Shown here: positions 1-64,000 of the stretch, piece after piece
How positions within the stretch are numbered: position 1 is the stretch's first letter
How the letters are laid out: the number at the start of each line of letters is the position of its first letter
Assembly: GCA_001899085.1 (NCBI GenBank)
Contig: MKVB01000004.1
Coordinates: 100,553-164,552, forward strand
Direction: 5' to 3'
Source: Devosia sp. 66-14
GTDB lineage: Bacteria > Pseudomonadota > Alphaproteobacteria > Rhizobiales > Devosiaceae
DNA: 64,000 bases
Translations under genes and position numbers: made by a program
Notes under the pieces: generated by a model
What the model was told of the DNA's origin: nothing
Seen by the model: only the letters and a program-made list of their open reading frames with translations
Database searches by the model: none

Positions 1-1
1 G

Positions 2-379
2 CTCGATACCTTTCGGCTGCTCGAAGCCGATGGCACCTGGCAGGTCGATATCGAGATCGAGGGCGAGTGGCGGGCGCTCTACAGCTTCGAGCGTCCCGAA
101 CGCAGCATGGACGAACTGCTGGCGCTGAATGAAGCCGCGGCGTCCTCGCCGTTCTTTACCCAGACCCTCCTGGTCGCCCGGGTCGAGAAGACCCGCCGCG
201 TCGCGCTGTTCAACCGCAAGCTGAACATCCACACCATCGGCGCACCCAGCGAGGGGCGGTTGATCGGTTCGGTCGCCGAGCTGCGCGAGTTGCTGGCCGG
301 CACCTTCGGCCTGCAACTGCCCAATGACGAGCGGCTCGAGCCGGCATTGCTGAAGATCATCGAACGCGAGCCCGATTGA
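2..379 (+). CDS. arylamine N-acetyltransferase, C-terminal part (5' cut by window)
   Basis: The frame is open from the first bases, so the start lies outside the window; about 125 residues are visible. The segment WRALYSFER, then a conserved Asn (ALNEAA) and SSPFF followed by a strand carrying R-x-A-L-F-N-R-K-L, matches the C-terminal lid region of the NAT family, which moves an acetyl group from acetyl-CoA to arylamines or hydrazines in the cytoplasm. The catalytic Cys/His/Asp region is not in view, so activity cannot be judged. The stop TGA overlaps the ATG of the next gene, which suggests co-transcription. Confidence 0.7.
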   Translation, partial: LDTFRLLEADGTWQVDIEIEGEWRALYSFERPERSMDELLALNEAAASSPFFTQTLLVARVEKTRRVALFNRKLNIHTIGAPSEGRLIGSVAELRELLAGTFGLQLPNDERLEPALLKIIEREPD

Positions 380-987
380 TGGCGCCGGTTTACGTCGACC
401 CCGACAAGGTGCTCGAGTTCAAGGACGAGCAGTCCTTCTACGATTGGCTGGCGGAGCACCACGACAGCGACGCGTGGGACGAGGTGTGGATCAAGATCCA
501 CAAGGTCGGCTCCGGCCTGCCATCGATCACCGCCAAGGAGGCGATCGACGTGATCCTCTGCTGGGGCTGGATCGACGCGGTTCGCAAGGGCTTCGACGAC
601 AAGAGCTTCCTGCAGCGCTACACCCGCCGCGGCAGAAAGAGCATCTGGAGCAAGATCAACGTCGACAACGTCGCGCGGCTGATCAAGTCCGGCAGGATGA
701 CCGAGCACGGCATGAAGCATGTCGAGGCCGCCAAGGCCGATGGTCGCTGGGACAGGGCCTATGGCGCCGGCAAGGACATGAAGATTCCCGACGACCTCAT
801 GGCGGCGATCGAGGCCGAGCCGGCGGCCCTCGACATGCTCGGCCGGCTCAGCGAGCAGAACCGCTTCGCCATCGCCTTCCGTACCCACAACATGAAAACC
901 GAGGCCGGTCGCAAAAAGAAGATCGAGAGCTTCGTCGACATGCTGAAGCGCGGCGAGACCATCTATCCCCAGGGTAAGCAGAAGTGA
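379..987 (+). CDS. YdeI/OmpD-associated family protein
   Basis: A protein of 202 residues. It has the features of the YdeI family: an N-terminal FxDWLxEHH segment, then WIKIHKVGSG, the CWGWIDAVRKG motif and a C-terminal basic helix (GRKKKIESFV). Members are small soluble proteins loosely linked to cell-envelope stress and peptide resistance; the biochemical role is unknown. A TTG lies one codon earlier, but the ATG overlapping the previous stop (TGATG) is the better start. It ends in a GTGA overlap with the DUF1697 gene, so genes from 2 to 2392 read as one operon. Confidence 0.8.
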   Translation: MAPVYVDPDKVLEFKDEQSFYDWLAEHHDSDAWDEVWIKIHKVGSGLPSITAKEAIDVILCWGWIDAVRKGFDDKSFLQRYTRRGRKSIWSKINVDNVARLIKSGRMTEHGMKHVEAAKADGRWDRAYGAGKDMKIPDDLMAAIEAEPAALDMLGRLSEQNRFAIAFRTHNMKTEAGRKKKIESFVDMLKRGETIYPQGKQK

Positions 988-1502
988 GCGTCTGGGTGGC
1001 GTTCCTGCGCGCCGTCAATGTCGGCAAGCGCCAGATGAAGATGGCCGAGCTCAAGGCGCTCTGCGAGGAGCTCGGCTATTCCGGCATCAAGACCGTTCTC
1101 GCCAGCGGCAATGTGCGTTTCGAGTGTCCGCACGATCCCAAGGCGGAACTGGAAGCGGCGATCGAGAAGCGCTGGGGCTGGTTCTCGGAGGCGGTGATGC
1201 GTTCGGGGCCCGAGATCGAGGCCATGCTGGCGGCAAGACCCTTCGCGGCTTACCCCGACGAGGGCAATTTCCACCGCTACGTCATGCTGTTCGACAAGCC
1301 CTTGCCTGAGGGCGCGCGCTATACCGGCATTGCCGACAACTACGATGTCGTGCGGGTCACCGAGCGCGAAATCTACCTCGTCGGGTACCGTCAGCCTGAC
1401 GGCCGGCACGGTCCGGGGCTGGACAAGTTCGACCGGCAGTTGGAGAAGGGCGCAGTCGCTACCATGCGCAACTGGAACACCATTCCCAAGGTCCTCAATT
1501 GA
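984..1502 (+). CDS. DUF1697 domain-containing protein
   Basis: A protein of 172 residues starting at GTG, overlapping the preceding stop by 4 bases. The N-terminus (WVAFLRAVNVG, then LKALCEELGY and VLASGNVRFE) is the hallmark of DUF1697, and the C-terminus ends in the usual ATMRNWNT segment. The fold is thought to be ferredoxin-like; no reaction is known. It is translationally coupled to both neighbours, but ribokinase next to it does not reveal a function. Confidence 0.85.
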   Translation: MSVWVAFLRAVNVGKRQMKMAELKALCEELGYSGIKTVLASGNVRFECPHDPKAELEAAIEKRWGWFSEAVMRSGPEIEAMLAARPFAAYPDEGNFHRYVMLFDKPLPEGARYTGIADNYDVVRVTEREIYLVGYRQPDGRHGPGLDKFDRQLEKGAVATMRNWNTIPKVLN

Positions 1503-2392
1503 TCACTGTCCTCGGCTCCACCAATCTCGATCTGATCGGCACCGTCAGCCGCATCCCCAAGCCCGGCGAGACCGTGCCCGGGGACCAGTTCTCGATGGCC
1601 GCCGGCGGCAAGGGCGCCAACCAGGCGCTGGCGGCCCGCCGCGCCGGGGCCGAGGTCCGGATGTTCGCCGCCGCCGGCACCGACAGTTTCGCCGATGAGG
1701 CGCTGAAGCTGCTGCGTGCCGACGGTGTGGATCTCAGCCAGGTGCGCATCGTCGAAGGCGCCACCGGCATCGCCATGATCTTCGTCGACGAGGCGGGCGA
1801 GAACGTCATCGCCATCCTCCCCGGCGCCAACGGCACCATGGGCCCGGCCGACGCCGACGCGGCGCTCAAGGGACTCGGTATCGGCTCGGTGCTGATGCTG
1901 CAGCAGGAGATCCCGCAGGCGTCGACCGAGCGGGCGCTCGAACTGGCCAAGGCCCAGGGCGTCGTCTCGATCCTCAACACCGCACCGTTCCTGAAGACCA
2001 CCAGGGCGGTGGCGGAACAGGCTTCGATCGTCATCGCCAACGAAACCGAGTTCGAGCTCCTGACCGGCGCCGGCATCGACAAGCTCGATGCGGCGATGAC
2101 CGACTGGGCCAGATCGCAGAACCAGACGGTGATCGTCACTCTCGGCCCCGACGGCGCCCGCGCCGCCACGCCGACCGGCAGCCTCAAGGTTCCCGCCATG
2201 AAGGTCGATCCGGTCGATACCGTCGGCGCCGGCGATACCTTCTGCGGCTATCTCGCCGCCGGCCTCGATCGCGGGCTGGACCTGGAAGCCGCCATGCGGC
2301 GAGCGGCACTGGCGGCCAGCCTGGCAGTCCTGAAGCCGGGCGCCCAACCCGCCGTGCCCTATCTGCGCGATGTCGAAGCGGCGCTGAAGTAA
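1499..2392 (+). CDS. rbsK: ribokinase (PfkB family)
   Basis: A protein of 297 residues starting at a TTG that overlaps the previous stop (TTGA). PfkB features in order: N-terminal GSTNLD, GGKGANQALA at about 36-45 for ribose binding, NETEFELL in the middle, and the C-terminal signature DTVGAGDTF with the expected catalytic base Asp246. It phosphorylates D-ribose to ribose 5-phosphate in the cytoplasm. No ribose transporter or RbsD lies beside it, so its physiological sugar could be another furanose or a nucleoside product. Length is normal for the family. Confidence 0.88.
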   Translation: MITVLGSTNLDLIGTVSRIPKPGETVPGDQFSMAAGGKGANQALAARRAGAEVRMFAAAGTDSFADEALKLLRADGVDLSQVRIVEGATGIAMIFVDEAGENVIAILPGANGTMGPADADAALKGLGIGSVLMLQQEIPQASTERALELAKAQGVVSILNTAPFLKTTRAVAEQASIVIANETEFELLTGAGIDKLDAAMTDWARSQNQTVIVTLGPDGARAATPTGSLKVPAMKVDPVDTVGAGDTFCGYLAAGLDRGLDLEAAMRRAALAASLAVLKPGAQPAVPYLRDVEAALK

Positions 2393-2397
2393 GCCAC

Positions 2398-2787
2398 ATG
2401 GAGCGGGCCTGGTTTGGGGGTAAGGTTGTTGAGCTGCCCCCAGGCTCGCATGCCGACGAACGCGGCGTTCTCACCACGATGGCGTTCGACCGGCACGGCT
2501 TTGCTGCCGTCCGGTGCTTCATCGTCGAGGCGCCGGATGGTGCCCGGCGCGGCGGTCATGGCCACCTCCGAGGCCGCCAACTGCTGGTGCGGTTGTCCGG
2601 TAGTATCGACATCGAGCTTCGCTATCACGGAAGCATCGAACGGCTGACCCTCGATGATGGGCTGCGTGCTATTCTTGTCGAGCCCCCGGTCTGGGCCAGT
2701 CAGACCTATCGTGGCGATCGGGCGAGTCTGCTGGTTCTGTGCGACACCACTTACGACGTTGACGACTACTCCAAGGATCCCGCCTAG
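2398..2787 (+). CDS. FdtA/QdtA-type cupin (putative sugar 3,4-ketoisomerase)
   Basis: A 129-residue single-domain cupin. The segment RRGGHGHLRGRQLLV matches the RGxHAHxxxxQ motif of the dTDP-6-deoxy-hexose 3,4-ketoisomerase family (FdtA/QdtA/WxcM-like), and the end, YDVDDYSKDP, matches the family's typical DYxxD tail. Known members isomerise a nucleotide-linked keto sugar. No dTDP-sugar synthesis genes are present here. It is followed with a 1-base overlap by a FAD oxidoreductase and then a glycosyltransferase, so a role in modifying a surface sugar is an inference. Confidence 0.7.
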   Translation: MERAWFGGKVVELPPGSHADERGVLTTMAFDRHGFAAVRCFIVEAPDGARRGGHGHLRGRQLLVRLSGSIDIELRYHGSIERLTLDDGLRAILVEPPVWASQTYRGDRASLLVLCDTTYDVDDYSKDPA

Positions 2788-3998
2788 TGACCGTCAAACG
2801 CATCGCCGTACTCGGCGCCGGCATACTTGGCTCGTGCCTGGCGCTGCTGCTTGCCCGGCGCGGTCACGACGTGACCGTGTTCGACAAGGAGAGCGAGCCC
2901 GTCGCCTGCGCCAGCCGCTGGAACGAGGGCAAGATCCATCTGGGGTACCTCTACGGGGCAGACGATAGCCTCAGGACGGCCCGACATATCCTGCCCGGCA
3001 GCTTGAGCTTCGGGCGCGTGCTTTCCGAGCTGCTGGGCGCCGACCTCAGGCCGCACACCACCTCCGGCGATGACATCTACCTCGTCCATCGCAACTCCGT
3101 GGTCGATCCCGTCACGCTGGAGCGGACATTCAGCCGCATCGACGAATTGCTGCGCGAACATCCCTTGGCGCGAGAGTACCTGGTCGACGTTTCCGCCGCC
3201 CGGACGCGGAGGCTCTCGCCGAGCGAATGCCGCGAGATCAGCGGCGCCGATGAGGTGGTCGCCGCGCTCGAAGTTCCCGAACGGTCGATCAACACGCAGT
3301 GGGTCGCCGACAGCCTGGCCGCCGCGCTGCGCAGCCAGGCCCGCGTCACCTTGCGGCTGGAGACGATGGTCACCGACGCAAAGCCGGCGGCCGACCCTTA
3401 TGGGAGATGGCATGTGGTTGCCGGCGATGGCACCTGCGAGCCGTTTGATGTGGTCGTCAATGCGCTGTGGGAAGGTCGCCTTGCCGTGGACCTGACGGCA
3501 GGCATCACGCCTGCGCCTGGGTGGTCCCACCGCTTTCGCTATTGCCTCTTCATGCGGACGACACGGCCTGTGGCCCTGCGCAGTGCTCTGATCACCGTCG
3601 GAGGCTTCGGCGACGTCAAGAACTACAATGGACGCGACTTCTACATGTCCTGGTACCCCGTCGGCATGGTGAGGCAAGGCGGTGGCATCACCCTCGAGCG
3701 ACCCGAGCCGTTGGACGCAGCGGCCACGGCACAGTTCGTCGGGGCGGTACGAGCTCAGCTGGGCAGTTTGCTGCCCGGTATCGACGCAGTGTTCGAGGCG
3801 GCCGAAGATATCAAGGTAAGGGGCGGCTTCGTCTTCGCCCAGGCCAAGGGATCAGTCGACGATCCCGCGGCAAGCATTCACCGACGTGATCGCTTCGGTG
3901 TGCAACGGGAAGGTAACTATTACTCCGTCGATACAGGCAAGTATTCGACAGCGCCGTGGATGGCCGAGCAACTGGCCGCAGAAATCTCTGGAGACTAG
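2787..3998 (+). CDS. FAD-dependent oxidoreductase (DAO family)
   Basis: A 403-residue protein starting at GTG. The N-terminal Rossmann motif GAGILGSCLALLLARRG and the following acidic residue (VFDKE) bind FAD; the remainder has the general shape of D-amino-acid-oxidase-type enzymes. The conserved N-terminal SRWNEGKIHLGYLY segment resembles sugar- or amine-oxidising relatives more than glycine oxidase, but a substrate cannot be named. It overlaps the cupin gene upstream and sits 4 bp before a glycosyltransferase, so it probably acts in the same glycan-related cassette. Confidence 0.7.
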   Translation: MTVKRIAVLGAGILGSCLALLLARRGHDVTVFDKESEPVACASRWNEGKIHLGYLYGADDSLRTARHILPGSLSFGRVLSELLGADLRPHTTSGDDIYLVHRNSVVDPVTLERTFSRIDELLREHPLAREYLVDVSAARTRRLSPSECREISGADEVVAALEVPERSINTQWVADSLAAALRSQARVTLRLETMVTDAKPAADPYGRWHVVAGDGTCEPFDVVVNALWEGRLAVDLTAGITPAPGWSHRFRYCLFMRTTRPVALRSALITVGGFGDVKNYNGRDFYMSWYPVGMVRQGGGITLERPEPLDAAATAQFVGAVRAQLGSLLPGIDAVFEAAEDIKVRGGFVFAQAKGSVDDPAASIHRRDRFGVQREGNYYSVDTGKYSTAPWMAEQLAAEISGD

Positions 3999-4002
3999 CA
4001 GC

Positions 4003-4869
4003 GTGCAGGGGGCTTCAATCACCACGGATGAGCTCTGGTTTCCCAAGGTCACGGCGCTCATTCCCTGCTACAACTCGGCGGCTTTCATCGATCGCACCCT
4101 TGAGAGCCTCGCCGCGCAGACCTGGCCGAATCTCGAGATTCTGATCGGGGAGGACTGCTCCACCGATGACACGCTGAGTATCGTCTCGGCCTTCGCTGCT
4201 CGTCGTACTGACGTGCGGATCCTGCGTCGCGACACCAATCTTGGATGGCTGCGCAATTGCAATGATCTGATGGCCAACGCCTCCGGCGAGTTGATGTTCT
4301 TTGCGTTCCACGACGATGCCATCGAGCCGACCTACATAGAGAAGTTGGTCGAAGCGCTTCGAGATACCCCCGATGCGGTTCTGGCCTACACGGATATGGT
4401 CTTGTTCCACCCTGACGGGCGGCAGGAAACCAAAACGTTCGAAGCCTTGTCCAATAGCCGGGGAGCGTTGTCGCGCGGCTTGGTGATGGGGGGGCAGGCG
4501 ACCGACTGGTGGATCCCCAATCGCGGGCTGTTTCGCTCATGGGCATTCCAGCGCGTTGGTGGGATAAAGCCGAATGCACAGGGCGAATTTTCCGCCGACT
4601 GGACGTGGCTGCTGCACCTTTCGCTGCTCGGCCCCTTTGTCCGGGTGCCCGAAACGCTCTGCCGCAAGTACTTCCAGAAGACCAGCCTCAGCCGGAACTG
4701 GGCATTCAGTCGCGCTCAGTGGCGCGCCCTGCGGCGCGCCGGCATACGCGAGGTGTGGAACAGTACCCTGGACTTGCCGCGCCGCCTCATCCTCGCCGCC
4801 TATATCGGCCTCAACCTGGCGCGGCTGGAAACACTGTGGCGACGCGCCGTCGGCGCGGCCCGTCGGTGA
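4003..4869 (+). CDS. glycosyltransferase family 2
   Basis: A 288-residue protein; the GTG at 4003 is chosen because the conserved region VTALIPCYNSAAFIDRTL begins soon after it, although the frame is open further upstream inside the previous gene. GT-A features are visible: the IPCYN nucleotide-binding strand, EDCSTDDT, and an acidic motif FHDDA in the position of the metal-binding DxD. It should transfer a sugar from a nucleotide donor to a glycan or lipid acceptor at the inner membrane face. It converges, with 6 bp between stops, on a second GT2 gene. Confidence 0.85.
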   Translation: MQGASITTDELWFPKVTALIPCYNSAAFIDRTLESLAAQTWPNLEILIGEDCSTDDTLSIVSAFAARRTDVRILRRDTNLGWLRNCNDLMANASGELMFFAFHDDAIEPTYIEKLVEALRDTPDAVLAYTDMVLFHPDGRQETKTFEALSNSRGALSRGLVMGGQATDWWIPNRGLFRSWAFQRVGGIKPNAQGEFSADWTWLLHLSLLGPFVRVPETLCRKYFQKTSLSRNWAFSRAQWRALRRAGIREVWNSTLDLPRRLILAAYIGLNLARLETLWRRAVGAARR

Positions 4870-4875
4870 AGCGGC

Positions 4876-5742
4876 TCAGTCCAGCTTCACCTGCGCCTCG
4901 TATGCCCTGAGCATTGGTTCGAGGTGATCCTCGAACAGCAGGCCGGGCGTTTCTTCAAGCGCCATGGGATAGGCGGCCTCGGCGGCTAGCGACAGGCCGA
5001 GAAAGGCGATCAGGCCTTCTGCCGTGCCGGGTGCCGCGAAGCGGTAATGGCCGGTCTCCAGGCGTCGCAGCAGGGCCTTTTTCGAGGCGATCATCTTCTC
5101 GGTAAAGCCGGCGCCGTTGCTCATCGAAGTCGAAACCTTGACGTAGTCGTGCTGCGGCGTGCCGAGCTGATGGACGCTGCCGGCGGTGCGCCACAGCTGC
5201 ATCAGCAGCTCGAGGTCCGTCATGTTGCTGAGTTCCAGATCGTAGCGGGCGTCACAGCGCCGCCGATCCCAGACGATCATCGAGTCCATCGACAGGTTGA
5301 CGAACTTGTAGGCGCCCGGCGTCAGCACCCGGTCCGGGCCGTTTCCCACGAGGCGCAGCCGCTTGTAGTGGTCGTTCATCACATCGAGGGCGGAGGCGAC
5401 GATCGGCTGCTCGACCAGCGCTGCCACCGCCAGCTCGAGTTTTCGCGGCTTCATCCGGTCGTCGGCATCGAGGATCGCCACATACGGCGTCTCGATGCGG
5501 TCGAGCGCCAAGTTGCGGGCCCGCGACGCGCCGGCGCCGACCCGGCCGGAGCTGAGGAAACGGAAGCGCTGGTCGACCAGGCCGGCGCGCCCCAGCACCT
5601 CCTCGTAGTCCTCGCCGTCATCGGTGATGACCCAGGCTTGCCAGTCGGCGTGGGTCTGCTCGAGCACGCTGCGGACCGCCTCTTCGATAAAGCTTTCGGC
5701 CTTGTAAGCGGGGATCACCACCGCCACCGTTCTGTCGGTCAA
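4876..5742 (-). CDS. glycosyltransferase family 2
   Basis: A 288-residue protein on the opposite strand to the preceding GT2. The N-terminus TVAVVIPAYKAESFIEEAV is the classic GT2 nucleotide-binding segment; SRARNLALD and the metal site ILDADD follow at about 92-113. The C-terminal half has no clear membrane segments, so it is a soluble or peripheral enzyme. The acceptor is unknown. With the convergent GT2 and the FdtA-like cupin it forms a small glycan-synthesis cassette of about 3.3 kb. Confidence 0.85.
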   Translation of the reverse strand: MTDRTVAVVIPAYKAESFIEEAVRSVLEQTHADWQAWVITDDGEDYEEVLGRAGLVDQRFRFLSSGRVGAGASRARNLALDRIETPYVAILDADDRMKPRKLELAVAALVEQPIVASALDVMNDHYKRLRLVGNGPDRVLTPGAYKFVNLSMDSMIVWDRRRCDARYDLELSNMTDLELLMQLWRTAGSVHQLGTPQHDYVKVSTSMSNGAGFTEKMIASKKALLRRLETGHYRFAAPGTAEGLIAFLGLSLAAEAAYPMALEETPGLLFEDHLEPMLRAYEAQVKLD

Positions 5743-5866
5743 AGTGCTGCTCCACGCCGGGCGGCGGTCTTGATTGGGAAGGGGCCCAAACCCATATCAC
5801 GGGCATGGAACGGCGCCACTGAAACTCGGGCCGCTCCACACCGTTGCTTGGAACAAGGACGATCGG

Positions 5867-6286
5867 ATGTCGCGCGTCTCCATGTTTTCGGCGCCCTTCC
5901 TGCTCGGCTTCGACGCGTTCGAGGAACGCATCGATCGGTTGAGCAAAGCCGCCGATGGCTACCCGCCCTACAATATCGAGCGTTCGCTCGATCAAGAGGG
6001 CGCGGAGACCTTTGTGATCTCCATTGCTGTCGCGGGGTTCGGCCAGCCCGACCTCGAGGTCTCAGTGGAGGACAACCAGTTGCTGGTGAGAGGCCGGCAG
6101 CGGGACGACGCCAACCGGGAATATCTGCATCGCGGCATTGCCGCGCGGCAGTTCCAGCGAAACTTCCTCCTCGCCGATGGCATGGTGGTCAAAGACGCGA
6201 TGCTACGGAACGGCATGCTGATCATCACAGTTGTCCGTCCGAGAGCCGAAAAGATCGCCCGCCGTATCGAGATCCGTTCTGCCTAG
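5867..6286 (+). CDS. small heat-shock protein, Hsp20/IbpA family
   Basis: A 139-residue alpha-crystallin-type chaperone. The start is set at ATG 5867 behind AAGGA (5855-5859). The rhizobial IbpA-type N-terminus (FLLGFDAFEERIDRL) is followed by the alpha-crystallin domain with YPPYNIER, VAGFGQPDLEVSVEDNQL and RGIAARQF; the short C-terminal tail lacks a clear IxI motif, ending ARRIEIRSA. It holds unfolded proteins in the cytoplasm for later refolding. A DUF1150 gene lies 15 bp downstream, a common pairing in this order. No ROSE-type thermometer was recognised in the short leader. Confidence 0.88.
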   Translation: MSRVSMFSAPFLLGFDAFEERIDRLSKAADGYPPYNIERSLDQEGAETFVISIAVAGFGQPDLEVSVEDNQLLVRGRQRDDANREYLHRGIAARQFQRNFLLADGMVVKDAMLRNGMLIITVVRPRAEKIARRIEIRSA

Positions 6287-6301
6287 AAAGGGGAACATGA
6301 A

Positions 6302-6574
6302 GTGCAAGAGAACAGAGAACACCCCATCGACAATCCCCTGCGGAATCTGACCCCGGCCCAGTTCATGGCGCTCGGCGGCAACGCGGTGGTTTATGTCAAG
6401 CATGTCAAGGGCGCGGATATGGGGCCGATCCTGCCCGACAGCGAATTCAGCGAAGACTCCGACTTCCACATCGTGGTCTCGGCCGACGGCTCGCCGTTGA
6501 TGGTCGGCGACAGCGAGGAAGCCGTCGAGGAGTGGCTGAGCGACAAGTCGTTCGGCATCGTGACGCTGCACTGA
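6302..6574 (+). CDS. DUF1150 family protein
   Basis: A 90-residue acidic protein starting at GTG 6302 with AAAGGGG upstream. The sequence ALGGNAVVYVKHV in the first half and the strongly acidic EAVEEWLSD end match DUF1150, a family found beside IbpA-type small heat-shock genes in Hyphomicrobiales. The function is unknown; co-transcription with the chaperone gene suggests a stress role. An ATG at 6297 is out of frame and not used. Confidence 0.85.
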   Translation: MQENREHPIDNPLRNLTPAQFMALGGNAVVYVKHVKGADMGPILPDSEFSEDSDFHIVVSADGSPLMVGDSEEAVEEWLSDKSFGIVTLH

Positions 6575-6598
6575 GGCCGGGTCAGGTCGCGAACGACA

Positions 6599-6628
6599 AG
6601 GGCCTCCTCCCGGTTGGGAGAAGGCCCT
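6599..6628. terminator. hairpin between convergent DUF1150 and ptsN
   Basis: AGGGCC at 6599 pairs with GGCCCT ending at 6628, with an inner CTCCC/GGGAG pairing and a GGTT loop. There is only a weak T-rich tail on either strand. It lies between convergent genes and probably ends transcripts from both sides. Confidence 0.6.
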
Positions 6629-6649
6629 CGCGATGACAGTGATCTGAAC

Positions 6650-7117
6650 TCAGGCGGCTCGGGTGTTTTCGAGCGGCTGGGTCAGGATGCCGTAGAGTTC
6701 GCTCGCATCCTCCGAGCGGCGCAGCCGCGCCACCACGGCTTCGGTGCGCAGTATCCGCGCCACCCGGGCCAGTGCCTTGAGATGGTCGGCGCCCGCGCCC
6801 ATGGGAGCGAGCAGCAGCATCACCAGGTCGACCGGCTGATCGTCCACCGCTTCGAACTCCACCGGGGCTTCCAGCTTGGCGAACACCGCCGTCACCGCGC
6901 CGAGGCCGGCAAACTTGCCGTGCGGGATGGCGATGCCGTTGCCGAGCCCGGTCGAGCCCAGCTGTTCGCGATCGTTGACGGCTTCGAAGATGGTCGCCGT
7001 ATCCTGGCCCGAGATCTTGGCTGCCCGCTCGGACAGCCGCTGCAGCACGTCCAGTTTGGTCTTGATCCCTGAGCAAACAATCACCGAGTCCTCCGAGAGG
7101 ATGTCAGCCAATTCCAT
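6650..7117 (-). CDS. ptsN: PTS IIA-like nitrogen-regulatory protein PtsN
   Basis: A 155-residue EIIA-Ntr protein. The phosphorylation site is visible as GNGIAIPHGK, with the active His at about position 66, and DREQLGSTGLG precedes it as in the family. It receives phosphate from the PTS-Ntr chain and links nitrogen and potassium status to sigma-54 functions and envelope stress. ATG 7117 is preferred over a TTG one codon upstream. It is the last gene of the rpoN-hpf-ptsN run. Confidence 0.93.
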   Translation of the reverse strand: MELADILSEDSVIVCSGIKTKLDVLQRLSERAAKISGQDTATIFEAVNDREQLGSTGLGNGIAIPHGKFAGLGAVTAVFAKLEAPVEFEAVDDQPVDLVMLLLAPMGAGADHLKALARVARILRTEAVVARLRRSEDASELYGILTQPLENTRAA

Positions 7118-7165
7118 CAAGAAGTTCCCATCGTGGATGCGGAAAGACCAAGCTTTTCCGGAGCC

Positions 7166-7732
7166 CTAGTTCGGCCTGAGGGCTGGATCGATCCAGCCAA
7201 TATTGCCGTCGGCGCGGCGGTAGACCACATTTAGGCCACCATGTCCAGCATGCCGGAATACGACCACTTCCGCCTGGGTCAGATCAAGCTGCATCACCGC
7301 TTCGCCCACAGACATCTGCCTCAGGCTGGAGGTCGCCTCGGCGATCACCGGGGGTGAGTAGTCCTCCATCAATTCATCGTCATCGCCCGGCGCGGCGAGC
7401 ACATAGGACGGCGCTTCCTCGGCGCTGCCATTGCCGCGGCGGTGCGCCTTGAGCTTGCGGTTATAGCGGCGCAGCCGCTTTTCGATGGTGTCCGCCATGC
7501 CCTGGTAGGCCGACAGGGCGTCCCCGCCATATGAGCTCGACTGCAGCACGGCGCCCGAGTCGAGGTGCACGAGGCACTGGGCGTTGAAGCCCGAGCCCTC
7601 GGGTTCAAGGGTAAGGTGGCCGGTATAGTTGCCGTCGAAATACTTCTTCACCACCGTGTCGAAATGGCCCTGCGCCTTGATACGCAGCGCATCGCCGACA
7701 TCCATGTTCTTTCCTGAGACGCGCAGTGTCAT
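7166..7732 (-). CDS. hpf: ribosome hibernation-promoting factor, long form
   Basis: A 188-residue protein; the start is ATG 7732, where the family sequence MTLRVSGKNMDVG begins, behind AGAGGA. It has the N-terminal S30AE/YfiA domain (about 1-105) and the C-terminal dimerisation domain found only in long HPF, with VVVFRHAGHGGLNVVYRR and GWIDP near the end. It pairs 70S ribosomes into inactive 100S dimers in stationary phase. It lies between rpoN and ptsN, its usual place in proteobacteria. Confidence 0.93.
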   Translation of the reverse strand: MTLRVSGKNMDVGDALRIKAQGHFDTVVKKYFDGNYTGHLTLEPEGSGFNAQCLVHLDSGAVLQSSSYGGDALSAYQGMADTIEKRLRRYNRKLKAHRRGNGSAEEAPSYVLAAPGDDDELMEDYSPPVIAEATSSLRQMSVGEAVMQLDLTQAEVVVFRHAGHGGLNVVYRRADGNIGWIDPALRPN

Positions 7733-7893
7733 GGAGGTCCTCTTTCTCTTTGGTCTGGTCGGGCCGGAGCGGCCGCCACCAAGAGATGTGGTCACCCCGG
7801 TAGGGGGAGTCTAGACCGCCCCTATCCGAGGGGCAATGCGCGGATCGGCATTGGGTTCAAATGCGAGGTGTCGACAGCCGCTGCGCCGAGGGG

Positions 7894-9405
7894 CTATCGT
7901 GCCGCCGCCGCGACGGCGCGCTTCTGGCGCCGCCGGATCACCGAGGACGGGATGTTCATCCCCTCGCGATATTTTGCCACGGTGCGGCGCGCCACTTCGA
8001 TCCCCCGCTCCTTCTGCAGCATCTCGGCGATGGTGTCGTCCGACAGGATGTCCGACGGCTGCTCGGCATCGATGATCTGCCGGATGCGGTGACGCACGGC
8101 TTCGGCCGAGTGGTCGCCTTCGCCGGTCGAGGAGCCGAGCGCCGTGGTGAAGAAGTACTTCATCTCGAACAGTCCGCGCGGCGTCGACACGTACTTGTTC
8201 GAGGTGACGCGGCTCACTGTCGACTCGTGCATCTCGATGGCGTCGGCGACCGCCTTGAGGGTCATCGGCTTGAGGTGGGTGATGCCGTGTACGAGGAACC
8301 CGTCCTGCTGCTTCACGATCTCGGCGGTGACCTTCAGAATGGTCTGGGCGCGCTGGTCGAGGCTCTTGGCCAGCCAGTTGGCCGTGGCGAGGCAATCGGT
8401 GAGAAAACTCTTCTCCGCCGTGTCGCGGGTCTTCTTGGTCACCGAGGCATAATAGGTGCGGTTGACCAGCACGCGCGGCAGCACATCGGCATTGAGCTCG
8501 ATCTGCCACTCGCCGCCCGGGCCGGGCCGCACGAACACGTCTGGCACCACCGATTCCACCGGGCCCGCCTCGAAGGCACGGCCGGGCCTGGGGTCGAGCT
8601 GGCGCAGCTCGGCCAGCATGTCGAGCAGATCCTCGCGATCGGCTCCCACGACCCGCGCCAGGGCATTGAGGTCGTGCTGGGCGATCAGCTCGAGGTTGTC
8701 GAGCAGGCGCAGCATCAGCGGGTCGAGCCGATCGTTCTCGCGCAGTTGCAGCGCCAGGCACTCGCGCACATCGCGGGCGAACACGCCGACCGGATCGCAC
8801 CCCTGCAGTTTCCCGAGCACCGCCTCGATCGTCCCGACGGGGGCGCCGAGCTGCTCTGCCACGGTTTCGAGCTCAACCGCCAGGTAGCCTGCCTCGTTCA
8901 CGCTGTCGATCAGGAACTGTGCGATCAGCCGCTCGCCGGGGTCGTTGATGATCAGGCCGGCCTGCGCCGCGAGGTGATCGGCCAGCGTCGGACGGGCCGC
9001 AACGAACTGGTCGATATCGGCCGCCTCGCCGTCGCCACCGCCACTGCGCTCGTTCCACTGCGTCGAGTCGGTCTGCCGCTCCGGTGCGGATTGGTCCGGA
9101 AAGACGTTCTCGACCTCGGTGTCGTAGCCATTGGCAATCGAGTCGGCCGACTGGATGCGTTCGGAATAGTCGACCGTATCCTCGGCGGCGTTGAGCTCGG
9201 CTGGACGTTCGGGCGCCTCGGTGGGCTCGTCGGCCGGCTCGGCGCCGTCCTCGCGCTCGAGCAGCGGGTTGCGCAGCAGCTCCGCCTCGACGAAGCTGTT
9301 GAGCTCGAGGTGGCTGAGCTGCAGCAGCCGGATCGACTGCATCAGTTGCGGCGTGAGCGTCAGGCCCTGGCTCTGACGAACCTCAAGCCGTGGCGACAGG
9401 GCCAT
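7894..9405 (-). CDS. rpoN: RNA polymerase sigma-54 factor
   Basis: A 503-residue protein. Region I is glutamine-rich (RQSQGLTLTPQLMQSIRLLQ) and interacts with activators; an acidic region II follows at about 50-130; the core-binding and HTH domains come next; the RpoN box ARRTVAKYRE is at about 472-481 and recognises the -24 promoter element. ATG 9405 is chosen because it starts directly at the conserved MALSPRLEVRQSQ; a start seven codons earlier is possible. It transcribes nitrogen and other activator-dependent genes. A 173-bp gap separates it from lptB. Confidence 0.95.
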   Translation of the reverse strand: MALSPRLEVRQSQGLTLTPQLMQSIRLLQLSHLELNSFVEAELLRNPLLEREDGAEPADEPTEAPERPAELNAAEDTVDYSERIQSADSIANGYDTEVENVFPDQSAPERQTDSTQWNERSGGGDGEAADIDQFVAARPTLADHLAAQAGLIINDPGERLIAQFLIDSVNEAGYLAVELETVAEQLGAPVGTIEAVLGKLQGCDPVGVFARDVRECLALQLRENDRLDPLMLRLLDNLELIAQHDLNALARVVGADREDLLDMLAELRQLDPRPGRAFEAGPVESVVPDVFVRPGPGGEWQIELNADVLPRVLVNRTYYASVTKKTRDTAEKSFLTDCLATANWLAKSLDQRAQTILKVTAEIVKQQDGFLVHGITHLKPMTLKAVADAIEMHESTVSRVTSNKYVSTPRGLFEMKYFFTTALGSSTGEGDHSAEAVRHRIRQIIDAEQPSDILSDDTIAEMLQKERGIEVARRTVAKYREGMNIPSSVIRRRQKRAVAAAAR

Positions 9406-9429
9406 AGGCGCGTTTCCCCGAGGCACTGG

Positions 9430-9485
9430 CGCGCTTTCAGGAAAGTCCTAGACCTTCCCGGTCCGAAAGCGCGGCAAACAAAGTG
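9430..9485 (+). repeat. degenerate intergenic mosaic-type repeat (copy 1)
   Basis: TCAGGAAAG, then AGACCTTCCCGGTCCGAAAG and CGGCAAACAA, align base by base with the element at 21729-21795. The element family looks like the rhizobial intergenic mosaic repeats known upstream of many Hyphomicrobiales genes; that link is from memory. It sits between lptB and rpoN. Confidence 0.5.
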
Positions 9486-9578
9486 AGGCTTCCGGCGCCA
9501 TCCATGCATGATTGGCGCCGCAAGGGCAAGAACCGTGCCAAGAATGGTTAAGCGTGGCGACGCTTCGTCGCGACGTTA

Positions 9579-10346
9579 CTAAACCTCGAACGTGTCGCCC
9601 AGGTACACGCGTCGCGCCTCGGGGTCGGCGGCGATGACGTCCGGCTTGCCCTGGATCATCACGTGGCCTTCATGGATGACATAGGCACGATCGACCAGCG
9701 ACAGGGTCTCGCGCACCGAATGGTCGGTGATCAAGACGCCGATGCCGCGGCGCGTCAGGTGCTTGACCAGCATCTTCACCTCGCTCACCGCGATCGGGTC
9801 GACACCGGCGAACGGTTCGTCGAGCAGCATGAACAGCGGGTCAGTGGCGACCGCCCGGGCGATCTCGACCCGCCGCCGTTCGCCCCCTGACAGCGCCAGG
9901 GCATTGGACTTGGCGATATGGGCGATGCCGAACTCGGCCAGCAATTCGTTGAGGCGTGCCATCCGGTCGGCCTTGCGAGGCACATGTCCCTCGAGCACAG
10001 CGAGGATATTGCCTTCGACGCTGAGGCCGCGAAAGATCGAGCTCTCCTGCGGCAGGTAGCCGATGCCGAGCCGGCCGCGCTGGAACAACGGCAGGTTGGT
10101 GATCGGCCGCCCATCGACCAGGATCTTGCCCTTGTCCGGTTTCACCAGCCCCATGATCATGGTGAAGACCGTGGTCTTGCCGGCGCCGTTCGGGCCGAGC
10201 AGGCCTACCGCTTCGCCGCGCCGCACCGCCAGGCTGACATTCTCGACCACCGTACGCTTGCCGAAGCTCTTGTTGAGCCCGTGCGCCACCAGCCAGCCGG
10301 TCTGGTCGACCGGGGTCCTGGCCGTCGTTGTCTCCGCCTCGCTCAT
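9579..10346 (-). CDS. lptB: LPS export ABC transporter ATP-binding protein LptB
   Basis: A 255-residue ATPase. Walker A GPNGAGKTT is at 51-59, the Q-loop at PQESS (about 99-103), the signature LSGGERRR at 152-159, Walker B LFMLLDEP at 171-178 and the H-loop ITDHSVRE near 207. It drives extraction of lipopolysaccharide from the inner membrane with LptFG (not in this window). It overlaps lptA by 4 bases, so lptC-lptA-lptB are translationally coupled. Confidence 0.95.
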   Translation of the reverse strand: MSEAETTTARTPVDQTGWLVAHGLNKSFGKRTVVENVSLAVRRGEAVGLLGPNGAGKTTVFTMIMGLVKPDKGKILVDGRPITNLPLFQRGRLGIGYLPQESSIFRGLSVEGNILAVLEGHVPRKADRMARLNELLAEFGIAHIAKSNALALSGGERRRVEIARAVATDPLFMLLDEPFAGVDPIAVSEVKMLVKHLTRRGIGVLITDHSVRETLSLVDRAYVIHEGHVMIQGKPDVIAADPEARRVYLGDTFEV

Positions 10347-10795
10347 TGCGGGGTGAAGACGCCGGTGACCCGGCCCCCTTTATTGCCCTTGAACACCGAG
10401 TTGTTGGTCTTGAGGTTGATGGTGAGCTCCGGCCCGTTGAGCTTGCCCTGCGCATTGACCACCGTGACATTGCCGCTGAGCTTGAGGATCAGCGTGTCGG
10501 GATCGAACGTCGCCTGGGCACCGGTGGCGTCCTGGCTGTCGGTCTTGATCCGCACATGGCCGGTGGCGGTGAGGCTGTCTATATCGCTCTGCCCGCCGCT
10601 CCCATAGATCACCACCACCTTGTCGGCCCATAGCTGCAGCCCGGTGCGGGTGATCACCACGTTGCCGGTGAAGGTGGCGTTGTTGTTGCCCTGGTCGATG
10701 GTGAAGTCGTCTGCCGATACGTTCACCGGCTCGGCCGCCTGCGCCGATAAGGACAGCGCCATCATGGCCACGATGACGGCGATAAGCTGCTTCAT
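10343..10795 (-). CDS. lptA: LPS transport periplasmic protein LptA
   Basis: A 150-residue protein with a signal peptide (hydrophobic VIVAMMALSLSAQA, cleavage probably after AQA at about 20) and an OstA-like beta-jellyroll with the repeats NNATFTGNVVITR, SLTATGHVRIKT and LKLSGNVTVVN. It bridges the periplasm between LptC and LptD. It overlaps both lptC and lptB by 4 bases. Confidence 0.92.
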   Translation of the reverse strand: MKQLIAVIVAMMALSLSAQAAEPVNVSADDFTIDQGNNNATFTGNVVITRTGLQLWADKVVVIYGSGGQSDIDSLTATGHVRIKTDSQDATGAQATFDPDTLILKLSGNVTVVNAQGKLNGPELTINLKTNNSVFKGNKGGRVTGVFTPQ

Positions 10796-11430
10796 TCCGT
10801 TTCCCCCGGGGTCGCGCCCAGTGTCACCCTGGCGTTCTTGAAGGTGTAGATGCCGGTCCCGCGATCATAGGTCATGCCGTCGGAGACGATGTGCGAGCCG
10901 CCCGGCATGGTGATGTCGACATTGCCGCTCGCCACCAGCCGCCAGTTCATCAGGTCGGCGAACACACCCTCGAGCGTGCCGTCGAGCCCTTCGGTGCTGG
11001 TGACGCGGGCCACGCCCGGCACGTTCAGCAACTGGTCGTTGGTCTGGAATTGCGCGGCCGCCGCCTCTGCCTGCATCGCCGCCCCGGTTGTCGGCGTCAT
11101 GGTGAAGATGGCGTCTTCCATGTCGATCACGTCGGTCTGCGTCGGCGCCACCTTGGCGGCGCGGGCCGACAGCGCGTAGAGCGTGCCGTCATCGCCGGTC
11201 GAAGTGAGCCGCGGCGTTTCCACCACCAGATTGTCGCGATCGATGCGGATGTTGGAATAGCCGAAGCGCTGGCCGAGATTGTCGACCACGATCATCACCA
11301 GCAGCCCGGCGAACAGCAGGACGCCCGCCGCCGGCACCAGCCAGCGCAACAGCCCGACCAGCCGGTTGCGCCGCATCAGTCGCCGGTACAGCGCGGCGCG
11401 ATCGTCCAGCGGGGCGGCCAGCGACACCAT
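10792..11430 (-). CDS. lptC: LPS export system protein LptC
   Basis: A 212-residue protein anchored by one N-terminal membrane segment (LVPAAGVLLFAGLLVMIVV, about 31-49) with a periplasmic jellyroll containing NIRIDRDNLVVETPRL and a C-terminal HIVSDGMTYDRGTGIYTF. It receives LPS from LptBFG and passes it to LptA. The start codon overlaps the last base of the RNase D gene. Confidence 0.9.
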   Translation of the reverse strand: MVSLAAPLDDRAALYRRLMRRNRLVGLLRWLVPAAGVLLFAGLLVMIVVDNLGQRFGYSNIRIDRDNLVVETPRLTSTGDDGTLYALSARAAKVAPTQTDVIDMEDAIFTMTPTTGAAMQAEAAAAQFQTNDQLLNVPGVARVTSTEGLDGTLEGVFADLMNWRLVASGNVDITMPGGSHIVSDGMTYDRGTGIYTFKNARVTLGATPGETE

Positions 11431-12044
11431 CAGCTATGGGCGAAGATGTCGGTCTCGTCCCAGCCCATCAGGTCGAGATCGATCCGGTGCTTGAGGAACT
11501 CGAAGCAGGCCTGGGCCAGTTCGGTTCGCCCTTCGCGGCGCAGCATCCGGTCGAGGTGACGCTTCAGGTCGTGCAGGTAGAGAACGTCCGACGCGGCATA
11601 GTCGAGCTGCGCTTCGGAAATCTTCTCGGCGCCCCAGTCCGAGCTCTGCTGCTGCTTGGACATGTCGATGTTGAGCAGTTCGCGCGCCAGGTCCTTGAGG
11701 CCGTGCCGGTCGGTATAGGTGCGCACCAGCTTCGAAGCGATCTTGGTGCAGTAGACCGGGCCGGTGACGATGCCGAAGCGGTGCTTCAGCACCGCCATGT
11801 CGAAGCGCGCATAGTGGAAGATCTTGGTGACCGCGGGGTCGCTCAACAGCTTGGTGAGGTTCGGCGCTTCCTTCAGATCCTGCGGGATCTGCACCACGTC
11901 GGCGCTGCCGTCGCCGGGCGAGAGCTGCACCACGCAGAGCCGGTCGCGGCGCGGATCGAGCCCCATGGTTTCGGTGTCGATCGCCACCTCCCGGCCATAA
12001 CGCGAGAGGTCGGGCAGGTCGCCCCGGTGCAGTCTGATCGTCAT
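11430..12044 (-). CDS. RNase D-like 3'-5' exonuclease (short form)
   Basis: A 204-residue protein with a DEDDy nuclease core only: AIDTETMG (first D and E), FHYARFDMAVL (second D) and YAASDVLYL (Y and last D). The HRDC domains of full-length RNase D are absent, as is usual for this alphaproteobacterial family located before lptC. It trims 3' ends of RNAs in the cytoplasm. ATG 12044 is preferred because AGGA lies 7 bases upstream and the family begins MTIRLHRGDLP; an ATG at 12083 has no good ribosome site. Confidence 0.88.
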   Translation of the reverse strand: MTIRLHRGDLPDLSRYGREVAIDTETMGLDPRRDRLCVVQLSPGDGSADVVQIPQDLKEAPNLTKLLSDPAVTKIFHYARFDMAVLKHRFGIVTGPVYCTKIASKLVRTYTDRHGLKDLARELLNIDMSKQQQSSDWGAEKISEAQLDYAASDVLYLHDLKRHLDRMLRREGRTELAQACFEFLKHRIDLDLMGWDETDIFAHS

Positions 12045-12173
12045 CTCGAAATCCTGGTTCGGCGATTTGCGCTGTGATGCCATAGCATAAAGGCGTTGGA
12101 AAGACCGGCTGGCATCGTTACAAAACGTCGGGGCGGCAGGCCACGCGGCTCGCTGCGGTTGGGTTTTCTATCG

Positions 12174-14027
12174 ATGACGTTGAGTAAGCTCCGCGACGGG
12201 CTGAGCGGTTTGCCGCGCCGCTGGAAGCAGGCCATCCTGATCGGCTTCGATACTCTCGCGCTGCTCGGCGTGCTGTGGCTCAGCTTCACCATCCGCCTCG
12301 GCGGCACCTTCACGCCCACCGACGCGCATCTGCTGCTGATGCTCCTGGCGCCGCTTCTCGCCGTTCCGGTGTTCGTCCGCCTCGGGCTCTATCGCGCCGT
12401 GATCCGCTACCTGCCGGAGCGCGCGCTGTGGACCATCATCCAGGCGATGATGCTGGCCACGCTGCTCTGGGTGTTCGCGCTGTTCCTCGCCGAGGCCACT
12501 CGGCTGGCGATCTTCCCGCGCACCGTGCCGCTGTTCTATTTCATCTTCGGCACCGTGGTGGTGGCCGGCTCGCGCTTTCTCGCCAAGGCGCTGCTCTGGC
12601 TGCCCGAGCGTCAGGTCGGCCGCGGCGGCGGCGTGGTGATCTATGGCGCCGGCTCGGCCGGCACGCAGCTGGCCGAAGCGCTGCGAGCCCACCGCGCCAG
12701 CTACGTCGTCGCCTTTCTCGATGACGACCGGAACCTGTGGGGCCGCGATGTCGCCGGCATCCGCGTCGATCCGCCGGGCAAGCTGGGCGAACTGATCCGT
12801 AATCGCGGCGTCAGCGAGGTGATCCTCTCGATTCCCTCCGCCGATGCGACCCGCCGCGCCCAGATCGTCGCCGAACTCAGCCACCACCCGATCAAGATCC
12901 GGGCGCTGCCGGCGATCACCGACCTGGTCTCGGGCAAGTACCTGATCAGCCAGCTGCGCGAGATCGATATCGACGACCTGCTGGGCCGCTCGGCCGTGCC
13001 GGCGGACCCCGGGCTGATGCGCGAAATCCTCGCCGACCGGGCGATCCTCGTCACCGGCGCCGGCGGCTCCATCGGCTCGGAACTCACCCGCCTCATCGTC
13101 GAGCGCGCCCCCCGCAAGCTGGTTTTGCTCGAGGCCAACGAGTTCGCTCTCTATGAGATCGACCGCCACCTGCGGACCCGGGCCGACGTGGAGATCGTTC
13201 CGGTTCTCGGCTCGGTCGCCGATGCGGCGCTGGTGCGTCGCACCCTCAGCGAGCAGGGTATCGAGGTGGTCTTTCACGCCGCGGCGCACAAGCACGTGCC
13301 ACTGGTCGAGGCCAATCCGCTCGAGGGCGTGCGCAACAACGTCGTCGGCACCCGCGTGCTGGTGGAGGCGGCAGTCGCCGCCGGCGTTACCCGCTTCGTG
13401 CTGATCTCCTCCGACAAGGCGGTGCGCCCCTCCAGCGTCATGGGCGCCACCAAGCGCTGGGCCGAGCTGATCGTCCGCCATTACGGCAAGGGCAGCGGCC
13501 TGCGCTATTGCTCGGTGCGCTTCGGCAACGTGCTCGGCTCCAATGGCTCGGTGGTACCGCTGTTTCGCGAGCAGATTGCCGCCGGCGGTCCGGTGACCCT
13601 CACCGACAGCCGCATGACGCGCTATTTCATGTCGATCCACGAAGCCGCCGAACTGATCGTCCAGGCCGGCGCCATGGCCGAGGGCGGCGATATCTTCCTG
13701 CTCGAAATGGGGCAGCCGGTCCGCATCCGCGATCTCGCCGAGAACATGATCCGCCTGGCCGGACTGTCGGTGAAGTCGGCCGAGAACCCCTCCGGGGATA
13801 TCGCCATCCTCGAAACCGGCGCCCGTCCCGGCGAGAAGCTGACCGAAGAGCTGTTCTTCGACCCGGCCAACGCCGTCCGCACCGACCAGCCGAAGATCCT
13901 CCGCGCGCCGCGCAGCGGGCGGCAGGCCCCGGACCTCACGGCCGCGCTCGCCGCTCTTACCGCGGCGCTCGAAGCCGAAGACGTGCCGGAGCTGCGCCGG
14001 GTGCTGTTCGATTTCGTCAAGGGCTGA
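12174..14027 (+). CDS. membrane nucleotide-sugar epimerase/dehydratase (CapD/WbpM/PglF type)
   Basis: A 617-residue protein. The first 130 residues carry about four membrane segments, followed by a CoA-binding-like Rossmann region (VVIYGAGSAGTQLAEAL) and then an extended SDR domain with VTGAGGSIGSEL at about residue 293 and the atypical active-site run SDKAVRPSSVMGATK near 411, where Met replaces the usual catalytic Tyr, as known for 4,6-dehydratases of this class. It makes UDP-keto-deoxy sugars for surface glycans at the inner membrane. It stands divergent to the RNase D gene. Confidence 0.9.
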   Translation: MTLSKLRDGLSGLPRRWKQAILIGFDTLALLGVLWLSFTIRLGGTFTPTDAHLLLMLLAPLLAVPVFVRLGLYRAVIRYLPERALWTIIQAMMLATLLWVFALFLAEATRLAIFPRTVPLFYFIFGTVVVAGSRFLAKALLWLPERQVGRGGGVVIYGAGSAGTQLAEALRAHRASYVVAFLDDDRNLWGRDVAGIRVDPPGKLGELIRNRGVSEVILSIPSADATRRAQIVAELSHHPIKIRALPAITDLVSGKYLISQLREIDIDDLLGRSAVPADPGLMREILADRAILVTGAGGSIGSELTRLIVERAPRKLVLLEANEFALYEIDRHLRTRADVEIVPVLGSVADAALVRRTLSEQGIEVVFHAAAHKHVPLVEANPLEGVRNNVVGTRVLVEAAVAAGVTRFVLISSDKAVRPSSVMGATKRWAELIVRHYGKGSGLRYCSVRFGNVLGSNGSVVPLFREQIAAGGPVTLTDSRMTRYFMSIHEAAELIVQAGAMAEGGDIFLLEMGQPVRIRDLAENMIRLAGLSVKSAENPSGDIAILETGARPGEKLTEELFFDPANAVRTDQPKILRAPRSGRQAPDLTAALAALTAALEAEDVPELRRVLFDFVKG

Positions 14028-14034
14028 GCGATCG

Positions 14035-14829
14035 GTGCTGATCGCCCAGCTCTCCGATCCGCACCTGTGCGCGCCCGGTACGCTCTATCAGGGGCTGGTC
14101 GATTCCAACGCCATGTTCGAGGCCGCCCTTGGGCGCCTCGCTGCGCTCGATCCGGCCCCCGACCTGGTCTTGCTGACCGGCGACGTTACCGAGCACGCCA
14201 CGCCTGACGAGTATCGGCTGGCGCGCCATCTGCTGGCCGGCATCAGACAACCGCTGCTCGCCATCCCCGGCAATCACGACGAGCGCGAGGCCTTTCGCGC
14301 CGCTTTTGCCGACTTTGGCTACCTGCCGGCGACGGGCCCGCTGCACTTTGCCCGCACCCGGGGCCCGCTGCGAGTCATCGGCCTCGACATCAGCGTGCCC
14401 GGCCACCACCATGGTGATGTCGATGAGGCGACGGTCGCTTGGCTGGAGGCCACCCTTGCCGCCGATCCGCATCGGCCGACGCTCATCATGCTGCACCAGC
14501 CGCCGGTGGAAACCGGCATCGGCTTCATCGACGCCTATCGCTGCTTCAACGGCGATCGGCTGGCCGGCATCGTCGCCCGCTACCCGGCGGTGGAGCGTGT
14601 GCTGTGCGGGCACGTCCATCGTCACGTCTCGTTGCGCTTCGGCGGCAGTCTGCTGCACATCGCGCCGAGTACCACCACCGCCATCGCGCTCCGTCTGGCG
14701 TCCGGAGCTGAGCCCGCCTCCCATGTCGAGCCGCCCGCCCTGCTGCTGCACCATTGGCGGCAGGAGGCGGGAATGCTCACCCACTACATTCCGGTCGACC
14801 CGGGCGTCGGTCCGTTGCCGTTCTTCTGA
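14035..14829 (+). CDS. metallophosphoesterase, CpdA-like class III phosphodiesterase
   Basis: A 264-residue calcineurin-type enzyme starting at GTG, 7 bp after the dehydratase gene. All metal-binding blocks are present: QLSDPHL (DxH), LLTGDVTEH (GDxxE-like), IPGNHDER (GNHD), LHQPPVE and LCGHVHRH (GHxH). Such enzymes cleave cyclic nucleotides such as cAMP or related phosphodiesters in the cytoplasm. The exact substrate is not shown by the sequence. Confidence 0.85.
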   Translation: MLIAQLSDPHLCAPGTLYQGLVDSNAMFEAALGRLAALDPAPDLVLLTGDVTEHATPDEYRLARHLLAGIRQPLLAIPGNHDEREAFRAAFADFGYLPATGPLHFARTRGPLRVIGLDISVPGHHHGDVDEATVAWLEATLAADPHRPTLIMLHQPPVETGIGFIDAYRCFNGDRLAGIVARYPAVERVLCGHVHRHVSLRFGGSLLHIAPSTTTAIALRLASGAEPASHVEPPALLLHHWRQEAGMLTHYIPVDPGVGPLPFF

Positions 14830-14979
14830 GCGCGAGCCGGAAGCAGCTGACGGCACTATTCATCGGGCATTCAAGTGTTATTGATCACTTGTTGATGATC
14901 AGACGCCGCGGCGGGCTTGGGGCTCCGCCGGCCTCGCGTTCGGCTCCAAGCCCCCTGTGAGATCGTAGGGAGAATTGCC

Positions 14980-15996
14980 ATGAAACGAATTGCACTTGCC
15001 GGCTTTGCAACACTTGGCCTGCTCGCCAGCGCTACGGCGCAGACGCCGCCCCCTGCGGTGGTCAATTTTGCCACCATTGCCGACATGCCGACGCTGAAAG
15101 ATACCGCCAAGCAGGATCATTTCGCCGTTACGCTTTCCGACGCCCAGGTGGTGACCAACATCACCGTCGACTGCACCGCCGGCCGCACCGAGCTGTTGAT
15201 CGTGCGCAACGACAAGGCCTGCGCCATCGGCGGCAACGGCTCGATCATCAATCCGTCCAACAAGCAGGCGCTGCCGCGTACCCAGTACCTGGGCCAGTAT
15301 ACCGTCACCGCCGATGGCAGCACCGACGCGCGGACGCTTTCGATCAACTACCTCGCCGTCGGCAAGGTGGCGCCCGATACCAAGCAGTTCGGCGGTTCGC
15401 TGAACCTGAAGCCCGAGCTCTCCTCGAGCGGTGCCGCCGGTCTCACCCAGTCGGTGCTGAAGAAGATCACCGGCGACAACTCCGGCCCGATCAACAGTGC
15501 CGTCGACACCGTCGATCTCAACCGGCTGTTCATCCCTTCGGCTGGCCTGCCCTCCGACAAGGGCTGCACCTGGTCGGGGAACATGGTCTTCGCCTATCAG
15601 ACCTATTCCTGGTTCATGTCGCTGTCCGCCGACTGCAACGGTAAGGTCTACGAGCTGAAGGGCAATATGCCGTTCACCGACACGCCCGGCGTCGAGGGCC
15701 AGACCCAATACGACCTGACCCTGACGCTGCCCTCCACCGAACTGGTGGGCGACGATGCACTGTTCGCCACCACCGACGAGAACGCCGATCTGTTCGCTTC
15801 GGTCGACGGCATCACCGGCAGCATCATCATGAAGAACTCCAACAACGTCACTGTCACCGTCGACGGCGAGAAGATCACCACGCCAATGAAGGTCGAGGCC
15901 TCCGGCAGCCTCACCGGAACCAACGTACCGCTCGAGCTGGTACGCTCGTTCAGCACCCTGATTGGCATCCTGCCTTCCACCTTTTTTGGCGCTTGA
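14980..15996 (+). CDS. secreted protein of unknown function
   Basis: A 338-residue protein starting at ATG 14980 with GGGAG upstream. A signal peptide is clear: KR, then IALAGFATLGLLASATA with cleavage after ATA-Q. The mature part is rich in Thr, Ser, Asn and beta-type repeats, with four Cys (DCTAGR, KACAIGG, KGCTWSG, ADCNGK) that could form two disulfides. I do not recognise a family. It is monocistronic, with a strong terminator 25 bp after the stop. A CAAGTG-N8-CACTTG inverted repeat lies at 14872-14891 upstream and may be a regulatory site. Confidence 0.75.
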   Translation: MKRIALAGFATLGLLASATAQTPPPAVVNFATIADMPTLKDTAKQDHFAVTLSDAQVVTNITVDCTAGRTELLIVRNDKACAIGGNGSIINPSNKQALPRTQYLGQYTVTADGSTDARTLSINYLAVGKVAPDTKQFGGSLNLKPELSSSGAAGLTQSVLKKITGDNSGPINSAVDTVDLNRLFIPSAGLPSDKGCTWSGNMVFAYQTYSWFMSLSADCNGKVYELKGNMPFTDTPGVEGQTQYDLTLTLPSTELVGDDALFATTDENADLFASVDGITGSIIMKNSNNVTVTVDGEKITTPMKVEASGSLTGTNVPLELVRSFSTLIGILPSTFFGA

Positions 15997-16020
15997 GGCG
16001 GAGCAGACTGTTGAGATTGA

Positions 16021-16049
16021 GCCCCGCGCCGAAAGCGCGGGGCGTTTTT
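16021..16049 (+). terminator. rho-independent terminator of the secreted-protein gene
   Basis: A perfect 9-bp stem (GCCCCGCGC / GCGCGGGGC) with a CGAAA loop, followed by CG and five T residues. It lies 25 bp after the stop at 15996 and points in the same direction. Confidence 0.92.
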
Positions 16050-16116
16050 GTCTTTATCGCCTCGGCCGGGCGGTGCCTCAGCATGGCTGGTGGAGTTTGC
16101 TGCGAGCTCGTAGGCA

Positions 16117-16590
16117 TCACGCCCGCTCGGGTGCCTCGTCGCCGGCCCGGATCGGCTTCACCGCTTCGAGGTTCTCGCCGCGGAACTGCGCGATGCGCAG
16201 CCGGAAATTATAGCCGATGCGCTCGGCCCGTTCGACGAACAGCGCCGCGACATCGGGTGGGCAGAGTTCCTCCGCCGTCTCGCGGAACAGCTTCAGCCAG
16301 CGCGCGAAGTGCCGGTCCGAGAGTTCCGGGATGGCGATGTGCTTGGGCATCGGGCGGCCATAGTAGCGGCCGCTGCCGAGCAGCATCGAGCTCCAGAAAT
16401 CGGCGATGGTCTTCAAGTGCGCCGGCCACTCGGCTTCCGGGATCACCCGGTTGAATACCGGTCCGATCACCTCGTCCCGCCGCGCCTTACCGTAGAACGC
16501 CTCGACCACTGCGGTCACCATGGCGTCATCGAGGTCGGCGGGGATCAACCGGCCGGTAGGGTGGAGGCGCGGGCCTTCGGGAACGGTCAC
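16117..16590 (-). CDS. group III truncated haemoglobin
   Basis: A 157-residue globin starting at GTG with AAAGG 8 bases upstream. Family marks are VEAFYGKARRD and VFNRVI in the first helices, the WPAHLKTIADFWSSMLLGSGRYYGRPM segment typical of group III, and the proximal histidine in HFARWLKLFRET. It binds haem and probably oxygen or NO, giving a role in nitrosative or low-oxygen conditions. It is convergent to the secreted-protein gene. Confidence 0.88.
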   Translation of the reverse strand: MTVPEGPRLHPTGRLIPADLDDAMVTAVVEAFYGKARRDEVIGPVFNRVIPEAEWPAHLKTIADFWSSMLLGSGRYYGRPMPKHIAIPELSDRHFARWLKLFRETAEELCPPDVAALFVERAERIGYNFRLRIAQFRGENLEAVKPIRAGDEAPERA

Positions 16591-16646
16591 GTCATGGCCT
16601 TTCGGAGCCGCCGGCGCATCGATGCGCCGGCGGAGATATGGTGTGC

Positions 16647-17921
16647 TCAGGCGACCTTTGCGAGCGCCTGCTCGACATCGGCGATGATGTCGTCAATGTG
16701 CTCGATGCCCACCGAGATGCGCACCAGGTCTTCCGAGACGCCGGCCTTGGCCAGTTCCTCGGGCCCGAGCTGGCGGTGGGTGGTCGAGGCCGGGTGGCAG
16801 GCCAGCGACTTGGCGTCACCGATATTGACGAGCCGGAGGATCATCTGCAGCGCATCGATGAACTGCGAGCCGGCAACGGCGCCGCCCTTGATGCCGAAGC
16901 TGATGATGCCCGAAGCCTTGCCCTTGGTGATCTTCTTTGCCGTGGCGTTGTACTTGCTGTCCGGCAGCTGGGCATAGTTCACCCAGTTGATCTTGGGGTG
17001 CTTTTTCAGCCAGGCCGCGAGTTTCTCAGCGTTCTCGCAATGGCGCTCCATCCTCAGCCCGAGCGTCTCGAGCCCTGTGAGGAACAGGAAGGCGTTGTGC
17101 GGCGACAAGGCCGCGCCGGTATTGCGCAGCGGCACCACGCGGCAGCGCCCGATATAGGCGGCCGGCCCCAGCGCCTCGGTATAGACCACGCCGTGATAGG
17201 ACGGATCGGGCTCGTTGAGGATCGGGAAGCGCTCCTTGTTGGCCTTCCAGTCGAACTTGCCGGAATCGACGATGATGCCGCCGATCGAATTGCCGTGCCC
17301 GCCGATATATTTGGTGAGCGCGTGCACCACGATGTCGGCGCCGAACTCGAACGGCTTGCACAGGTACGGCGTCGCCACCGTGTTGTCGACGATCACCGGC
17401 ACGCCGTGCCGATGCGCGATTTCCGCCAGCCGCTGGATGTCGACGACATTGCCGGCCGGGTTGCCGATCGACTCGCAGAACACCGCCTTGGTGTTCTTGT
17501 CGATGAGCTTTTCCAGTCCTTCGAAATCGCCCTGGTCGGCCATCCGCACCTCGATGCCCTGGCGCGGGAACGAGTGCATGAACAGGTTGTAGGTGCCGCC
17601 ATAGAGCTGGCTGATCGACACGATGTTGTCGCCGACGCCGGCGATCGCCTGGATCGAATAGGTGATGGCCGCCATGCCCGACGCGACGCAGAGGCCCGCG
17701 ATGCCGCCCTCCATCTCGGCGACGCGCTGCTCCAGCACCGCCGTCGTCGGGTTCATGATGCGGGTATAGATATTGCCGGGGACCGCGAGGTTGAACAGGT
17801 CCGCGCCGTGCTGGGTGTTGTCGAACGTGTACGACGTGGTCTGGTAGATCGGGACCGCCGCCGCCTTGGTGGTTTCCTCCGCCTTGTAGCCATGATGGAG
17901 CGCGATGGATTCGAGCTTCAC
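16647..17921 (-). CDS. metY: O-acetylhomoserine sulfhydrylase (aminocarboxypropyltransferase)
   Basis: A 424-residue PLP enzyme starting at GTG 17921 (AAGGA 6 bases upstream). It has the Cys/Met-metabolism fold: YTRIMNPTTAVLEQRVA, VDNT with PLP-contacting Asp179, and the Schiff-base lysine K204 in HALTKYIGGHG. The long insert with PILNEPDPSYHG and LETLGLRMERHCENA is characteristic of O-acetylhomoserine enzymes, not cystathionine gamma-synthase. It makes homocysteine from O-acetylhomoserine and sulfide. The 154-bp leader was inspected for a SAM-II riboswitch and none was recognised. Confidence 0.92.
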   Translation of the reverse strand: MKLESIALHHGYKAEETTKAAAVPIYQTTSYTFDNTQHGADLFNLAVPGNIYTRIMNPTTAVLEQRVAEMEGGIAGLCVASGMAAITYSIQAIAGVGDNIVSISQLYGGTYNLFMHSFPRQGIEVRMADQGDFEGLEKLIDKNTKAVFCESIGNPAGNVVDIQRLAEIAHRHGVPVIVDNTVATPYLCKPFEFGADIVVHALTKYIGGHGNSIGGIIVDSGKFDWKANKERFPILNEPDPSYHGVVYTEALGPAAYIGRCRVVPLRNTGAALSPHNAFLFLTGLETLGLRMERHCENAEKLAAWLKKHPKINWVNYAQLPDSKYNATAKKITKGKASGIISFGIKGGAVAGSQFIDALQMILRLVNIGDAKSLACHPASTTHRQLGPEELAKAGVSEDLVRISVGIEHIDDIIADVEQALAKVA

Positions 17922-18075
17922 TTATTGTCCTTTCAAGCAATGACCCCCCGGGCGAACCGGTGGACCGATATCCGTAACATAGCTGAGTGGGGGAGGGACC
18001 CCGTCCGAACGGATGGGGATTGCGTGATTAGCGCGCAGCGGGAAATATCGGTCTCCCCAACCTCTCGAGGCGTGC

Positions 18076-18570
18076 GTGAAGATCAGAGGCGAACGGCCTG
18101 CGGACGATCTGGCGATCCATGAGCTGACCCGCGTGGCGTTCGAGCCGATGCCGTTCAGCAGCGGCACCGAAGCACCGATCATCCGGGCGCTGCGCGCCTC
18201 CGGCGACCTGACGCTGTCGCTGGTTGCCGAGGACGATGGCGTCATTGTCGGGCACATCGCCTTCTCGCCGGTCACCATCGATGGCGTGCATGCCGGCTGG
18301 TTCGGGCTCGGTCCGATCTCGGTCCGCGCCGATCGGCAGCGCCAGGGCATCGGCAAGGCGCTGATCGCTCGAGGGCTGGAACTGCTGCGCCAACAGGGCG
18401 GTGCCGGCGTGGCGCTGATCGGCAACCCTGAAATCTACGGCCGCAGCGGCTTCGAGAGCGATGGCCTGCTGGCCTATGGCGATCTCGATCGCCGCCTGGT
18501 CCAGCGGCTGGTGCTGTCCGGTCCGCCGCCGCGGGGCGAGCTCAGGTTCGCGCCGGGCTTCGATATCTAG
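18076..18570 (+). CDS. GNAT family N-acetyltransferase
   Basis: A 164-residue protein starting at GTG. The acetyl-CoA site ISVRADRQRQGIGKALI (about 80-97) matches motif A, followed by GAGVALIGNPEIYGRSGFE, which is typical of the YhbS-like subgroup. The acceptor is unknown. It is divergent from metY, and the paired palindrome at 18625-18702 follows its stop. Confidence 0.85.
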   Translation: MKIRGERPADDLAIHELTRVAFEPMPFSSGTEAPIIRALRASGDLTLSLVAEDDGVIVGHIAFSPVTIDGVHAGWFGLGPISVRADRQRQGIGKALIARGLELLRQQGGAGVALIGNPEIYGRSGFESDGLLAYGDLDRRLVQRLVLSGPPPRGELRFAPGFDI

Positions 18571-18624
18571 CTAGCGCTTTGAGGCCATCGGCGACATTGC
18601 CACCGCGCCACACCCAAACTCGGT

Positions 18625-18702
18625 GTCATCCCTGCGAAAGCAGGGACCCAACTCACAGCCCGCGCAGGTGGATGAATGGGTCCCTGCTTTCGCAGGGATG
18701 AC
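18625..18702. repeat. paired-palindrome element R1
   Basis: Arms of 26 bases at 18625-18650 and 18677-18702 are perfect inverted copies; each arm is itself a hairpin (TCCCTGC-GAAA-GCAGGGA). It lies between convergent genes. It is the same type as R2 at 33481-33632, with base changes kept complementary. The remaining part of the 18571-18942 gap holds the promoter/box at 18781-18813 and nothing else I can name. Confidence 0.85.
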
Positions 18703-18780
18703 AGCCGGTGAGTGAGTAATCATCGTGGGTCAGTTCGACGCTCGCATGCGGAGCTCATCCATGAACCGATCCAGCGCCGT

Positions 18781-18813
18781 TTGACCGTCTAACCATGTTA
18801 TTATAGTAACATA
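18781..18813 (+). promoter_or_regulatory. island box A with promoter-like elements (orphan site)
   Basis: TTGACC at 18781-18786, then ATGTTATTATAGTAAC at 18795-18810, extended to the inverted pair ATGTTA/TAACAT (18795-18812); TATAGT at 18802-18807 could be the -10. The box matches the six others in the island, but no plus-strand gene starts downstream: transcription would run antisense into the dioxygenase gene. Confidence 0.55.
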
Positions 18814-18942
18814 CTCTGCGCCAATGCGGCGCCGAGGGGCGGTCGGGCGTAAGGCGCGACCGGGCAAGCGTTGGGGATCGAGGAGCGCGCCGGGAGGACG
18901 GAGCGGATGGCACGGCACAGGCCGCACCACCCGGTCGAACCG

Positions 18943-19719
18943 TCAGATCTTGTTGGCGGCCTTGAGGTCGGCGTCGAGCTTGGCCTGGTACGCTCGCTTC
19001 ATTTCCTCGTCCGCCCTGGCGCTTACCCCGAAATACACAAAGCCCAAAGCGCGGCGCGAGCGGGTCGGCGAGCGGTTCGGGCTCGCCCAGTGCACCGTCT
19101 TGCAGTCGTGCATCAGCAGCATGCCGGCCGGGCCCGGCTGCGCCACCGTGTTGGCGACGTCGTGCTCGGTCCCGAAATCGGTGATCCCCTGCGAGAAGCC
19201 GAGGATCTCGGAGCGCCCATGCGGACGCCAGCCTTCGAAGGCGTGCGAGCCGCGCACATATTGCAGGCACCCGTTCTCATCGTCGACCGGCTCCAGCGCC
19301 AGCCAGCCGGTGATCGCCTTGGGCGGCGCGATCTTGAAATAATAGCCGTCCTGGTGCGGCGGGGTCTGCTTGCCGATGCCGGGGGGCTTGTTGAAATACT
19401 CCATGTTCTGGGCGACTGCGTCTTCGCCAAGCACCGTCTCGGCCAGCTCCTTGATCACCCCGTCCGAAAGCAGCGTCTTGAAGTAGCTGTCATATTTTTC
19501 GAGGTACATCATCTGCTTGACCGTCGAGCGGTTCGCCTTGTCCTCGTAATAGACCTCGGTCTCACTCATTTTCGGCACGCACTCGATCAGGAACCGGTCC
19601 AGTTCGCGGTTGATCTCGGCCATGCGTGCGGCATCGAACAGCGGCCGGAAAGCGATGAAGCCGTCGCGGTCGAAATCTCGTTTCAGCTGGCTATGCGGAA
19701 TGCTCATTGCAGCACTCAT
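18943..19719 (-). CDS. phytanoyl-CoA dioxygenase (PhyH) family protein
   Basis: A 258-residue Fe(II)/2-oxoglutarate dioxygenase. The iron triad appears as HQDGYYF (His and Asp) and a late His (either MHDCKTVHWA or nearby), followed by NRSPTRSRRALGFVYFG with the 2-oxoglutarate-binding Arg. ATG 19719 is preferred because GAGGAGAGGAA lies just upstream. The family hydroxylates varied small molecules; the substrate is unknown. It is divergent from an AraC-type regulator that probably controls it. Confidence 0.82.
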   Translation of the reverse strand: MSAAMSIPHSQLKRDFDRDGFIAFRPLFDAARMAEINRELDRFLIECVPKMSETEVYYEDKANRSTVKQMMYLEKYDSYFKTLLSDGVIKELAETVLGEDAVAQNMEYFNKPPGIGKQTPPHQDGYYFKIAPPKAITGWLALEPVDDENGCLQYVRGSHAFEGWRPHGRSEILGFSQGITDFGTEHDVANTVAQPGPAGMLLMHDCKTVHWASPNRSPTRSRRALGFVYFGVSARADEEMKRAYQAKLDADLKAANKI

Positions 19720-19852
19720 CGGGCGTTCCTCTCCTCAGGGCCGGTAGGGCCTTGTCAGATGAAAGGCCAACGCCGCCTCGCCGTCATTGGCGAGGATCGG
19801 CACGCCGTTAGGAAATCCGATTGCCGCGGTCCGGCGGCACTGGTGGGGCGTC

Positions 19853-20635
19853 ATGTCCTGTGACACCGATCAGCTCGAGCTGCGCGACCACCGCTTCGGT
19901 CGGATCAACCGCCGCATGCCGATCGGACCCGTGCAATGGCCCTTCCACGATCTGTTCTGGGTGCACGAGGGGCGTGTCGCCATCGACTTTCCCGAGCTCG
20001 GAGCGAAGCTCGAGCTGATGGCGCCGGCGGGCGTGCTGATCCTGCCGGACACCCAGTTTCGGGGTATGACGCTCGGCGCGTTCGCGACCGCCTCGATCTG
20101 CCACTTCACCATGACGGGAGAGCCCACGGGCCCCGGCTACGCACTGCCCAACCCCGACGAGGCGCTGCACCTGCAGAACCTCATCCGCCTTGCCATGCAT
20201 CTCGCCCGTCGCGATCGTCCCGACGAGCTGCCGCGGCGCAAGCGCCTGCTGCTGTCGCTGCTCGATGGCTTCGAGCGCGGCAGCGCGCCGGCAGCAACGA
20301 CTGCCGACGAGGACCGGTTGACCATCGCCTGGACCCAGGCCGGGCAGAACCTCCATCGCATGCGCACTCTGGCCGACGTCGCGGCTCTGCTGGGTATCTC
20401 CGAGAGCGCGCTGCGCGCCATGCACAGGAAGGCCCGGCACACCTCGGCTGGCGAGCATCTGCGGGAACTGCGCCTGACGCGCAGCGAAGAGCTGCTGGTT
20501 TCGACCGACAAGTCGCTGGCGACCATCGCCGCAGAAGTCGGCTACGGCCACGCCGCTACCCTCGCCGCCGCCTTTCGCAAACGGCGCGGCAAGACCCCCG
20601 GCCAGTACCGCCACTGGTCCAATCCTTTCGCCTGA
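19853..20635 (+). CDS. AraC family transcriptional regulator
   Basis: A 260-residue protein starting at ATG 19853 after GGTGGGG. The N-terminal two-thirds is a cupin-like sensor (FHDLFWVHEGRVAIDFPE, VLILPDTQFRG). The C-terminal double HTH includes TLADVAALLGISESALRAMH and SLATIAAEVGYGHAATLAAAFRKRRGKTPGQYR. It is divergent from the PhyH gene and 12 bp upstream of a sialidase-like gene, so it probably senses the sugar or product handled by these genes. Confidence 0.88.
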   Translation: MSCDTDQLELRDHRFGRINRRMPIGPVQWPFHDLFWVHEGRVAIDFPELGAKLELMAPAGVLILPDTQFRGMTLGAFATASICHFTMTGEPTGPGYALPNPDEALHLQNLIRLAMHLARRDRPDELPRRKRLLLSLLDGFERGSAPAATTADEDRLTIAWTQAGQNLHRMRTLADVAALLGISESALRAMHRKARHTSAGEHLRELRLTRSEELLVSTDKSLATIAAEVGYGHAATLAAAFRKRRGKTPGQYRHWSNPFA

Positions 20636-20647
20636 CCGGAGTTTTTG

Positions 20648-21727
20648 ATGCAGCGTCTTGAAGAAATCACCATCTACGCCAACCCTGACCCGCTGCTGGT
20701 CAGCCGTCAGGCGACTTTCCCGGGCATCGTGCAGCTGGCAGATGGCGAGCTCTGCGCCATCTTCACCATCGGCCAGGCCTTCGATGCTGCCGACGCTCGC
20801 GCCCATGTGAGCCGCAGCGCCGACAATGGCCGGACCTGGTCCGCCCCGGTCCGCCTTAGCGACCATGAGGTGCGGCCGGAGGAGTCCGAGAGCTTCAAGC
20901 CGCTGCTGCTCAGCGATGGTTCGCTGCTTGCCACCGGCTATGTCTTCGTCCGCCCGACCCCGCTCACCCCGGTGGTCGACCCCGATACCTTCAAGTTGCT
21001 GACCCTCCGCAACAAGACCAGCACCTCCACCGACGGCGGTCGCAGCTGGAGCGTTCCCGAGTATTTCGACATCGAGGGCCAGCCGCTCGAGCTGTCCGGT
21101 CCGGCCATCCAGCTCGCCTCGGGTCGCATCATCGCCGCCACCGCGCCGTTCCATCTCGGCAAGGACGGCCATGCCGGCTGGATCATCGCCAGCGACGACA
21201 ACGGCAAGAGCTGGCGCAAGCTCTCCGAGTTCTATCGTTCCCCTCTGGGCAACGTTTCGACCTGGGAAAGCCGCATCGCCGATCTCGGCGACGGCCGCGT
21301 CGCAGTGATCTTCTGGGCCTATGACAATGCCGCCGGCGCCAACCTCGCCAACCACATCGCCATCTCGCACGATGGTGGCGAGAGTTTCGGGCCGGCCATC
21401 AATACCGGCATCAAGGGCCAGGCCTCGAACCTCTTGTCGCTGGGCGGCGGCAAGGTGCTCACCATCCATTCGCACCGCGAGGCGCCGGTCGGGCTGATCG
21501 TCCGTCGCATCGACCTGGGCGGCAGCGGCATGAAGGTCGAGGAGGATCTGAACCTCTTCGCCGATGCCGCGATGGGCAGCGACTCCGCCGACATCAAGAA
21601 GCAGTTCGGCAGCCTGAAGTTCGGCCAGCCCTCGCTGCTGCGTCTGCAGAACGGGGAAATCTACGCTGCCTGCTGGAGTTTCGAGCAGGGCCAGTATGTG
21701 ATCAAGGGCTATCGGATCGCGCTCTGA
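20648..21727 (+). CDS. sialidase-like (BNR/Asp-box) protein
   Basis: A 359-residue protein starting at ATG 20648 with GGAG upstream. Four Asp-boxes are visible: SADNGRTWSAP, STDGGRSWSVP, SDDNGKSWRKL and SHDGGESFGPA, spaced as in six-bladed sialidase propellers. There is no signal peptide, so it acts in the cytoplasm or the export route is not visible. The family includes exo-sialidases and uncharacterised glycosidases; the sialidase arginine triad was not established. It is co-directional with an AraC regulator and an MFS transporter gene. Confidence 0.75.
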   Translation: MQRLEEITIYANPDPLLVSRQATFPGIVQLADGELCAIFTIGQAFDAADARAHVSRSADNGRTWSAPVRLSDHEVRPEESESFKPLLLSDGSLLATGYVFVRPTPLTPVVDPDTFKLLTLRNKTSTSTDGGRSWSVPEYFDIEGQPLELSGPAIQLASGRIIAATAPFHLGKDGHAGWIIASDDNGKSWRKLSEFYRSPLGNVSTWESRIADLGDGRVAVIFWAYDNAAGANLANHIAISHDGGESFGPAINTGIKGQASNLLSLGGGKVLTIHSHREAPVGLIVRRIDLGGSGMKVEEDLNLFADAAMGSDSADIKKQFGSLKFGQPSLLRLQNGEIYAACWSFEQGQYVIKGYRIAL

Positions 21728-21728
21728 C

Positions 21729-21795
21729 TGGAGCGTGATCAGGAAAGGTTGCAGACTTTTCCGGTTCGAGAGTGCGACCAAACAAGGAACTGGAT
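21729..21795 (+). repeat. intergenic mosaic-type repeat (copy 2)
   Basis: GATCAGGAAAGGTTGCAGAC, then TTTTCCGGTTCGAGAGTGCG and ACCAAACAAGGAACTGG. It aligns throughout with the degenerate copy at 9430-9485 and contains a GGAAA.../TTTTCC hairpin. It lies between the sialidase-like and MFS genes on the plus strand. Confidence 0.6.
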
Positions 21796-21858
21796 CGGAT
21801 GGCGTTCAACGAAGCGCCAGCCTGATCCGAGTGCAAGTCGGGCGAGGGGGATCGTATC

Positions 21859-24132
21859 GTGTCGCGGGTAGAAGGCATGGGCGCGGCTACGGCCGAGTTC
21901 GAGGAACAGTCGGATTTCGACAAGATCCGACGCATCCCCTATCTCTACGCCTTCAACATCATCACCGCCGCGGCGCTGCTCTGCACCGTCACCTCGCCAT
22001 TGGCGCTGTTCGCCGCCGAGCTCGGCGTGCCCAAGGATCGCATCGGGCTGATCGGCGGCATCATGCCGTTCGTGCAGGTGATCGCCGTGGTGTTCCTGCC
22101 CATCGTCATGGCCTTCGGCCATCGCCGGGTGGCCGGTTACGCCTCGCTCACCCGCTATCTCTGCCTGTCGCTGATCCTGGTGGCGCCGCTGTTCCAGGGC
22201 AATCCGGACATGGTGTTCTGGGTGCTGTTCGCGGCCATGCTCGGTTTTTCGATCTTCCGCACCCTGGCGGAGACGGCGATCTGGCCCTGGTCGCAGGAAT
22301 ATATGCCGAGCTTCATCCGCGGCCGGCTGACCGGCGGCATCGCCGTCGCCTACCTGCCGGTGGCTTTGGTCGGCTCGGTCCTGGTGCAGCTCTGGCTCGA
22401 TGGCCAGCACGGCATCGAGCGCTTCTTTCCGGTCTTCGCCATCGGGTTGCTGCTGGGCGTCATCGCGGCGTCGACGCTGTTCGGGCTCGGCGGCGGCAAG
22501 CCGCGACCCGGCTCGGCGCGCGGCTTCGACGCCATCCGCGCCATGCGGGTGCCGCTGCGCGACGGCAACTTTCTGCTCTACCTCGTCTCGTCTGGCACGC
22601 AGTTTCTCGTCTACACCGTCATCAACCTGTTCATCCTGTTGTTCTTCCGCGAGCGGCTCGGCATCTCCTCGGGCCAGATCGTCCTGATGGCGGCGTTCAT
22701 TCCGGTCGGTGCCGCATTGGGCAGCGTTGCCGCGGGCTGGTTCGTCGATCGCTATGGCACCCGCGCCATCCGCATCACGTTGCAGGCGCTGCAGGTGGCG
22801 ATGCTGATCGCTCTGATGTTCGTCACCAGGGATACGCCCGGCACCATCTTCATCGTCGGGGCGATCTTCTTCGTCTTCGGCATGCTGTTCCAGAGCGCCA
22901 TCTCGGTGGGGGGCATCTACATGCTGAACTACGTGCCGCCGGCCAAGAAGGAGAGCTACATGACGCTCGCCTACATGACCGATGGCCTGATCGGCGGCGG
23001 TGCTGCCTTCCTCGCCGGCTGGCTGCTCGAACTGCTCGCCAGCAACACAATCGTCGTCTCCGGCGTGACGCTCGGCAATTTCGAGACCCTGTTTGCGCTC
23101 AGCGCCGTGATGGTGGTGGTCTCCGCCATCACCTTCGCGCTGCTGAAAGAGGAGGGGGCGACCGGGGTGCGCGATTTCCTCGGCCAGTTCGGTCGCGGGC
23201 GGCCGCTCAGCGCGCTCTGGGGCATCCACCGCTACGGCGCGCTCACCTCCGAGGAGCGTCGCCGCGACCTCGCCTATGGTTTCGGCAAGACCCGCAGCGC
23301 GCTGGTGAAGGAAGAGCTGATCGCTGCATTGAGCGATCCGAGCTTCGACGTTCGGCACGAAGCCATCCAGTCGCTCGGCCACCTGCCGCCGAGCCCCGCA
23401 GTGGTGCGGGCGCTCGAATCGATGCTCGCCTATGATGGGCTGGTGGAGCTGCAATATGCAGCGCTCAACTCGCTCGGTCGCATCAAGGCGACGCAAAGCG
23501 GCGAGGTTATCGCCCGTTTCCTCGACAGCCCCAACCCGCTGCTCCGGGCGCGTGCCGCCCGCACGCTCGGCGATATCCGGGACCTGAAGCAACTGCCGCG
23601 CATTCGAAAGATGCTGGCTGAGGATCCCGAGATCGACGCCCGGCTGGCGGCGGTCTCGGCGCTCGGCAAGTTCCGCGACAGCCAGAGCGTCGACGGCCTG
23701 CTGCAGGTCTACCGCGAACTGGCCGGCGATGCCCAGAGCATGGTGGGTGAGCCGCGCAGCAAGGTGGTGCTGCTGGCGCTGGCCAAGATCCTCGACTGGG
23801 AAGAGAGCTTTTCGCGCGAGTGGCGGCATGAGGAAAAGGTGCTGGGCTATCGGCTTCCCGGCCTGTTCGGCCGGTTGAGCGATGACCTCCGCAAGCGCTC
23901 CAATGCGGAGCACTCGCGCCTGTTGCTGCAGGCCGCCGCGGCACTGAGCTCGGGCAGCACCGGCACTGCCTTCCGCGCGCTGCAGGACCTCCGCCCCTAT
24001 ATCGAACGCAGCGGTCACCCCGAAGCCGGCATCGTGCTCAAGCTGATGGATGGTACGCGGGACATCGAACAGCCGCACCGCGCGCTGCTGATTCTGCTGG
24101 CGCTGGCCATGCGGCCGGTGCTGGCGGGGTAG
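21859..24132 (+). CDS. MFS transporter with C-terminal HEAT-like repeat domain
   Basis: A 757-residue protein starting at GTG. Residues 25-430 hold about 12 hydrophobic segments of an MFS carrier (for example LLCTVTSPLALFAAEL, GIMPFVQVIAVVFLPIVM, AIWPWSQEYMPSFIRGRLTGG). From about 475 to the end the sequence switches to amphipathic helical repeats with the HEAT pattern (LIAALSDPSFDVRHEAIQSLG, FLDSPNPLLRARAARTLGDI, IDARLAAVSALGKFRDSQ). The cytosolic repeats probably bind a protein partner. Substrate unknown; the setting between two sialidase-like genes suggests sugar acids or glycosides. Confidence 0.85.
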   Translation: MSRVEGMGAATAEFEEQSDFDKIRRIPYLYAFNIITAAALLCTVTSPLALFAAELGVPKDRIGLIGGIMPFVQVIAVVFLPIVMAFGHRRVAGYASLTRYLCLSLILVAPLFQGNPDMVFWVLFAAMLGFSIFRTLAETAIWPWSQEYMPSFIRGRLTGGIAVAYLPVALVGSVLVQLWLDGQHGIERFFPVFAIGLLLGVIAASTLFGLGGGKPRPGSARGFDAIRAMRVPLRDGNFLLYLVSSGTQFLVYTVINLFILLFFRERLGISSGQIVLMAAFIPVGAALGSVAAGWFVDRYGTRAIRITLQALQVAMLIALMFVTRDTPGTIFIVGAIFFVFGMLFQSAISVGGIYMLNYVPPAKKESYMTLAYMTDGLIGGGAAFLAGWLLELLASNTIVVSGVTLGNFETLFALSAVMVVVSAITFALLKEEGATGVRDFLGQFGRGRPLSALWGIHRYGALTSEERRRDLAYGFGKTRSALVKEELIAALSDPSFDVRHEAIQSLGHLPPSPAVVRALESMLAYDGLVELQYAALNSLGRIKATQSGEVIARFLDSPNPLLRARAARTLGDIRDLKQLPRIRKMLAEDPEIDARLAAVSALGKFRDSQSVDGLLQVYRELAGDAQSMVGEPRSKVVLLALAKILDWEESFSREWRHEEKVLGYRLPGLFGRLSDDLRKRSNAEHSRLLLQAAAALSSGSTGTAFRALQDLRPYIERSGHPEAGIVLKLMDGTRDIEQPHRALLILLALAMRPVLAG

Positions 24133-24159
24133 GGGCTCCAACGCGGCCGACGGGCCGGT

Positions 24160-24290
24160 GCGGGAAGAGCACCCCCACCCCTGTCCCCTCCCCGCAAGGG
24201 GGAGGGAGACCAAAACACCGGCATCAGTGTTGGCGTCTCCTCCCCCCTTGCGGGGGAGGGACAGGGTGGGGGGTACCCTTTCCGCACCAA
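24160..24290. repeat. paired-palindrome element R3
   Basis: GCGGGAAGAGCACCCCCACC with CCTCCCCGCAAGGGGGAGGG on the left is mirrored by CTCCCCCCTTGCGGGGGAGG and CAGGGTGGGG...TTTCCGC on the right, around a loop of about 30 bases. It lies between convergent genes and belongs to the same family as R7 at 54138-54276. Confidence 0.85.
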
Positions 24291-24347
24291 GCTATCCTCA
24301 CGCCAGATGCGATTGCTCTGCGATCGAGGGTGCGGAAGGATCGCGGC

Positions 24348-25463
24348 CTAAACTCTGAGCTTCGCCCACCGCACATCCAGCGCCGCGGGCTCCCCCGCAT
24401 AATACACTACCAGCACGTCCCCATCGGGCAGTGCCGTCGCCGAGGGCAGGCCAAAGCTCCACACATCCATGCTGGCCAGCATGTCGCCGGTATCGCTGCT
24501 CGCCGCCTGCGCCTTGGCGTGCGCATAGACTTCGACTTCGCTCGCGGCCGTGAACGGCGCGTCGATGCTCTGTGCCAGCCGGGCACGGATCGATTGCGAC
24601 CCGAAGCGGTCGACCCAGGCCAGCACCACCCGGCCATCGGCCAGCACGGCCGGCCGCGCCGCCTGGTCGGCGAAGCCGAGATCCTGGGGCGCGCTCCAGC
24701 TCGCCCCACCATCGGCGCTGATCCGGCGGTGGATGTTGAGATAGCTCGCGGTCGCCGTGTCGTAGGTCCAGGCGAACGAGCCGACCCGGCCATCCGGCGC
24801 CACGGCGCAGCGGAGGTCCCAATTGAAGATCTGGCCTGTCGGGTCCTCGGCCACCGTCACCGGTGCGCTCCAGCTCCGGCCCTCGTCGGCCGAGTGAAAG
24901 AACACGGCCCGCTGCAGCCATTTCGAAGCATCGAGATAGCTCTTGTTGGTCTCGATGCTCATCGCCAGCCGTCCATCGCGGAGCCGCATCAGCGGGCTGG
25001 TGAGGCTGGCGGGACCAATCTCTTCGGGCATCGGCACCTCGCGCCAGCCGCTCCAGCTCGCGCCGTTGTCATCGGAGTCGGCGAGGAGGATCACCATGGG
25101 CAGGCAGCCCTCGGTCTCGGCGTTGAAAAGAGGCTTGCCGGGATACGTCGTGCGATCGACCCACATCGCCGCGGCCAGCAGTCGGTTGGGCGCGAGCTCG
25201 GTGATGTAGCAGAGCTTCAGCGTGCCCCCGGTGCCGCGCACCGCGGGCGGCTCGAACGGGTATGTCGGCGCCGACCAGGTGAGCCCGTTATCAGCGGAGC
25301 GGTAGAAGGCGATCCGCTCCTTGGGCGAATCCTTCTCGTCGCCGGCCCTGAGCGTTGCCAGCAGCGAGCCGTCCGCCAGCGCGGTGACCGATGGAAAGGT
25401 CAGGTTGGCGCGTGCCGTCCCCGGCTCCGCCTTGCCCAGGAGTCCTGATGCGATGATTTGCAT
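24348..25463 (-). CDS. sialidase-like (BNR/Asp-box) protein
   Basis: A 371-residue protein starting at ATG 25463 behind a GGGGGGA site. Asp-boxes: SADNGLTWSAP, SDDNGASWSGW, SADEGRSWSAP and SADGGASWSAP. No signal peptide is visible. It is a propeller-fold glycoside hydrolase or lyase of unknown specificity; it differs widely from the plus-strand copy at 20648, so the two are not a recent duplication. It lies 34 bp downstream of nagA and is probably co-transcribed from the promoter at box B. Confidence 0.75.
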   Translation of the reverse strand: MQIIASGLLGKAEPGTARANLTFPSVTALADGSLLATLRAGDEKDSPKERIAFYRSADNGLTWSAPTYPFEPPAVRGTGGTLKLCYITELAPNRLLAAAMWVDRTTYPGKPLFNAETEGCLPMVILLADSDDNGASWSGWREVPMPEEIGPASLTSPLMRLRDGRLAMSIETNKSYLDASKWLQRAVFFHSADEGRSWSAPVTVAEDPTGQIFNWDLRCAVAPDGRVGSFAWTYDTATASYLNIHRRISADGGASWSAPQDLGFADQAARPAVLADGRVVLAWVDRFGSQSIRARLAQSIDAPFTAASEVEVYAHAKAQAASSDTGDMLASMDVWSFGLPSATALPDGDVLVVYYAGEPAALDVRWAKLRV

Positions 25464-25497
25464 TGGCCATCCCCCCTGAGCCGCTGCGCCAATTCGG

Positions 25498-26670
25498 TCA
25501 GGCGGCGCGCCTGAACAGCGTCTCGCCGCCCACCACCGTCGCCTCGACCTCGAGCGTTGTCGGCTCGAGCACCGCGAAGTCGGCGAGCTTGCCCACTTCG
25601 ATCGAGCCGATGTCTTTTTCCATCCCCAGCACCCGAGCCGGCACGAGGCTGGTGGCATGGGCGGTACGGGTAAGGTCGGCGCCGACCAGCTGCACGTAGT
25701 TCCGCATTGCCTCGTCCGGCGTCAGCGACGAGCCGCAGAGCCCGCCATTGCGATCGACCACGGCCTTGCCGCGCGCGCTGCGCACCCATTGCCCGGGATA
25801 GAACTCGAATTCCATCTCCTCGGCGCCGGCATATTTGTTGGCGTCGGTCTCGAGGAACACCCGCTCGACCGGCAGTTGCGCCAGGATTTTCATCAGCTTG
25901 GGCGAGACATGGATGCCGTCGCAGATCAACCCCAGGGCGAGGCCCGCTTCGGCCATCAGCGCATCGGTGAGCGACAGGATGTGGAGCCCCATATTGCCCG
26001 GCTCGGGTTGGCGCATCACGTTGTACATATGGGTCACCGCATCGATGCCCCACGAGGCGTAACGCGCCACGTCGTCCGGTACCGCCTGGCTATGGCCGAG
26101 ATGGATGCTGACCCCGTCGGCCTTCAGCCGCTTGATGAAGGCTTCGGCGCCCGGCAGTTCCGGTGCCAGCGTCACCGCCTTCAGCCGGCCGTTGCTGGCG
26201 GCCAGCATGCGTTCGGCGAGCTCGACGCTCGGCTTTTGCAAATTGCGCGGGTTGTGCGCACCGGGCGAGGCGAAGACCGGGCCCTCGCTGTGGATGCCGA
26301 TGGCGCGCGCCCCGGCGGCTTTCTCGATCTCGGCGGCGAGGCGCGTGAGCGTCGGTTCCATGTTCTCGGGCGGCAGGCAACTGATCGACGGCAGGAACCC
26401 GGTGACGCCGCGCGACAGCAGCAGCGTCGAGTTGTCGGACACGCAGCCGGGCACGGTGTCGTTGTAGAGGTAGACGTCCATGCCGTGCTGCAAGAGGTCG
26501 ATAATGCCGGGGAACAGCAGCTTGCCGCTGGCGTCGACATCCTGCCAGTTGGCGCCGGTGGCGTCGTCTCGGCCTATGATGCCGGTGAACCGGCCGTTCT
26601 CGATCAACAGATCCTGCCCGATTTCTCCGCCCGGGGTCACCAGCGTGGCGTTACGCCATCTTTGCTTCAC
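25498..26670 (-). CDS. nagA: N-acetylglucosamine-6-phosphate deacetylase-like amidohydrolase
   Basis: A 390-residue protein; the GTG at 26670 is chosen because the region upstream holds the box B promoter. NagA blocks in order: PGIIDLLQHG, IHSEGPVFAS with the metal Glu, AHNPRNL, HLGHSQA, VTHMYNVM, ICDGIHVSP, the catalytic Asp in ETDANKYAG, and GLCGSSLTPDEAMRN. The HxH pair of many amidohydrolases is incomplete, as also in E. coli NagA. It deacetylates an N-acetylamino-sugar phosphate in the cytoplasm. No nagB deaminase is in the window, so the true substrate may differ. Confidence 0.8.
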   Translation of the reverse strand: MKQRWRNATLVTPGGEIGQDLLIENGRFTGIIGRDDATGANWQDVDASGKLLFPGIIDLLQHGMDVYLYNDTVPGCVSDNSTLLLSRGVTGFLPSISCLPPENMEPTLTRLAAEIEKAAGARAIGIHSEGPVFASPGAHNPRNLQKPSVELAERMLAASNGRLKAVTLAPELPGAEAFIKRLKADGVSIHLGHSQAVPDDVARYASWGIDAVTHMYNVMRQPEPGNMGLHILSLTDALMAEAGLALGLICDGIHVSPKLMKILAQLPVERVFLETDANKYAGAEEMEFEFYPGQWVRSARGKAVVDRNGGLCGSSLTPDEAMRNYVQLVGADLTRTAHATSLVPARVLGMEKDIGSIEVGKLADFAVLEPTTLEVEATVVGGETLFRRAA

Positions 26671-26689
26671 TTGCAGAATCCATGCTCGT

Positions 26690-26708
26690 AGTATATTGTC
26701 ATGATAAC
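26690..26708. promoter_or_regulatory. island box B in the nagA / GntR divergent region
   Basis: ATATTGTCATGATAAC at 26693-26708 matches the island box. On the minus strand TATACT (26695-26690) is a good -10 for nagA and overlaps the box, and TTGAAT lies at 26728-26723. A repressor bound here would block nagA and could affect the divergent regulator gene. Confidence 0.65.
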
Positions 26709-26736
26709 CACCTAACATGCGAATTCAAGGGGAAAC

Positions 26737-26838
26737 ATGACGCCGCGGCGCGCCTCTGTGATCGGCAGGGCGGGCGTGGTGCTATATGTCGCCGAAGCAA
26801 TCTTCGGCAATCACCTGTCACGGGAAGTCCTGGCTTGA
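26737..26838 (+). CDS. candidate 33-residue leader peptide upstream of the GntR-type regulator
   Basis: ATG 26737 follows a strong ribosome site (CAAGGGGAAAC). The frame encodes 33 residues, beginning MTPRRASVIGRAG, and stops at 26836-26838, overlapping the TTG start of the regulator by 3 bases (TTGA). The same overlap style is used between genes elsewhere in the window. It may only couple translation to the regulator; no family is recognised. The alternative is that this is chance and the regulator starts elsewhere. Confidence 0.4.
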   Translation: MTPRRASVIGRAGVVLYVAEAIFGNHLSREVLA

Positions 26839-27830
26839 GTATCGATCTGTCGCCACGCCACTTGCAGCTCAGGGATATGCTGTTCCGGCGCTGGAAAACC
26901 AACGGGCTGAAGGCCGGAGACAAGATAGAGTCGCAGAACGAGATCGTGAAGTTCTGCGAATTCTCGCTGATCACCGTGATCAAGACGCTGAAGGACCTCG
27001 AGGCCGAGGGGATCATCCGTCGCCAGGTCGGCAAGGGCTCCTTCCTTGTCGAGACGCCGTGGACCGAGGCGCATCACCGTATCGGCTTCTTCTACAACCG
27101 CGACATCGTCGGCGGCGGCATCTTCAACAACGAGTTCTACACCAAGCTGGTGGTGGCGCTGGAAAAGGCCGTGGTCTCCGATGGCCACGAATTCATCCTG
27201 GGCAGCTTCACCCACAAGTCGATGCCGACCCACGTGTGGGACGCGCTCGATGTGGTGGTGCTCGCCGGCATTACGCCGGAAACCGAGATCGACAAGTTGC
27301 CCGAGACTTCGGCGCAGGTGGCGATCATGGACCTCGTCATCGAGGATCTGCCCTACCACGCCTACCGCATCGATTTCGAGCCGGCCTTCATGGAGATGTT
27401 CCGGGTCAACGATGGCAAGAAGCTGAAGTATCTCTACCTCAACACCACCATCACTTCGAGCGAGCAGGCCTCCCGCCTCGCCAGCATCAAGCGTGCCCAT
27501 GCCTCGACCAGGACCGAGCAGGAACTGCGCATCATCTCGGTGAACCAGGAGACCGGCCAGAGCGACACGGCCGAGCTCGAAGCGGTATTGAAGAGCTACA
27601 AGCCAGACATCGTCTGCGGCTACATGCATCACAGCTGGGTGCCGGTCATCGCCGCCAAGGCCACCAAGCCCACCCGCGCCTATCGCTACTCGCTCGACAA
27701 TGACGGCCCGAGCTTCAATGTCGATTCCGCCGCCTGGATGCAGCAGGTGCTGGCCGATATCTACGCCAATCTCGAAGACCGGAAGCCGGGCAAGCAGGTC
27801 ATGAGCATGCCGGCGACGTTTCATCCGTAA
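26835..27830 (+). CDS. GntR-type regulator with LacI-like sensor domain
   Basis: About 331 residues from the TTG at 26835 (GGAAG 8 bases upstream). The N-terminal winged helix reads RHLQLRDMLFRRWKTNGLKAGDKI, SLITVIKTLKDLEAEGII and GKGSFLVE. The remaining 250 residues resemble a periplasmic-binding/LacI-type effector domain (HRIGFFYNRD, ALDVVVLAGI, ISVNQETGQ) rather than FCD or UTRA, as in AraR-like proteins. It is divergent from nagA across box B and is the best candidate for the factor that reads the seven island boxes. Effector unknown, probably a sugar. Confidence 0.75.
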   Translation: MSIDLSPRHLQLRDMLFRRWKTNGLKAGDKIESQNEIVKFCEFSLITVIKTLKDLEAEGIIRRQVGKGSFLVETPWTEAHHRIGFFYNRDIVGGGIFNNEFYTKLVVALEKAVVSDGHEFILGSFTHKSMPTHVWDALDVVVLAGITPETEIDKLPETSAQVAIMDLVIEDLPYHAYRIDFEPAFMEMFRVNDGKKLKYLYLNTTITSSEQASRLASIKRAHASTRTEQELRIISVNQETGQSDTAELEAVLKSYKPDIVCGYMHHSWVPVIAAKATKPTRAYRYSLDNDGPSFNVDSAAWMQQVLADIYANLEDRKPGKQVMSMPATFHP

Positions 27831-27853
27831 GTAAGCGCTGATTTCTCAGTCAG

Positions 27854-28014
27854 TGCCTTCTCCCCTTGAGGGAGAAGGTGCCCGAAGGGCGGATGAGGGG
27901 TATCTCTCCGCGTACTGGATCGCTCCTCGCTTCGCTCGGAGCGCGCTACACTTCGTTGCGCGTACCCCTCATCCGGCGCTACGCGCCACCTTATCCCGCA
28001 AGGGGAGAAGGTAA
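27854..28014. repeat. paired-palindrome element R4
   Basis: CTTCTCCCCTTGAGGGAGAA and GGGCGGATGAGGGGTA on the left are mirrored by TACCCCTCATCCGGCG and CCGCAAGGGGAGAAGG on the right, with a loop of about 65 bases that itself contains GCTCCTCGCTTCGCTCGGAG. It lies between the convergent regulator and aldolase genes. Confidence 0.85.
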
Positions 28015-28035
28015 GGTGGTGGTCGCCGGTGAGTC

Positions 28036-28854
28036 TCAGCCCAGCGCCTTGTCAAACGCCACCATCGACTCATCGGCATAGTTCGCCAGCGCGATCACGT
28101 CGGCGCCGACGGACAGCAAATTGTACCCCATGTCGACATACTCGCCGATCAGGTCGCGATTGGTCACCGTGGCGGCGATCTTGCCGTATTTGCGCGCCAC
28201 CTGCGCAATGCGCTTGCGCACCGCCTTGATCTCGTCGTGCTGGATCTGGCCAGGAATGCCGCTTGCCACCGAATAGTCGCCCGGGCCGAAGAACAGGCAG
28301 TCGACGCCGTCCATCTCGGCGATTGCCTCGAGGTGCTCCATCGCCTCGGGATCCTCGATCTGGTAGCAGGCGAAGCGCTCCTCATTGGCGGTCTTGAGGT
28401 AATCGAGGAAGCCGACGCGGGTGAACTGGGCATCGTTATTGCCGCCATCGACGGCGCGCTTGCCGAGCGGCGCGAACTTGGTGATGTCGCGCACCTTGCG
28501 GGCGTCGTCGGCGTTCATGACGTGCGGCACGATCAGGCCGGTCGCATCCATCTCATAGCCGCGGATATAGTCGCTGTAGCTGCCACGCGACACGCGCAGC
28601 AACGTGTCGACGTCATAGAGCTTGGCAGCGCGGATCTGGTGCTCCACCTGCTCCCAGGTCGCCGAGGTGTGCTCCATGCACAGCCACAGCGCATCGGGCT
28701 GCGCCGCCGCGAAAATCTCGGCGATCTTGGCGTCGGCGATGTTGAGCTTCAATACGCGGGCCACCTTGCCCTCGCGGATGGTGCGCAGCACGCGGCTCGG
28801 CCGCATGCGGAAGCGCGTCGGGGGCGTCGCGGCGTAGGGCTGCGTCTGGGACAA
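28036..28854 (-). CDS. HpcH/HpaI family aldolase
   Basis: A 272-residue protein starting at TTG 28854 with GGAGGAA 8 bases upstream. Family blocks: LCMEHTSATWEQVEHQIRAA (metal region), GLIVPHVMNADDARKV, and the late PGDYSV segment. Such enzymes perform reversible retro-aldol cleavage of 2-keto-3-deoxy-type acids, giving pyruvate and an aldehyde. It is the promoter-distal gene of a five-gene minus-strand operon (32401 to 28036), so it could carry out the final cleavage of the sugar acid made by the four dehydrogenases. Confidence 0.8.
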   Translation of the reverse strand: MSQTQPYAATPPTRFRMRPSRVLRTIREGKVARVLKLNIADAKIAEIFAAAQPDALWLCMEHTSATWEQVEHQIRAAKLYDVDTLLRVSRGSYSDYIRGYEMDATGLIVPHVMNADDARKVRDITKFAPLGKRAVDGGNNDAQFTRVGFLDYLKTANEERFACYQIEDPEAMEHLEAIAEMDGVDCLFFGPGDYSVASGIPGQIQHDEIKAVRKRIAQVARKYGKIAATVTNRDLIGEYVDMGYNLLSVGADVIALANYADESMVAFDKALG

Positions 28855-28874
28855 GATGAGTTCCTCCGGAGGGG

Positions 28875-29660
28875 TTATTTGGCGGTGTAGCCGCCATCGA
28901 TGGGGATGTTGGTGCCGGTGACATAGGCCGAGGCGTCCGACGCCAGAAACACGATGACGCCCTTCAAATCGGTATCGTTGGCCATGCGGCCCAGCTGCGT
29001 ACGGGCGCTGTAGGCTTTGACGAACGGCGCCGGCTGGTTGTTGAAGAAGCCGCCCGGCGACAGGCAGTTCACGCGCACATTGTCGGCGCCGAGGATGCTC
29101 GCCGCCCAGCGGGTGAAGTTGAGCATGCCGCCCTTCTCGTAGTGGTAGATCGGCGACGGGTTGGGCGTCATGTCGGTGCCCTCGTAGTTGGCCATCTCGA
29201 CCCCGACCATGCCCATCATCGAGCCGATATTGATGATCGAGCCGGATTTCTGCGCCCGCATGTTGCGGCCGAACAGCTCGGTGATCTTGAACAGCGCCGA
29301 GGCGTTGACGCGGAGGCTCTTGTCGAACGCGTCGAGATCGTGGGCCCAGCCGTCGAGCGCCGAACGGGTCACCGCATTGTTGACCAAAACGTCGCAGCGG
29401 CCGCCCCGGGCGATCACCTCGCGGTGCAGCGCCTCGATGGACTCGTCCGACGACAGGTCGAGCGGCAGCGCCGTGACGTCGTAGCCCCGCGCCCGCTCTT
29501 CCGCCGCCACCGCTTCGAGCTTGCTGACGTCGCGCGCCGCGATGAAGGTCTGCGCCCCGGCCTCGGCCAGGGCCGCGACGATCTGCCGGCCGTAGAGCCC
29601 GGCGCCGCCGGTGACCACGGCGACCTTGCCCGTTAGCGAGAAGCTTTCCAGTACCTGCAT
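28875..29660 (-). CDS. SDR family oxidoreductase
   Basis: A 261-residue classical SDR; start ATG 29660. NAD(P) motif TGGAGLYGRQI near residue 18, VLVNNAV, a catalytic Ser in IGSMMG and the YxxxK pair in IYHYEKGG; the end TGTNIPIDGGYTAK is typical. It oxidises or reduces a hydroxyl of a sugar-acid-like compound. It lies 2 bp downstream of a Gfo/Idh/MocA gene in the same operon. Confidence 0.87.
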   Translation of the reverse strand: MQVLESFSLTGKVAVVTGGAGLYGRQIVAALAEAGAQTFIAARDVSKLEAVAAEERARGYDVTALPLDLSSDESIEALHREVIARGGRCDVLVNNAVTRSALDGWAHDLDAFDKSLRVNASALFKITELFGRNMRAQKSGSIINIGSMMGMVGVEMANYEGTDMTPNPSPIYHYEKGGMLNFTRWAASILGADNVRVNCLSPGGFFNNQPAPFVKAYSARTQLGRMANDTDLKGVIVFLASDASAYVTGTNIPIDGGYTAK

Positions 29661-29662
29661 GT

Positions 29663-30622
29663 TCAGTCCATCTCGCTGAGGAAAACCCGGCGTCCGCCCT
29701 GTTCGCGGCTTTCGATGCCAGCGATCACCAGCTGCATCAGTTCGCGCGTCTCCTCCCATGGCACCGGCGGCTTGCCGGTGCGGAGGTAATCGACGAAGCC
29801 GACGAGCTGGGTGCGGAACGCGTGATAAGTGTCGGTGAACTTGAGCTGCAGCCCGGCGGCAGTGCCGGCCAGCGTCACCATGCCGAAACCGCCGCCCATG
29901 TCCTTGGTCACCTGCAACAGCACGTCGATGCCGTCGCGGTGGCGCAGGTGGACGATGTTGGAATTGGCGTCGCCGATATTCTGCACCGAGACATAGCCCG
30001 GCCCGGTGATCGGGTAGACCGTTTCCAGCGCATGGATGCCATAGGCTTCCCACGACTTCGCCATGGTGGCGCTGACATGGCGCAACTGCCCGAGCGCGTG
30101 CGTGGCGCGGTGGTAGGGCGCATATTCCTTGGCGAAGCGCATCGCCGACGAGCTGATCAGCGGCTTGCCCTCGGCCACCCATTTCGAGAACGTCGCGAGG
30201 TCCAGTCGGTTGTCGCAAAGCGGCTTGTCGATGAACACCGGGATGCCCGCCTCGATGAACGGCCGCGCCCGCTCGACATGCTCAAAACCCTTGTCGGTGG
30301 CGACCAGCACCGCGTCGACCTCGCCGATCACATCTTCGGCGCGCGCCGCAATATTGGGGATATGGGCGACGGCGGCCACCTGCACGGCATCGGCGGGGTC
30401 GTCGGTCCACACATGCGTGACCTTGGCGCCGGGGATGCCGAGCGAGCCTGGAGGTTGCTTGGCGATATAGTCCTTGATCACCGGGTAGGGGCAGGCCGCG
30501 AGCGCCTTGGCGTCGTAGCTGCCATTGATGATGATGCTCCAGGAATAGGGGTGCCCGTTGCCCTCCACCATGCCCAGCATGGCGAGGCGGATTTCATCCC
30601 GGGTGATCGGCAGAACGCTCAT
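29663..30622 (-). CDS. Gfo/Idh/MocA family oxidoreductase
   Basis: A 319-residue dehydrogenase. The N-terminal Rossmann strand is unusual (IRLAMLGMVEGNGHPYSWS, no GxGxxG), but the middle DAVLVATDKGFEHVERA and IPVFIDKPLC (family EKP motif as DKP) and the C-terminal alpha/beta domain are clear. This variant form occurs in sugar-catabolic clusters. It acts on a sugar or inositol-like hydroxyl with NAD(P). It is flanked in the operon by two SDRs. Confidence 0.82.
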   Translation of the reverse strand: MSVLPITRDEIRLAMLGMVEGNGHPYSWSIIINGSYDAKALAACPYPVIKDYIAKQPPGSLGIPGAKVTHVWTDDPADAVQVAAVAHIPNIAARAEDVIGEVDAVLVATDKGFEHVERARPFIEAGIPVFIDKPLCDNRLDLATFSKWVAEGKPLISSSAMRFAKEYAPYHRATHALGQLRHVSATMAKSWEAYGIHALETVYPITGPGYVSVQNIGDANSNIVHLRHRDGIDVLLQVTKDMGGGFGMVTLAGTAAGLQLKFTDTYHAFRTQLVGFVDYLRTGKPPVPWEETRELMQLVIAGIESREQGGRRVFLSEMD

Positions 30623-30632
30623 TCAGATATCC

Positions 30633-31400
30633 CTACCAGGCGGTCCAGCCGCCATCGACATTGAGGCAGTGTCCGGTGATGTAGCTGGCCGCATCGCTCA
30701 GCAGGAACGCCGTCGGCCCGGCCATCTCGTCCTGCCGACCGATCCGGCCGAGCATGGTCTGGCGCGACAGGTTCTCCATGAACTCGGCATTGTCCTGCGT
30801 CGCCTGATGCGGATAGGGGCCGGGCGCCACAGCGTTGACCCGGATGCCGGCCGGGCCGAAATGGCCGGCCATGTAGCGCACCATCTGGATCGTTCCGGCC
30901 TTGCCGGCCCCGTACTCGATCGGGTTTGGCGCCATGTCGCCCGGGTAGTTCGCCGGGTTCGGCGCCACCACGCCATACATCGAGGCATAGAGCACCATCG
31001 AGGCGCCGGGCCCCATATGCTTGGCCGCCTCGCGGGCGAGGAGGAAGCTGCCCGTGAGGTTCAGCCGGTTGGTGCGGTCGAAATCCGCTGCCGTCAGGTC
31101 CTCGAAGCGCTTGCCGGTCGAGCCGAAGGTGGCGTTCACCACCCCATCGAGCTTGCCGAATTCCTGTGCCGCGCCGCGCACCGCGGCAAGGATCGAGTCC
31201 TCGTCGCCGATATCGAGCGGCAGCGCCAGCACGCCGCCGCCGAGCGCCTTGAGTTCGGCCGCGCCGGCCGCCAGCCGTTCCGGATTGATGTCGGCCAGCA
31301 CCACATTGGCACCTTGTTGTGCCAGCAGCTTGCTCACCGGCAGCGCCAGGTAACCCGCGCCGCCTGCCATCAGGATGGTCTTGCCGTCAAAACCAGGCAT
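30633..31400 (-). CDS. SDR family oxidoreductase
   Basis: A 255-residue classical SDR starting at ATG 31400. It has LMAGGAGYLALPVSKLLA (an atypical nucleotide motif with GGAGYLA), the YASMYG serine, the catalytic pair in IEYGAGKAG, and CLNVDGGWTAW at the end. The two SDRs of this operon share NPxPxYxxxKxG-type surroundings, suggesting related substrates. It overlaps the upstream Gfo/Idh/MocA gene. Confidence 0.87.
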   Translation of the reverse strand: MPGFDGKTILMAGGAGYLALPVSKLLAQQGANVVLADINPERLAAGAAELKALGGGVLALPLDIGDEDSILAAVRGAAQEFGKLDGVVNATFGSTGKRFEDLTAADFDRTNRLNLTGSFLLAREAAKHMGPGASMVLYASMYGVVAPNPANYPGDMAPNPIEYGAGKAGTIQMVRYMAGHFGPAGIRVNAVAPGPYPHQATQDNAEFMENLSRQTMLGRIGRQDEMAGPTAFLLSDAASYITGHCLNVDGGWTAW

Positions 31401-32401
31401 CAGAGACTCACGATCCGCTTTTCGAGCCAGGATTGCTTGGCGGCGAGCGCCACCCGCAGGTTGTCGCGCGCGTCGTCGAGCGTCGCCAGCCAGCAGGGCT
31501 TCCCTTCGATCGCATCGAGCATCGCGTCGGCCTGCATGCGGAAGCGCGCCTGGTGCGCCTCGGTCGGCACCAGCCCATCCATGAAGTCGCGCTCGTTCTG
31601 CCACTTGCCGCTGTCGTCATCGGCGAATTTCAGCGTCGAATGCTCGAGCATCAGGTTGCCCCTGGTGCCGATGAACTCGAAGCGCGCGATATTGGGCTTC
31701 TGGAACTGGTTGATGGTGACGTTCGCCATCGCTCCGCTTTCGAAACGGATGGAAACGAGGCAGGTGTCCTCGGTGTTGGTGCCCACGAGCACCAGCCGAT
31801 CGAACAGGCAGCTGACATCGGTGGGCTTGCCCATCAGCCAGATCAGCATATCGAACAGGTGGCTCGCCGCGTCGAGGATGGCCCCGCCGCCCATTTCGGG
31901 CCGGGCGTAATAGGTGCGCTGGAAATCCGGCCGGTATTTCGGGAATTCCTGTGAAGAGTTGAGATAGGCGAGCCGCAGCGTGCCGATCCTGCCTTCGAGG
32001 ATCTCTCGGCGCAGCGTCACCACTTCGTCGGCGACGCGGCGCACATAACCCACGCGCGCCACGAGGTTCTTCGAGTTGACCAGCGCCAGCGTTTCGTCGA
32101 CTTCGTTCATCGTCACCGAGAGCGGCTTTTCGACGAGGAAGTTGAGCCCGGCCTCGGCGCAGCGCCGCATCAGCGCGACATGGAAATTAGCCGGCGCGCA
32201 GATCACCGCCAGGTCGAAACTCCTGAGGTCGGCTTCGCCGATATCGCTATAGGTCTCGGTGATGCCGAACAGCTGCTTGGCTTCGTCGCGGCGCCCCGCA
32301 TCCGGTTCGACGATGGCGAGCTGGGCACGCCCGGTCAGGCTGTAGCCCTTGAGGTGACGCCGGCCGATGCCGCCGCTCCCCACGATAAGCACTCGCTTCA
32401 C
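31400..32401 (-). CDS. Gfo/Idh/MocA family oxidoreductase
   Basis: A 333-residue protein starting at GTG 32401 behind GAGGGGG. The typical Rossmann motif VLIVGSGGIGRRHLKGY, then FLVEKPLSVTMNE (EKP motif with catalytic Lys) and GGGAILDAASHLFDML with the conserved His. It is a NAD(P)-dependent sugar dehydrogenase and the first gene of the five-gene minus-strand operon, driven from the box C promoter 32 bp upstream. Confidence 0.88.
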   Translation of the reverse strand: MKRVLIVGSGGIGRRHLKGYSLTGRAQLAIVEPDAGRRDEAKQLFGITETYSDIGEADLRSFDLAVICAPANFHVALMRRCAEAGLNFLVEKPLSVTMNEVDETLALVNSKNLVARVGYVRRVADEVVTLRREILEGRIGTLRLAYLNSSQEFPKYRPDFQRTYYARPEMGGGAILDAASHLFDMLIWLMGKPTDVSCLFDRLVLVGTNTEDTCLVSIRFESGAMANVTINQFQKPNIARFEFIGTRGNLMLEHSTLKFADDDSGKWQNERDFMDGLVPTEAHQARFRMQADAMLDAIEGKPCWLATLDDARDNLRVALAAKQSWLEKRIVSL

Positions 32402-32432
32402 CCGACGACGCCCCCTCACGCGATAACCAAGT

Positions 32433-32448
32433 ATGTTGTTATGCTAAC
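32433..32448. promoter_or_regulatory. island box C (Gfo/Idh/MocA operon promoter)
   Basis: ATGTTGTTATGCTAAC, followed by GGCATAT. For the minus-strand operon, TTGACA lies at 32468-32463 and CATAAC (32443-32438) inside the box is a possible -10. Box C and box D share the run CTAACGG(C/T)ATATTT. Confidence 0.65.
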
Positions 32449-32601
32449 GGCATATTTGGTGCTGTCAATCGGAGCCGCGCGTGATCGGCTGCGCAAAAAG
32501 TCGAAAGCCGTTGAGCCCGCATCATGATCCGCGATGTGGCAGTTTCGCCAGACGAACCGCAGTTGAACGCATTGTTCTACTGGCTTGACTCCAAGAAAAG
32601 C

Positions 32602-32617
32602 ATGTTATCATGCTAAC
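32602..32617. promoter_or_regulatory. island box D (uronate-dehydrogenase-like gene promoter)
   Basis: ATGTTATCATGCTAAC at 32602-32617, then GGTATATTT. TTGACT lies at 32585-32590 upstream, and a TATCAT or TATATT -10 overlaps or follows the box. It is 38 bp before the ATG at 32655. Confidence 0.65.
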
Positions 32618-32654
32618 GGTATATTTAACGATCAATGCAGGGGGATGCATTCGA

Positions 32655-33440
32655 ATGGCTACAAAACCAAAGGTCCTCGTGACCGGCGCCAGCGGTCTGA
32701 TTGGCGGCCTCGTCATCCGCGACCTCTCCGACAAGTACGAGTTCAGTGGGTTGAGCCGGCGCGTCGTACCCGGCATCGTTCACACCCAGGCCGAAATCGC
32801 CGACCCCTCGGCCATCCGCAAGGCCTCCCAGGGCATGGATATGGTGCTGCACCTGGCAGCCGAGACGCACGAGTACGACGACTGGGACAAAGTGATGCAG
32901 AACACCATCGGCGGCACGCTGAACATGTTCCGCGCCGCCCAGGAGGCGGGGGTGAAGCGCGTGGTGTTCATGAGCACCGGCAGCACCATGTGCGGCTACG
33001 AATGGTATGAGGGCTCGCCCTACGGCAAGCTTGCCGCCAACCAGCTGCAGGCCCTGCCGCCAGGGGAAAAACTGCTCGATTACAGGGATCCGCCGCGCCC
33101 TGACAGCTTCTATGGCGTCGGCAAGCTGTTCGGCGAGAATACCGGCCGGCTGTTCTCCGATCGCTACGGCATGTCGGTAATCTGCATCCGGCTCGGCGCC
33201 GTGCTGCCGAGCGACCAGCCCGAGCTGATCCGTCATTACCCCGGCTACCTGTCGCAGGCGGATGCTGTGCAGATGGTCGACAAGTGCCTCGATGCGCCCG
33301 AGAGCGTCCGCTTCGACATCTTCGACGCCATCTCCGAGAACCAGCGGCGCTGGCGCGACACCTCGCACGCCAAACAGGTCATCGGCTGGCGCCCCACCGG
33401 CTCGGCCGACAAGTACGACATCAGCAAGCTGAGCGTTTAG
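32655..33440 (+). CDS. NAD-dependent sugar dehydrogenase/epimerase, uronate dehydrogenase-like
   Basis: A 261-residue extended SDR starting at ATG 32655 with AGGGGGA upstream. VLVTGASGLIGGLVIRDL binds NAD; VHLAAETH, FMSTGSTMCGYE, the catalytic YGVGKLFGEN and SQADAVQMVDKCLDAP follow in the same order as uronate dehydrogenases, including RPDSFYGVGKLFGE. It probably oxidises a hexuronate to its lactone, but another sugar is possible. It is divergent from the five-gene dehydrogenase operon, with boxes C and D between them. Confidence 0.72.
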   Translation: MATKPKVLVTGASGLIGGLVIRDLSDKYEFSGLSRRVVPGIVHTQAEIADPSAIRKASQGMDMVLHLAAETHEYDDWDKVMQNTIGGTLNMFRAAQEAGVKRVVFMSTGSTMCGYEWYEGSPYGKLAANQLQALPPGEKLLDYRDPPRPDSFYGVGKLFGENTGRLFSDRYGMSVICIRLGAVLPSDQPELIRHYPGYLSQADAVQMVDKCLDAPESVRFDIFDAISENQRRWRDTSHAKQVIGWRPTGSADKYDISKLSV

Positions 33441-33480
33441 GCGCTGATGTCTGCCCTTCAGCCCTGACACTCGCTAACCC

Positions 33481-33632
33481 CACCGGCCGTCATCCCGACG
33501 AAAGTCGGGACCCACTGCTCGGAGTGCGGGTAAGCAATGGCCGCGCCGACCATCACAGCAGGGTCGGCGCGATCGCATTTGGGCAACCGCCAGTGCACTG
33601 GGTCCCGACTTTCGTCGGGATGACGGCCGGTG
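33481..33632. repeat. paired-palindrome element R2
   Basis: A perfect 34-base inverted repeat, 33481-33514 against 33599-33632, with an 84-base loop. Each arm includes the hairpin GTCCCGACTTTCGTCGGGA. It has the same architecture as R1 with compensatory base changes. It lies at the 3' end of the uronate-dehydrogenase-like gene. Confidence 0.88.
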
Positions 33633-33755
33633 CATAGGCGCGTCAGCGTATCAACCGCGCCGCTCGCTCCCAGCGATTCACCTCACCCAAAAACCCCCGC
33701 AAATCCGCCCCGCGTTCCGCCTGACGGACCTATTCGCCCGAGTCGCGCCCGTCGC

Positions 33756-33790
33756 TTGACCACCCCAAACTGATATGTTGTTATGTTAAT
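33756..33790 (+). promoter_or_regulatory. island box E with promoter of the FadR/ABC operon
   Basis: TTGACC (33756-33761), 17 bp, TGTTAT (33779-33784); the box ATGTTGTTATGTTAAT occupies 33775-33790 and covers the -10. The long leader to the ATG at 34021 (about 230 bases) contains a second operator-like palindrome at 33937-33950. Apart from this and R2 I see no gene in 33441-34020. Confidence 0.65.
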
Positions 33791-33936
33791 GACATATGCA
33801 GGCCACCAGGGGGAAATTGGTGACTCAGCGGGACGATACCGTCGATCGTGTGCGCGCTCGCTGCGCCTCGTTCCGCACTTGCGTCGATCGCCCGCATCGC
33901 CCGTTTCCGCCCCGTTGCTCACAGCGTCAGGCCCAG

Positions 33937-33950
33937 TTTGGTCGACCAAA
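33937..33950. promoter_or_regulatory. 14-bp perfect palindrome, likely FadR-type operator
   Basis: TTTGGTCGACCAAA is fully self-complementary and fits the T-GGT-N-ACC-A pattern of FCD-type GntR operators. TTGACA at 33961-33966 follows 10 bp later, but no convincing -10 is seen. It lies 70 bp before the FadR-type regulator gene and is probably its autoregulatory site. Confidence 0.6.
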
Positions 33951-34020
33951 ACATAAAAGTTTGACACCATATGACGGGCTATGGTTCCCTAAAGTGATGA
34001 GGGGCAGGGGAACCACAGAC

Positions 34021-34782
34021 ATGGCGACCGAAGCTGCGGAGATCGCGCAGGCGCTGGCCGAGCAGATTCATTCCGGTGCGATCCGCTCCGGCGAGATGAT
34101 CCCGTCTGAGCGCGACCTGTGTGAGCGCTTCGCTGTCGGGCGTACCGTGGTGCGCGAGGCCATCACCATGCTCGAGGGCATGAAGCTGATCGAGCAGCGC
34201 AAAGGCTTCCGTCCCCGTGTGGTCACTCCGACGCTGGCCCAGGCCATGGCCGGCGCGGCCGAGGCGGCCCGGTTCTTCTTTCGCGGCAGCGAGGGCAATG
34301 CGCATCTGGAGCAGGCCCGCTTCTTTCTCGAAATGAGCCTCGTGCGCTATGCCGCGCAGTTCGCCACGCAGGCGCAGCTGGGCAAGATGCTGGCCGCCAT
34401 CGAGGCCTGCGAGCGCGCCATCGGCAGCTACCCGCAGTTCCGCGAGGCGGACCTGCGTTTCCATCGCACCATTGCCGAGGTGCCGGGCAACCCGATTTTC
34501 GTCGCCCTGCACGATGCGTTCGTCGATCGCCTGATGCGCCGCCGCGAGGCGCCGGTCGATGTCGCCACCCATAATCGGCGCAGCAATGACGAGCACCGCG
34601 CCATCGTCACCGCGCTTGTCGCCCGCGACGAGCAGGAGGCGGTCAGGGTGCTGACCGTCCACCTGTCGCGCAACTACGCCACCTACATGCGCCAGGCCCT
34701 TACCGGCACTGAAGCCCTTATCGGCACCGAAGCGCTTGTCGGCACTGAACCACGTGCGGCCGTTTCCAACTCGGAGGGATGA
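34021..34782 (+). CDS. FadR/FCD-type GntR transcriptional regulator
   Basis: A 253-residue protein starting at ATG 34021. The N-terminal winged helix (LAEQIHSGAIRSGEMIPSER, VGRTVVREAITMLEGMKLIE) is followed by an FCD ligand domain with metal-type residues in ADLRFHRTIAE and the final SNDEHRAIVTAL. These regulators respond to sugar acids or organic acids and usually repress. The C-terminus carries three near-identical 6-residue units (TGTEAL, IGTEAL, VGTEPR) encoded by 18-base tandem repeats at 34702-34755. It is the first gene of the ABC/lyase operon. Confidence 0.88.
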   Translation: MATEAAEIAQALAEQIHSGAIRSGEMIPSERDLCERFAVGRTVVREAITMLEGMKLIEQRKGFRPRVVTPTLAQAMAGAAEAARFFFRGSEGNAHLEQARFFLEMSLVRYAAQFATQAQLGKMLAAIEACERAIGSYPQFREADLRFHRTIAEVPGNPIFVALHDAFVDRLMRRREAPVDVATHNRRSNDEHRAIVTALVARDEQEAVRVLTVHLSRNYATYMRQALTGTEALIGTEALVGTEPRAAVSNSEG

Positions 34783-34859
34783 GAAGGAAGGCCGGCGCCG
34801 TCGGGGTCCACGAGAGATCGTGGATCACTATCCGTGAGTTAAACAGGGAACCCATTCAC

Positions 34860-36482
34860 ATGAAGAAATTGCTGGCACTTGGCATGGCGCTGCTCATGTC
34901 GACCTCGGCGATCGGCACCGCTGCCGCGCAGGCCACCAACAACAATCCGCTTTCGGACGTGCGCGTCCGCCAGGCCCTGGCCTATGCCATCGACATGCAG
35001 ACCATCATCGACACCATCTTCGATGGCAACGCCATCAAGGCGGTCGGCATGCTCCCCAACGGCCCGTTCAAGAACCCGGACCTGAACCCCTACGACTACG
35101 ACCCGGACAAGGCCCGCGAACTGCTGAAGGAAGCCGGCTGGGATTCCAACCGTACGCTCGAGATGGTCTACTATTATGACGACCAGATCACCGCCAACCT
35201 GATGCAGGCGCTGCAGGCCTATTTCGCCGATGTCGGCGTCAACATGAATGCCCGCCTCTTGACCGGCGACGTCGCCAAGACGCTCGGCGCCATCCCGCCC
35301 AACCCGACCGACAAGTCGCTGGTCTCCTGGGATCTCGGCTATGGCGCCCGCGCTGCCATCGTCATGCAGGAATACTACAACGACTACGCCACCGGCAAAG
35401 CCAGCTCCGACCAGTTCCCGGGCACCCCCGAGATGGATGCTGCGATCGCCGCGACCAATGCCAGCACCGATCCGCAGAAGCAGAAGGAAGCCTTCTTCGC
35501 CATCGAAAAGCTGATGAACGACAACGTCTACACCATCCCGCTCTACTACCAGAAGCTCTACACGGTGGAGAGCGACCGGCTGAACCGCAACGGCGCCCCC
35601 TATGGCAACGAGCAGTTCAACTACAACTGGGACATCCAGAACTGGACGGTCGAAGCTGACGCATCCGGCAAGCACGTGTTCTACACCAACGGCGCGCCGG
35701 TCGATTACTTCGAGCATCCGTGGGCCAATCTGGGCCTGTGGGTCGGCAACCGCTTCGTCTTCGATCGCCTGCTGTTCGCCAACCCGACCATGACCGGCGT
35801 TGCCGGCGGCGACCTCGCCGAGACCTACACCATCAGCGATGACGGCAAGACCGTGACGCTGACGCTGCGCGACAACATCAAATGGCACGATGGCGAGCCG
35901 ATCACCGTCGACGACGTCACCTGGAGCTTCGAGGCGGCGCTGTTCGTGCCGAACCTGCACGGCGTGGTGGGCAAGACCCTCAACTCGCTGGAAGGCGCGG
36001 CCGACTATGTGGCCAAGAAAGCCGAGCACATCTCGGGCATTTCGACCGAAGGCAACACCATCACACTGAAGTTCGCGACGCTCGACCCGAACGTCCTGAT
36101 CTCGCTCAGCCAGTTCGCGCCGCTGCCCAAGAAGTACTTCGAGGGCACCGATCCGACCGTGCTGCAGCAGAATGCCTTCTGGCAGAAGCCGGTCGGTTCC
36201 GGCCCGTTCAAGGTCGATACCGTCGCCTTCGGTGACTACGCCTCGCTGCTGCCGTTCGACGATTACTTCCTCGGCAAGCCCAAGATCGACCAGGTGGTGG
36301 CCTTCGCCAGCGCCGACGGCGACGTCAACATGGTCAAGAACGCTGCGGCCAACCGCATCGACTTCGCCATCACCAAGGTGACCAGCGACGTGAAGGCGCT
36401 CGAAGAGATGCCGCACATGAAGCTGACGCCGATGGATATCCCCTACACCCGCATGATGTGGATCAACACTTACGACAAGTAA
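34860..36482 (+). CDS. circularly permuted family-5 substrate-binding protein of an ABC importer
   Basis: A 540-residue exported protein (signal peptide KKLLALGMALLMSTSAIGTA, cleavage after AQA at about 25). After cleavage comes the part that normally ends SBP_bac_5 proteins: NNNPLSDVRVRQALAYAID (27-45), NPYDYDPDKARELLKEAGW (76-94), EYYNDY and IPLYYQKLYTVESDRL (to about 264). Then follows the part that normally begins them: FVFDRLLFANPT (299-310), ETYTISDDGKTVTLTLRDNI, KWHDGEPITVDDV (341-353), VGSGPFKVD (445-453), ending MMWINTYDK. Joining residue 540 to residue 26 restores the usual order. It feeds the permeases encoded downstream. Confidence 0.88.
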   Translation: MKKLLALGMALLMSTSAIGTAAAQATNNNPLSDVRVRQALAYAIDMQTIIDTIFDGNAIKAVGMLPNGPFKNPDLNPYDYDPDKARELLKEAGWDSNRTLEMVYYYDDQITANLMQALQAYFADVGVNMNARLLTGDVAKTLGAIPPNPTDKSLVSWDLGYGARAAIVMQEYYNDYATGKASSDQFPGTPEMDAAIAATNASTDPQKQKEAFFAIEKLMNDNVYTIPLYYQKLYTVESDRLNRNGAPYGNEQFNYNWDIQNWTVEADASGKHVFYTNGAPVDYFEHPWANLGLWVGNRFVFDRLLFANPTMTGVAGGDLAETYTISDDGKTVTLTLRDNIKWHDGEPITVDDVTWSFEAALFVPNLHGVVGKTLNSLEGAADYVAKKAEHISGISTEGNTITLKFATLDPNVLISLSQFAPLPKKYFEGTDPTVLQQNAFWQKPVGSGPFKVDTVAFGDYASLLPFDDYFLGKPKIDQVVAFASADGDVNMVKNAAANRIDFAITKVTSDVKALEEMPHMKLTPMDIPYTRMMWINTYDK

Positions 36483-36501
36483 GGCGTGATCCGTCAGCTC
36501 C

Positions 36502-36528
36502 GGATGCCGCGACCTGGTCGCGGCATCC
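36502..36528 (+). terminator. intra-operon hairpin after the binding-protein gene
   Basis: GGATGCCGCGACC is followed by T and its exact complement (stem of 11-13 bp), then TCCCTCTTT. It lies 20 bp after the binding-protein stop and before the first permease, and would lower expression of the membrane components relative to the binding protein. Confidence 0.7.
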
Positions 36529-36568
36529 TCCCTCTTTCACTTCCCAGCCGAGTTAAGGAAACAGCCGC

Positions 36569-37531
36569 GTGCTAGCCTACGTCATCAGGCGCGTTCTGAT
36601 CATGATCCCGATGGCCGTCGCCATCAGTTTCCTGGTCTATGTCGGTCTCGACGCGACCCCCGGCGACGCCGTGTCCTTCATGCTGAGCCCCGAGCAGATG
36701 TCGGGCGCCAATCCCGAACGTCTCGAAGAGTTGCGCGAGGCGCTCGGCCTCAACCAGCCGCTGTTCGTTCGCTATTTCATCTGGCTCGGGGGGCTGTTGC
36801 AGGGCAATTTCGGCTACACCCTCACCGGTGGCGTGCCGATCTCCGACCTGTTGGCGCGGCGCCTGCCCGCGACGCTGGAACTCGCTGCCGTGGCGCTGGT
36901 GCTCTCGACCGTTTTCGGCTCGATCCTCGGCATCATCAGCGCGCTCCGCCGCGGCACCGCCACCGACAACACGTTGACCGTGGTCGGCATGGTCGGTGTT
37001 TCCATCCCTGAATTCTTCTTCGGCCTCGTCGCCATCACCGTGTTCGCGCTGAACCTCGGCTGGCTCCCGGTCGGCGGCCGCTCGATGCCGCAATACGTCA
37101 CCTTCTGGGATCGGCTGCCGCACCTGGTGATGCCGGCGCTGGTGCTGTCGATCATGATGACGGCGGGTGTCATGCGCTATGCGCGCGCCGCCATGCTCGA
37201 CGCGCTGAACAAGGATTTCATCAAGACCGCCCGCTCCAAGGGCCTGCCCGAATGGCGGGTCAACCTGCTGCACGGCTTTCGCGTCGCGCTCACTCCCGTG
37301 GTCGTGCTGATCGGCTTCCGCCTGCCGGCGCTGATCGGCGGCTCGGTGATCGTCGAGCAGGTGTTCCAGTGGCCCGGCGTCGGCAGCCTGTTCGTCCTCT
37401 CGGTGCGCAACCAGGATTATCCGGTGGTGATGGCCATCGCGCTGATCTCGGTGGTCACGGTGCTGGTGGTCAGCGTGGTCATCGACGTGCTCACCGCCAT
37501 CATCGATCCACGCGTCCGGTTGGGGAACTAG
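36569..37531 (+). CDS. ABC transporter permease, DppB/OppB type
   Basis: A 320-residue membrane protein starting at GTG with AAGGAAA upstream. The N-terminus YVIRRVLIMIPMAVAISFLVYVG and the NPERLEELREALGLNQPLF loop are typical of the first permease of the peptide/oligosaccharide family, followed by six membrane segments and the EAA loop DFIKTARSKGLPEWRVNLLHG that contacts the ATPases. It imports the ligand delivered by the permuted binding protein. Confidence 0.92.
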   Translation: MLAYVIRRVLIMIPMAVAISFLVYVGLDATPGDAVSFMLSPEQMSGANPERLEELREALGLNQPLFVRYFIWLGGLLQGNFGYTLTGGVPISDLLARRLPATLELAAVALVLSTVFGSILGIISALRRGTATDNTLTVVGMVGVSIPEFFFGLVAITVFALNLGWLPVGGRSMPQYVTFWDRLPHLVMPALVLSIMMTAGVMRYARAAMLDALNKDFIKTARSKGLPEWRVNLLHGFRVALTPVVVLIGFRLPALIGGSVIVEQVFQWPGVGSLFVLSVRNQDYPVVMAIALISVVTVLVVSVVIDVLTAIIDPRVRLGN

Positions 37532-37533
37532 CC

Positions 37534-38469
37534 ATGGCCCTTGCCGATATCCCGCGCCGCCGCACCCGTTTCGACCGTCGCTTCGATCGTATCCGCGCCC
37601 TCGAGGAAGCCGGCCGCCTGAAGCATCCGACCGGCAGCCGGCTGGTCCGCAAGTTCATGAGCAACCGACTGGCGGTGATCGGGCTGGTGGTGTTTTCCAT
37701 CATCCTCCTCGCCGCGATCTTCGCGCCGCTGCTGACGCCGTGGGACCCGACCAAGATCAACCTGCGCGCCATGCTGCAGCCACCCTCCTGGGAGCATTGG
37801 TTCGGCACCGACAAGACCGGGCGCGACGTGTTTGCCCGCGTGCTCTATGGCGGCCGCATCTCCATTCTCGTCGGGCTCGGCAGCGCCGTGGTCTCGGCCA
37901 TTATCGGAGTGATCATCGGCTGCTACGCCGGCTATGTCGGCGGCTGGTTCGATGCCGTCTGCATGCGCATCTCCGAAATCATCATGGCCTTCCCCGAGCT
38001 GATCCTGGTGCTGATGCTGGTCTCGATCCTCGGCCAGTCGCTCAGCAACATCATGATCATCTTCATCCTCGGCGGCTGGTGCGGCATCTATCGCCTGGCC
38101 CGCGCCAGCATGCTGTCGCTGCGCGAGGAGGAGTATGTGCAGGCGCTGCGGAGCTTCGGGCTCTCCGTGCCGCTGATCTGCTTCAAGCACATCCTGCCCA
38201 ATGCGCTTGGGCCCATCATGGTCAACATCACGCTGTCGACCGCCGCCTTCATCCTCGCCGAAGCGGGTCTCAGCTTCCTCGGCCTCGGCGTGCCGATGAA
38301 CATCGCCACCTGGGGCAACATCCTCAATGTCGCGCAGGACCTCGGCGTGCTGCAGAACAACTGGTGGATCTGGCTGCCGGTGGGCACGACGATTTCGCTC
38401 TTCGTCCTCAGCGTCAATTTCATCGGCGACGGCCTCCGCGACGCCACCGACCCGACGCAGCAGGGCTGA
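37534..38469 (+). CDS. ABC transporter permease, DppC/OppC type
   Basis: A 311-residue membrane protein. The OppC N-terminal segment (FMSNRLAVIGLVVFSIILLAAIFAPLL) is followed by the conserved HWFGTDKTGRDVFARVLYGGRISI and the EAA loop YVQALRSFGLSVPLICFKHILPNALGP. It starts 3 bases after the previous stop and forms the membrane channel with the DppB-type partner. Confidence 0.92.
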   Translation: MALADIPRRRTRFDRRFDRIRALEEAGRLKHPTGSRLVRKFMSNRLAVIGLVVFSIILLAAIFAPLLTPWDPTKINLRAMLQPPSWEHWFGTDKTGRDVFARVLYGGRISILVGLGSAVVSAIIGVIIGCYAGYVGGWFDAVCMRISEIIMAFPELILVLMLVSILGQSLSNIMIIFILGGWCGIYRLARASMLSLREEEYVQALRSFGLSVPLICFKHILPNALGPIMVNITLSTAAFILAEAGLSFLGLGVPMNIATWGNILNVAQDLGVLQNNWWIWLPVGTTISLFVLSVNFIGDGLRDATDPTQQG

Positions 38470-38474
38470 CCCAG

Positions 38475-39492
38475 ATGACCACTACCACTCAGCTGCCGGT
38501 CGATGACGTCGCGCTCAGCGTGCGTGACCTGAAGACCTTCTTTTACACCAACAAGCGCTGCAACAAGGCGGTGAACGGCGTCTCGTTCGAGATCCGGAAG
38601 GGCAAGACCCTCTGCATCGTCGGCGAGAGCGGCTGCGGCAAATCCGTGACCGCCTCGGCGATCATGCAGTTGCTGCCGACGCTGTCGCGCATCGAGGAAG
38701 GCGAGATCGTCTATCACTCGGAACGCGGCGACATCCGGCTCGATACGCTCGCGCGCAACGGCAGGGCCATGCGCTCGATCCGTGGCTCCGAGATCGCCAT
38801 GATCTTCCAGGATCCGATGACGGCGCTGAACCCGGTCTTCACCATCGGCTTCCAGATCGTCGAGAACCTCCGCTACCACACCGCGATGCGCGGCCGGCAG
38901 CTCATGGACAAAGCCATCGACCTGCTGCGCTCGATGGGCATTCCGGCGCCCGAGCGGCGGGTCGAGCAGTTCCCGCACCAGTTCTCGGGCGGCATGCGCC
39001 AGCGCGCCATGATCGCCATGGCCATGGCCTGCAACCCGAAAATCCTGATTGCCGACGAGCCGACCACGGCGCTCGACGTCACCATCCAGGCGCAGATCTT
39101 CGAGCTGATGGCGACGCTGAAGCGCGACCACGGCACCGCCATCATGCTGATTACCCACGACATGGGCGTGGTGGCCGAACTCGCCGACGATGTTGCCGTC
39201 ATGTACATGGGCAACATCGTCGAGGCCGGCACCGTCGACGAGGTGCTGCGCCGGCCCAGCCACCCCTATACCTGGGCGCTGCTCGATTCCGTGCCGGTGC
39301 TGGGCCGCGGCAAGAACCAGGATATCCGCGCCATTCCGGGGTCGACCCCTGATCCGTTCAACCGGCCAACGGGCTGCCAGTTTGCCGATCGCTGCGTCTA
39401 CAAGCTCGATGCCTGCGAGCTTGCCCTGCCGGCCGAAACCCACCTGTCCCCCACGCATCGCGTCAGGTGCGTGCGCCACGAGGAGTTCGCCA

Positions 39493-39509
<17 letters not shown>
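38475..39509 (+). CDS. ABC transporter ATP-binding protein, DppD/OppD type
   Basis: A 344-residue ATPase; the start is ATG 38475. Walker A GESGCGKS is at 50-57, the Q-loop in [12 protein letters not shown], the signature [19 protein letters not shown], Walker [14 protein letters not shown], and the C-terminal oligopeptide-transporter extension with the Cys cluster [15 protein letters not shown] (an iron-sulfur-type motif in some homologues). It overlaps the next ATPase gene by 17 bases. Confidence 0.93.
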
Positions 39510-40533
<1,024 letters not shown>

Positions 40534-40565
40534 TCGCCCGGCGCCAGCCCCCAACGGAGCCCCAA

Positions 40566-41492
40566 ATGCCCGCCTTCGACATCAAATCCATCACCGGCGT
40601 TCTTCCGGCGATGGTGACCCCGTTCGACGAAGACGAGAAGCTCGACGAGAAGCGCTTGCGCGCCGTCGTCAACTTCCTCATCGAGCGCAAGGTCGAGGGG
40701 CTCTACATCACCGGCTCGACCGGCGAGTCCTTCCTGATGTCGCCCGAGGAGCGCAAGCGCGTCGTCGAAGTGACCATGCAGGAGAACCGTGGCCGCGTCC
40801 CGGTGATCGCCCATATCGGTGCCATCAGCACCTTCCACTCGATCGACCTGGCCCAGCATGCCGAGCGAACCGGCGTCGACGCCATCTCCTCGGTGCCGCC
40901 GATCTACTGGGGGTTTTCCGCCGACCAGATCCACGGCTACTACGCCGACATCACCAGATCGACCAAGCTGCCGATGATTGCCTATAACGTGCCGATGGCG
41001 GCGCTCGGCTTCGACATGATCAAGCGGCTCTCGAGTATCGATGGCGTCGCCGGGGTCAAGTACACCGCCACCACCCATCACGACATCATCCGGATCAAGG
41101 AAGAGATCGGGCAGGATTTCATCGTCTATTCCGGCGCCGACGAGATGGCCATGTCGGGCCTGAGCTTCGGCGCCGACGGCATTATCGGCTCGTTCTACAA
41201 CTCGATGCCCGAGATCTGGATGGCGCTGCGCGATGCGGTCGCGGCCGGCGACCTCAAGGAGGCCAAGCGCCTGCAGGAGATCGGCAATGCCGTGATCTTC
41301 TTCTCGCTCGGTCGCGGCGGCATACCCTCGATCAAGCGCGCCATGGCCTGGATGGGGTGCGACGCCGGCTATGTCCGCAAACCGCTGGGCGGCTTCATCG
41401 ACCAGGCGGCCGACGACAAGCTGAAGGCCGAGTTCCGCGGGCTGCGCGACGAGCGCAAGCTCAAGGGCGTCGCCTTCCTCGACGCGCTCTGA
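40566..41492 (+). CDS. N-acetylneuraminate lyase-like DHDPS-family enzyme
   Basis: A 308-residue TIM-barrel class I aldolase. GLYITGSTGESFLMSPEER (45-63), IAHIGAISTFHS, the catalytic Tyr140 in MIAYNVP and Schiff-base Lys165 in GVKYTATTHHD line up with E. coli NanA (Tyr137, Lys165). It should cleave a 2-keto-3-deoxy sugar acid to pyruvate and an aldose. NanA specificity is suggested by the GSTGE-S-F context, but keto-deoxy-glucarate or other lyases of the family remain possible. Confidence 0.75.
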   Translation: MPAFDIKSITGVLPAMVTPFDEDEKLDEKRLRAVVNFLIERKVEGLYITGSTGESFLMSPEERKRVVEVTMQENRGRVPVIAHIGAISTFHSIDLAQHAERTGVDAISSVPPIYWGFSADQIHGYYADITRSTKLPMIAYNVPMAALGFDMIKRLSSIDGVAGVKYTATTHHDIIRIKEEIGQDFIVYSGADEMAMSGLSFGADGIIGSFYNSMPEIWMALRDAVAAGDLKEAKRLQEIGNAVIFFSLGRGGIPSIKRAMAWMGCDAGYVRKPLGGFIDQAADDKLKAEFRGLRDERKLKGVAFLDAL

Positions 41493-41506
41493 GAGGGAGC
41501 GAAGCG

Positions 41507-42415
41507 ATGGGGGGAACGCTTCGTACGGTGCTGACGCTGAATAGTGACCGCTCGGTCCGAAGCGGCAGCACTACCGACCTGGTGGACGCCATTCGGCGCG
41601 GTGCCGATCTCCGCATCGGCACGGCGTTCCGCCACAACGAACACATCGACACCAAATCTTCGAGCAACGAGCTGATCGAGGAGGTCGCCGAGTTCCGCCA
41701 GACCTGGCTGCTCGATGATCGCTGGGCCGCCGGCATCATGACGCTGCGCATGCCGGTGGAACTGCCCGAGGGTTTCGGCCCGCGTCCCTCGATGTCGTTC
41801 TTTCTCTACAACCAGGACGGCACCCAGGCGATCGCCCGCCCCTATCTCGACGGCCAGCCGCCGACCGGAACACGCGGGGCTTCGCCGCTCGACGACATGT
41901 CCGACATGCCGCGCTACCACCAGTTCGACAGTTTCGACGCCGGCACCAACGCGCCCTCGAGCAACTTCGTCTACGATTTCGACAGCTACCGCTTCATGGT
42001 CAACGACCGCTGGCGCGAGGTGCTGTCGCACGATCACACGGGGCGGCCGATCTCCGGCTCGGTCGAGGCGCTGAACGAAGCGTTCCTGCGCGGCGCGCCG
42101 GTCAAGGTAGCAATCAGCAAGTTCGGCGTCGGGCTGGTGCCACCGGGCGAGACCGCGCCGGAGCACGAAGCCTTCATCCACTGCGGCTCCTGCTACTACT
42201 ACACCGAGCAGAAGCTCTTCATCACCGGTACCCATCCGGCCGTGCGCATCAAGCCGGCCATCCCGTTGCGTTATGAGAGTGGCGGCTGGGATTTCTGCTG
42301 GCTGGTGGCGCGCACCGATGGCCAGGTCGAGCGCTGGCGCTGCGATCCGCACACCCTCGCCTTCGATCGCAGCACCCATCGCTACGACATGCGCTGGTTC
42401 GTCTCGGGAGAGTAA
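41507..42415 (+). CDS. protein of unknown function in the ABC/lyase operon
   Basis: A 302-residue protein, ATG 41507 with GAGAGGGAG upstream. No signal peptide or membrane segment. It is rich in aromatic and acidic residues and beta-type stretches (AAGIMTLRMPVELPEGFG, SMSFFLYNQDGTQAIARPYL, ESGGWDFCWLVARTDGQVERW), which suggests a beta-sandwich. I do not recognise a family. It lies between the NanA-like lyase and an alpha-hydroxy acid oxidase with gaps of 14 and 6 bp, so it likely acts on the same pathway. Confidence 0.75.
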   Translation: MGGTLRTVLTLNSDRSVRSGSTTDLVDAIRRGADLRIGTAFRHNEHIDTKSSSNELIEEVAEFRQTWLLDDRWAAGIMTLRMPVELPEGFGPRPSMSFFLYNQDGTQAIARPYLDGQPPTGTRGASPLDDMSDMPRYHQFDSFDAGTNAPSSNFVYDFDSYRFMVNDRWREVLSHDHTGRPISGSVEALNEAFLRGAPVKVAISKFGVGLVPPGETAPEHEAFIHCGSCYYYTEQKLFITGTHPAVRIKPAIPLRYESGGWDFCWLVARTDGQVERWRCDPHTLAFDRSTHRYDMRWFVSGE

Positions 42416-42421
42416 CACGAC

Positions 42422-43579
42422 ATGCGTCTCGATCGGTTGCTGACCGTCGACGACTTCAAGCGCGTGGCCGAGCGCCGCGTCCCGAAAATGTTCTTCCAGT
42501 ATGCCGACTCGGGCGCCTACACCGAGCAGAGCTACCGGGAGAACAGTTCCGATTTCACCCACATTCGCCTCGAGCAGCGCGTCGGCCGCGATATCTCCAG
42601 CCGCAGCCTTTCGACCACCATGCTCGGCCAGCCGGTATCGCTGCCGCTCGGCCTCGCCCCAACCGGCGCCGCCGGCATGCAGGTGGCGGACGGCGAGATC
42701 AAGGCGGCCCGCGCCGCCGCTGAGGCCGGTATCCCGTTCACCCTCTCCACCGTCTCGATCTGCTCGATCGAGGACGTTGCCGCGGCCACCGATCGCCCAT
42801 TCTGGTTCCAGCTCTATGTGCGCAAGGATCGGGCCTTCACCGAGCGGCTGATCGACCGGGCGCGCGCCGCCAACTGCGCCGCCCTCGTCGTCACCATGGA
42901 TTGCCAGCACTACGGCCAGCGTCACAAGGATGTGCGGAACGGCCTCACCGTGCCCCTGAAATTCACCCCGAAATTCGTCGCCGAACTGGCGCTGAAGCCG
43001 GCCTGGTCATTGGCCATGCTCGGCACGCCACGGCGCAGTTTCGGCAACTTCGCCGGCCATGTCCCCGGCGCCAACAGTGTCGCCGAGCTGGCGCAGTGGA
43101 TGTCGCAGCAGGACGACCTGACGCTCAACTGGCAGGATCTCATCTGGATCAAGCGCCGCTTCGGCGGCCCGCTGGTGGTGAAGGGGATTCTGCACGCCGA
43201 CGATGCCCGCGCCGCAGTGGCCCATGGCGCCGATGCCATCATCGTCTCCAACCATGGCGGCCGCCAGCTCGACGGCGCCCCCTCGACCATCCGCGTGCTG
43301 CCGCGCATCGTCGATGCGGTCGGCGGGCAATGCGAAATCTACCTCGATAGCGGCGTCCGCTCCGGCCACGACATGCTGAAAGCCGTGGCGCTCGGCGCCC
43401 GCGCCGTGTTCATCGGCCGCCCCACCCTCTACGGCCTCGGCGTCGCCGGTGAAGCCGGCGTCACCCGCGTGATCGACATCATCAGGGCGGAGGCCGACAG
43501 CGCGCTGGGACTGATGGGCGAGACCGACGTGACGCAGCTGGGGGCACACAATATCGAGTCGAATGATCTGGTGAAGTAG
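42422..43579 (+). CDS. FMN-dependent alpha-hydroxy acid oxidase/dehydrogenase (LldD family)
   Basis: A 385-residue TIM-barrel flavoprotein. FFQYADSGAYTEQSYREN opens the FMN domain, LAPTGAAGMQ follows, and the C-terminal IIVSNHGGRQLDGAPSTI contains the catalytic His with the substrate Arg; YLDSGVRSGHDMLKAVALGA binds the FMN phosphate. It oxidises an L-2-hydroxy acid to a 2-keto acid. It is the last gene of the FadR/ABC operon and may make or use the keto acid of the pathway. Confidence 0.88.
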   Translation: MRLDRLLTVDDFKRVAERRVPKMFFQYADSGAYTEQSYRENSSDFTHIRLEQRVGRDISSRSLSTTMLGQPVSLPLGLAPTGAAGMQVADGEIKAARAAAEAGIPFTLSTVSICSIEDVAAATDRPFWFQLYVRKDRAFTERLIDRARAANCAALVVTMDCQHYGQRHKDVRNGLTVPLKFTPKFVAELALKPAWSLAMLGTPRRSFGNFAGHVPGANSVAELAQWMSQQDDLTLNWQDLIWIKRRFGGPLVVKGILHADDARAAVAHGADAIIVSNHGGRQLDGAPSTIRVLPRIVDAVGGQCEIYLDSGVRSGHDMLKAVALGARAVFIGRPTLYGLGVAGEAGVTRVIDIIRAEADSALGLMGETDVTQLGAHNIESNDLVK

Positions 43580-43598
43580 GGGCGCCGGCGGCGCGGCC

Positions 43599-43752
43599 AT
43601 CCTCCCCCGCGTGGCGGGGGAGGGGGACCAGCGAAGCTGGTGGAGGGGGGAGCTAGACTCACGGCGACTCTTGCCGCCCCCTCCACCACCCTTCGGGCGG
43701 TTCCCCTCCACCACCCTTCGGGCGGTTCCCCTCCCCCGCCCCGCGGGGGAGG
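43599..43752. repeat. paired-palindrome element R5
   Basis: CATCCTCCCCCGCGTGGCGG on the left and CCCCGCCCCGCGGGGGAGGA on the right form the outer arms. The right side also holds a tandem duplication of the unit TCCACCACCCTTCGGGCGGT (43682 onwards), and the left a GGTGGAGGGG counterpart. It lies between convergent genes. Confidence 0.8.
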
Positions 43753-43769
43753 ATCAGGAGAGCTCGCCT

Positions 43770-44789
43770 TTACAGCCGCACCGAATCCACCAACCCCCGC
43801 GCCGTGCCATAGAACAGCGCGTCCCGCTGCGCCGGGCTCAGCCCGATCTGCCGCGCTCCGCGCTTCATGGCGCGCAACTGCTCGTAGCGGATATAGGTCA
43901 TCCGCCCGTCGCAATGGCTCAACCCCATCGAATGGTTGGTCGGCGACAGGTACGCCCAGGCCCGGCCATAGGTGATGTATTTGCCGCGCATCGGCCCGAT
44001 CATGTCGTCCGAGCCATACATCACCCGCTCCACCCCGACGCCGGCATAGAGCGCGTCGAGCGCATCGGAATCGCACACCGTCGAGGTGTCGTACCAGACA
44101 TTCGGCAACCCCCTGAGCCGGGCCGCCGCCTTCTCGATCGCCCAGGCCGAGTAGCTGCGGGCGCAATGCGCCAGCACCCATTTGGCGCCGGGATACTTTT
44201 CGCTGAGCCGCACCATGTCGTCGATGTTCTCCGGGTCGGCGATGGCGTCGCGTTTGCCCAGGTGCATCATGATGATCAGCCCCAGCCGGTCGGCCACCGC
44301 GATCTGGTGCTCCGGCAGCATGTCGGTGATGCGGCATTGCACCGGGTCGGCGGCGTAGAAGCGATAAGGCTTGAGCCCGATCAGCCCGGTGCGCCGGATC
44401 TCGGCCTCAACCGCCGCCGCGCTCATCCCTGGATGCACCAGCATCAGCCCACGCGAACTGCCGCCACCCTTCGCCACCTCGGCGGCGACATAGGTGTTGG
44501 AGCCCTCGAAGTCGCACGGGTTGGGGAAGGGGAACGGGAAGGACAGCCGCTCGATCTGCCGCCCCGGGAACAGCGTCGCATCCACCTCGTCGGCCAGTTC
44601 CCAGGTCACCTCCGGGAAATAGGCGCCGATGCTGTCGGCGAAGGGGCCGGTCAGCCGGTTCGGGTCGAGATCGAAGGCCCAGCGATAGATATGGGTATGG
44701 ACGTCGAACACTTTCTGAGGGACGAAATCGGCAAGCTCGTCCTCCCAGATCTGCCGGTCGAGGTCGGTCGGGTCGAGATCGCGCATCAT
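43770..44789 (-). CDS. amidohydrolase family protein (TIM-barrel, amidohydrolase-2 type)
   Basis: A 339-residue protein. VFDVHTHIYRW near residue 28 provides the HxH metal pair; IIMMHLGK and WVLAHCARS give later His residues, and MYGSDDM the final Asp. This matches the decarboxylase/lactonase-type amidohydrolase-2 group. It probably hydrolyses a lactone or decarboxylates an acid intermediate. It lies 8 bp downstream of the DadA-like gene in a two-gene minus-strand operon from box F. Confidence 0.82.
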   Translation of the reverse strand: MMRDLDPTDLDRQIWEDELADFVPQKVFDVHTHIYRWAFDLDPNRLTGPFADSIGAYFPEVTWELADEVDATLFPGRQIERLSFPFPFPNPCDFEGSNTYVAAEVAKGGGSSRGLMLVHPGMSAAAVEAEIRRTGLIGLKPYRFYAADPVQCRITDMLPEHQIAVADRLGLIIMMHLGKRDAIADPENIDDMVRLSEKYPGAKWVLAHCARSYSAWAIEKAAARLRGLPNVWYDTSTVCDSDALDALYAGVGVERVMYGSDDMIGPMRGKYITYGRAWAYLSPTNHSMGLSHCDGRMTYIRYEQLRAMKRGARQIGLSPAQRDALFYGTARGLVDSVRL

Positions 44790-44797
44790 CACACTCT

Positions 44798-45997
44798 CTA
44801 GTGGCGCCGGCGGGCAGCGTTGCGCTGCGGCACGGTGGAAGCGAGGGAGTCGGCCGTATCCGCCGCCGAGAACCGGTCGGGCGAGAAGGCGGTGAGATCG
44901 ATCGAGGTTTTGCCCCTGGCCACGAACTCGGCGAGGTAGAAGCCTGACGCCGGGTTGTAGCTGAAGCCGCCCGAATGGAAGCACACGCCGGCATAGAGGT
45001 TCTCGACCCCGCCAAACGGCCCGACGATCGGTTCGCCGTCCATCGAGAATGACAGAAGCCCCACCTTGCGGGTTTCCCATTCGGCATCCGCCAATGCCGG
45101 AACGAAATCGCCGAACCGCGCGAGCACATCGGGCAGTACCTGCGGGTCGTCTTCGATGGCGGTGAGCTGGAAGCCGAAATCGCGCACCTTCCAGTCGTCG
45201 CGATCCGGCGTCTCCGCTCCGATCAGCACGCGGTTGCCGTCCGCCGGACGAACATAGCCGAGATAGGGGTCGGCATTGACTGGCGGGATCTGGAGCTGCG
45301 CACCGAGCGGCTTCGACACATAGCGCTGGTGGACGAAGGTCTTGGCCGGAATGGCGATACCAGCCGTGGCCAGCAGCGGCAGGATCCACGCATAGTTGGT
45401 GACCACCACCGCATCGGCCTCGAGCACCTCGGTGGCGGTCCGCACTCCGGTCACCCGGTCGCCCGCGGTCAGCAGCTCCTCGACCGTGCAGTTCTCGATC
45501 AGCCTGACGCCGAGCGCCTTCACCCGGGCGGTCAGCGCCGGCAGATAGGCGTCCGGCTCGCTGTAGCCGCCCAAGGGGTCGAGCAGCCCGATCTGATCGG
45601 CCCTGGGGTTGAGCTGCGGCCAGCGCCGCCGCATCTCCTTGGGCGAAAGGATCTGATAGGGCACGTCATATTCGTCATAGAGCGGCAGCAGCGCCTCGCG
45701 CGCCGGCCACAGCTCGGGGCTGAACAGCCCCAGGCACCCATGCTCGTTGTGGAAGGTGTAGCCGTCGAATTCCGAGCTGAACTGCCGGAAGAACCTGAGC
45801 GCCGTCTTGCGGGCCAGCACCCCAGTCCTGGACCAGAGGAGCCCGGTGGAGATGCCGGCGGCGCGACTGCTCGAGCCGGCGCCGACGCTGTCCTTTTCCA
45901 GCACGGTGACGGCGTCATAGCCCATCCGTTTCAGGTGGTAGGCGGTCGAAAGACCGGTAACTCCCGCGCCGACAATGATCGCATGCTTGGTCGCCAA
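44798..45997 (-). CDS. FAD-dependent amine/amino-acid oxidase (DAO/DadA-like)
   Basis: A 399-residue protein; start chosen at TTG 45997, 5 bases after GGGGGGA, where KHAIIVGAGVTGLSTAYHLKR begins. The GxGxxG FAD motif, an acidic strand end (VTVLEKDSVGAGSS) and the late GVCFHSGGFSYNPASG segment are typical of sarcosine/D-amino-acid-oxidase-like enzymes. It may deaminate an amino acid or amino sugar acid. It is divergent from the gene at 46080 across box F. Confidence 0.8.
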   Translation of the reverse strand: MATKHAIIVGAGVTGLSTAYHLKRMGYDAVTVLEKDSVGAGSSSRAAGISTGLLWSRTGVLARKTALRFFRQFSSEFDGYTFHNEHGCLGLFSPELWPAREALLPLYDEYDVPYQILSPKEMRRRWPQLNPRADQIGLLDPLGGYSEPDAYLPALTARVKALGVRLIENCTVEELLTAGDRVTGVRTATEVLEADAVVVTNYAWILPLLATAGIAIPAKTFVHQRYVSKPLGAQLQIPPVNADPYLGYVRPADGNRVLIGAETPDRDDWKVRDFGFQLTAIEDDPQVLPDVLARFGDFVPALADAEWETRKVGLLSFSMDGEPIVGPFGGVENLYAGVCFHSGGFSYNPASGFYLAEFVARGKTSIDLTAFSPDRFSAADTADSLASTVPQRNAARRRH

Positions 45998-46019
45998 CTC
46001 GATCCCCCCGATCGTTCCC

Positions 46020-46050
46020 TTGACATCGCTCCAGATGTTATAATGATAAG
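46020..46050. promoter_or_regulatory. island box F between the DadA-like gene and 46080
   Basis: TTGACA at 46020-46025, then the box ATGTTATAATGATAAG at 46035-46050, which contains TATAAT (46039-46044). It could control both the minus-strand oxidase operon and the plus-strand operon starting at 46080. Confidence 0.6.
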
Positions 46051-46079
46051 ATAATATTGTGAGCAAGGGGCGGGTTGCC

Positions 46080-46775
46080 ATGACGTCGTATGTCGAGGAT
46101 TTCGATGACGGGCCGGGCGGTTGGATGCGCGTGGTCGACAATTTCGCCCCGCCTGCCGCGCTGCCGATCCGGAACGGCGCCGTCCGCTGCCAGGGCCCCT
46201 GGTGGGTTGACTACAACCACGCGCCGCCCGGCGGCGGTTACCTGCAGTTGCTGATGTGCATGGTCACCCACGGCCCCTCCGGCGAGTCGGTGCGCGAGGT
46301 CTCGGGCCCCAACCGCTTCACCGGCGGCAAGTTTCCCACCGACTTCACCAACGCGAAAATCACCATGCGCACCCGCGGCGAGCTCGAAGCGGCCGGCACC
46401 AAATTGTCGCTGCTGATCCAGGGCTCGAAGGACGGTCTCACCTCGGGCTGGGTGCTGACCGGCCAGACCTTTGCGGTGAGCGCTGACTGGACCGAGACCA
46501 CCGTCACCGCCGTGCCGGACCCGAGCCAGTGGACCAGCATCGGCTCGCGCCACGATCGCATCGACACCTATGGCGAGAAACCGCTGCTCGACATCCTCGC
46601 CAACGTGAACGTCAACATCCACATCATCATGTTCCCGGTTAAGCCGAGGCCGATGGGCGAGATCGGCGGCGATCCGCACCGGCTGCGGGCAGGGCGCGAC
46701 TACCCGATCTGGCCCTCCAGCATTGCCCAGGGCTATGTCGAGGTCGATCGCGTGCAGATCGACTTCGCCAAATGA
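46080..46775 (+). CDS. protein of unknown function, beta-rich
   Basis: A 231-residue soluble protein from ATG 46080 (AAGGGGCGGG upstream). It has a lectin- or sandwich-like look: YVEDFDDGPGGWMRVVDN at the start, QGPWWVDYNHAPPGGGYLQLL, repeated Thr/Val strands and a final GYVEVDRVQIDFAK, as in carbohydrate-binding jelly rolls. No signal peptide. No family name is offered. It overlaps the following DHDPS-family gene (ATGA), so the two are coupled. Confidence 0.72.
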   Translation: MTSYVEDFDDGPGGWMRVVDNFAPPAALPIRNGAVRCQGPWWVDYNHAPPGGGYLQLLMCMVTHGPSGESVREVSGPNRFTGGKFPTDFTNAKITMRTRGELEAAGTKLSLLIQGSKDGLTSGWVLTGQTFAVSADWTETTVTAVPDPSQWTSIGSRHDRIDTYGEKPLLDILANVNVNIHIIMFPVKPRPMGEIGGDPHRLRAGRDYPIWPSSIAQGYVEVDRVQIDFAK

Positions 46776-47689
46776 GCCGCTACCCACGCACCGTGCTCGG
46801 CACGGTCTGCCTGCCCTGGCGCGATGATGGTGCGCTCGATGAGCCGCTGTTCCGCCGCACCATCCGTAACCTGGTCGCCGCGGGGCTGCCCGATCTCTAC
46901 ATCTTCGGTACCGCCGGGGAGGGCTATGCCGTCACCGACGGCATGTTCCGCCGCGTCGCGGCGATCTTTGCCGAGACCATGCGCGAGGCCGGCGGCGCCG
47001 CGCCGATGGTCGGCATCGTCAGCCAGTCGCTCGCCACCATGCTCGAGCGCATCGAGCATTGCCGGACGCTCGGCATCGACACCTTTCAGATTTCGCTGCC
47101 CAACTGGTCGGTGGTGTCAGACACCGAGCTGCGCCGAGTCTTCGCCGAGCTCTGCGGTGGTTTCCCCGAGGCGAAATTCCTCCACTACAACCTGATGCGC
47201 TCGGGCCGGCTGGTCTCGCCGCGGCTCTATGCCGAACTCGCCGAAGCCCACCCCAATCTCGTCGCCACCAAATATGGCGGCGGCGATCCGTTCATGATCT
47301 CCGGCCTGATGCAGCACGCGCCGCAACTGCTCCACTTCCTCACCGAGCAGGGCTACTATATCGGCGCGCCCCTGGGGGAATGCGGGCTCCTGACCTCGAT
47401 CTCGTCGAGCAACCCGGCGCGGGCTTTCGAATATCTCAATGCCGGCGCTGACAGCGACTGGCCGCGCTTTGCGGCGCTCTACCGCGAACTCTGCGGCGTG
47501 CTGCACGCCCTGCTCGACAGCGCCGGCGGCAGTTTTGTCGACGGCGCCTATGACAAGACCATCCTGAAACTCAGCGAACCGGATTTCCCGCTGCGATTGC
47601 TGCCGCCGTACGAGACCGTGGGAGATGCGGTGTTCGAGGCCTATCGGAAGCGACTGGCGGCGGAGTTCCCGGAGTGGCTGCCGGGCTAG
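46772..47689 (+). CDS. DHDPS/NanA-family lyase (second copy)
   Basis: A 305-residue class I aldolase-type protein. The pyruvate-binding loop is GTAGEG (46-51), the catalytic Tyr139 is in LHYNLMRSG and the Schiff-base Lys167 in VATKYGGGD. It is well diverged from the NanA-like protein at 40566, so it probably handles another keto-deoxy acid or hydratase reaction. It is coupled to the unknown beta-rich gene upstream and ends at repeat R6. Confidence 0.8.
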   Translation: MSRYPRTVLGTVCLPWRDDGALDEPLFRRTIRNLVAAGLPDLYIFGTAGEGYAVTDGMFRRVAAIFAETMREAGGAAPMVGIVSQSLATMLERIEHCRTLGIDTFQISLPNWSVVSDTELRRVFAELCGGFPEAKFLHYNLMRSGRLVSPRLYAELAEAHPNLVATKYGGGDPFMISGLMQHAPQLLHFLTEQGYYIGAPLGECGLLTSISSSNPARAFEYLNAGADSDWPRFAALYRELCGVLHALLDSAGGSFVDGAYDKTILKLSEPDFPLRLLPPYETVGDAVFEAYRKRLAAEFPEWLPG

Positions 47690-47704
47690 TTCCCGTGATG
47701 GCAC

Positions 47705-47811
47705 TGCCCCTCACCCCGCCCCTCTCCCCAGCGGGGAGAGGGGGCGTTGTGGCGCAGGCGGTGCTCCTATCGTCCCCTCTCCCCGCCGGGGAGAGGGGCG
47801 GGGTGAGGGGA
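47705..47811. repeat. paired-palindrome element R6
   Basis: TGCCCCTCACCCCGCCCCTC and TCCCCAGCGGGGAGAGG on the left are mirrored by CCTCTCCCCGCCGGGGAGAG and GGGCGGGGTGAGGGG on the right. Loop bases (GGGGGCGTTGTGGC) recur inverted in R9, so R6 and R9 are one element family. It lies between convergent genes. Confidence 0.85.
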
Positions 47812-47838
47812 AGTTCAGATTGCCTCTGGATATTCCCC

Positions 47839-48852
47839 CTACCCACTCACCGCGCTCGCCACGCGCCACACCCCATGCGCATCGCAGCAGGCGTAGTACA
47901 TCCGGTACCGCCCGTCGCCGAGGTCGATCAGCGACATGTCCTCGGCATGCACCGCGTCGATATCGCCCCCGCCATAGCCATCGCCCTCAACCGCAATGCC
48001 GCTGCGGTGCCAGTTGAGCCCATCCCCTGACTCCGCCACGAGAATGCGCGAGCGATAGCCCGACATGTCGGCAGCGATCGAGGCCGCGGCGAAATCGGCG
48101 CTCATCCCGTTCGCCACCGCGTCAGCATCGAGGCTCGGATGCACCGGCGCCACGGCGCCCGGTGGCAGATCCTGCCAGGCCGAGTAGAGCATCGTCCACG
48201 GCGCCCCCGATGCGTGCGGCGCGATCACCTCGGCCGCGGTGATCCCGGCGCTGTCGAGCCCATCGGTCCGGTCGCGCAGCCGGTATCCAGGCTCCATCTC
48301 GAAGCTCAGCCCGTTTGAGGTGATCGCGCTCACCACCGGCGTGCCGACCCGTTTGCCATCGGCGTATTCTGCCCGAAACACGTATAGCCGTCCGACGCCG
48401 CCGCCGAGCGGCAGGAAGCGCGGCGCGCCGAAGCCGCCATCGAGCCGAATCCCCGGCTCCACCGTCCAACTGACCTGATCGTCCGAGATGGCGCTGCCGA
48501 TCACCGTCAGCCGGTCCGCCCGGCCGCGTCCCTCGAAATACATCCGCCAGCGACCATCCGGCAGCTGCGTCAGGCTCGGCGCCAGCACCCGCAGCGCCAT
48601 GTGCGGCAGCGCCGGATCGGGCGCCACGCGGATGCCTGGCTCCGGTTCGAACCGCAGCCCGTCTCGCGATACCGCGCTGAGGATATAGCCCTGGCAATCG
48701 GCGAACGGCTTGCCTGGTCCGACCGCCGTGTAGAACAGCCGATAGCCGCCTGCCGGCGCCTTGACGATGCACGGCGCCTGGACCTTGGAATGATCGAGAT
48801 CGCGGCTGCCCTCGATCCGCGCCCCGGCTTCCTTGCGCCAGATTTTCTGCAT
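47839..48852 (-). CDS. five-bladed-propeller glycosidase-like protein (GH43/GH32 superfamily type)
   Basis: A 337-residue protein without signal peptide. Repeating propeller motifs are visible: VQAPCIVKAPAGGYRLFYTA, DGRWRMYFEG, VGRLYVFRAEYADGKR, APWTMLYSAWQ and DGRYRMYYACCDAHG, as in GH43/GH32/GH130-like enzymes. Acidic residues for catalysis cannot be assigned safely. It is the third propeller protein of the island and is divergent from an aminotransferase across box G. Confidence 0.65.
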   Translation of the reverse strand: MQKIWRKEAGARIEGSRDLDHSKVQAPCIVKAPAGGYRLFYTAVGPGKPFADCQGYILSAVSRDGLRFEPEPGIRVAPDPALPHMALRVLAPSLTQLPDGRWRMYFEGRGRADRLTVIGSAISDDQVSWTVEPGIRLDGGFGAPRFLPLGGGVGRLYVFRAEYADGKRVGTPVVSAITSNGLSFEMEPGYRLRDRTDGLDSAGITAAEVIAPHASGAPWTMLYSAWQDLPPGAVAPVHPSLDADAVANGMSADFAAASIAADMSGYRSRILVAESGDGLNWHRSGIAVEGDGYGGGDIDAVHAEDMSLIDLGDGRYRMYYACCDAHGVWRVASAVSG

Positions 48853-48870
48853 GGCGTATCAGGCTCTTCC

Positions 48871-48898
48871 TTGACGGCTACTAGGTTATTCTCATAAC
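48871..48898. promoter_or_regulatory. island box G between the propeller gene and the aminotransferase operon
   Basis: TTGACG (48871-48876), then AGGTTATTCTCATAAC at 48883-48898; CATAAC at the box end is a fair -10 for the plus-strand operon (spacing 16). It is the weakest match to the consensus but keeps both half-sites (GTTAT and ATAAC). Confidence 0.55.
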
Positions 48899-48949
48899 AA
48901 TATAGCATTGCGTCAATGCTTGCGTTTGCATGCCAAGGGGGGAGACGGA

Positions 48950-50254
48950 ATGGGCAAGGGGCAGGACCTCTGGAAGACGGCGAAGACCGTCATACCTGGC
49001 GGCAACATGTTGCTGTCGAAGCGCCCCGAAATGTTCCTCCCCGAACAATGGCCGGCCTATTTTTCCAAGGCCGCCGGCTGTCGCGTCTGGGATCTCGACG
49101 GGCGCGAATATATCGACATGTCGATCATGGGCATCGGTTGCAACACGCTCGGCTATGGCCGGCCGGAAGTCGATGACGCCGTCAAGCGAACCGTTGATCT
49201 TGGCAACATGGCGACGCTCAATGCCCCCGAGGAAGTCGAGCTCGCACAGCGCCTGATCGACCTGCACCCCTGGGCCGACATGGCGCGTTTCGCCCGCTCG
49301 GGTGGCGAGGCCAACGCCATCGCCATCCGCATCGCCCGCGCCGCTTCGGGCAAGGATGGCGTGGCGCTCTGCGGCTATCACGGCTGGCACGACTGGTATC
49401 TCGCCTCGAACCTGGGCGACGAGAGCAAGCTCGCCGGGCACCTGTTGCCGGGGCTCAGCCCCAATGGCGTGCCCAAGTCGCTGCGCGGCTCGGTGTTCAC
49501 CTTCAACTACAACAAGCTCGACGAGCTCGAGGCGCTGATCCGCAGGGAAGAGATCGGCGTCATCAAGATGGAAGTGTCGCGCAACTACGACCCCGACCCG
49601 GGCTTCCTCGTCAGCGTCAGGAAGCTCGCCGACCAGCACAACATCATCCTGATCTTCGACGAGTGCACCTCAGGTTTCCGCCAGGCTTTCGGCGGGTTGC
49701 ACAAGGTCTATGGCGTCGACCCCGATATGGCGGTGTTCGGCAAGGCGCTTGGCAACGGCTATGCCGTCACCGGCGTCATCGGCAAGCGCGACATCATGGA
49801 AGCGGCGCAGAACACCTTCATTTCCTCGACCTTCTGGACCGAGCGCATCGGTTCGGTGGCGGCGCTCGCCACCCTCGACGTCATGGAGAAGGAGCAGTCC
49901 TGGCAGAAGATCACCGAGACCGGCCGCGCCATCACCGCGCGCTGGCAGGCGCTGGGCCAGAAATACGGGCTGCCGCTTGCCACCGCGGGCGTTCCGGCGC
50001 TCACCGGCTTCAGCATCAAATCGGCCAACGGGCTCGCCTACAAGACTCTGGTCACCCAGGAAATGCTGGCGGCCGGCTACCTTGCCGCCACCAGCGTCTA
50101 CACCTGCACCGAGCACACTCCTGAGATCGTCGACGGCTATTTCGCGGCGCTCGAGCCGATCTTCAGCACCATCCGCGAATGCGAGGATGGCCGCGACGTC
50201 AAGGCATTGCTCAAGGGCCCCGTCGCCCATAGCGGTTTCACCCGGCTCAACTGA
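48950..50254 (+). CDS. class III aminotransferase (glutamate-1-semialdehyde aminomutase-like)
   Basis: A 434-residue PLP enzyme starting at ATG 48950 after AAGGGGGGAG. WDLDGREYIDMSIMGIGCN, FARSGGEANAIAIRIARA, GYHGWHDWY, the Asp in IFDECTSGFR and the PLP lysine in FGKALGNGYAVTG (about K265) are all present. GSA-like enzymes outside haem synthesis often aminate sugar or keto acids. It is the first of three co-directional genes controlled by box G. Confidence 0.85.
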   Translation: MGKGQDLWKTAKTVIPGGNMLLSKRPEMFLPEQWPAYFSKAAGCRVWDLDGREYIDMSIMGIGCNTLGYGRPEVDDAVKRTVDLGNMATLNAPEEVELAQRLIDLHPWADMARFARSGGEANAIAIRIARAASGKDGVALCGYHGWHDWYLASNLGDESKLAGHLLPGLSPNGVPKSLRGSVFTFNYNKLDELEALIRREEIGVIKMEVSRNYDPDPGFLVSVRKLADQHNIILIFDECTSGFRQAFGGLHKVYGVDPDMAVFGKALGNGYAVTGVIGKRDIMEAAQNTFISSTFWTERIGSVAALATLDVMEKEQSWQKITETGRAITARWQALGQKYGLPLATAGVPALTGFSIKSANGLAYKTLVTQEMLAAGYLAATSVYTCTEHTPEIVDGYFAALEPIFSTIRECEDGRDVKALLKGPVAHSGFTRLN

Positions 50255-50263
50255 GATCTTCGC

Positions 50264-50734
50264 ATGTCCCTTCCGCCGCTCGCCGCCGCCGATCTCGCTC
50301 CCTTCGCCACACTGGTCCGTGCCGAGGGCGGCAAGTTCACCACCATCCCCGAGGTGCTGGAGCCGGGCGATGTGCCCGGCCAGCACGCTTTCGCCGTGCT
50401 CTGCCCGCAGCCGGTCGATCCTCAGGCGATCAGCATCACTTTCCTCGAGCGCCATCCGCACTCGACCCAGACCTTCGTGCCGTTAACGGTCGGCCGCTGG
50501 ATCGTGCTGTTTGCCCCGACACTCAGTGACGGGACGCCCGACCTCGCCAATATCCGCGCCTTCCTCGCCGGCCCTGAAGATGCCGTGTGCATCCATCGCA
50601 ATGTCTGGCATGCCGGCCTCACCGTGCTCGATCGACCGGCCGAAGTGGGGATGATGATGTGGCGCTCCGCTGCCGGCCCGGCGGCCGACGGCATCGTCTT
50701 CGAACTCCCGGCTCCCATCGTTCTCAGCGTGTGA
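50264..50734 (+). CDS. ureidoglycolate lyase (AllA)-like protein
   Basis: A 156-residue protein. It shows the AllA-family core: ITFLERHPHSTQTFVPL, GRWIVLFAP, IRAFLAGPEDAVCIHRNVWHAGL and a final beta strand pair. True ureidoglycolate lyases cut ureidoglycolate to glyoxylate and urea; no other purine or allantoin genes are present, so it more likely opens or cleaves a different 2-hydroxy/keto acid derivative here. It lies between two aminotransferase genes, 9 bp from each. Confidence 0.72.
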   Translation: MSLPPLAAADLAPFATLVRAEGGKFTTIPEVLEPGDVPGQHAFAVLCPQPVDPQAISITFLERHPHSTQTFVPLTVGRWIVLFAPTLSDGTPDLANIRAFLAGPEDAVCIHRNVWHAGLTVLDRPAEVGMMMWRSAAGPAADGIVFELPAPIVLSV

Positions 50735-50742
50735 GGCACGTC

Positions 50743-51654
50743 ATGACGCGACTGGTCTACATCTCGGGCGAGCTGGTGCCCGAGCACGAAGCGCGGATCT
50801 CCATCTTCGACAGCGCCATCATGCTGGGCGATACGATGACGGAATCGACCCGCACCTTTCGCCACGTGCCGTTCAAACTCGACGAGCATATCGAGCGGCT
50901 CTACCAGTCGCTGAAGCTGACGCGGATCGATCCGCAGATGAGCCCCGCCGAGATGAAGCGGGTAACGCTCGAGGTGTTCGAGGCCAACCGCCCCAACTAC
51001 GCCCCGCACGAAGACGCCTGGATCGTCCACAACATCTCGCGCGGCCTGTCGGTCGCCGGCGCCGATCCGACCAAGCAACTGGGCGCCGCCACGGTGATGA
51101 TCTTCACCCAGCCGATGAACCTCTTGCCTTGGGTCGATTTCTACTCGAAGGGCTGCCACGGCGTCACGCCGATGAGCCGCATGGTGCCGAGCCAGTCGCT
51201 CGACCCCCGCATCAAGAACCGCAGCCGCCTCGCTTATACGCTCGCCGAGATGGAAGCCAAACTCGTCGACCCCCAGGCCCAGAGCGTCATCCTCGACCTC
51301 GATGGCCACGTCGCCGAGAACAAGGGCGGCAACATCTTCTGCGTCACCAAAGGCGTGCTCCGCACCCCCTCGACCGTTAACTGCCTCGCCGGCGTCAGCC
51401 GCGCCACGGCGCTGGAGCTGGCGCAGGGCCTGGGCATCCCGACCGAGGAAACCTCGCTGCTGCCCTACGACCTCGCGACGGCCGACGAGATGTTCTTCAC
51501 CTCGACGCCGTACTGCATCATGCCGGCGACGAAGTTCAACGGCTTGCCGGTTGGCGACGGGCAGGTAGGGCCGGTGACCAGGCAGTTGCTCGGGGCATGG
51601 AGCGACCTGGTTGGGCTCGATATTGTGGCGCAGGCCGAGGCGCAGCGGGGGTAG
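50743..51654 (+). CDS. class IV (fold-type IV) aminotransferase, branched-chain or D-amino acid type
   Basis: A 303-residue PLP enzyme. ISIFDSAIMLGDTMTESTRTF near the start, the PLP lysine region DPRIKNRSRLAYTLAEMEA (about 157), HVAENKGGNIFCVTKG and the late EMFFTSTPYCIMPATKFNG all fit the IlvE/Dat/PabC family. It could supply or remove the amino group in the same pathway as the class III enzyme. It is the last gene of the island. Confidence 0.87.
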   Translation: MTRLVYISGELVPEHEARISIFDSAIMLGDTMTESTRTFRHVPFKLDEHIERLYQSLKLTRIDPQMSPAEMKRVTLEVFEANRPNYAPHEDAWIVHNISRGLSVAGADPTKQLGAATVMIFTQPMNLLPWVDFYSKGCHGVTPMSRMVPSQSLDPRIKNRSRLAYTLAEMEAKLVDPQAQSVILDLDGHVAENKGGNIFCVTKGVLRTPSTVNCLAGVSRATALELAQGLGIPTEETSLLPYDLATADEMFFTSTPYCIMPATKFNGLPVGDGQVGPVTRQLLGAWSDLVGLDIVAQAEAQRG

Positions 51655-52154
51655 AGCTCCGGCCGCCGGCGGTGCCCGTAGGTACCGCTGCTGAAGGGTC
51701 GGGGTCTTCGTTGTGGCGACCGAAAATTAGAGGGCGCGGTCGCCTAGGCGACGCTCGATCGAGTCGCTGGTGATCCCTCAAGCAGTCGTCTCAGCTCGCA
51801 TTCTCGATGACGTGCTGCCGGCAAAGCCCATACGAAAGGATGTGTTCATCGGTAAGGCGGCGACCGGTCGAGCCGCGATAGATGCAGCAGCTGAAGCCGG
51901 GGTAACGGGTGTGCACGTGCGTCACTCGATACCCCTAGGGTTCAGCGCTGCTTGTTGCGGCCGCGAGCTGCCCGATGTTTAAGGCTCGGCATTAATTGCG
52001 AACTGGAGGGAAAGCGGCAACGCCCCCCCACGCGGGGGCTTGGCTATGCCGGTGTAATCGGATAGTAACGATGTCGGATCGAAGCAGCAGCTTGCCCTGA
52101 AGCCCGATCCCGACGCCCCTTCCAAAAGGGCCGGAACTAACCCTGACCAAGATT

Positions 52155-52196
52155 CAGACCGAGTGGATTCCAAGCCATTTCGGTCTGTTTCTTTTT
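52155..52196 (+). terminator. terminator-like hairpin in the gap
   Basis: CAGACCGA (52155-52162) pairs with TCGGTCTG (52180-52187), with an inner TGG/CCA pairing, followed by TTTCTTTTT. It is 500 bp after the nearest plus-strand stop, so it might end an unannotated small RNA. Confidence 0.5.
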
Positions 52197-52264
52197 CAGG
52201 TTGTGCGACTGAGTTTTTCGCTCGTCCACTCACTGAACTCGCACAAAGCGCTTTTGATGCACCT

Positions 52265-52314
52265 TACTGCGATGTGCCGCACTTTGCTGCAATATGCTGC
52301 AATGTGCTGCGCCT
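52265..52314. repeat. five-unit degenerate decamer array
   Basis: Five consecutive 10-base units of the form TGCTGCAATR (TACTGCGATG, TGCCGCACTT, TGCTGCAATA, TGCTGCAATG, TGCTGCGCCT). Ten-base periodicity with no reading-frame meaning; too short for CRISPR. Confidence 0.6.
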
Positions 52315-52871
52315 GACGTTATGCGCACGTATCGTGGTGTTGTCAACCATTCCTGTTTAGTAGATCGATATGCGATAAACGTGTTTTGTTCGTTTCGCTT
52401 TGTTCGTGTTGGCTTGTTCGCTTGATGAATTTCGTTGAACGTATCGATGTGCCATTCGCTTCGATCGTGGTCGTTGTGCGACGCGTTTTCATTCGTACAA
52501 TCACTTTCCTACCGCTTTGGCGACGTAGGCGGCGCTATCTACGTACCTGTAGCTGGCGACCGACCGTTATGATCGCGAAACCGGTCACTCGTTGACGGCC
52601 GATGTCTCCATTATGGCCACGTCACGACGCCCTGCAGCGAGACTGTGATTGGCTCTCTCCGATCTCAGGCCTAGATTTTGTAGCCGAGTTACGAGGGAAT
52701 CCGAGGCAGGTCGAGTAGTGCTCCCAGGGCATAGGCTCACGAGCGGTGCCGACGCTTGGCACCCCACGGTCAGAAGATTGAGAGGGGCCGTGGACGTTTG
52801 TGCGCCTCGAGATGACCTTATGGCGGGCATTCGATGCTCAAGGCCTGCACCGCGTCGATCATCACCAACCA

Positions 52872-52905
52872 GAAAACAAAAGGCCTCCCCGGTGGGGAGG
52901 CCTTT
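52872..52905 (-). terminator. terminator of tRNA-Leu
   Basis: A perfect 12-bp stem (AAAGGCCTCCCC with GGGGAGGCCTTT, 3-base loop) followed on the minus strand by TTGTTTTC. It lies 11 bases after the tRNA 3' end. Confidence 0.9.
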
Positions 52906-52915
52906 GCGTAACCAT

Positions 52916-53000
52916 TGGTGCCCTGGAGAAGACTCGAACTTCCACGTCTTTCGACACACGGACCTGAACCGTGCGCGTCTACCAATTCCGCCACCAGGGC
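52916..53000 (-). tRNA. tRNA-Leu (anticodon CAG)
   Basis: On the minus strand the acceptor GCCCTGG (53000-52994) pairs with CCAGGGC, followed by A and an encoded CCA. The anticodon arm CACGG-TTCAGGT-CCGTG gives anticodon CAG, reading CTG Leu codons. A long variable arm (class II tRNA) and the TTCGAGT T-loop are present. Length is 85 including CCA. Confidence 0.95.
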
Positions 53001-53017
53001 AATCCGATGGGCGCCGT

Positions 53018-53046
53018 TCACTAGGTGACTGGGAGGGGGCTGTCAA
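53018..53046 (-). promoter_or_regulatory. promoter of tRNA-Leu
   Basis: On the minus strand TTGACA (53046-53041), 17 bp, TAGTGA (53023-53018); transcription would begin about 10 bases upstream of the tRNA 5' end region. Confidence 0.65.
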
Positions 53047-53152
53047 CTCGCTTTCTTGCCCGACCACAGTTGCTCCACTCGACACGTCGGGGCGTGCAGG
53101 CTAGAAGCGGCGAAACCCTAGTCCGATTGCCTTGCCAGGAGCCGCTTGCGCC

Positions 53153-54115
53153 ATGGAATCCACCTCGAACCTGGTCACCATTTTCGGCGGCGCCGGTTTC
53201 ATCGGGACCCAGGTGGTGCAGCTCCTGGCCCGTCGCGGCTATCGCATCCGCGTCGCGGTGCGCCGCCCCGATCTCGCCGGCCACGTCCGCCCGCTCGGCG
53301 CGGTCGGGCAGGTGATGCCGATCCAGGCCAATATCCGCAACCGCGAATCGGTCGAGCGCGCCATCCGCGGGTCCTCCATCGTCATCAACCTCGTCGGCAT
53401 CGGCCACGAGAGCGGCAAGCAGCGTTTCCGCGCCGTCCATGCGATGGGCGCCAGGAACGTCGCCGAGGCGGCCAAGGCGCTCGGCGCCAACGCACTGGTG
53501 CATGTCTCGGCGCTGGGCGCCGACACGCAGGCGCCGAGCGGCTACGCCCGCTCCAAGGCGCTGGGCGAGACCGAAGTGCTCGCCGCCTTCCCGTCTGCGG
53601 TGGTGATCCGCCCCTCGATCGTCTTCGGGCCCGGTGACGGCTTCTTCAACCGCTATGGCATGCTCGCCCGCATGCTGCCGGTGCTGCCGGTGATCGGCGC
53701 GAAGTCGCGCCTGCAGCCGATCTATGTCGGCGACGTCGCCGAGGCGATCTGCCGCGCCGCCGAAGGTCAGGTGAAGGGGGGCAAGATCTATGAAATCGGC
53801 GGCCCCGAGGTTGCGACCCACAAGGAGCTGGTGGCGCGGGTGCTGACTGACACCGCCCGCACCAACCTGCTGCTGCCGCTGCCCGCCGGGCCGGCAAAGC
53901 TCCTCGCATTGCCGCTGTCGCTCTTGCCTTCGCCGCTGCTCACCAGCGATCAGGTCGACCAGCTGCAGGCCGACAATGTGGTGTCGGACGCCGCCAAGCA
54001 CGAAAAGCGCACCCTCGCTGCCTTCGACATCGCACCGACCGCCATGGACGCGATCCTGCCGAGCTACCTCTGGCGCTTCATGAAGAACGGCCAGTTCGAC
54101 CGGCAGACGGCGTAA
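53153..54115 (+). CDS. NDUFA9-like NAD(P)-binding protein (atypical SDR)
   Basis: A 320-residue protein; ATG 53153 with CAGGAG upstream. The N-terminus TIFGGAGFIGTQVVQLLARRG binds NAD(P); VSALGADTQAPSGYARSKALGE, VIRPSIVFGPGD and YVGDVAEAICRA follow as in the complex I NDUFA9 family and related epimerases. Bacterial members are linked to quinone or complex I biogenesis, but the activity is uncertain. Monocistronic, ending at repeat R7. Confidence 0.88.
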   Translation: MESTSNLVTIFGGAGFIGTQVVQLLARRGYRIRVAVRRPDLAGHVRPLGAVGQVMPIQANIRNRESVERAIRGSSIVINLVGIGHESGKQRFRAVHAMGARNVAEAAKALGANALVHVSALGADTQAPSGYARSKALGETEVLAAFPSAVVIRPSIVFGPGDGFFNRYGMLARMLPVLPVIGAKSRLQPIYVGDVAEAICRAAEGQVKGGKIYEIGGPEVATHKELVARVLTDTARTNLLLPLPAGPAKLLALPLSLLPSPLLTSDQVDQLQADNVVSDAAKHEKRTLAAFDIAPTAMDAILPSYLWRFMKNGQFDRQTA

Positions 54116-54137
54116 CTCCAAGGTCTAGCCTAAAGGC

Positions 54138-54276
54138 CGGCGCGGGAAGAGACCCCCCACCCTGTCCCTCCCCCGCAAGGGGGGGGTGACCTGCGTTCGC
54201 TAGTCGTCGTCCCGCTCTGATCGTGGTGTCGGCGTCTCCCTCCCCCTTGCGGGGAGGGGACAGGGGAGGGGGTATC
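54138..54276. repeat. paired-palindrome element R7
   Basis: GGCGCGGGAAGAGACCCCCC and CCCTGTCCCTCCCCCGCAAG on the left are mirrored by CTCCCTCCCCCTTGCGGGGA and GGGACAGGGGAGGGGG on the right. It has the same outer sequence as R3. It lies between convergent genes. Confidence 0.85.
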
Positions 54277-54316
54277 TTGGAAACTCGATGCCGACCATAC
54301 CTCGATACCCACCCCT

Positions 54317-54568
54317 CTACCGCACATCCGGCGGCAGCCCGATATCCCTCAGCAGATGCGGCGACAGCTGGTCGAGATGGGTGCGGCGGGGGCGGCTGAG
54401 GGTGCGCTTCAGCATGGCGTTGGCATAGCGCCTGAGCACCAGCGTGCGGAACCATGCGCCAAAGCCGCGCGCCGGCAGGTCGGCGCGCCATACGTTGATG
54501 TTGGCCACTGCCTGCCGCAGCTCCGCCGCGTCGCGGGCCTGTTCGCTCTTTACCTGCTCGAAAGCCAT
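54317..54568 (-). CDS. DUF1127 domain-containing small protein
   Basis: An 83-residue basic protein with GAGGGAG before its ATG. The C-terminal HLDQLSPHLLRDIGLPPDV is the DUF1127 motif (LxxLxxxLLRDIGL); this copy has an N-terminal extension of about 35 residues compared with the shortest members. Some DUF1127 proteins bind RNA and affect phosphate and sRNA-dependent regulation in alphaproteobacteria. It is divergent from the WYL regulator gene. Confidence 0.85.
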   Translation of the reverse strand: MAFEQVKSEQARDAAELRQAVANINVWRADLPARGFGAWFRTLVLRRYANAMLKRTLSRPRRTHLDQLSPHLLRDIGLPPDVR

Positions 54569-54655
54569 TTCGCGTCTCCCTCACATCTTCAAGAAACGAC
54601 TCTATGCCGCTAAGACTGACACCCGCTGTCAGGGTTGCTGGTGTAGAGAAGATTT

Positions 54656-55627
54656 ATGCGTGCCAGTCGCCTCCTCACCATTCTGATGATCCTCCAGACC
54701 CGGGGGCGGACCAGTGCCGAGTCGCTGGCCGAGGAGCTCGAGGTCTCGGTCCGCACCGTCTATCGCGACATCGACCAGTTGAGCGCGGCGGGCGTGCCCG
54801 TCTATGCCGAAACCGGCCGCAATGGCGGCTTCGCCCTGCTCGATGGCTGGAAGACCCGCCTCAACGGGCTCACCGCGCCGGAAGCCCGGGCGCTGTTCTT
54901 TTCCGGCCTGCCCGGTCCCGCCGGCGAACTGGGCCTCGGCGAGGAGGCGGCGCAGGCCGAGCTGAAGCTGCTTGCGGCGCTGCCATCCGATTGGCAGGTC
55001 GAGGCCCGGCGGATGAGTTCGCGCTTTCATCTCGATCCGCGCGGCTGGTTCCAGCCCGGCCACAAGCCGGAATTCCTGAAGCTCGTTGCCGAGGCGGTGT
55101 GGAGCGAAACCCGCATCGCCATCCGTTACGAGAGCTGGAAAGACGTGAAGGATCGGGTGATCGAACCGCTCGGCCTCGTCTTGAAGGGCGGCGTCTGGTA
55201 CGTGGTGGCACAGCGCGATGGCCATAGCCGCACCTATCGGCTGTCGCAGATCCAGGCGCTCGGCCCCACCGGCCAGACGTTTACCCGGCCCAAGGATTTC
55301 GACCTGCCCTCGTACTGGCAGGAAGCCACCAAGCAGTTCGAGCGCGAGATCTATGTCGGCACCGCCCATGTGCGCGCCACCGCCACCGGGCTGCGCAAGC
55401 TCAAGGACCTGAGCGACACGGTGCGCCGTGCCGTCGAAGCCCTGAGCATCACCCCCGATGCCGATGGCTGGTGCGAGCTCGAGGTGCCGATCGAAGAGGT
55501 CGGCTGGGCCAGCCACGAGTTCACCAAGATCGGCGACGATGTCGAGGTGCTGGGCCCGCCCGAGCTCAGGAGTCGGGTGGTCACCAATATCAGCAAGATG
55601 GCGCGGCGCTACGGGATCACTTCCTGA
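54656..55627 (+). CDS. HTH and WYL domain transcriptional regulator (YafY type)
   Basis: A 323-residue protein. The N-terminal winged helix (RLLTILMILQTRGRTSAESLAEEL, SVRTVYRDIDQLSAAGVPVY) is followed by a WYL domain (IAIRYESW, VLKGGVWYVVAQRDGHSRTYRLSQI) and a WCX tail. It probably senses a small ligand or nucleic acid. Its stop codon is the first half-base of the 24-bp palindrome before the TetR gene, 28 bp from that start. Confidence 0.88.
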   Translation: MRASRLLTILMILQTRGRTSAESLAEELEVSVRTVYRDIDQLSAAGVPVYAETGRNGGFALLDGWKTRLNGLTAPEARALFFSGLPGPAGELGLGEEAAQAELKLLAALPSDWQVEARRMSSRFHLDPRGWFQPGHKPEFLKLVAEAVWSETRIAIRYESWKDVKDRVIEPLGLVLKGGVWYVVAQRDGHSRTYRLSQIQALGPTGQTFTRPKDFDLPSYWQEATKQFEREIYVGTAHVRATATGLRKLKDLSDTVRRAVEALSITPDADGWCELEVPIEEVGWASHEFTKIGDDVEVLGPPELRSRVVTNISKMARRYGITS

Positions 55628-55648
55628 TAACCGCCGCGGCGGTTATCA
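55625..55648. promoter_or_regulatory. 24-bp perfect palindrome, likely TetR operator
   Basis: The half-site TGATAACCGCCG is followed directly by its exact complement. It begins with the stop codon of the WYL gene and ends 7 bp before the TetR ATG, so it is the expected autoregulatory site. Confidence 0.8.
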
Positions 55649-55655
55649 ATGGGCC

Positions 55656-56234
55656 ATGCCACGCCCCAAACTCGTTTCCGACGATCAGGTCCTCGATGCC
55701 ACCCATGCCGTCATGCTGCGGCTCGGGCCCGAGCGCTTCACGCTTTCCGATGTCGCCGAAGCGGTGGGGCTGAGTCGCGCCGCGCTGATCCAGCGCTTCA
55801 CCGACAAGCGCACATTGCATCTCAAGACCCTGGAACGCTCGACCCAGGAGGTGCGCGACTATTTCGCGGCCGCGCCGCGGGAGCAGGGGCTGATCCCGCT
55901 CTGGGCCATGCTGCGTGACCTGATCAGCGGCATGGGGTCGGGCGAAGGCTTTGCCGGCTACCTGCTGCTCGCCTGGGGCGACGTCAACGACCCCGGGCTG
56001 AACGCGCTGGCCCGTGAACGCAACCAGCTGGTGCGGGGCGCCATCTTTGAGCGCCTCCCGGAAACGCCTGACCGGGCAGAGTCGGCGGCGCTGATCCAGA
56101 TGGTGATCCAGGGCGCCTGCATGCTGTGGCTGGTCGAGCCGCAGGGGACGCTCGCCGGCTACACCGAAGACGAGACGCGGAAGCTGATCGCGCGGCTCTA
56201 TCCGGGCGAGCGGCTGGAGCAGGGCGCCGACTGA
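55656..56234 (+). CDS. TetR/AcrR family transcriptional regulator
   Basis: A 192-residue protein. The N-terminal HTH reads FTLSDVAEAVGLSRAALIQRFTDKRTLHLKTL; the rest is an all-helical ligand domain. It probably represses itself and perhaps neighbouring genes through the palindrome at 55625-55648. No efflux pump is adjacent, so the ligand is unknown. Confidence 0.88.
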   Translation: MPRPKLVSDDQVLDATHAVMLRLGPERFTLSDVAEAVGLSRAALIQRFTDKRTLHLKTLERSTQEVRDYFAAAPREQGLIPLWAMLRDLISGMGSGEGFAGYLLLAWGDVNDPGLNALARERNQLVRGAIFERLPETPDRAESAALIQMVIQGACMLWLVEPQGTLAGYTEDETRKLIARLYPGERLEQGAD

Positions 56235-56367
56235 TAGAGACGGCCCCCTCCCGGCCTCCCCCATAAAGGGGGAGGTGCCCACCGGTTCATTGGGCACTAT
56301 CGAAGCAAGAGCCTCGACTCTTCACCTCCCCCTTCATGGGGGAGGCCGGGAGGGGGCCGTCTCTATC
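56233..56367. repeat. paired-palindrome element R8
   Basis: An inverted repeat with arms of about 30 bases: GATAGAGACGGCCCCCTCCC and GGCCTCCCCC on the left, mirrored by GGGGGAGGCC and GGGAGGGGGCCGTCTCTATC on the right. It begins within the TetR stop codon and ends just before the regulated promoter at 56379. Confidence 0.85.
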
Positions 56368-56378
56368 AATACGTCATC

Positions 56379-56409
56379 TTGATTTATAACCAACGTGTAA
56401 GTTATAAAT
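56379..56409 (+). promoter_or_regulatory. promoter with overlapping inverted repeat upstream of the RlmN/Cfr-like gene
   Basis: TTGATT (56379-56384), 18 bp, TATAAA (56403-56408). An inverted repeat ATTTATAAC-N10-GTTATAAAT (56382-56409) covers both elements. The ATG is at 56415, where transcription would start, and no ribosome site is visible, so the mRNA may be leaderless and repressed by a dimer bound to the repeat. Confidence 0.6.
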
Positions 56410-56414
56410 GTCGC

Positions 56415-57425
56415 ATGCAGCCCGCGCCATTCGCCCTCGACCTCAGCTTCGCCGCCTTCGATGCGCTCAACAGCGCCGTGGCCGGTCCGCGCCTGAGCTA
56501 TCGCGAGCTGTTTTCGCCGCACGAAGACCTGCCCAAACCGCTCCGCCGCTGGGCTGCCGCGCACGACATCGCCCCGCGCGCCCTGACCCGGCGCGATCGG
56601 CAACTAGGCGGCAGCTCCGAAAAGCACCTGTTTGGCCTGCGTGACGGCTATGCCGTCGAATCCGTGCTGATCCGCCGGCGCGACGGCTTCACCGCCTGCA
56701 TCTCGTCGCAGGTCGGCTGCGCCTTTGCCTGTCAGTTCTGCGCCTCGGGGCAGGCCGGGTTGAAGCGTAACCTCTCGCCGGGCGAGATCGTCGAGCAGGT
56801 GGTGCGGCTCGGGTCAAAGGTGAACCGCATCGTCTTCATGGGCATTGGCGAACCGCTCAACAATTACGACAACGTGCTGGCGGCGATCCGTATCCTCCGC
56901 GATCGGCGCGGGCTGGATTGGCCCACCACCGGCATCACCGTCTCGACCATCGGCATCCCCAAGGGGCTGAAGGCGCTTCGCGAGGAGCACCTGGGGCTCA
57001 ACCTCACCATTTCGCTCCACGCCACCACCGACGAGACGCGTAGCCGGCTGATCCCCGGCGCCCGCAAGCACGCCATCGCCGATGTGGTCGGCGGCGCGCT
57101 GAGTTGGGCCCGCCGGCACAACCGCGTCGCCACCTTCGTCTACCTGCTGCTCCCCGGCATCAATGACAGCGACGCCGATCTTCGGCGGCTCACCGGCATG
57201 TTCCGCAACGAACCGGCACGGCTCAACCTGATGCGCTGGAATGAAGTCGATGGGCTCGGCTTCGGCCGAATCTCCGATCTGAGGCTGATGCAGTTCCGTG
57301 CCGGGCTCGAACGCGCCGGTATCCCGGTGGTGGTGCGCGACACCCAGGGCAACCGCATCGACGCCGCCTGCGGCCAGCTCTGGCTGCGCGACCTGCGCGG
57401 CCAGGCGGTGGCGCGGGCGGCTTAG
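56415..57425 (+). CDS. RlmN/Cfr-like radical SAM rRNA methyltransferase
   Basis: A 336-residue protein. The cluster motif is CAFACQFC (Cys102, 106, 109); Cys95 in ACISSQVGC and Cys319 in DAACGQLW occupy the places of the two catalytic Cys of RlmN. GIGEPLNNYDNVLAAI, STIGIPKGLKAL and ISLHATTDETRSRLIPG complete the family pattern. It is shorter than typical alphaproteobacterial RlmN (about 390-410), and GIGEPL replaces GMGEPL, so it may be a second, accessory A2503-type methyltransferase. Its promoter looks regulated. Confidence 0.78.
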   Translation: MQPAPFALDLSFAAFDALNSAVAGPRLSYRELFSPHEDLPKPLRRWAAAHDIAPRALTRRDRQLGGSSEKHLFGLRDGYAVESVLIRRRDGFTACISSQVGCAFACQFCASGQAGLKRNLSPGEIVEQVVRLGSKVNRIVFMGIGEPLNNYDNVLAAIRILRDRRGLDWPTTGITVSTIGIPKGLKALREEHLGLNLTISLHATTDETRSRLIPGARKHAIADVVGGALSWARRHNRVATFVYLLLPGINDSDADLRRLTGMFRNEPARLNLMRWNEVDGLGFGRISDLRLMQFRAGLERAGIPVVVRDTQGNRIDAACGQLWLRDLRGQAVARAA

Positions 57426-57450
57426 GGGAGCTACGCCACCGATGCATCCC

Positions 57451-57560
57451 TGCCCCTCACCCTAACCCTCTCCCCAGCGGGGAGAGGGGACGCGAGTTGA
57501 ACGGGCGGTGCCACAACGCCCCCTCTCCCCGCCGGGGAGAGGGCCGGGGTGAGGGGCAGT
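57451..57560. repeat. paired-palindrome element R9
   Basis: TGCCCCTCACCCTAACCCTC and TCCCCAGCGGGGAGAGG on the left are mirrored by CCCTCTCCCCGCCGGGGAGA and GGGTGAGGGGCA on the right. It shares loop sequence with R6. It lies between convergent genes. Confidence 0.85.
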
Positions 57561-57576
57561 TCAGTTCGATTGCGCC

Positions 57577-58479
57577 TCACGCCCTGAGCGCCAGCAACCG
57601 CTCCACGCCACAGCCCGCGATCACCATGCGCTCCTTGCCGTTGCCGGTGAGCCTGGCGCCCCAGTCGACCACGCCGCCATCGGCGAGTTGGAGGTCACCG
57701 GCAAAGATGTGGAAGCAGAAGCCGGCATAGTAGCTGCCGGCCGCCGCGCGGCCGACCTCCTCGAACAGCTCCGCGCCGTTCGCCTGCGCGACACTGCGCA
57801 GCGCCTCGAGCCGCGCATCTGCATTGGGCGCCGTCGTCCGCGTGTAGCCGAGCCGCAGCGCCGTGCCTTGCGGCAGAAACTGCCCGAACGCTTCGAGCAG
57901 CAACCCGACCTGTCGTCCCAGTGCCTCGGCCTCGAAGCCATAGCCGCCGCGGTCGCGACCGCTGCTGACCAGGGCGAAGAGCCGGAAATGCGCCAGCATC
58001 TTGCCGTCGCCATAGTTCTGCGGCCGCACCACCCGGTGGCTGGTCATCAGGTGTACGTCGCCGCTGCCGGCCTGGCGCAGCCGGGCCGCCTCGAGCGCCA
58101 GGACATTGGTCGGGTCGGACACCACCTCGCCTCGCCGCGTCGTGCCGATCGACCAGTCCTGGTCCACGCTCGCCACCACCGAGCAGGCGCCGAGCGGCGT
58201 CACCGGCGACAATTCGACCGGCTCGAACCGTGCCTCGCCCAAGCTCAGCGCCAGCTGCTCCCAGGCCAGCAGCGCTGCCCGGTCCGGCCGCGCCACGCCG
58301 AAGAAGCGGCTGGTGGCAAAATCCTTCAGCAGTTCGGCTGGGTTGCGCTTGCCGGCGCGGCGGCGGGTGACCTCGATCAGCAGCGACTGCAGGTCCGATG
58401 GATTGAGCCGGTCGGCGAGAATCTCCGCCAGCCCCTCGACGCCGCTCTCACGCTCGATCCGTTCGATAATCCCGCTCAT
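57577..58479 (-). CDS. uncharacterised protein, possibly class II aaRS-like paralogue
   Basis: A 300-residue protein; ATG 58479 behind GAGGACC. TTRRGEVVSDPTNVLALEAA, HLMTSHRVVRPQ and the C-terminal GNGKERMVIAGCGVERLLA resemble the order of class II aminoacyl-tRNA synthetase motifs 2 and 3 (HisRS/HisZ-like), but no anticodon-binding domain is present. I cannot assign a function; an amino-acid or nucleotide-binding role is a guess. The reading frame stays open far upstream, across uxaC on the other strand, but that extension is not credible. Confidence 0.6.
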   Translation of the reverse strand: MSGIIERIERESGVEGLAEILADRLNPSDLQSLLIEVTRRRAGKRNPAELLKDFATSRFFGVARPDRAALLAWEQLALSLGEARFEPVELSPVTPLGACSVVASVDQDWSIGTTRRGEVVSDPTNVLALEAARLRQAGSGDVHLMTSHRVVRPQNYGDGKMLAHFRLFALVSSGRDRGGYGFEAEALGRQVGLLLEAFGQFLPQGTALRLGYTRTTAPNADARLEALRSVAQANGAELFEEVGRAAAGSYYAGFCFHIFAGDLQLADGGVVDWGARLTGNGKERMVIAGCGVERLLALRA

Positions 58480-58537
58480 TGCTGGTCCTCCCAAGCGACC
58501 CATCGCAGCCCGGGCCAAACGGATCAAGCCCGCGGCT

Positions 58538-58573
58538 TTGACATCGGCGCTCGCGCTAAGTAACCAAGTGGTT
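58538..58573 (+). promoter_or_regulatory. promoter and operator-like repeat of uxaC-kdgF
   Basis: TTGACA (58538-58543), 17 bp, TAACCA (58561-58566). The inverted repeat AACCA-AG-TGGTT (58562-58573) overlaps the -10 and ends 17 bp before the uxaC ATG; such TGGT/ACCA repeats suit GntR-type uronate regulators. Confidence 0.55.
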
Positions 58574-58590
58574 CGGAGGACCTGCTGACC

Positions 58591-59997
58591 ATGACTTTGC
58601 TCGATGACAACCGGCTGTTCACTGCCGAGCCCAAGGCGCGTGGCCTGGCGCAGGCGCTCTATGCCGGGATCAAGGATCTGCCTTTGGTCTCGCCGCACGG
58701 CCACACCGAGCCGCGCTGGTACGCCGAGAACGAAAAATTCCCCGATCCGGCGCAACTGCTGATCGTCCCCGATCACTACGTTTTCCGCATGCTGTTTTCG
58801 CGCGGCATCCGCCTCGAGGACCTGGGCGTCCCGACCACCGATGGCTCGGCGGTCGAGACCGACGGCCGGAAGATCTGGCGGCTGTTCGCCAAGAACTATT
58901 ACCTGTTCCGCGGCACCCCGACCCGGTCCTGGCTGGACCATACCTTCGCCACCCTGTTCGGGGTCACTGAGCGGCTGGGCGAGGCGAATGCCGACGCCAT
59001 CTACGATCAGATCGCCGAGCGGCTCGGGCGCGACGACTACCGTCCACGCGCCCTGTTCGAGCGCTTCAACCTCGAGGTGATCTCGACCACCGACGCGGCG
59101 CTCGATGATCTCAAATGGCACCGGATGATCCGTGATAGCGGCTGGAAGGGGCGGGTGGTCCCGGCCTATCGGCCCGATTCGGTGGTCGATCCGGATTTCG
59201 CCGGCTTTGCCGCCAATCTCGACAAGCTGGGTGAGATCACCGGCGAGGATACCGGCCACTGGAACGGCTACCTCGAGGCGCACCGCAAGCGCCGTGCCTA
59301 TTTCAAGGCGTTCGGCGCCACCTCGTCCGACCACGGCCACCCGACTGCCGAGACGGCCAATCTCCTGCCCAAGGAAGCCGGCCAGCTCTACGACAGGGTG
59401 CGGACCGGCAAGGCCGAGCCCCGGGAGCACGCCTTGTTCCGTGCCCAGATGCTGACCGAGATGGCCCGCATGTCGATCGACGACGGGCTGGTGCTGCAGA
59501 TCCACCCCGGCGCCTGGCGCAACCATTCGCCTGCGATGCTGCAGAAGTTTGGTCGCGACAAGGGTTTCGATATCCCGACCCGCACCGACTATGTCGGCGC
59601 GCTGAAGCCGCTGCTCGATGCCGTGGGCACCGACCCCAGGCTCTCGATCATCCTGTTCACCCTCGACGAGAGCGTCTATGCCCGCGAGCTGGCGCCGCTG
59701 GCCGGCGTCTATCCGTCGCTGAAGCTCGGCCCGCCCTGGTGGTTCCACGACAGCCCGGAGGGGATGCGGCGTTTCCGCGAGACGGCCACCGAAACGGCGG
59801 GCTTTTACAACACGGTCGGCTTCAACGACGACACCCGGGCCTTTCCCTCGATCCCGGCGCGCCACGACGTCGCCCGTCGCGTCGATTGCGCTTTCCTCGC
59901 CCGCCTCGTCACCGAGCACCGGCTCGACGAGGATGAAGCCCACGAAGTGGCCAAAGATCTGGCCTACAACCTGGTCAAGCAAGCCTACAAACTGTGA
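58591..59997 (+). CDS. uxaC: glucuronate isomerase
   Basis: A 468-residue protein starting at ATG 58591 (GGAGGA upstream). UxaC marks: VSPHGHTEPRWYAEN with the metal His residues near the start, TPTRSWLDHTFATLFG, ISTTDAALDDLKWH, QIHPGAWRNHSP and the C-terminal GGPPWWF-type segment (LGPPWWFHDSPEGMRR). It converts D-glucuronate to D-fructuronate, or galacturonate to tagaturonate, in the cytoplasm. It is followed 8 bp later by kdgF. UxaB/UxuAB are not in the window. Confidence 0.93.
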   Translation: MTLLDDNRLFTAEPKARGLAQALYAGIKDLPLVSPHGHTEPRWYAENEKFPDPAQLLIVPDHYVFRMLFSRGIRLEDLGVPTTDGSAVETDGRKIWRLFAKNYYLFRGTPTRSWLDHTFATLFGVTERLGEANADAIYDQIAERLGRDDYRPRALFERFNLEVISTTDAALDDLKWHRMIRDSGWKGRVVPAYRPDSVVDPDFAGFAANLDKLGEITGEDTGHWNGYLEAHRKRRAYFKAFGATSSDHGHPTAETANLLPKEAGQLYDRVRTGKAEPREHALFRAQMLTEMARMSIDDGLVLQIHPGAWRNHSPAMLQKFGRDKGFDIPTRTDYVGALKPLLDAVGTDPRLSIILFTLDESVYARELAPLAGVYPSLKLGPPWWFHDSPEGMRRFRETATETAGFYNTVGFNDDTRAFPSIPARHDVARRVDCAFLARLVTEHRLDEDEAHEVAKDLAYNLVKQAYKL

Positions 59998-60005
59998 GAG
60001 ACAGA

Positions 60006-60332
60006 ATGTCCCCCCTCTTTGCGCAACCCGGCGACGGCAAGCATACCGAGCTGGATGGCTCGTCCCGCCGCGTCATCCTCGACCTGCCCGAACTGATGCT
60101 GGTCGAGTTCACCTTCGAGGCGGGCGGCATCGGCGCGCTCCACTCGCACCCGCATCTGCAGACCAGCTACGTCGCCGAGGGGGTGTTCGAGGTGACCATC
60201 GACGGCGTCACCCAGACCATCGGCAAGGGTGGCGCCTATATCGTGCCGTCAGGGCTGGTGCACGGGGTCAAGGCGCTCGAAGCCGGCAAGCTGATCGACA
60301 GCTTCACGCCGCGCCGCGACGATTTTCTGTAG
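60006..60332 (+). CDS. kdgF: cupin, KdgF-like uronate-linearising protein
   Basis: A 108-residue single cupin. VEFTFEAGGIGALHSHPHLQTSYVAEGVFEVTI supplies the HxHxxxxxE-type metal site and VHGVKALEAGKLIDSFTPRRDDFL the typical KdgF end. KdgF opens 4,5-unsaturated galacturonate from pectin or alginate fragments to a linear ketone. Coupling with uxaC supports a role in uronate use. Confidence 0.85.
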   Translation: MSPLFAQPGDGKHTELDGSSRRVILDLPELMLVEFTFEAGGIGALHSHPHLQTSYVAEGVFEVTIDGVTQTIGKGGAYIVPSGLVHGVKALEAGKLIDSFTPRRDDFL

Positions 60333-60338
60333 GGCGCT

Positions 60339-60770
60339 TCACCAGGTTTCGATACCGGAACGCGCCATCTGGAAGCCGTGCGCCTCGTCCTCGGTCGTGC
60401 AGGTGAGGCCGGTTCTTTTGGAGTAGCAGACGAAGCCTTCGACCGACGCCCACTCGCCATAATGCAGCACCTGTTCGGCCCCGCAGCAACTGGAGTCGCC
60501 GACCTCGTCGAGTTCTTCGGCCGTATCGGTGCCGAGCACCACGCGGACATAGTCCGGCTCGACCCGGTCGCACATGATCTCGGGACCGCCGTCCTCCGGC
60601 TCATAGACGTCGGTACCCCCTTCCGGGGTGACGATGCAGCCGATATTGCCCGAGGGCATGACGAACTCGATCTGCCCGCTTTCGGCGGCCTCGAGCTCGA
60701 CTTCTGCGGCCGCCGCAGGCAGCGCCAATCCAGCCGCCAGCGCGGCGCCGAGCATGAATGATCTGAACAT
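60339..60770 (-). CDS. secreted DUF6636-like protein
   Basis: A 143-residue protein with a signal peptide (FRSFMLGAALAAGLALPAAAA). The mature part has FVMPSGNIGCIVT, six Cys including an SSCC pair, and the end LTCTTEDEAHGFQMARSGIETW, as in the DUF6636 family. It is acidic and probably periplasmic with disulfides. Function unknown. It converges on kdgF with 6 bp between stops. Confidence 0.75.
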   Translation of the reverse strand: MFRSFMLGAALAAGLALPAAAAEVELEAAESGQIEFVMPSGNIGCIVTPEGGTDVYEPEDGGPEIMCDRVEPDYVRVVLGTDTAEELDEVGDSSCCGAEQVLHYGEWASVEGFVCYSKRTGLTCTTEDEAHGFQMARSGIETW

Positions 60771-60981
60771 TGGCGTTCTCCCTCAATGGTCAGTGGGAGA
60801 CTGCGCCGGCGCCGCTGAAGCCGCGATGAACCGGGCAGTCATCGCCGTGCTGCCGGCTCGCGGCCCGGCGATCAGGATTTCTTCCTAATCGTGGCGACGC
60901 CGATCACGATTCCCGTTCTCCACACAATCCACACCGCGCGGCAGTTGTGATCGCGGCACCGTTGAGCCACGGGAACCCCGG

Positions 60982-61239
60982 GTGCAGCGTCGCATTAGCA
61001 CGTCGTACAACTACGCGGGGGACTACGCATTGGACGATAGCTATCGCGGCTACACGATCCGCGTGACGCGTGCTGCCCAATGGCATGCCATTCTGCTCGA
61101 GCCGGGGACCGGCGCAGTGCTTCCAACCAAGGCGACAGCGTTGCTGCGCGAGGGACGCGGCATTGCCATGGATCGGGCCCGCAAGCTGGTCGATATCTAC
61201 GTCACGGCCTCGGAATTCTCGCGCGAGCGCGCCGCCTGA
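60982..61239 (+). CDS. small hypothetical protein
   Basis: About 85 residues from GTG 60982; the start is uncertain, because a TTG at 61030 would begin at LDDSYRGYTIRV. It has a compact beta-beta-alpha look (YRGYTIRVTRAAQWHAILLEP, then GIAMDRARKLVDIYV). No family recognised. An inverted repeat AATCGTG-N11-CACGATT at 60887-60911 lies upstream. Confidence 0.5.
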   Translation: MQRRISTSYNYAGDYALDDSYRGYTIRVTRAAQWHAILLEPGTGAVLPTKATALLREGRGIAMDRARKLVDIYVTASEFSRERAA

Positions 61240-61280
61240 GGCCGCGCGCCAAGGTCGCACACTTCCGCCCTGAAGCCGCT

Positions 61281-63164
61281 TCAGGGCGAGACACGCGCCT
61301 TGTCGCGCGGTGTCCACCCGATCACCCGGTTTCGCCCGCCCGCCTTTGCGTCGTAGAGCGCCTCGTCGGCCCGCGACAGCAACTGCCCGGCGCTGCGCCG
61401 CGCCTCGTCGGCCGCATAACTGGCGACGCCGGCGCTCAGTGTGACGATGCGGTTGAGCGTCGCCGGGTGCGGCAGGCCCAGCTCGGCAAGCGCCGCCCGC
61501 ACCCGGTCGGCGACGACGAACGCACTGTCCTCGTCGGTATTGGGCAGGATGGCGACGAACTCTTCCCCGCCATAGCGGGCGGCAAGATCGCCGTGGCGCA
61601 GGAGCGCCATCCTCAGGCAACGGCCGACCACCCTGAGGCACTCGTCGCCGGCCGGGTGGCCGAGCGTGTCGTTGTAGGATTTGAACCAGTCGACGTCGAA
61701 CATCACCAGGCTGAACGCCCGTCTCTCCACCTGGCTGCGCTCGAGCTCCTCGGCGAGGCGCACATCGAACGAGCGCCGGTTCATCAGCCCGGTCAGCCCG
61801 TCCGTCTCGGCCAGCAGCTTCAATTCGGTGGTGAGGCTGCGCAGCTCGCCCTCGGCCTGCTTGACCGTGGTGATGTCCGAAATCACCACCATCGCCGCGC
61901 CCTCGTCGGTCGGGCGCGTCTTGATCAGCAGCCAGCGGCCGTCGAACAGGTTGACCTGCTCCTCGGAATGCTTGCTGAGCGAGCCGGCGACCACCTGCAG
62001 CCAGACTTCCGGGTCGCCCAGGTTCAGTTGCTCGCCCGTCTCGACCACCCGCACCAGGATGTCGCGAATGTGCGCGCCGGGCTTCCGGACAGTGCCGGTG
62101 AGCGGAAACAGGCTGCGGTAGCGCTCGTTGCAGTAAACCAGGTAGCCGTTGCGATCGAACATCGCGAGGCCGTCCGACATCTCGTGCACGGCATAGCTCA
62201 GCAGGTTCCGGCTGTCGGTCAGCGCCGCCTCGAGCCGCTGCTGTTCGGTGATGTCGCGCGTCGTACCGGCAATGCCGATCGGCTCACCATCGGCATTGTG
62301 CAACGCCACCTTGGAGGTGAGGTACCAGCGTTCGCGACCACCGGCATCGACCAAGCGCTCCTTGCGGGCGAGCATGGGCCGCCCGGTGCGCATGATCTCC
62401 TGCTCCTCCTGCAGCAACTGCTCGGCCCGCGCCTTGTCGGTGAGGTCGAAGTCGGTCTTGCCGAGCAGCTGTTCTGGCCGGTCGTAACCGGCGTTCTGTG
62501 CCACGTGCAGGTTGGCCGCGACGAACCGGCTGGAGCGGTCCTTGATGTAGAAATATTCGGGCGACCGGGTCAGCGCCGCGCTCATCAGGTCGCGTTCCGC
62601 CGAGCGCGCTTCGCCGCGCGTCACCACGAAGCCGGCAAGCAGTGTCGCAACGAAGATCAGGGCGGCGGCCGGCGCCGCCATGGCCTTGAGCGCCTCGGTG
62701 AGCGCCGGCACCGTCAGGGTGGTCAGCAGCGACACCAGCGCGATCGCCGCCGCGACGCCGATGATGTGCACCGCCCTCGGCGTGCGCCCGTTGAGCACCA
62801 GGTGGACGATCACCCCGATGAGCGCGACGATGCCGATCGAGATCAGCCCATGCACCATGCCGGCGCCGCCCACCGCGATGCGGTAGCTGCCGGTGAGCAC
62901 TGCGGCGATGACTGCCGCCAGCGGGCCGCCGAATAGCCCGGCAATCGCCAGCGGCGCCGAGCGCAGGTCGAGCAGTACGCCGGGTTGGCCCTCCACCGCG
63001 AACACGATCGTCGCCATGGCGCTGAGGCCCATGAAGGTGCCCAGCGCGAACTGCCGCACCGGCCGGCGGTGCCGGTGCAGCCATTCCTGCGCCAGCGTCC
63101 ACAGGGCGAACACCGTGCCGACCACGGCGAAATTCGCCACCAATGCATGCCAGAAGTCGTCCAA
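61281..63164 (-). CDS. membrane PAS-PAS-GGDEF diguanylate cyclase
   Basis: A 627-residue protein; start TTG 63164 (GGAAG 8 bases upstream) is the first plausible one before the hydrophobic N-terminus. Residues 5-180 form about six membrane segments of the 5TMR-LYT type (SAPLAIAGLFGGPLAAVIAAVLTG, GMVHGLISIGIVALIGVIVH). Two PAS domains follow (SPEYFYIKDRSSRFVAANL; DGLAMFDRNGYLVYCNERYR). The GGDEF domain has the active site GGEEF (532-536) and an RxxD inhibition site RHGD (523-526), so it should make c-di-GMP with product feedback. No EAL domain. Confidence 0.9.
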   Translation of the reverse strand: MDDFWHALVANFAVVGTVFALWTLAQEWLHRHRRPVRQFALGTFMGLSAMATIVFAVEGQPGVLLDLRSAPLAIAGLFGGPLAAVIAAVLTGSYRIAVGGAGMVHGLISIGIVALIGVIVHLVLNGRTPRAVHIIGVAAAIALVSLLTTLTVPALTEALKAMAAPAAALIFVATLLAGFVVTRGEARSAERDLMSAALTRSPEYFYIKDRSSRFVAANLHVAQNAGYDRPEQLLGKTDFDLTDKARAEQLLQEEQEIMRTGRPMLARKERLVDAGGRERWYLTSKVALHNADGEPIGIAGTTRDITEQQRLEAALTDSRNLLSYAVHEMSDGLAMFDRNGYLVYCNERYRSLFPLTGTVRKPGAHIRDILVRVVETGEQLNLGDPEVWLQVVAGSLSKHSEEQVNLFDGRWLLIKTRPTDEGAAMVVISDITTVKQAEGELRSLTTELKLLAETDGLTGLMNRRSFDVRLAEELERSQVERRAFSLVMFDVDWFKSYNDTLGHPAGDECLRVVGRCLRMALLRHGDLAARYGGEEFVAILPNTDEDSAFVVADRVRAALAELGLPHPATLNRIVTLSAGVASYAADEARRSAGQLLSRADEALYDAKAGGRNRVIGWTPRDKARVSP

Positions 63165-63264
63165 GAAACCGCTTCCGCCAATCGTGCCTTGGCGGAAGCA
63201 TAGGCGGCGATCGTTGTGTTTTAGGTAACGGCTGCCGGTAAACTGAGCCGACCGGCCGCCGCGC

Positions 63265-63999
63265 CTACTCGACCGTGACCTCCAGCCGTTCGCCGGCCAC
63301 CACGCTGATGCTGGTTTCTCTGGGTTCGCCCTCGGCGGGCGACGCGACGACCACGTAGTCACCGGCCGTCAGCGTGGTTTGCAGTGCCCCGCCGAAGCCG
63401 TAGCTGAACGATTTGCGGTTGCCCTGGATGTCCGCCTTGGCGCCGAACACCTCGACCTTGTCGGTCCCGGGCGCCGTGATCGCCACGACGCCGGCCCCAA
63501 GGATGGCGCTGACCTCGGTCCGCTCGCCCGCCACAATGCTGAACGGCGTTTCCAGCGTCGCGCCGCCCACCGTCGAAACCAGCACATAGTCCCCCGGCGG
63601 CAGCTCGAAATTGTGGTCCGGACCGTAATTGTAGGTGAGCGACTTGCGCTTGCCCTGGATGTCTTTCTTGGCCTCGAGGATTTCCTCGAACAGGTTGCTG
63701 TCCTCGACCTTCATGCCCTCGACATAGAAGGCGTTGACCGCCGCGACGCCGACCCCGACGACGATGTCCCGGGCTAACAGCTCGCCGGCTTTCACCGCGA
63801 TAGCCTGGTTGGCCACGCCGGTGCCGATCGTCACCTGCACCTTGGTTTCACCCGCCGGCACCCAGATCCTGGTCTCGCCATAGCTGGTGGTGCTCTCGCC
63901 ATTGGGGAATTCGGTGAACACCGCGGCATTGCTGTCGGGATCGACGCCGGGGCTCGGCAGCGGCCGGATCGTCAGCTCGCCGGCATTGAGCACGAAATA
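63265..63999 (-). CDS. C-terminal part of a repeat-containing, probably secreted protein (5' cut by window)
   Basis: The frame continues past the window edge, so only the last 244 codons are seen. The sequence is built of beta repeats: FELPPGDYVLVSTVGGA and TLTAGDYVVVASPAEGE, each followed by an FSIVAGERTEV or ISVVAGERLEV strand, and twice the unit KxDIQGxRKSxxYxYG. This arrangement is common at the C-terminus of VWA-domain or carboxypeptidase-like repeat proteins. The N-terminal domain outside the window is needed to name it. Confidence 0.6.
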   Translation of the reverse strand, partial: YFVLNAGELTIRPLPSPGVDPDSNAAVFTEFPNGESTTSYGETRIWVPAGETKVQVTIGTGVANQAIAVKAGELLARDIVVGVGVAAVNAFYVEGMKVEDSNLFEEILEAKKDIQGKRKSLTYNYGPDHNFELPPGDYVLVSTVGGATLETPFSIVAGERTEVSAILGAGVVAITAPGTDKVEVFGAKADIQGNRKSFSYGFGGALQTTLTAGDYVVVASPAEGEPRETSISVVAGERLEVTVE

Positions 64000-64000
64000 C

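Follow-up and report, generated by a model that had tools for sequence, protein, structure and literature searches.

The window, as the whole stretch of 64,000 nucleotides of Devosia sp. 66-14 analysed here is called, contains a gene encoding a substrate-binding protein (SBP) of family 5 (cluster C, OppA/DppA-like) whose chain is very probably a genuine, inherited circular permutation. This gene (34860-36482, + strand) shows an open reading frame (ORF) of 540 aa with an ATG at 34860 and a stop codon at 36482, the length and coordinates given by an earlier, sequence-only reading of this DNA. Its frame is open upstream as far as 34779, and the start at 34860 is common to the close orthologues. 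Apart from its permuted chain, the product is most likely an ordinary importer subunit of the Venus-flytrap type. The gene, its parts and its neighbours are distributed as follows:

34003..34782, + strand: GntR/FCD regulator, directly upstream of the SBP gene (start estimated)
34860..36482, + strand: family-5 (SBP_bac_5) SBP of 540 aa, very probably circularly permuted (from the ORF and the profile matches)
34860..34934, + strand: signal peptide, residues 1-25, with a type I-like AQA end (assigned by eye; low pLDDT in the model)
34935..35651, + strand: normal C-terminal module, residues 26-264, comprising the larger part of lobe 2 and the final lobe-1 strands
35643..35672, + strand: new fusion turn, about residues 262-271, from the old C-terminus to the old N-terminus (from the junction table)
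35652..36479, + strand: normal N-terminal module, residues 265-540, with lobe 1, the first hinge and the first lobe-2 strand
36569..37531, + strand: DppB-type permease
37564..38469, + strand: DppC-type permease (start estimated)
38478..39509, + strand: DppD-type ATPase (start estimated)
39490..40533, + strand: DppF-type ATPase (start estimated; within a longer open frame; used as the DppF query)
40566..41492, + strand: DapA/N-acetylneuraminate-lyase family enzyme, next to the transporter

Order of the modules and position of the new termini

The window protein shows two matches to PF00496 (SBP_bac_5), first to profile positions 207-327 and then to 4-209, which meet at the swap point. This is the arrangement that had been read from the sequence, with the C-terminal module after the signal peptide and the N-terminal module second, and the two out-of-order partial matches are those predicted for an HMM check. 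In hmmscan the protein reaches 211.5 bits against SBP_bac_5 in two stretches, the best one between residues 317-538 and profile positions 4-209; it passes the curated cut-off (32.4) and is thus a homologue of the family-5 SBPs. Since no single in-order SBP_bac_5 match runs along it, the homology is that of a permuted chain and not of a colinear family member. The limits proposed for the C-terminal module (26-264) hold as well, as the module runs beyond the motif ESDRLNRNG (residues 237-245) to about residue 264. Inverted pieces were also found against known structures: chain residues 61-216 and 266-379 of Lmo0135 (PDB 5isu) match query residues 318-486 and 27-137, respectively, and the pieces of DppA of entry 8z1z are inverted too. 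In a profile search of the PDB, the best stretch covers one module only in each of 60 chains (the best 60 of 87). The source genome, a draft of 13 contigs, contains more than 30 family-5 SBP genes and shows 36 PF00496 matches, 32 of them single; the pair in the window is the only out-of-order pair. Two further matches, on contig 8 (G000:C8:7251-8577), belong to another SBP_bac_5 gene, which has the normal order and is split over two frames, owing either to a frameshift in this copy or to an error of sequencing.

Hinge residues 286-287 and 507-508 are given for MppA in the available part of the source (PMC6022919), and on this basis they map, within a few residues, to residues 524-525 and 233-234 of the window protein. 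The protein begins just ahead of the first lobe-2 helix and ends about 15 residues past the first hinge, on the first lobe-2 strand, so that by the MppA mapping the chain still crosses at both hinges and has its two new ends in lobe 2. A short turn connects the old termini; it is alike among the permuted groups and differs in length. The chain would therefore start just past the first lobe-2 strand, run through lobe 2, cross the second hinge into lobe 1, pass the new turn between the old termini, finish lobe 1, cross the first hinge and end on the first lobe-2 strand. Such a chain would take the usual bilobed shape, close on its ligand as a Venus flytrap and deliver it to DppBCDF.

The model of the permuted protein (pLDDT 77.4, pTM 0.71) was obtained from a shallow alignment of 19 rows. 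In a Foldseek search of the PDB, the 50 matches listed for it are by name SBPs of the Opp/Dpp/Nik/AccA kind, with alignments of 228-286 columns, about half the length; such short alignments should be expected of a permuted chain in an order-dependent aligner. The weak model of a canonical Hungatella orthologue (pLDDT 70.3, pTM 0.55) aligns over 480-605 columns with the same kind of proteins, with an rmsd of 8.7-11.7 Å to the matches listed. The accuracy of the two models allows no finer reading. In canonical relatives such as L036, the strand and the helix that flank the new termini are joined by a loop, and the predicted model of L036 has one long strand and then a helix where the permuted chain is cut.

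The circular permutation proposed from the sequence is supported by three results: the Pfam order, the unpermuted orthologues in which a short loop joins the two ends, and the agreement between the two modules in their pairwise distances (Mantel r 0.964, p 0.001, 48 rows). The last of these also bears on a chimaeric origin, by which modules from different SBP genes would have been fused in an unusual order. The same architecture would result if neighbouring SBP genes were fused, the genome offers many family-5 genes for it, and the two module trees disagree on one point, a single permuted clade being present in the N-module tree and absent from the C-module tree. However, each of the four groups (alphaproteobacterial, spirochaete A, spirochaete B and canonical) is monophyletic in the two module trees, and the N and C modules diverged together, which disfavours a mixed origin and makes the chimaera improbable. 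If two copies of the same gene had fused, the result would be indistinguishable from permutation by duplication. A route by tandem duplication with loss of the outer halves is plausible for the circular permutation. Among the repeat families shown near the gene (20 of 51 direct and 25 of 35 inverted) there is no second SBP module, and diverged copies would escape this search. The same region contains an inverted repeat (33481-33518 and 33595-33632) with 38-nt arms, 97% complementary and 76 nt apart, which sits between an epimerase-like gene and the regulator and resembles a dispersed palindromic element. Three tandem 18-nt units (34696-34749), 83-100% alike to the reference, lie within the GntR regulator gene, at its 3' end.

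Operon, putative substrate and selection

The window SBP is encoded together with permeases and ATPases of the OppB/C/D/F type. The SBP-DppB-C-D-F set is found together in 36 of 40 loci, with permuted or canonical SBP alike, and the other four loci (L034, L145, L150 and L153) reach a contig end. As L042 and L157 are the same place, the 40 operon loci represent 39 places. The operon order was taken from the positions of the open frames; in L032 the DppC frame opens ahead of the DppB frame. The DapA-family enzyme next to the transporter comes closest to N-acetylneuraminate lyase, with 258.4 bits, which is below the NCBIfam cut-off of 281. Upstream, on the opposite strand, there are genes encoding an HpcH/HpaI aldolase, an SDR enzyme (labelled from sequence) and a GFO/IDH enzyme; the aldolase (112.2, cut-off 368.8) and the GFO/IDH enzyme (117, cut-off 355) are far under the NCBIfam cut-offs. 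Downstream there is an enzyme of the L-lactate dehydrogenase (FMN) subfamily (398.9 bits, cut-off 376). These neighbours, with their sugar-acid type enzymes and the lyase of the N-acetylneuraminate-lyase family, weakly suggest that the substrate may be an acidic sugar or a 2-keto-3-deoxy-acid precursor.

The permuted gene is under purifying selection, with dN/dS values of 0.068, 0.056 and 0.117 in comparisons with three close relatives. A degenerate gene that has lost its function and persists by chance would fit the three of 43 copies which are broken or split, one frameshifted (G138), one truncated (G029) and one in two pieces (G025), and a fourth copy, of G057, which has no normal in-frame signal peptide. 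The remaining copies keep both modules in one frame, and the low dN/dS values (0.056-0.117) and the conserved operon also speak against degeneration, which is thus highly improbable. The rearrangement is real and inherited and, as far as the sequences indicate, probably functional.

Distribution of the permuted form and of its unpermuted orthologues

Genomes of the family, the order and the spirochaetes were searched with a profile (A1) built from 11 permuted proteins, and the searched genomes were grouped by genus, family and order according to their kinship to the centre genome. In the larger searches, the top 3-10 candidates per genome were scored under strict E-value limits, and absences are therefore soft. 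Both modules were found permuted in one frame in 40 genomes, 28 of the window's order and 12 spirochaetes, the order being checked protein by protein. Within the genus, where Devosia-like genomes had been proposed for a search, nine of 19 genomes show the same order with 61-100% identity, and among them G004, assembled in one contig, reaches 98%. Within the family, both modules are permuted in one frame in 24 of 136 genomes, including these nine; two more family genomes contain a truncated copy (G029) and a copy in two pieces on two contigs (G025). The order-wide search matched six of 397 genomes: four are new and outside the family, and two are family genomes already counted. The spirochaete carriers comprise 10 of 139 genomes of a Sphaerochaetaceae-type family (the family of G136, the genome of a Sphaerochaetaceae MAG), and the search of Spirochaetota matched three of 247 genomes, two of them new permuted carriers and one already counted. 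Named carriers include Devosia sp. Root413D1, Devosia insulae and Sphaerochaeta sp. S2. In G253 the start of the gene is cut by a contig end. The permuted gene of G057 (L088, G057:C1:353523-355052) has an in-frame start without a normal signal peptide, which may be due to an upstream frameshift, a wrong start or a non-secreted copy.

The single permuted gene noticed from the sequence is therefore real, and it belongs to a subfamily with many members instead of standing alone. Since the swapped version occurs in dozens of bacteria of at least two phyla, it is real and inherited and no sequencing error. An artefact of assembly or annotation, such as a collapsed tandem pair of canonical genes, was conceivable while the gene came from one draft genome of 13 contigs. 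It is refuted, and hardly credible any longer, by the independent genomes in which the permuted order and a similar length are kept down to about 39-44% module identity, six of the carriers being assembled in one contig (G004, G057, G073, G088, G116 and G117).

Outside these groups, a sample of the window's phylum showed one match in 299 genomes, the window's own genome, so the protein seems uncommon outside the window's order. A search of 394 genomes gave two matches: a canonical one (G453) and a permuted gene with a frameshift in an Oscillospiraceae MAG (G138, L042:5830-7544), the only Firmicutes carrier found. A third phylum is represented by this one frameshifted MAG gene, which could be contamination. 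A search of eight genomes showed single in-order matches among the matches listed. In the plasmid records listed (40 of 1877), the best places are 26-31% identical and in two pieces, with no close copy. A scan of viral contigs gave 16 pattern matches with no relative among them, and Foldseek against viral models gave no match at E <= 0.001. A phage-labelled candidate with a single long match (H43/L161) was rejected, as it is a canonical SBP whose match runs beyond its stop codon. An archaeal candidate for a second permutant (L067) was also rejected, as it has the N-C order plus an extra N half. This Pyrodictiaceae contig (L067:1-2217, +) shows a family-5 SBP cut by the contig end, then a second N-terminal half in the same frame, followed by a sub-threshold Ig-like match and a hydrophobic end. 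In this unrelated lineage, the N-C-N layout looks like an intermediate stage in permutation by duplication.

The unpermuted orthologues whose search had been proposed were found in Firmicutes: nine distinct ones with the normal order, belonging to Hungatella, Anaerobium, Lachnospiraceae, a Holdemania MAG and other Firmicutes. Their identity with the window protein is 39-46% for the N module and 47-51% for the C module. Those of Hungatella, Anaerobium, Lachnospiraceae and Holdemania (L035-L041) lie at 40-46% and 47-51%, respectively, and have the same DppBCDF operon as the permuted form and, unlike the window protein, the normal N-to-C order. In the family of G139 (Hungatella), five of 250 genomes matched, all of them canonical. 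No canonical orthologue was found beside a permuted copy in one genome at the E-value limits used. The scattered distribution, together with the whole importer, suggests horizontal transfer.

Number of permutation events and relation to known binding proteins

Trees were made without identical proteins and without the truncated L096. The SBP tree contains 57 rows (39 permuted, nine canonical, L047 and eight outgroups; the frameshifted L042 was left out), the DppBCDF tree 36 loci (25 permuted, seven canonical and four outgroups) and the combined tree 33 loci (25 permuted, seven canonical and L047). In all three, the canonical clade comes to lie between two permuted groups. One is spirochaete A, joined in the DppBCDF and combined trees by the Oscillospiraceae copy, and the other is spirochaete B with the alphaproteobacteria. 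This topology is what would be seen after repeated changes of the chain order at one and the same loop next to a hinge, either by two independent permutations, one in each permuted group, or by one permutation and a later reversion in the Firmicutes clade. However, the support of the deciding branches is weak to moderate (95/83 in the SBP tree, 71/44 in the DppBCDF tree, 76/81 and 76/61 in the combined analysis). A single permuted clade is not rejected by the AU test (p 0.119 for SBP, 0.261 for DppBCDF, 0.198 for the combined data and 0.334 for SBP with L047 as the only outgroup), it appears in the N-module tree, and the permuted groups share a similar fusion turn. A repeated change is therefore possible and somewhat doubtful. 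If true, chain topology would be a trait that evolution can reverse within a single family of orthologous transporters.

The canonical cluster C SBPs (DppA, OppA and MppA; PF00496) are homologous to the window protein over both modules and belong to the same kind of DppBCDF operon. Their termini lie in lobe 1, whereas in the window protein the order is swapped and the mapping puts the two termini in lobe 2. An older concept along these lines is that of 'domain dislocation' between other types of SBP fold. The permuted SBP as a wider idea is already known from TpMglB-2 (Tp0684) of Treponema pallidum, which the available text of its report describes as a crystallised natural circular permutant of a cluster B SBP, with 'cluster Bc' as the proposed name, and with relatives in spirochaetes and Gram-positives for which horizontal sharing was raised (PMC4990184). 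By that text, TpMglB-2 is likewise a naturally permuted SBP chain of an ABC importer, and its likeness to the window protein lies in the permuted chain only. It has the cluster B sugar-binding fold, in which three strands of one lobe have changed place and the hinge is crossed a fourth time, whereas in the window protein about half the chain is moved and, by the mapping, two crossings are kept. As far as the same text goes, the window form differs also in occurring in alphaproteobacteria and in having a soluble-type signal peptide (by eye). Among the listed sequence and model matches of the window protein, there is no cluster B sugar-binding family or structure. Among the papers listed in full-text searches of open-access literature (titles and abstract starts), there is no report of a permuted family-5 SBP, in agreement with the earlier statement that no described circular permutant was known in this family. 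In the accessible main text of a genome study on Devosia peptide transporters, the string 'permut' is absent (PMC6981132).

Colinear profile tools give two partial matches for such a protein, and other permutants may thus have been overlooked. The permuted SBPs and their unpermuted orthologues are encoded beside the same DppBCDF partners and show 43-57% mean identity per module (group means). They form a natural matched pair for asking whether folding, secretion, hinge motion and docking depend on where the termini lie.
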